DNA of 17,429 nt from an uncultured Blautia sp. (GTDB taxonomy: Bacteria; Bacillota; Clostridia; Lachnospirales; Lachnospiraceae): positions 1 to 17,429 of the forward strand of contig URWL01000002.1 of assembly GCA_900551465.1 (NCBI GenBank), given 5' to 3'. A model generated the notes under the pieces. It was not told the origin of the DNA and made no database searches. It saw nothing but the letters and a program-made list of their open reading frames with translations. The position numbers were made by a program, and so were the translations under genes. This document shows, in pieces, positions 1 to 17,429 of this stretch; the first letter of the stretch is position 1; each line of letters starts with the position of its first letter.

Positions 1-121
1 TTATATGATAGACTCCAAAGAACACGGAGAGGTTCTTCTTCCGGCTATCCGGGAATGTATCCTTGATGTGGATATCGAAAAAAATATTATGACCATACAC
101 TTGATGAAAGGGCTGATATAA
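1..121 (+). CDS. rimM: 16S rRNA processing protein RimM, C-terminal end (partial)
   Basis: The reading frame is open from the window edge and stops at 119-121. It gives about 39 residues containing KEHGEVLLPAI and ending in MKGLI. RimM's C-terminal PRC-barrel normally carries a (K/R)EVLIPA strand and ends near a GLL/GLI turn, and both are visible. Known of the family: RimM binds ribosomal protein S19 and the 30S head and helps 16S rRNA maturation. The stop codon directly abuts the trmD start with no gap, the usual rimM-trmD arrangement, which supports translational coupling. The N-terminal domain and the start lie outside the window. Confidence 0.85.
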   Translation, partial: YMIDSKEHGEVLLPAIRECILDVDIEKNIMTIHLMKGLI

Positions 122-877
122 ATGAATTTTCATGTGCTGACACTATTTCCGGATATGATCCGGGACGGTATGAATACCAGCATCATCGGTCGTGCGATAG
201 CAGGCGGTTTTCTGGATATTGAGGCAGTTAATATCAGAGATTATGCCTTTAACAAACATCAGAAGGTGGATGACTATCCTTATGGAGGAGGAGCCGGTAT
301 GCTGATGCAGGCAGAGCCGGTATATCTGGCATATCAGTCTGTTGAAGAAAAAATCGGTTACAGACCCAGAGTCGTATTTCTGACACCTCAGGGTAAGGTT
401 TTTAATCAGGAGATGGCAAAAGATTTTGCCCGAGAAAAAGATCTTGTGTTTCTCTGCGGTCATTATGAGGGGATCGATGAACGTGTTTTGGAGGAAATCG
501 TCACAGATTATGTTTCCATTGGAGACTATGTGCTTACCGGAGGGGAGCTTCCGGCTATGGTCATGATGGATTCTATTTCCCGTATGGTGCCGGGAGTCCT
601 GACAAATCAGGAGTCCGGTGAAACGGAATCTTTTTCTGGAAACCTGCTGGAATATCCTCAGTACAGCAGACCGGAAATCTGGCATGGAAAGCAGGTGCCG
701 CCGGTGCTTCTTTCCGGACATCATGCTAATGTAGATGCATGGAGAAGAGAACAGTCTGTTTACCGTACTGCAAAATGGAGACCGGATCTTTTGAAAAAAG
801 CAGATCTGACCAATAAGGAATGGAACCAGATCCGCCAATGGAGGAAAGAATGGAAAGCATCAGAAGAGAAGGAGTAA
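122..877 (+). CDS. trmD: tRNA (guanine-N1)-methyltransferase TrmD
   Basis: The product is 251 aa, the normal length for TrmD, a cytoplasmic SpoU/TrmD (SPOUT) dimer. It uses SAM to methylate N1 of G37 beside the anticodon, which prevents +1 frameshifting. Seen in the sequence: [10 protein letters not shown] at residues 51-60, [10 protein letters not shown] at 113-122, the SAM-binding trefoil-knot segment [10 protein letters not shown] at 133-142, and Arg154 in [10 protein letters not shown]. At residue 169, where the well-studied proteobacterial enzymes have the catalytic Asp of the 'DSF' motif, this protein has Glu (TESF). The start directly follows the rimM stop, so initiation is probably coupled. 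queA follows after 4 nt. The rplS gene that commonly follows trmD is not present here. Confidence 0.97.
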
Positions 878-881
878 AGAA

Positions 882-1913
882 ATGAAGACATCAGATTTTT
901 ATTATGACCTCCCCAAGGAGCTTATAGCACAGGACCCTCTGGAGGACAGAAGCTCTTCCAGACTTCTTCATCTTTCCATGAAAGACGGAAGTGTAGAACA
1001 CCGTCATTTCACGGACATTCTGGATTATTTAAAAGATGGAGACTGTCTGGTCATTAATGATACCAGAGTGATTCCGGCTCGTTTATACGGGCATAAGGAA
1101 GGCACAGGGGCACTTATAGAGATCCTTCTTTTAAAAAGAAAAAAGGATGATATCTGGGAATGCCTGGTAAAACCGGGAAAAAAAGCCAGACCCGGAGCAA
1201 AGATCACTTTTGGAAATGGAATCCTGACAGGAGAGATCATAGATATTGTAGAGGAAGGAAACAGACTGATCCAGTTCCATTACGAGGGGATTTTTGAAGA
1301 AATACTGGATCAGCTTGGAGAAATGCCTCTGCCTCCGTATATCACTCATAAACTACAGGATAAAAACCGTTATCAGACCGTATATGCAAAGCATGACGGA
1401 TCTGCGGCAGCCCCTACAGCCGGACTGCATTTTACAGAAGAACTTCTGAAAAAGGTGCAGGAAAAAGGTGTAAATATTGCTCATGTGACACTTCATGTAG
1501 GTCTTGGAACTTTTCGTCCGGTAAAGGTAGACGATGTGGAACAGCATCATATGCATTCCGAGTTTTATATGGTGGAAGAGGATCAGGCAGAACTGATCAA
1601 CCGGACAAAAAAACAGGGAGGGCGTGTGATAGCGGTAGGAACTACCAGCTGCCGTACTCTGGAATCGGCTTCAGATGAAGATGGTGTCATTCATGCAGGA
1701 AGCGGATGGACAGAAATCTTTATCTATCCCGGCTACCGGTTTAAAATGATCGACGGACTGATCACAAATTTCCATCTTCCGGAATCTACCCTGATGATGC
1801 TCGTTTCTGCTCTTGCAGGAAAGGAGTGGATCATGGCAGCTTATGAGGAGGCTGTACAGGAAAAATACCGTTTCTTTTCTTTTGGAGATGCGATGTTTAT
1901 CGATCCTGAATGA
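882..1913 (+). CDS. queA: S-adenosylmethionine:tRNA ribosyltransferase-isomerase QueA
   Basis: The product is 343 aa, typical of QueA. The enzyme transfers and isomerises the ribosyl group of SAM onto preQ1 at tRNA position 34, forming epoxyqueuosine in the queuosine pathway. Conserved stretches visible in order are the N-terminal [38 protein letters not shown] at about residues 174-184, [14 protein letters not shown], and [20 protein letters not shown] near the C-terminus. A GGAG ribosome-binding site at 871-874 lies inside the trmD end, 7 nt before the ATG, so the two genes are one transcription unit. No tgt or other queuosine gene lies in the window. I see no convincing intrinsic terminator after the stop. 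Confidence 0.97.
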
Positions 1914-1989
1914 TTTTTGTTTAAATGTAGTTTTTGTGCGAAATGTACAAAGCTGACGTAAAACAGGACTACCCTTTTTCTTTCTGATT

Positions 1990-2007
1990 TGTTATACTAG
2001 GTATAAT
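1990..2007 (+). promoter_or_regulatory. Probable extended -10 promoter for the glf operon
   Basis: TG-T-TATACT (1990-1998) is an extended -10 element, and a second perfect TATAAT lies at 2002-2007. No good -35 box is visible at the right distance from either. Both -10 boxes sit in the inverted repeat TTATAC-TAG-GTATAA (1992-2006), which could be an operator or coincidence. Transcription from here would start at about 2005-2014, giving a short leader before the glf start at 2033. Confidence 0.45.
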
Positions 2008-2032
2008 GATTCAGAAGAAAGAGGGTTTTTTC

Positions 2033-3154
2033 ATGAAAAAATATGATTACCTGATTGTAGGAGCAGGTCTTTTTGGCTCTGTATTTGCACATGAGGCAGT
2101 AAAAAGAGGAAAGACATGTCTTGTGATTGATAAAAGAGATCACATTGGCGGAAATATTTATACAGAGGATGTTGAAGGGATTCAGGTACACCGTTATGGA
2201 GCCCACATTTTTCACACATCCAATAAAGAAGTATGGGAGTATGTAAATCAGTTTGCAGAGTTTAATCATTTTGTAAATTCACCTATTGCTGTTTATAAGG
2301 ATGAGCTTTACAATCTGCCTTTTAATATGAATACCTTCCATCAGCTGTGGGGAGTCCGTACTCCCGCTGAGGCAAAAGCCAAAATACAGGAACAGATTGC
2401 CAGAATGCATATTACCAATCCCAAGAATCTGGAAGAACAGGCACTTGCCCTGGTAGGCCAGGATGTTTACGAGAAACTTATTGAGGGATATACCAGAAAG
2501 CAGTGGGGAAGAGAATGCAAAGATCTTCCGTCTTTTATTATCAAAAGACTTCCTCTGCGTTACACCTACGACAATAATTATTTTAAGGATCCATACCAAG
2601 GAATTCCAAAAGGCGGATATACCGGTATTATCAAGAAACTTCTGGAGGGCACGCAGGTGATCCTGAAAACAGACTTTTTTGCCAATAAGGAGGAACTCTG
2701 TTCCCAGGCAGACAAGGTGTTGTTTACCGGTATGCTGGATGAATACTATGATTACTGCTATGGTCATCTGGACTACCGGTCTCTGAGATTTGAGACAGAG
2801 GTTCTTGATATGGCAAATTATCAGGGAAATGCCGTAGTCAATTATACAGATTATGAAGTGCCTTATACAAGGATCATTGAGCATAAGCATTTTGAATTCG
2901 GCAAGCAGCCGAAAACTGTGATCACGAGAGAATATTCAGCGGAATGGACAGAAGGCGCAGAGCCGTACTATCCGGTTAATGATCCGAAAAATAACGAATT
3001 GTACGCAAAATATGAACGCCGGGCCCTGGAAGAAAAGAATGTTCTTTTTGGCGGAAGACTTGGCATGTACCGGTATATGGACATGGATAAGGTTATTGAG
3101 GAAGCTTTGAGCCTTGCAGAGACAGAGCTTGTTTACTGCAGTGAGAATGAATAA
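2033..3154 (+). CDS. glf: UDP-galactopyranose mutase
   Basis: The product is 373 aa from the chosen start. This flavoenzyme interconverts UDP-galactopyranose and UDP-galactofuranose, the donor for galactofuranose in surface glycans. Seen in the sequence: FAD-binding GAGLFG at residues 10-15, DKRDHIGGN, IEGYTRKQWG, and RLPLRYTYDNNYF with Arg176. PYTRIIEHKHFE carries Arg280, and FGGRLGMYRYMDMDKV lies at the C-terminus. The two arginines match the family's conserved substrate-phosphate-binding residues. An ATG at 2006 would add 9 residues, but it overlaps the TATAAT box. The ATG at 2033 has a GAGGG site at 2021-2025 and begins at the FAD strand, so I chose it. No glycosyltransferase is adjacent. 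The gene heads a run of housekeeping genes, and the next gene is 17 nt away. Confidence 0.95.
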   Translation: MKKYDYLIVGAGLFGSVFAHEAVKRGKTCLVIDKRDHIGGNIYTEDVEGIQVHRYGAHIFHTSNKEVWEYVNQFAEFNHFVNSPIAVYKDELYNLPFNMNTFHQLWGVRTPAEAKAKIQEQIARMHITNPKNLEEQALALVGQDVYEKLIEGYTRKQWGRECKDLPSFIIKRLPLRYTYDNNYFKDPYQGIPKGGYTGIIKKLLEGTQVILKTDFFANKEELCSQADKVLFTGMLDEYYDYCYGHLDYRSLRFETEVLDMANYQGNAVVNYTDYEVPYTRIIEHKHFEFGKQPKTVITREYSAEWTEGAEPYYPVNDPKNNELYAKYERRALEEKNVLFGGRLGMYRYMDMDKVIEEALSLAETELVYCSENE

Positions 3155-3171
3155 AGGAGAAAGAAATATAT

Positions 3172-3747
3172 ATGGATACACAGACAATTGCACAATACTA
3201 CAGAGAAGCAGATCCAAAAAAGAGAAAAGCTCTATTGGATGAGGCTGTTGCATCAGGAGAAGATCAGGAGGCAAACCAGATCCGTAAAGAGATCTGGGAA
3301 GCGCGCTACAGCCAGAACGGAAGCGAAATAGCAGACGGCTATCTGAGATTCTGGATGACCATGGAATTTAATAAAAATGCAGCCAATAAGTGGTTTGGGG
3401 TAAAAGGTGCTTATAAAGACGTTATGAAGGAACTGAATTCTGTGAAGTTCCTGGAAATTCAGGAAAAAAGCGAGCTTCATAAAGAACTGCTGTACCGGGA
3501 ATGCTGCCATCTGGTCAAGCTTTATATGGATCTGTGCAAAACAGACAGATCTTATAACTCCATGCTCTGTGGTATTATTACCATCAAAGAAGATGATGTG
3601 AAGGCAAAGCTTCAGAAAGACATTTATAAAACAGCCGTATGCCTCCCGAAAGATCTCGGCATGGAAAAAGAACTGGCTCTTGTGACCAGAGCTGCCCGTG
3701 AAATATATGAGCTTTATTTTCCTGGAGAAGGCGGTATGCCGGAATAA
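3172..3747 (+). CDS. Conserved hypothetical protein, 191 aa, function unknown
   Basis: I do not recognise a characterised family. The protein is soluble and highly charged, with no signal peptide or membrane segment. It looks largely helical: a Lys/Glu-rich N-terminal half, then WMTMEFNKNAANKWFG in the middle and repeated amphipathic stretches such as LHKELLYRECCHLVKLYMDL. Cysteines are scattered and do not form a metal-binding pattern. An AAAGGAGA site at 3153-3160 overlaps the glf stop and precedes the ATG by 11 nt, so the gene is very likely co-transcribed with glf. The M16C peptidase follows after 46 nt without a terminator. Its codon use resembles that of its neighbours. It may be a lineage-restricted Lachnospiraceae family; that is an impression, not a search result. 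Confidence 0.8.
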   Translation: MDTQTIAQYYREADPKKRKALLDEAVASGEDQEANQIRKEIWEARYSQNGSEIADGYLRFWMTMEFNKNAANKWFGVKGAYKDVMKELNSVKFLEIQEKSELHKELLYRECCHLVKLYMDLCKTDRSYNSMLCGIITIKEDDVKAKLQKDIYKTAVCLPKDLGMEKELALVTRAAREIYELYFPGEGGMPE

Positions 3748-3793
3748 ACAGACTTAAAAAAGAAATACTGAATAATAAAAACCGGAGGCAAAC

Positions 3794-6718
3794 ATGAATA
3801 AAGACAGAATTTCTGCTTATGAAATAATAAGAGAAGAAAATCTCAGCGATATCCGTTCAGCAGGATATCTTCTCCGGCACAAAAAAACAGGTGCCAGAGT
3901 TATGCTGATCGAAAATGATGACGAAAACAAAGTATTTAATATTGCGTTTCGTACTCCGCCGAAAAATAGTACGGGCGTAGCTCATATTCTGGAACACAGT
4001 GTTCTCTGCGGATCCAGGGAATTTCCGCTGAAGGATCCTTTTGTGGAACTTGTTAAGGGATCACTGAATACGTTTCTGAATGCAATGACTTATCCGGACA
4101 AGACCTGCTATCCGGTAGCCAGCTGTAATGATCAGGACTTTCAGAATCTGATGCATGTATATCTGGATGCGGTTTTTTATCCGAATATCTACAAAAAAGA
4201 AGAGATTTTTCGTCAGGAAGGCTGGAGCTACCAGCTGGAAGATACAGAAGGACCTTTAAAGTATAATGGAGTTGTATACAATGAAATGAAGGGGGCATTT
4301 TCCTCGCCGGATGAAGTTCTGGAAAGAGAGATCATGAATTCTCTGTTTCCGGATACTCCTTATGGCTGTGAATCCGGAGGAGATCCAGATCACATCCCGG
4401 AACTTTCTTACGAGGAATTCCTGCAATTCCACAAAACATATTACCATCCTTCCAACAGCTATATCTATCTTTATGGAAATATGGATATGGCAGAGAAGCT
4501 GGAATTTATTGATGAACATTATCTGTCGGCGTTTGAAAAACTGGAGGTAGATTCAGCTCTTCCTCTTCAGCCGGCTTTTACAGAAAGAAAGGAACTCCAG
4601 CTGGAATATCCTGTTTCCGAAAGTGAAAATGAAGAAGGAAATGCGTATCTTGCGTACAGTACAGTGGTAGGAGATGCCTCAGATGAGCTTACGGCCATGG
4701 CTTTTGAAGTGCTGGATTATGCTCTTTTGAGCGCACCCGGAGCTCCGCTGAAACAGGCGCTTCTGGATGCACAGATCGGCATGGATGTTTATGGTTCCTA
4801 TGATGACGGTATACTGCAGCCGTATTTTGACATTGTGGCAAAGGGAACAGATCCGGATAAAAAAGAAAAATTTGTTGAGATCATCCGTACAACTCTGGAA
4901 GATATTGTAAAGAACGGAATTGACAAAAAGGCTTTGAAGGCCGGAATTAACTATATGGAATTCCGTTACAGAGAAGCTGATTTTTCTGCATGGCCAAAGG
5001 GTCTTATGTATGGTCTGGATATTTTTGGAAGCTGGCTGTACAGCGATGAAAAAGCATTCAGCCATGTAAAGCTTATTCCGGTATTTGAAAAACTTAAGGC
5101 TCTGTCCGGAGAAAGATATTTCGAAGATCTGATCCAGAAATATCTTCTGGATAATCCTCATGGATCTGTGATCACTCTGGTACCTTCCAAGGGACTTGCA
5201 GCCCGCAGGGAAAAGGCGCTGGAAGAACAGCTGCAGGCCAAACTGGAAAAAATGACACAGGAAGAAAAAGAAACTCTGGTAGAAAAAACAAAAGCTCTTG
5301 TGGAATATCAGGAAGCAGAGGAAGAACCGGGAAGCGAAAAATGTATTCCTATGCTGAAAAGAGAAGATATCAAAAAAGAAGCGGCCGGATTTACCAATGA
5401 GGAGCTGGATGTTTCCGGAAGTCTTTTCCTTTATCATGAGGTTCCTACCAATGGAATTTCCTATCTGGATCTGATGTTTGATCTGAAGAATCTGGATCCG
5501 GAGGATGTTCCTTATCTGGGACTTCTGAAATCAGTACTTGGTTTTGTTGATACGGCTCATTTCAGTTACGGAGAGCTTTCCAATGAAATCAATGCGGAAA
5601 CAGGGGGAATTTCCTGTGGAGTTGAGGTTTTTGACCGGGCAGATTCAACAGAAGAATACAAAGCGGTGTTTTCTGTGAGAGGAAAGGTGATGTACCCCAG
5701 AATCGATGTTTTATTCAGGATGATCCGTGAAATCCTGAATACTTCAAAGCTGGATGACGGCAAACGTCTTTATGAGATCATTGCAAGGGTGAAATCAAGA
5801 GCTCAGGCAAATCTTGTAAGTGCAGGCCATTCCACAGCAGTGCTTCGCGGCGCTTCCTACAGTTCTCCTATGGCAGCTTTTCAGGATGAAATGGCTGGAG
5901 TTGGCTATTATCAGTTCATCGAGAAACTGGAGAAGGAGTTTGACAGCCGGAAAGAAGAGCTGGTAAAGAAGCTGACTGCTCTTATGACTGAAATTCTTCG
6001 GCCGGAGCTTCTCTGTGTCAGCTATACCGGAGAGAGAGAATCTCTGGATACAGTAATGAAGCAGGTAAAGGCTCTGAAGGATACCCTTCATACAGAGGCT
6101 GCAGAAGCTTCTTCAAAGCCGATGTCCTGCGAAAAGAAGAATGAAGGCTTTACCACTTCAGGACAGGTGCAGTATGTTGCCCGTACCGGTAATTTCCGTA
6201 AAAAAGGCTACGAATATACAGGCGCTCTTGATATTCTGAAAGTGGCGTTAAGCTACGACTATCTCTGGATGAACCTTCGTGTAAAGGGCGGCGCCTACGG
6301 ATGCATGAGCGGTTTTAAGAGAAGTGGTGAGAGCTATTTTGTTTCCTACAGAGATCCGCACCTGAAGCGTACGCTGGAGGTTTATGAAGGAATTCCGGAA
6401 TATGTACGCACATTCCAGGCAGATGAACGGGAAATGACAAAATATATCATTGGTACCATCAGCGGCAAGGATGTACCGAGAACACCTCAGATGCAGGGGA
6501 GTATTTCTAAAACTGCATATTTCTGTGGTATTACGGAAGAGATGATGCAGAAGGAAAGAGATCAGATCCTGAATGCAGATGTGGAGGATATTCGAAATCT
6601 GGCTCCTCTGGTGGAGGCGATCCTTTCTGATGATGCAGTCTGCGTTGTGGGAAGTGAGACAGCAATAGAGAAAGAGCGGGAGATATTTAAAGAGATCAAA
6701 TCTCTGATTTCCTGTTGA
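3794..6718 (+). CDS. M16C family zinc metallopeptidase, PreP-like (insulinase superfamily)
   Basis: The product is 974 aa, the usual size of single-chain M16C presequence-protease-type peptidases, which enclose and cut peptides in a two-half chamber. The inverted zinc motif HILEH is at residues 64-68 (His64, Glu67, His68). The distal zinc ligand is Glu164 in YNEMKGAFSSPDEVL, so the active site looks intact. The C-terminal half carries RVKGGAYG at residues 829-836 followed by YFVSYRDPHL, the Arg/Tyr region that helps hold substrate in this family. A Lys/Glu-rich linker at about residues 470-520 separates the halves. There is no signal peptide, so it is probably cytoplasmic and degrades peptides; that role is inferred. 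GGAGG at 3784-3788 precedes the ATG. era follows after 24 nt. Confidence 0.93.
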   Translation: MNKDRISAYEIIREENLSDIRSAGYLLRHKKTGARVMLIENDDENKVFNIAFRTPPKNSTGVAHILEHSVLCGSREFPLKDPFVELVKGSLNTFLNAMTYPDKTCYPVASCNDQDFQNLMHVYLDAVFYPNIYKKEEIFRQEGWSYQLEDTEGPLKYNGVVYNEMKGAFSSPDEVLEREIMNSLFPDTPYGCESGGDPDHIPELSYEEFLQFHKTYYHPSNSYIYLYGNMDMAEKLEFIDEHYLSAFEKLEVDSALPLQPAFTERKELQLEYPVSESENEEGNAYLAYSTVVGDASDELTAMAFEVLDYALLSAPGAPLKQALLDAQIGMDVYGSYDDGILQPYFDIVAKGTDPDKKEKFVEIIRTTLEDIVKNGIDKKALKAGINYMEFRYREADFSAWPKGLMYGLDIFGSWLYSDEKAFSHVKLIPVFEKLKALSGERYFEDLIQKYLLDNPHGSVITLVPSKGLAARREKALEEQLQAKLEKMTQEEKETLVEKTKALVEYQEAEEEPGSEKCIPMLKREDIKKEAAGFTNEELDVSGSLFLYHEVPTNGISYLDLMFDLKNLDPEDVPYLGLLKSVLGFVDTAHFSYGELSNEINAETGGISCGVEVFDRADSTEEYKAVFSVRGKVMYPRIDVLFRMIREILNTSKLDDGKRLYEIIARVKSRAQANLVSAGHSTAVLRGASYSSPMAAFQDEMAGVGYYQFIEKLEKEFDSRKEELVKKLTALMTEILRPELLCVSYTGERESLDTVMKQVKALKDTLHTEAAEASSKPMSCEKKNEGFTTSGQVQYVARTGNFRKKGYEYTGALDILKVALSYDYLWMNLRVKGGAYGCMSGFKRSGESYFVSYRDPHLKRTLEVYEGIPEYVRTFQADEREMTKYIIGTISGKDVPRTPQMQGSISKTAYFCGITEEMMQKERDQILNADVEDIRNLAPLVEAILSDDAVCVVGSETAIEKEREIFKEIKSLISC

Positions 6719-6742
6719 GAGATAAAAAGAAAGCAGGTAAAC

Positions 6743-7651
6743 ATGAACGATAATTTTAAATCAGGTTTTGCAGCTATCATTGGCCGTCCCAATGTGGGAA
6801 AGTCCACTCTGATGAATCATCTGATCGGACAGAAAATCGCCATTACCTCAAAAAAACCTCAGACAACCCGAAACAGGATACAGACAGTTTATACCTGTGA
6901 GGAAGGGCAGGTTGTGTTTCTGGATACGCCTGGTATCCACAAGGCAAAAAACAAGCTGGGAGAATATATGGTCCAGGTGGCGGAGCGTACTCTGAAAGAT
7001 GTGGATGTGATCCTCTGGCTGGTGGAGCCGACCACATTCATCGGTGCGGGAGAAAAGCATATTGCAGAACAGCTGAGAGGACTGAATATTCCGGTTATTC
7101 TGATCATCAACAAGGTAGATACGGTTGGTAAAGAGGAAATTGCAAAAGCAATCGATACCTATCGGAAGCTTTACGATTTTGATGAGATTATTCCGGTTTC
7201 TGCTCTCCGGGCAGTTAATACCCAGGATATTATTCCAAGTATTTTAAAATATCTTCCTTACGGTCCTATGTTCTATGATGAGGATACGGTAACCGATCAG
7301 CCTCAGAGACAGATTGCTGCAGAGATCATCCGGGAAAAAGCGCTTCATGCGCTGGATGCAGAGATTCCTCATGGGATCGCAGTGGCCATTGACAGGATGA
7401 AAGAACGCCCGGGCAAAGGCCGTCTGGTGGATATTGATGCGACCATTATCTGTGAAAGAGATTCTCATAAAGGTATCATCATAGGCAAACAGGGTGTTAT
7501 GCTGAAAAAAATCGGAAGCAATGCCCGGTTTGAACTGGAGAGAATGCTGGATGCAAAAGTGAACCTGAAACTTTGGGTAAAAGTGAAAAAAGACTGGCGG
7601 GACAGTGATTTTCTGATCAAAAACTTTGGATATGACAAAAAGGAAATCTGA
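6743..7651 (+). CDS. era: Ribosome-assembly GTPase Era
   Basis: The product is 302 aa, the normal Era length. Era binds the 3' end of 16S rRNA and acts as a 30S maturation checkpoint. Seen in the sequence: the G1 P-loop GRPNVGKS at residues 14-21, the G2 region with KPQTTRNRI, G3 DTPG at 61-64, G4 NKVD at 123-126, and the G5-like PVSAL at 152-156. A C-terminal KH domain carries the GKQG loop at 248-251. The ribosome-binding site is weak (GCAGG, with the ATG 5-9 nt downstream). recO starts 3 nt after the stop, the common era-recO pairing in Firmicutes. Confidence 0.97.
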   Translation: MNDNFKSGFAAIIGRPNVGKSTLMNHLIGQKIAITSKKPQTTRNRIQTVYTCEEGQVVFLDTPGIHKAKNKLGEYMVQVAERTLKDVDVILWLVEPTTFIGAGEKHIAEQLRGLNIPVILIINKVDTVGKEEIAKAIDTYRKLYDFDEIIPVSALRAVNTQDIIPSILKYLPYGPMFYDEDTVTDQPQRQIAAEIIREKALHALDAEIPHGIAVAIDRMKERPGKGRLVDIDATIICERDSHKGIIIGKQGVMLKKIGSNARFELERMLDAKVNLKLWVKVKKDWRDSDFLIKNFGYDKKEI

Positions 7652-7654
7652 CAG

Positions 7655-8407
7655 ATGAGTGATCTGATCACAGTTCAGGGTGTGGTGATCTCAGCGATGC
7701 CGATAGGAGAATATGATAAAAGAATCGTGCTTCTGACCAGAGAAAGAGGAAAGATTTCTGCGTTTGCCAGAGGGGCGAGAAGAGTGAACAGCCCCTTTAT
7801 GGCAGCTGCGGAACCCTTTGTTTTTGGGAATTTTACTTTGTACGAGGGAAGAACCAGCTATAATTTGAATCAGGTAAATGTAACCCACCATTTTATGGAA
7901 CTGGCGGCTATGCAGCCGGGCATTTACTATGGGTATTATTTTCTGGAGCTTGCAGATTACTTTGGAAAAGAGGGCACGGATGAAAGAGAGATGATGAATC
8001 TTCTCTATGTTACGGTAAAGGCTCTTATGAATCCTCATGTTGAGGACGCTCTGGTAAGATGCATCTTTGAACTGCGCACCATGGCGGAGCAGGGGTATTG
8101 TCCGGAGCTGGTTTCCTGTGAAAACTGTTCAAAAGATGAGCTCCCGGAAACAGAAGTATTTTTTTCTCAGGAAAACCACGGGATCCTGTGTCAGTCCTGT
8201 GCAGTGGGAGCGAGAGATGCAGTAAGGATTTCAGGTGCGGCTCTTTATGCCATGCGTTATATTGTCAGCGCGCCTATGGGAAAGCTTTATACTTTTTCAG
8301 TCAGTTCTCAGGTACTGGCAGAACTGGAATGGATCATCCATACCTATACGGAAAAAAATACAGACAGAAAATTCAAAAGTCTGGAAATATTAAAGGTCAT
8401 GAGCTGA
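7655..8407 (+). CDS. recO: DNA repair protein RecO
   Basis: The product is 250 aa, as expected. RecO mediates loading of RecA onto SSB-coated single-stranded DNA in the RecFOR pathway. Seen in the sequence: the N-terminal OB-fold region (VQGVVISAMPIGEYDKRIVL, then GKISAFARGARR) and a C-terminal zinc-type quartet Cys155-x2-Cys158 and Cys179-x2-Cys182. The quartet is preceded by the family's G(Y)CPEL segment at about 147-152. The start lies 3 nt after the era stop with only a modest upstream GGA, so translation is probably coupled to era. The short overlapping frame near its 3' end is not a gene. Confidence 0.94.
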   Translation: MSDLITVQGVVISAMPIGEYDKRIVLLTRERGKISAFARGARRVNSPFMAAAEPFVFGNFTLYEGRTSYNLNQVNVTHHFMELAAMQPGIYYGYYFLELADYFGKEGTDEREMMNLLYVTVKALMNPHVEDALVRCIFELRTMAEQGYCPELVSCENCSKDELPETEVFFSQENHGILCQSCAVGARDAVRISGAALYAMRYIVSAPMGKLYTFSVSSQVLAELEWIIHTYTEKNTDRKFKSLEILKVMS

Positions 8408-8441
8408 AAAGAAATACGGCAAAATGATACATGATAAAAAT

Positions 8442-8447
8442 GGGAGG
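8442..8447 (+). promoter_or_regulatory. Strong ribosome-binding site that fixes the start at 8457
   Basis: GGGAGG lies 9 nt before the ATG at 8457. The in-frame ATG at 8424 would put this sequence inside the coding region and has no ribosome-binding site of its own, so the shorter 160-aa protein is preferred. Confidence 0.8.
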
Positions 8448-8456
8448 TATTTACAC

Positions 8457-8939
8457 ATGAAACAGATCCATGCAAAAAAAATCACAGCAGAAAATTTTAA
8501 GGAATTCGGAAGCTTTACAGATCTTCTGAATCCGGATGGCTACAGTCTGGGGGATTTTTATCAGGACAGACTGAAAATGCACAGTTCCGGTAATATGCAG
8601 ATGGCTTTTTCTCCGCTTCTGGTACATAAACCGGAAAAGATGGTGGTTACCACTGCAGAATACCATAATTATACGCAGGAAGGCGTTCTCTGTCTGGATG
8701 ATGACGTGATCGTACATGTTGCACCGGCAGGAAAAGAAGCGGTTCCGGAGCTTACAGAGGCATTTCTTGTGCCAAAGGGAACAATGGTCCTTCTGAATAC
8801 CGGTGTATGGCATTTAAGTGCGATTCCGGTAAATAAAGAGACTGCGCATGTTCTTATTGTACTTCCGGAGAGAACATATTTGAATGACTGCGTTGTAGTT
8901 GATTATCCGGAAGAAAAATGGGTAGAGATCCTGGGATAA
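8457..8939 (+). CDS. Ureidoglycolate lyase-family (AllA-like) cupin protein
   Basis: The product is 160 aa, within the size of ureidoglycolate lyase-family proteins. The N-terminal KKITAENFKEFGSF resembles the 'T.E.F..FG' opening of AllA. In the second half, VIVHVAPAG, AFLVPKG and NTGVWHLSAIPV follow the order of AllA's cupin core (a VAP.G strand, then a GVWH motif). Known of the family: AllA releases urea from ureidoglycolate to give glyoxylate in allantoin use. No other purine or allantoin gene is nearby, so the substrate may well differ, and I give no gene symbol. The gene lies 49 nt after recO with a strong ribosome-binding site, and a terminator follows 16 nt after its stop, making it the last gene of the glf-to-here operon. 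Confidence 0.7.
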   Translation: MKQIHAKKITAENFKEFGSFTDLLNPDGYSLGDFYQDRLKMHSSGNMQMAFSPLLVHKPEKMVVTTAEYHNYTQEGVLCLDDDVIVHVAPAGKEAVPELTEAFLVPKGTMVLLNTGVWHLSAIPVNKETAHVLIVLPERTYLNDCVVVDYPEEKWVEILG

Positions 8940-8955
8940 ACAGGGCGGGATACCA

Positions 8956-8984
8956 GGGAGGCATCAGAGCCTCCCTTTTATCTT
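8956..8984 (+). terminator. Intrinsic terminator ending the glf-recO-cupin operon
   Basis: The perfect 7-bp GC-rich stem GGGAGGC (8956-8962) / GCCTCCC (8969-8975) has loop ATCAGA and is followed by TTTTATCTT. It is correctly placed 16 nt after the stop of the last operon gene. Confidence 0.88.
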
Positions 8985-8986
8985 CC

Positions 8987-9130
8987 TGTTACTGCTCACT
9001 ACGCTCACAGCAACGAGCCAAAATTCATTCCAGATTGCCTGCGGCAACAGAATTTTGGCCTGTATGTCTCGGGATTTTGGCATATATATGCCAAATCACC
9101 TCGCGGGATAGTGCCGTATGAACAGTAACA
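8987..9130. repeat. 144-nt multi-palindrome intergenic element, MITE/REP-like
   Basis: The element is bounded by TGTTACTG (8987-8994) and its perfect inverted copy CAGTAACA (9123-9130); the match extends four more bases inward with one G-U mismatch. It holds a 10-bp perfect stem GCCAAAATTC (9017-9026) / GAATTTTGGC (9050-9059), inside which TTGCC/GGCAA (9035-9039/9043-9047) forms another hairpin. It also holds a 20-nt perfect palindrome TTTGGCATATATATGCCAAA (9076-9095). TCTTC occurs just outside both ends (8981-8985 and 9131-9135), a possible target duplication. No protein is encoded. It fills the gap between the operon terminator and the glyS promoter. I think it belongs to a dispersed Lachnospiraceae intergenic repeat, but this is the only copy in the window. 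Confidence 0.75.
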
Positions 9131-9147
9131 TCTTCTTTTCTTTGTTC

Positions 9148-9176
9148 TTGAAAAAGGGGACAGATGCTAGTATAAT
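9148..9176 (+). promoter_or_regulatory. glyS promoter
   Basis: TTGAAA (9148-9153), a 17-bp spacer, then perfect TATAAT (9171-9176). Transcription would begin at about 9183, leaving a leader of only about 26 nt before the glyS ATG. There is therefore no room for a T-box, and none of its conserved sequence is seen. Confidence 0.85.
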
Positions 9177-9208
9177 AAGGGCATTGAAAAAATTTTAGGA
9201 GAGATAAC

Positions 9209-10603
9209 ATGGAAAAAACAATGGAAAAAATCGTGGCTCTGGCAAAAGCAAGAGGCTTTGTGTATCCGGGCTCTGAAATCTACGGCGGTCTTGCAAACAC
9301 CTGGGATTACGGAAATCTTGGTGTAGAGCTGAAAAATAACGTAAAACGTGCATGGTGGCAGAAATTTATTCAGGAATCTCCGTATAATGTAGGTGTGGAC
9401 TGTGCGATTCTTATGAATCCTCAGACATGGGTAGCATCCGGACATCTGGGTGGATTTTCTGATCCTCTGATGGACTGTAAAGAATGTCATGAGCGTTTCC
9501 GTGCAGATAAACTGATCGAAGATTATTGTGCAGAGCATGACATTGCCATTGAAGGCAGTGTGGATTCCTGGTCTCAGGAACAGATGATGGACTTTATCAA
9601 AGAGCATCAGGTTCCATGTCCAAGCTGCGGCAAACATAACTTTACTGACATCCGTCAGTTCAATCTGATGTTCAAAACATTCCAGGGTGTAACTGAGGAT
9701 GCCAAAAATACGGTATATTTAAGACCTGAGACAGCCCAGGGTATTTTTGTAAACTTTAAAAATGTACAGAGAACTTCCCGCAAAAAGATTCCTTTTGGAA
9801 TCGGACAGATCGGTAAATCCTTCCGTAACGAGATCACACCGGGCAACTTTACTTTCCGTACCCGTGAGTTTGAACAGATGGAACTGGAATTCTTCTGTGA
9901 GCCGGATACAGACCTTGAATGGTTTGCATACTGGAAACAGTTCTGCCTTGACTGGCTTAGCTCTCTGGGACTGAAGGAAGATGAGGTGCGCTATCGTGAC
10001 CATGATCAGGAGGAACTGAGCTTCTACAGCAAAGCTACTACAGACGTGGAATTCCTGTTCCCGTTTGGATGGGGCGAGCTGTGGGGAATCGCAGACAGAA
10101 CCGATTATGACCTGACACAGCATCAGAACGTATCCGGACAGGATCTGACATATTTCGACGATGAGAAGAAAGAAAAATATATTCCATATGTAATTGAGCC
10201 GTCTCTGGGCGCTGACCGTATGGTTCTTGCTTTCCTTTGCAGCGCATATGATGAAGAAGTCCTGGATGCAGAAAAGAACGATGTACGTACCGTACTTCAT
10301 TTCCATCCGGTACTTGCACCTGTAAAGATCGGTGTCCTTCCGCTTTCCAAAAAGCTGAATGAAGGTGCTGAGAAAGTATTCCAGCAGCTTTCCAAGAAAT
10401 ACAACTGTGAGTATGACGATCGTGGAAATATCGGCAAGCGCTACAGAAGACAGGACGAGATCGGAACTCCGTTCTGCGTAACCTACGATTTCGATTCTGA
10501 AACGGATGGAGCAGTTACTGTCCGTGATCGTGATACCATGGAGCAGGTACGCGTGAAGATTGATGAGCTTGACGCTTACTTTGCAGATAAATTTACATTT
10601 TAA
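9209..10603 (+). CDS. glyS: Glycyl-tRNA synthetase, dimeric (alpha-2) class II type
   Basis: The product is 464 aa, the eukaryote/archaeal-like single-chain GlyRS (also called glyQS), not the alpha2-beta2 enzyme. It charges tRNA-Gly. Seen in the sequence: [14 protein letters not shown] at residues 14-27, two CxxC pairs (Cys90/93 and Cys137/140) flanking the insertion, [10 protein letters not shown] at 171-180, class II motif 2 [19 protein letters not shown] at about 205-223, and motif 3 with GADR at about 336-339. The anticodon-binding domain covers about residues 370-464. AGGAGAG at 9197-9203 precedes the ATG. It is a single-gene transcription unit with its own promoter and terminator. In many Clostridia glyS follows recO directly; here a cupin gene and a palindromic element lie between them. 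Confidence 0.97.
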
Positions 10604-10656
10604 ATTAAATAGAATGTTTTACAGATCCTGAGAAGGATTATGGTGAAATACCAGAC

Positions 10657-10694
10657 CCGGCATGTTCTTTTGTAAGAATGTGCCGGTTTTTTTT
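10657..10694 (+). terminator. Intrinsic terminator of glyS
   Basis: A stem of about 13 bp starts CCGGCA (10657-10662) and closes TGCCGG (10681-10686). Its inner arms TTCTT/AAGAA flank a 4-nt loop, with two G-U pairs in the helix. It is followed by eight T (10687-10694). Confidence 0.95.
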
Positions 10695-10807
10695 GCTTTA
10701 TTGGAAAAATGCACTTGATTTTTGACATAACCAGAGAAAAATATATGCAATTTATCGTTTGATTGAAGAAAAACACTAAAAATATATGCAAAATATATAA
10801 TATAAAC

Positions 10808-10836
10808 TTGACGAAATAAAAATAAATTGGTAAAAT
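10808..10836 (+). promoter_or_regulatory. pfp promoter
   Basis: TTGACG (10808-10813), a 17-bp spacer, then TAAAAT (10831-10836), in a very AT-rich stretch. GAGGAGG at 10858-10864 is the ribosome-binding site for the ATG at 10874. A further TTGACA at 10722-10727 has no good -10 at 17 bp and is less convincing. The 14-nt sequence AAAAATATATGCAA occurs twice just upstream (10737-10750 and 10778-10791). Confidence 0.7.
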
Positions 10837-10873
10837 TAACAAATACAGATTGCTATAGAGGAGGTCACAGGTT

Positions 10874-12124
10874 ATGGCAAAAAAGAGAAATATCATTGTA
10901 GGACAGTCAGGAGGTCCCACATCTGTTATTAATTCCAGTCTGGCAGGCGTTTATAAAAATGCCATTGAACGAGGCTTTGATAAGGTATATGGAATGCTCC
11001 ATGGAGTACAGGGGCTTCTGGATGAGCAGTATGTGGATCTGTCAACACAGATTCATTCAGAACTGGATATTGAGCTTTTAAAAAGAACACCGTCAGCTTT
11101 TCTTGGCTCCTGCCGTTATAAACTGCCGGAGATCCATGAAGATAAGACAATTTATGAGAAGCTTTTCGGGATCATGAATAAACTGAGTATTGACACCTTT
11201 ATTTATATCGGCGGAAATGATTCTATGGACACTATTAAGAAGCTTTCTGATTATGCGATCCTTACCGGACAGAAACAGAAATTTATCGGTGTTCCAAAGA
11301 CCATAGACAATGATCTTGCTCTTACTGACCATACACCGGGATTTGGAAGCGCAGCAAAATACATAGGCGCATCTACAAAAGAAGTGATCCGTGATGCAGA
11401 AGGCCTGACCTATAAGAAAAAAATGATCACCATCATGGAGATTATGGGACGTAATGCCGGATGGCTTACCGGAGCGGCTGCACTTGCCAAGACAGAGGAC
11501 TGTGAAGGACCGGATCTGATCTATCTTCCGGAAATTCCGTTTGATGTTGACAGATTCCTGGTAAAAGTCAAGGATCTTCTTACCAAAAAAGATTCCGTTG
11601 TGATCGCTGTATCTGAGGGGATTAAGCTGGCAGACGGACGCTATGTATGCGAGCTTGGAAGTTCCAGCGATTATGTAGACAACTTCGGACATAAACAGCT
11701 GCAGGGAACAGCAGCGTATCTGGCTAATTTCCTGGCAGGGGAATGCGGCTGTAAGACAAGAGCAGTAGAATTTTCTACTCTTCAGAGAAGTGCTTCTCAT
11801 ATGGCATCCCGAACAGATATTGATGAGGCATTTATGGTTGGCGGAGCTGCTGTCAAGGCTGCTGATGAGGGCGATACCGGAAAGATGATCGTAATCGACC
11901 GCGTTTCCGATGATCCTTATATGGCAAAAACAGGAATTTATGATGTACATCGTATTGCAAACGAAGAAAAGCTGGTTCCAAGAAACTGGATGACAAGAGA
12001 CGGTTCTTATGTGACAGAAGATTTTATTGATTATATCAAACCATTGATACAGGGAGATTATCAGCCGATCATGGTAAACGGTCTTCCAAGACATCTTGTA
12101 CTGAATAAGAAAAAGAAACGCTGA
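10874..12124 (+). CDS. pfp: Diphosphate--fructose-6-phosphate 1-phosphotransferase (PPi-type phosphofructokinase)
   Basis: The product is 416 aa. It phosphorylates fructose-6-phosphate to fructose-1,6-bisphosphate; the PPi-dependent reaction is reversible. Substrate choice can be read from two positions: GGNDSM at residues 113-118 has Asp116 where ATP enzymes have Gly (GGDGS), and PKTIDND at 141-147 has Lys142 where ATP enzymes have Gly (PGTIDND). Both are marks of PPi use. Asp145 in TIDND is the expected catalytic base. Other conserved parts are the N-terminal GQSGGPTSVIN and IMEIMGRNAGWL. The protein is longer than the roughly 320-aa ATP-type PfkA. It is a lone gene with its own promoter and terminator, directly upstream of ppdK, which fits a PPi-based glycolytic unit. 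Confidence 0.92.
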   Translation: MAKKRNIIVGQSGGPTSVINSSLAGVYKNAIERGFDKVYGMLHGVQGLLDEQYVDLSTQIHSELDIELLKRTPSAFLGSCRYKLPEIHEDKTIYEKLFGIMNKLSIDTFIYIGGNDSMDTIKKLSDYAILTGQKQKFIGVPKTIDNDLALTDHTPGFGSAAKYIGASTKEVIRDAEGLTYKKKMITIMEIMGRNAGWLTGAAALAKTEDCEGPDLIYLPEIPFDVDRFLVKVKDLLTKKDSVVIAVSEGIKLADGRYVCELGSSSDYVDNFGHKQLQGTAAYLANFLAGECGCKTRAVEFSTLQRSASHMASRTDIDEAFMVGGAAVKAADEGDTGKMIVIDRVSDDPYMAKTGIYDVHRIANEEKLVPRNWMTRDGSYVTEDFIDYIKPLIQGDYQPIMVNGLPRHLVLNKKKKR

Positions 12125-12133
12125 TTTTTTAGC

Positions 12134-12171
12134 AAAAAGGGGGAAAGTTTACAGATTTTCCCCCTTTTTTT
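12134..12171 (+). terminator. Terminator after pfp
   Basis: AAAAAGGGGGAAA (12134-12146) pairs with TTTCCCCCTTTTT (12157-12169), followed by further T to 12171. The stem is symmetric, with A-run and T-run, so it could work on both strands; only + strand genes are present here. Confidence 0.92.
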
Positions 12172-12181
12172 GAGTTAGACC

Positions 12182-12210
12182 TTGACTATTTGACTGGAAA
12201 TCTATACAAT
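12182..12210 (+). promoter_or_regulatory. ppdK promoter
   Basis: TTGACT (12182-12187), a 17-bp spacer, then TACAAT (12205-12210). A second TTGACT at 12190-12195 is too close to that -10. The expected leader of about 60 nt contains a small GTTC-AAA-GAAC hairpin (12241-12251) and GGAGG at 12261-12265, 10 nt before the start codon. Confidence 0.7.
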
Positions 12211-12275
12211 AACTATGTGCGTATAAAAACATATTTTTATGTTCAAAGAACAAAAATTTAGGAGGAAAATGTAAA

Positions 12276-14906
12276 ATGGCAAAATGGGTTTACATGTTTA
12301 CAGAAGGTAACGCTACTATGAGAAACCTTCTGGGTGGTAAAGGTGCCAACCTTGCTGAAATGACAAGCCTGGGTCTTCCTGTACCGCAGGGCTTCACTAT
12401 CACAACAGAAGCCTGCACACAGTACTATGAAGACGGAAGACAGATCAACGATGAGATCATGGCTCAGATCATGGAAGCGATCACCAAAATGGAAGGAGTT
12501 ACCGGAAAGAAATTCGGTGACAAAGAAAATCCTCTGCTTGTTTCCGTTCGTTCTGGTGCAAGAGCATCCATGCCTGGTATGATGGATACAATCCTCAACC
12601 TTGGTCTTAATGAAGAAGTTGTTCACACATTAGCTGAGAAATCCAACAACCCACGTTGGGCTTGGGACTGCTACAGAAGATTCATCCAGATGTACTCTGA
12701 CGTAGTTATGGAAGTCGGCAAGAAATATTTCGAAGAACTGATCGACAAGATGAAAGAAGAGAAAGGTGTAACTCAGGACGTTGAGCTTACAGCTGAGGAT
12801 CTTGAGACTCTTGCTAACCAGTTCAAAGCTGAATATAAAGAAAAAATCGGCTCTGATTTCCCATCTGATCCGAAGGAGCAGTTAATGGGCGCTATCAAAG
12901 CTGTATTCCGTTCCTGGGACAACCCGAGAGCAAACGTTTATCGTCGTGACAACGATATCCCATATTCCTGGGGTACTGCTGTAAACGTACAGATGATGGC
13001 ATTCGGTAACATGGGTGATGACTGTGGTACAGGTGTTGCTTTCACACGTGACCCTGCTACAGGTGAGAACGGTCTGTTCGGTGAGTTCCTTACAAACGCT
13101 CAGGGTGAGGACGTTGTTGCCGGTGTTCGTACACCTATGCACATCTCTGAGATGGAAGAGAAATTCCCGGAAGCATTCGTAGAGTTCAAGAATGTATGCA
13201 ACACTCTTGAGAAACACTACAGAGACATGCAGGATATGGAGTTTACTGTAGAGCATGGTAAACTGTATATGCTTCAGACACGTAACGGTAAGAGAACTGC
13301 TCAGGCTGCTCTGAAGATCGCTTGTGACCTTGTTGACGAGGGAATGAGAACAGAAGAAGAAGCTGTAGCAATGATCGATCCTCGTAACCTTGATACACTG
13401 CTTCATCCGCAGTTCGATGCAAAAGCTCTGAAAGAGGCTACTCCAATGGCAAAAGCACTTGGTGCTTCTCCGGGAGCTGCTTGCGGTAAGATCGTCTTCA
13501 CAGCAGATGACGCTGTAGAGTGGGCTGCAAGAGGTGAGAAAGTTGTTCTTGTTCGTCTTGAAACATCCCCAGAAGACATCACAGGTATGAAGTCTGCTCA
13601 GGGTATCCTGACAGTTCGTGGTGGTATGACATCTCACGCAGCAGTAGTTGCTCGTGGTATGGGTACCTGCTGTGTATCCGGATGCGGCGAGATCGCTATG
13701 GATGAGGAAAATAAGAAATTTACACTTGCTGGCAAAGAGTTCCATGAGGGAGACAGCATTTCTCTTGACGGATCTACCGGTAACATCTATGACGGAATCA
13801 TTCCGACTGTAGACGCTACAATCGCTGGTGAGTTCGGAAGAATCATGGGATGGGCTGACAAATACAGAACACTCAAGGTTCGTACAAACGCTGATACTCC
13901 GGCTGACGCTAAAAAAGCTCGTGAGCTTGGTGCAGAAGGTATCGGTCTTTGCCGTACAGAGCATATGTTCTTCGAAGGCGACAGAATCGATGCATTCCGT
14001 GAGATGATCTGCTCTGAGACAGTAGAAGAGAGAGAAGCAGCTCTTGAGAAGATTCTTCCGGAGCAGCAGGGAGACTTCGAGAAGCTGTATGAAGCTCTGG
14101 AAGGAAACCCGGTTACTATCCGTTTCCTGGATCCGCCTCTTCATGAGTTCGTTCCGACTACAGAAGAAGATATCAAGAAACTTGCAGATGCTCAGGGCAA
14201 AACTGTTGAGCAGATCAAGACTATCATTGATTCTCTCCATGAGTTCAACCCGATGATGGGTCACCGTGGATGCCGTCTTGCAGTTACCTATCCGGAAATT
14301 GCAAAAATGCAGACAAAAGCAGTTATCCGTGCAGCTATCAATGTAAAGAAAGCACACGCTGACTGGAACGTATGCCCAGAGATCATGATTCCGCTTGTTG
14401 GAGATATCAAAGAGCTTAAATACGTTAAGAAATTTGTTGTTGAGACAGCTGATGCTGAGATCGCAGCAGCAGGCGTTGATCTGAAATATGAAGTTGGTAC
14501 CATGATCGAGATCCCGAGAGCAGCTCTTACTGCAGACGAGATCGCAAAAGAGGCAGACTTCTTCTGCTTCGGTACAAACGACCTTACTCAGATGACTTAC
14601 GGCTTCTCCCGTGACGATGCTGGTAAATTCCTTGACGCTTACTATGACGCTAAGATCTTCGAGAACGATCCATTTGCAAAACTGGATCAGATCGGTGTTG
14701 GCAAGCTTATGGAAATGTCCATCAAACTTGGAAAACCGGTTAACCCGAACCTTCATGTAGGTATCTGTGGTGAGCACGGCGGAGATCCTTCTTCCGTAGA
14801 GTTCTGCCATAAGATTGGCCTTAACTATGTATCCTGCTCACCGTTCCGTGTACCGATCGCTCGTCTGGCAGCAGCTCAGGCAGCTATCGCTGAGAAGAAC
14901 GCGTAA
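12276..14906 (+). CDS. ppdK: Pyruvate, phosphate dikinase
   Basis: The product is 876 aa, matching the well-studied clostridial enzyme (about 874 aa). It interconverts pyruvate + ATP + Pi with PEP + AMP + PPi. Seen in the sequence: the N-terminal ATP-grasp opening GGKGANLAEMTSLGLPVPQG at about 20-40, and the phosphohistidine loop GGMTSHAAVVARGMG with His454. The PEP/pyruvate barrel has GLCRTEHMFF, GTNDLTQMTYGFSRDD, and Cys831 in HVGICGEHGGDPSS, equivalent to the catalytic general acid Cys831. Codon use shifts strongly here to GGT, CGT, GCT, CTT and similar codons compared with flanking genes, suggesting very high expression. Its own promoter lies at 12182-12210. No PPDK regulatory protein gene (ppdR) lies in the window. 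The gene upstream is pfp, which can consume PPi made by PPDK in the gluconeogenic direction or supply PPi in the reverse sense. Confidence 0.98.
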   Translation: MAKWVYMFTEGNATMRNLLGGKGANLAEMTSLGLPVPQGFTITTEACTQYYEDGRQINDEIMAQIMEAITKMEGVTGKKFGDKENPLLVSVRSGARASMPGMMDTILNLGLNEEVVHTLAEKSNNPRWAWDCYRRFIQMYSDVVMEVGKKYFEELIDKMKEEKGVTQDVELTAEDLETLANQFKAEYKEKIGSDFPSDPKEQLMGAIKAVFRSWDNPRANVYRRDNDIPYSWGTAVNVQMMAFGNMGDDCGTGVAFTRDPATGENGLFGEFLTNAQGEDVVAGVRTPMHISEMEEKFPEAFVEFKNVCNTLEKHYRDMQDMEFTVEHGKLYMLQTRNGKRTAQAALKIACDLVDEGMRTEEEAVAMIDPRNLDTLLHPQFDAKALKEATPMAKALGASPGAACGKIVFTADDAVEWAARGEKVVLVRLETSPEDITGMKSAQGILTVRGGMTSHAAVVARGMGTCCVSGCGEIAMDEENKKFTLAGKEFHEGDSISLDGSTGNIYDGIIPTVDATIAGEFGRIMGWADKYRTLKVRTNADTPADAKKARELGAEGIGLCRTEHMFFEGDRIDAFREMICSETVEEREAALEKILPEQQGDFEKLYEALEGNPVTIRFLDPPLHEFVPTTEEDIKKLADAQGKTVEQIKTIIDSLHEFNPMMGHRGCRLAVTYPEIAKMQTKAVIRAAINVKKAHADWNVCPEIMIPLVGDIKELKYVKKFVVETADAEIAAAGVDLKYEVGTMIEIPRAALTADEIAKEADFFCFGTNDLTQMTYGFSRDDAGKFLDAYYDAKIFENDPFAKLDQIGVGKLMEMSIKLGKPVNPNLHVGICGEHGGDPSSVEFCHKIGLNYVSCSPFRVPIARLAAAQAAIAEKNA

Positions 14907-14917
14907 GATATAGTTGT

Positions 14918-15049
14918 CACGGGGCAAAGCCATATATCCTGTTTTGGGGCAAAATGCCGTATCCTCGGCAATACCCCAATTCAGTTAAGATAAATCCTTT
15001 CTCCCGTGGTGATGCTGTGAGTTAATCATACGTGATAACTTCACGCATC
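14918..15049 (+). other. Highly structured noncoding 3' flank of ppdK
   Basis: No ORF is supported here. Visible structure: an outer stem CACGGG (14918-14923) / CCCGTG (15003-15008), inside it TTGGGG (14944-14949) / CCCCAA (14974-14979), and inside that TGCCG (14955-14959) / CGGCA (14966-14970). Next comes a long hairpin at 15011-15049: GATGC, GTGA, GTT and ATCA pair with TGAT, AAC, TCAC and GCATC, with single-base bulges and a TACG (UNCG-class) loop. The 5' part also carries two related units starting GGGGCAAA, 25 nt apart (14921 and 14946), both ending in TATCCT. No U-run follows any stem, so this is not a standard terminator. It may be an mRNA 3' structure, a decayed repeat, or the 5' part of the RNA element that begins at 15052. 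Confidence 0.5.
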
Positions 15050-15051
15050 TG

Positions 15052-15163
15052 GTGTCCAAACGAAGTAATAAACCGCTGTCAAATCAGGCAGTATAATATA
15101 AAGACCTTGATCTTGCAGAGATTAATCCTTTTTGAGAAGGAGTCTTTGCAGATCAAGGTCTTT
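15052..15163 (+). ncRNA. Candidate structured RNA, copy 1 of a duplicated unknown family
   Basis: Layout: an unpaired 5' segment beginning GTGTCCAAACGAAG, a small hairpin GCTGTC (15075-15080) / GGCAGT (15087-15092), an AT linker, and a long stem of 13 perfect pairs between 15100-15112 and 15151-15163. TGCA/TGCA and TCCTT/AAGGA (15126-15130/15137-15141) pair further inside. Only TTTC follows the long stem, so termination would be weak or conditional. Positions 15052-15118 align without gaps to 16004-16070, with 12 differences in 67. Every difference inside a helix keeps pairing. No promoter is obvious just upstream. The next gene's ribosome-binding site begins 26 nt after the stem, so this could be a leader/attenuator of that gene. 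Confidence 0.6.
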
Positions 15164-15202
15164 CATATACAAAAAAACTACATTTGTCAGGAGAAATAGA
15201 CT

Positions 15203-15481
15203 ATGATGTATCCATACATGACACTGGCAGATGAAACAGAAATTGTACATTCCCAGATTATTGAGGAAAATGGTGTAAAAAAGGTTATTGTAAATTTTGA
15301 AAGACCTGTCGAAAAAGGATTTAATTCTGCTAGATGCGAACTGCCAGATTATAAATGGACAGTAAACGAAGGGTACTCAGATGAAGAAATAACTTTTTTC
15401 GAGGAATTTCTGCGTAGTAATGCACATTTGCTTTATAAATACGCAGAGGTTGGAGGGATTCAAATTGGCGGCAGTAGGTGA
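15203..15481 (+). CDS. Small hypothetical protein, 92 aa, function unknown
   Basis: AGGAGA at 15189-15194 lies 8 nt before the ATG at 15203 (a second ATG follows at once at 15206). The protein opens MMYPYMTLADETEIVHSQ, has a central VNFERPVEKGFNSARCELP, then an acidic helix-like segment (SDEEITFFEEFLRSNAHLLY), and ends GGIQIGGSR. It has no signal peptide, membrane segment or metal motif, and one cysteine. I recall similar short proteins recurring in Lachnospiraceae but cannot name a family or role. The gene stands alone between two related hairpins (15100-15163 and 15524-15589). Only 39 nt separate the upstream hairpin from the start, with no promoter there, so transcription must come through that hairpin. 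A small mobile-cassette or toxin-antitoxin-type protein is possible, but nothing in the sequence shows it. Confidence 0.75.
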   Translation: MMYPYMTLADETEIVHSQIIEENGVKKVIVNFERPVEKGFNSARCELPDYKWTVNEGYSDEEITFFEEFLRSNAHLLYKYAEVGGIQIGGSR

Positions 15482-15523
15482 CATATCTTTGTAGCCCATA
15501 GATGCTTTGGAATGTAGAAAATA

Positions 15524-15589
15524 AAAAGACCTTGATTTTATAGAGATGATATATTTCGGTATACATCTCTGTGAATCAGGGTCTTTTTT
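15524..15589 (+). terminator. Long hairpin terminator after the 92-aa gene, related to the RNA copies
   Basis: One nearly continuous stem: AAAAGACCTTGATT (15524-15537) pairs with AATCAGGGTCTTTT (15574-15587) with one G-U. AGAGATG then pairs with CATCTCT. The TATAT/GTATA top closes a TTCG tetraloop. The 3' arm runs into six T (15584-15589). The 5' arm at 15525-15549 differs from 15100-15124 in copy 1 at only 4 of 25 positions, so the two are probably related. Confidence 0.88.
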
Positions 15590-15972
15590 GTGATTTATAG
15601 ACAAAATGGTTTTGGTGGCAGCAGGTATCAGTGTAATTTTAGAAGAAATAGCAAAACTTTAGCGAACTAAAGTGAAAATGAAGATTTCTCTTTACAAATT
15701 CCCTTGTTTTCTAGGGGTTTTGTAAGGTAAAAATACCAATGAAATCCACCTTTCATTGGCAATATACTAGGTGTGAATGACCTTCATGTAACTACAAACA
15801 TAACTACAAACGAAGCAGTTATAATAGAAAATAGCACAAATGTGGTAAATAGTAAATAATATTAAATATTGTAACAAGGTCTTTGCTTATTGGTTATAAA
15901 TTGAGACACAAAACCACTTTCGTCGGGTGAAGAGGAGGATATAAACTTTTGTCCTCTAAAGGATGAAGAGGG

Positions 15973-16002
15973 TTGCCCTTTGACAATAGTAAATTATATA
16001 AT
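15973..16002 (+). promoter_or_regulatory. Possible promoter for the second structured RNA copy
   Basis: TTGCCC (15973-15978), an 18-bp spacer, then perfect TATAAT (15997-16002). The start would fall at about 16009, just inside the conserved sequence that begins at 16004. A better -35 match, TTGACA at 15980-15985, is only 11 bp from the -10 and so is probably not used. Confidence 0.4.
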
Positions 16003-16003
16003 T

Positions 16004-16116
16004 GTGTCCAAACGAAGCAATAAACCGCTGTTAAATCCAACAGCATAAAATAAGTCCCCTGATATTGCAGGAAACCGTATCCGTTGGAAAGGTGCCTGGA
16101 TATCAGGGGACTTTTT
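16004..16116 (+). ncRNA. Candidate structured RNA, copy 2 of a duplicated unknown family
   Basis: It has the same layout as copy 1: the 5' segment GTGTCCAAACGAAG, a hairpin GCTGTT (16027-16032) / AACAGC (16039-16044), an AT linker, and a 14-bp perfect stem between 16052-16065 and 16100-16113 ending in TTTTT. CAGG/CCTG (16068-16071/16095-16098) pairs inside. Here the stem is followed by a proper T-run, and a TATAAT box lies immediately upstream. It therefore looks like a free-standing small RNA of about 105-110 nt with its own terminator. It is not part of the DUF134 transcript, whose promoter begins at 16214. I cannot match it to a known riboswitch or small-RNA family. Confidence 0.6.
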
Positions 16117-16198
16117 GTGTTGCTCCTGATAAAAGGTTTTCTTATAAACATGATTTTACGAATATACTTATAGGTTTTATAAGAAAGTATTATAAACA

Positions 16199-16232
16199 TA
16201 TGCTCAAAAAATATTGACTTATGTTCAAAAAA
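16199..16232 (+). promoter_or_regulatory. Operator-like direct repeats at the DUF134 promoter
   Basis: TATGCTCAAAAAA (16199-16211) and TATGTTCAAAAAA (16220-16232) differ at one base. They are spaced exactly 21 bp apart (two helical turns) and lie on either side of the -35 box. Further upstream are two copies of TTATAAACAT (16142-16151 and 16190-16199) and an inverted repeat CTTATA/TATAAG (16167-16172/16178-16183). Autoregulation by the DUF134 protein is a plausible inference. Confidence 0.45.
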
Positions 16233-16242
16233 GCAGTATTGT
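16214..16242 (+). promoter_or_regulatory. Promoter of the DUF134-flavoprotein operon
   Basis: TTGACT (16214-16219), a 17-bp spacer, then TATTGT (16237-16242). The ribosome-binding site GAGGAGG (16269-16275) precedes the ATG at 16280. Confidence 0.75.
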
Positions 16243-16279
16243 AAGGGTGTTAAAAATGCAGCCATAGAGAGGAGGAGTC

Positions 16280-16645
16280 ATGGCAAGACCACAAAAATGC
16301 AGATGCATCTGTTCGAAACCTAAGGTTACAGAGTTTATCCCTGAGGGGTGCTCCAGAGAACATTGTGTGAATCTTACTTACGATGAATATGAAACAGTAC
16401 GTCTCCTGGATTTTGTATGTCTGACCCAGGAACAGTGTGCCAGAAAGATGGATATTTCCCGGCCTACAGTGACTCGGATCTATAATGGCGCACGGCAGAA
16501 AATTGCAGATGCACTTGTAAACGGACGGGGCATAACCATCAGCGGAGGTGATGTGGTGGTGTGTGAAGAAATGCGCCCGGAATGTGTAAATGAAAAATAT
16601 TGCTGTCATAAACAGCAGGAAAACCATCAGGCAAAAGGAGAATAA
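16280..16645 (+). CDS. DUF134 family helix-turn-helix DNA-binding protein, cysteine-rich
   Basis: The product is 121 aa. It opens MARPQKCRCICSKP, close to the family's M.RP.KCR start. It then has LTYDEYETVRLLDF at about 32-45 and a sigma-70 region 4-like helix-turn-helix at about 48-80 (LTQEQCARKMDISRPTVTRI, then YNGARQKIADAL), followed by GGD and a cysteine-bearing tail. DUF134 proteins are thought to be transcriptional regulators, and their ligands are mostly unknown. Eleven cysteines (7, 9, 11, 24, 29, 47, 53, 95, 102, 108, 109) make metal, Fe-S or thiol sensing an obvious inference. The flavoprotein gene starts 2 nt after the stop, with its ribosome-binding site inside this gene, so the two are one operon. 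Confidence 0.9.
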   Translation: MARPQKCRCICSKPKVTEFIPEGCSREHCVNLTYDEYETVRLLDFVCLTQEQCARKMDISRPTVTRIYNGARQKIADALVNGRGITISGGDVVVCEEMRPECVNEKYCCHKQQENHQAKGE

Positions 16646-16647
16646 GA

Positions 16648-17429
16648 ATGAAAGTATTGATTATTGGCGGTGTTGCTGCAGGTACAAAAACAGCGGCAAA
16701 ATTAAAAAGAGAAGACAGAAATGCAGAAGTGACCGTGATTACAAAGGATAAGGATATTTCCTATGCAGGGTGTGGACTGCCCTATTATGTGGGCGGATTT
16801 ATAGAGAGCCGTGACGAACTGATTGTAAATACTCCTCAGAAATATGCAGGACTTACAGGAGTCGAGGTTCGCGTAGGAAAAGAAGCCATTGCGCTCGATG
16901 CGGATAAAAAACAGGTGACTGTCAGAGACGTGGATACAGGCGCGGAAGAAGTCTGTTCCTATGATAAGCTGGTTCTTTCTGTAGGAGCATCCCCGGCAGT
17001 GCTTCCAATTGAGGGAACAGAGAAGCAGGGCGTGTTTAAAATGCGTACACCGGACGATGCCATTGCTATCCGTTCCTACGTAGAAGAAAAGGGTGTGAAA
17101 AAAGCAGTGGTTATCGGCGCTGGCTTTATCGGTCTGGAAGCTGCAGAAAACCTTAAAGCAAAAGGAGTGCAGGTAACAGTAATTGATTTTGCTTCACAGA
17201 TTCTTCCGAATATCATTGACCCGGAAATGGCTGTGTATGCCAAAAAGCATCTTCTCAGAGAAGGAATCCGCGTGATTACAGGAACAAAGGCAGAGGCTGT
17301 TCTTGGAAATGAAGCAGTGACAGGAGTAAAAACCTCTGCAGGAGTTCTTGGATGCGAGCTTCTGATCATGGCAGCAGGTATTCGCCCAAATACAGATTTC
17401 CTGAAAGACACCGGTCTGGAAATGTTTAA
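16648..17429 (+). CDS. FAD-dependent pyridine nucleotide-disulfide oxidoreductase, CoA-disulfide reductase/NADH oxidase type (5' part)
   Basis: The frame is open to the window end, giving 260 residues of an enzyme normally at least 440 aa. Seen in the sequence: the FAD-binding IIGGVAAGTKTAAKL at 5-19, YAGCGLPYYVGG at 39-50 with the single redox Cys42 typical of CoA-disulfide reductases and NADH oxidases of this class, SVGASP at about 112-117, and the NAD(P)H-binding VIGAGFIGLEAAENL at 155-169. AAGIRPN near the end is the expected 'G.RPN' segment. AAAAGGAG at 16633-16640 precedes the ATG. The expected substrates are low-molecular-weight disulfides, polysulfide or oxygen; which one cannot be told from this half. 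In related anaerobes such proteins may carry C-terminal rhodanese or TusA/DsrE domains, but that part is outside the window. Confidence 0.9.
   Translation, partial: MKVLIIGGVAAGTKTAAKLKREDRNAEVTVITKDKDISYAGCGLPYYVGGFIESRDELIVNTPQKYAGLTGVEVRVGKEAIALDADKKQVTVRDVDTGAEEVCSYDKLVLSVGASPAVLPIEGTEKQGVFKMRTPDDAIAIRSYVEEKGVKKAVVIGAGFIGLEAAENLKAKGVQVTVIDFASQILPNIIDPEMAVYAKKHLLREGIRVITGTKAEAVLGNEAVTGVKTSAGVLGCELLIMAAGIRPNTDFLKDTGLEMF

Follow-up and report, generated by a model that had tools for sequence, protein, structure and literature searches.

The window, i.e., the whole stretch of 17,429 nucleotides from an uncultured Blautia sp. (contig URWL01000002.1), contains near its end an intergenic stretch. 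On one side lies an ORF ending at 14906, which we take to be ppdK from a reading of the ORF, and on the other a DUF134 gene (16280-16645) followed by a CoA-disulfide-reductase-like gene. The host RecO matches its closest sequences (source lgn) at 98% and those of named Blautia at 78-80%. The features of this stretch are as follows.

15052..15074, + strand: 5' segment of copy 1, 23 nt, 22 of them equal to copy 2; unpaired in the fold of 15052-15099
15075..15092, + strand: small hairpin of copy 1, 6 bp with a 6-nt loop, in both the MFE and the centroid fold; two G-U pairs on the + strand
15100..15163, + strand: long hairpin of copy 1 (inverted repeat I4, fold), 14-bp lower stem, terminator-like with a weak U-tract
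15203..15481, + strand: 92-aa ORF between the copies, with 908 relatives at E ≤ 0.001
15523..15588, + strand: third long hairpin, built like the other two (inverted repeat I5), lacking the 5' segment, downstream of the 92-aa ORF
15807..15817, + strand: third CAAACGAAGCA, an exact match to only part of the 5' segment
15973..16002, + strand: promoter-like TTGCCC-18-TATAAT, 10 of 12 consensus letters; its start would fall near the beginning of copy 2
16004..16026, + strand: 5' segment of copy 2, from the alignment; unpaired in the centroid of 16004-16051
16027..16044, + strand: small hairpin of copy 2, 6 bp, all six pairs Watson-Crick in the fold
16049..16116, + strand: long hairpin of copy 2 ending in a T-run, a probable intrinsic terminator (inverted repeat I3, fold, terminator-like site at 16095-16107)

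On realignment, positions 15052-15118 and 16004-16070 were identical at 55 of 67 bases with no gap, as the first-pass annotation had reported. Aligned locally without gaps, the two intergenic stretches scored 43 at best, compared to a mean of 11.4 in 100 dinucleotide shuffles, none of which exceeded 16. The edge of the identity is sharp on the left at 15052/16004, with 1 of 10 bases equal in the 10-nt bin before it and 10 of 10 in the bin after it. The 12 differences are distributed over the 5' segment (one, as had been claimed for its first 23 nt), the small hairpin (five), the spacer (one) and the long stem (five). All five long-stem pairs named earlier are double changes that retain Watson-Crick pairing (A-T/G-C, G-C/T-A, A-T/C-G, T-A/C-G and C-G/A-T). 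Pairing is also kept in the small hairpin, but its differences number more than the three given earlier: the changes affect one base of the loop and four bases of the stem, the latter spread over three pairs. Likewise, the statement that the loops differ completely applies to the inner part of the long stem but not to the loop of the small hairpin (AAATCA/AAATCC), which is equal at five of six positions. The 12 differences had no codon-position bias in any of the six frames, so there is no sign of coding on either strand, and an antisense-ORF profile used as a probe for relatives yielded one candidate and none at E ≤ 10. By these two analyses the element is intergenic and non-coding, as a bacterial small RNA gene should be.

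The predicted folds of copy 1 and copy 2 have MFEs of -45.4 and -46.1 kcal/mol, with z-scores of -7.1 and -6.6, and none of 200 shuffles of each was as good. The predicted folding of the 48-nt 5' part alone beats shuffles only mildly (z -1.8 for copy 1, matched by 12 of 200 shuffles; z -2.7 for copy 2, matched by 5 of 200). The 5' segment had been described as unpaired, which holds for copy 1, save one possible 3-bp helix, but not for copy 2, where part of it pairs with bases just upstream in the MFE and centroid folds of 16000-16118. The long stem of copy 1 folds with -36.9 kcal/mol on the + strand vs -30.2 on the - strand (3 and 0 G-U pairs, respectively), that of copy 2 with -35.8 vs -31.0 kcal/mol (1 and 0) and the third long stem with -34.0 vs -24.3 kcal/mol (4 and 0). 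That the + strand folds better in all three long stems points to an RNA transcribed from it. The small hairpin of copy 1 also favours the + strand (-7.1 vs -4.9), while that of copy 2 slightly favours the - strand (-7.1 on + vs -8.1 on -). Thus, the fold z-scores and the three long stems support the proposed selection on RNA structure for a + strand RNA. Its derivation from compensatory changes fares less well, as the long-stem changes are expected of any conserved intrinsic terminator and the case of the small hairpin is borderline.

The simplest view of the long stem is that of an intrinsic terminator. Given that the stem of a terminator must stay intact, the five double changes tell us only that the hairpin has persisted. 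When four substitutions were placed at random in the 12 paired bases of the small hairpin, its six pairs all remained standard in 1.6% of simulated trials with uniform substitutions and in 4.4-6.1% when two-thirds were transitions. The substitution load was 1 of 23 in the 5' segment vs 11 of 44 in the rest (Fisher p = 0.046), so that the slower change of what had been called a fixed recognition segment is borderline and based on two sequences. Compensation in the small hairpin and slower change in the 5' segment, both read from one pair of sequences, are therefore suggestive, not strong. The 5' segments of the two copies differ at a single base (T/C), at the N of an AGY-AAT-AAA run, which would fit the A-R-N motif of Hfq as reported for E. 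coli (PMC4104026). As for targets, none of the 14 gene starts in the window matched the 5' segment better than shuffled segments (lowest p 0.155).

The long hairpin of copy 2 was flagged as terminator-like by the scan and its T-run closes the unit, while the U-tract of copy 1 is poor (TCTTTCATAT) and copy 1 was not flagged as a + strand terminator. A GC-containing stem followed by a T-run, as in ordinary intrinsic terminators, is found at copy 2 and at the third stem. All three long hairpins, however, are longer (25-30 bp) than the other terminator-like hairpins of the window (e.g., 10657-10686 and 12134-12169), and two of the three, unlike ordinary intrinsic terminators, have the conserved segment and a small hairpin ahead of them. 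The arms are separated by 34-36 nt in each of the three, which lie within about 1 kb. The third stem is related in sequence to that of copy 1 (score 20, reached by 0 of 500 shuffles); the other comparisons were weaker, with 3 of 500 shuffles scoring as high for S2-S3 and 2 of 500 for S1-S2. The shared arm spacing and this relatedness favour the main rival to a pair of small RNA genes, i.e., a structured hairpin repeat that came from mobile genes. In this explanation, which we regard as possible but doubtful, the repeat is dispersed or locally duplicated, REP/MITE-like or a terminator-bearing remnant of a mobile gene, and its structure is kept for termination, with no role in trans. It is also favoured by the third 11-mer at 15807. 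Against it stand the slower change of the 5' segment and the preserved pairs (p 0.016-0.06) of a small hairpin that a terminator would not need. It should be noted that CAAACGAAGYA has three exact matches in the window, two of which are the copies, where 0.03 would be expected.

A tandem TAACTACAAAC repeat (window 15789-15817) leads into the third CAAACGAAGCA and then a TATAAT, and may be a site for a recombinase or a regulator; its 22-mer had no exact match in viral_contigs.

The 92-aa ORF, judged by its relatives, is a member of a widespread, unnamed family. In five viral loci (L018-L022), a relative of this ORF is followed by a second gene, as judged by eye from the ORF list (L018) or from 200-nt flanks (L019-L022); in L021, the frame of the second gene seems to stop early. 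We take the second gene to be DUF4160-like from known features of the family, one 147-aa relative with PF13711 and a plasmid match that is named DUF4160. In the ORF lists of the window, no such partner is seen after the 92-aa ORF, and this accessory gene, which by eye seems to be without its usual partner, is a further point for a repeat derived from mobile genes. The C-terminus of the 92-aa ORF in the window reads GGSR, while the last residue is A in 11 of the 12 relatives aligned with it; the end of P0001, a relative with 97% identity, is like that of the ORF in the window.

Just upstream of the pair in L018, five CRISPR-like direct repeats are found at 9645-9944, spaced 62-66 start to start, and one weaker copy (60%) lies downstream at 10556-10595, at the start of an ORF that we take, from a reading of its sequence, to be integrase-like. 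In L018, 47 nt of the second gene also recur upstream (9944-9990 and 10305-10351).

The long stem of copy 1 ends at 15163, 40 nt ahead of the 92-aa ORF (15203), and would be a plausible leader for it. The element could then be a cis-acting attenuator, in which the 5' part senses a signal and sets whether the long stem halts transcription before the downstream gene. We consider this unlikely. The end of copy 2 is 164 nt from the DUF134 gene, with another promoter-like site in between, and the genes after the two copies differ (the 92-aa ORF and the DUF134 gene, respectively), so that no fixed downstream gene family accompanies the element. Nor do the copies share an antiterminator; without the 3' arm they refold differently. 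In the five viral loci with relatives of the 92-aa ORF, model R1, with which the copies in the window score 77-78 bits, reached at best 20.3 bits, in L019 (E 0.13) and more than 6 kb away from that relative; L022 gave 12.7 bits and the other three nothing. Between copy 2 and the DUF134 gene, at 16138-16186, we also noticed an 11-bp inverted repeat (TTTCTTATAAA/TTTATAAGAAA), which from its sequence is possibly an operator.

The long stem of copy 1 begins 194 nt past the stop of ppdK, the GC-rich hairpin just past ppdK is not followed by a T-run and the scan lists no promoter-like site just before copy 1, at the place matching that of copy 2. These observations would suit a ppdK mRNA that finishes with copy 1, which may then be processed to a small RNA, and a transcript from further upstream that finishes with copy 2. 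This origin as 3' UTRs is in our view distinctly unlikely: the ORF list of the window has no + strand ORF of at least 70 aa between the 92-aa ORF and copy 2, the 92-aa transcript would already have stopped at the third stem and a promoter-like site of its own precedes copy 2. That site is itself weak, given that the region has seven promoter-like sites compared to a mean of 5.9 in shuffles.

In Rfam 15, no family reached its gathering threshold over the element, bearing out the first-pass view that it is no known riboswitch or sRNA. The best Rfam E-values were 0.25 for SNORA4 (- strand of copy 1) and 0.14 for MIR1513 (third stem), both of which are eukaryotic models, and the best bacterial sRNA model over copy 1, SSRC34_1, reached 18.5 bits vs a cut-off of 64. 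Four other kinds of RNA were set aside by eye for lack of their known features, alongside the Rfam search: retron RNA (complementary flanking arms missing), the antitoxin of type III toxin-antitoxin systems (tandem repeats missing), ANTAR-bound RNA (loop not A1-G4) and CsrA-binding RNA (GGA loop missing).

The exact 18-letter core had 13 matches in genome_contigs (84,980 species), none of them titled Lachnospiraceae, where about 15 are expected by chance (257 billion bases, two strands; hand calculation); this chance-level count is also in keeping with a hairpin repeat. All 13 scored at most 24.6 bits with model R1, and nothing outside the window exceeded that value when R1 was run on 67 loci, for part of which only matches at E ≤ 1 were considered. 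Six patterns of the element run against viral_contigs found no relative, two of them having no match at all. BLAST of the two copies against phages and plasmids gave no match at E ≤ 1, and at E ≤ 10 only short ones, at E 4 in plasmids and at E 1-5 among the 20 of 26 phage records listed. In 100 genomes of one phylum, model R1 had a single match (E 0.096), which we attribute to chance as the alignment loses the hairpin and lies, by eye, inside a reading frame; in 61 genomes of another phylum it had none. As neither phylum was shown to hold Lachnospiraceae, both genome searches say little. Overall, these searches returned no further homologue, the outcome that the first-pass annotation had named as speaking against its reading, with Lachnospiraceae genomes covered by only the one exact 18-letter pattern.

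The explanation that we favour, with close to even chances of being correct, is that the two copies are paralogous, lineage-restricted small RNA genes on the + strand, each consisting of the 5' segment, the small hairpin and the terminator, and most likely acting in trans. The anatomy, with a terminator-like long stem, non-coding sequence and + strand orientation, agrees with that of a small RNA gene. We computed the repeat, its predicted fold and the strand on which it folds better, while duplication as the origin, transcription, the 5' end, a trans function and any chaperone are what we infer. One small RNA gene would have been duplicated and the resulting siblings would have diverged. In copy 2, transcription would start near the conserved segment from the promoter-like site and end at the T-run. 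The exposed A-rich 5' segment of about 20 nt may pair with target mRNAs or bind an RNA chaperone, and the small hairpin together with the long intrinsic-terminator hairpin would keep the RNA stable. In favour of this explanation are the sharp left edge of the identity, the fold z-scores, the better folding of the + strand in the long stems, the promoter-like site and T-run of copy 2, the lack of coding signs and the fit to the Hfq motif. Counting against it are the poor U-tract of copy 1 and the missing promoter-like site ahead of it, the slight preference of the small hairpin of copy 2 for the - strand, the partial pairing of the 5' segment in copy 2, the only mildly better folding of the 48-nt part, and the searches above, which returned neither a homologue outside the window nor a target among its 14 gene starts. 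The finding is real but modest: the two copies are probably a lineage-restricted pair of sRNA-like units and, as bacterial small RNAs, probably of an ordinary sort. That they represent a new class of small RNA in one lineage of gut Lachnospiraceae, with a fixed single-stranded 5' segment recognised by a protein or target while the hairpin and terminator evolve freely, we consider improbable.

Should the element be transcribed, a Blautia-like gut commensal would have two compact siblings among its RNAs, and divergence of such a pair everywhere but in a fixed 5' segment would reveal where its function lies. Otherwise, the element serves as a caution that compensatory changes in a terminator stem do not by themselves make a new class of RNA. 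A literature search for Blautia sRNAs brought up a single paper, on Mollicutes. The sibling sRNAs LhrC1-5 of Listeria and NgncR_162/163 of Neisseria are described as expressed regulators, in contrast to the element described here, which is known from its sequence and for which no sequence kinship with them is claimed. These known systems consist of homologous sRNA copies in one genome, and the element resembles them in occurring twice, each time as a 5' segment followed by a small hairpin and a terminator-like stem.
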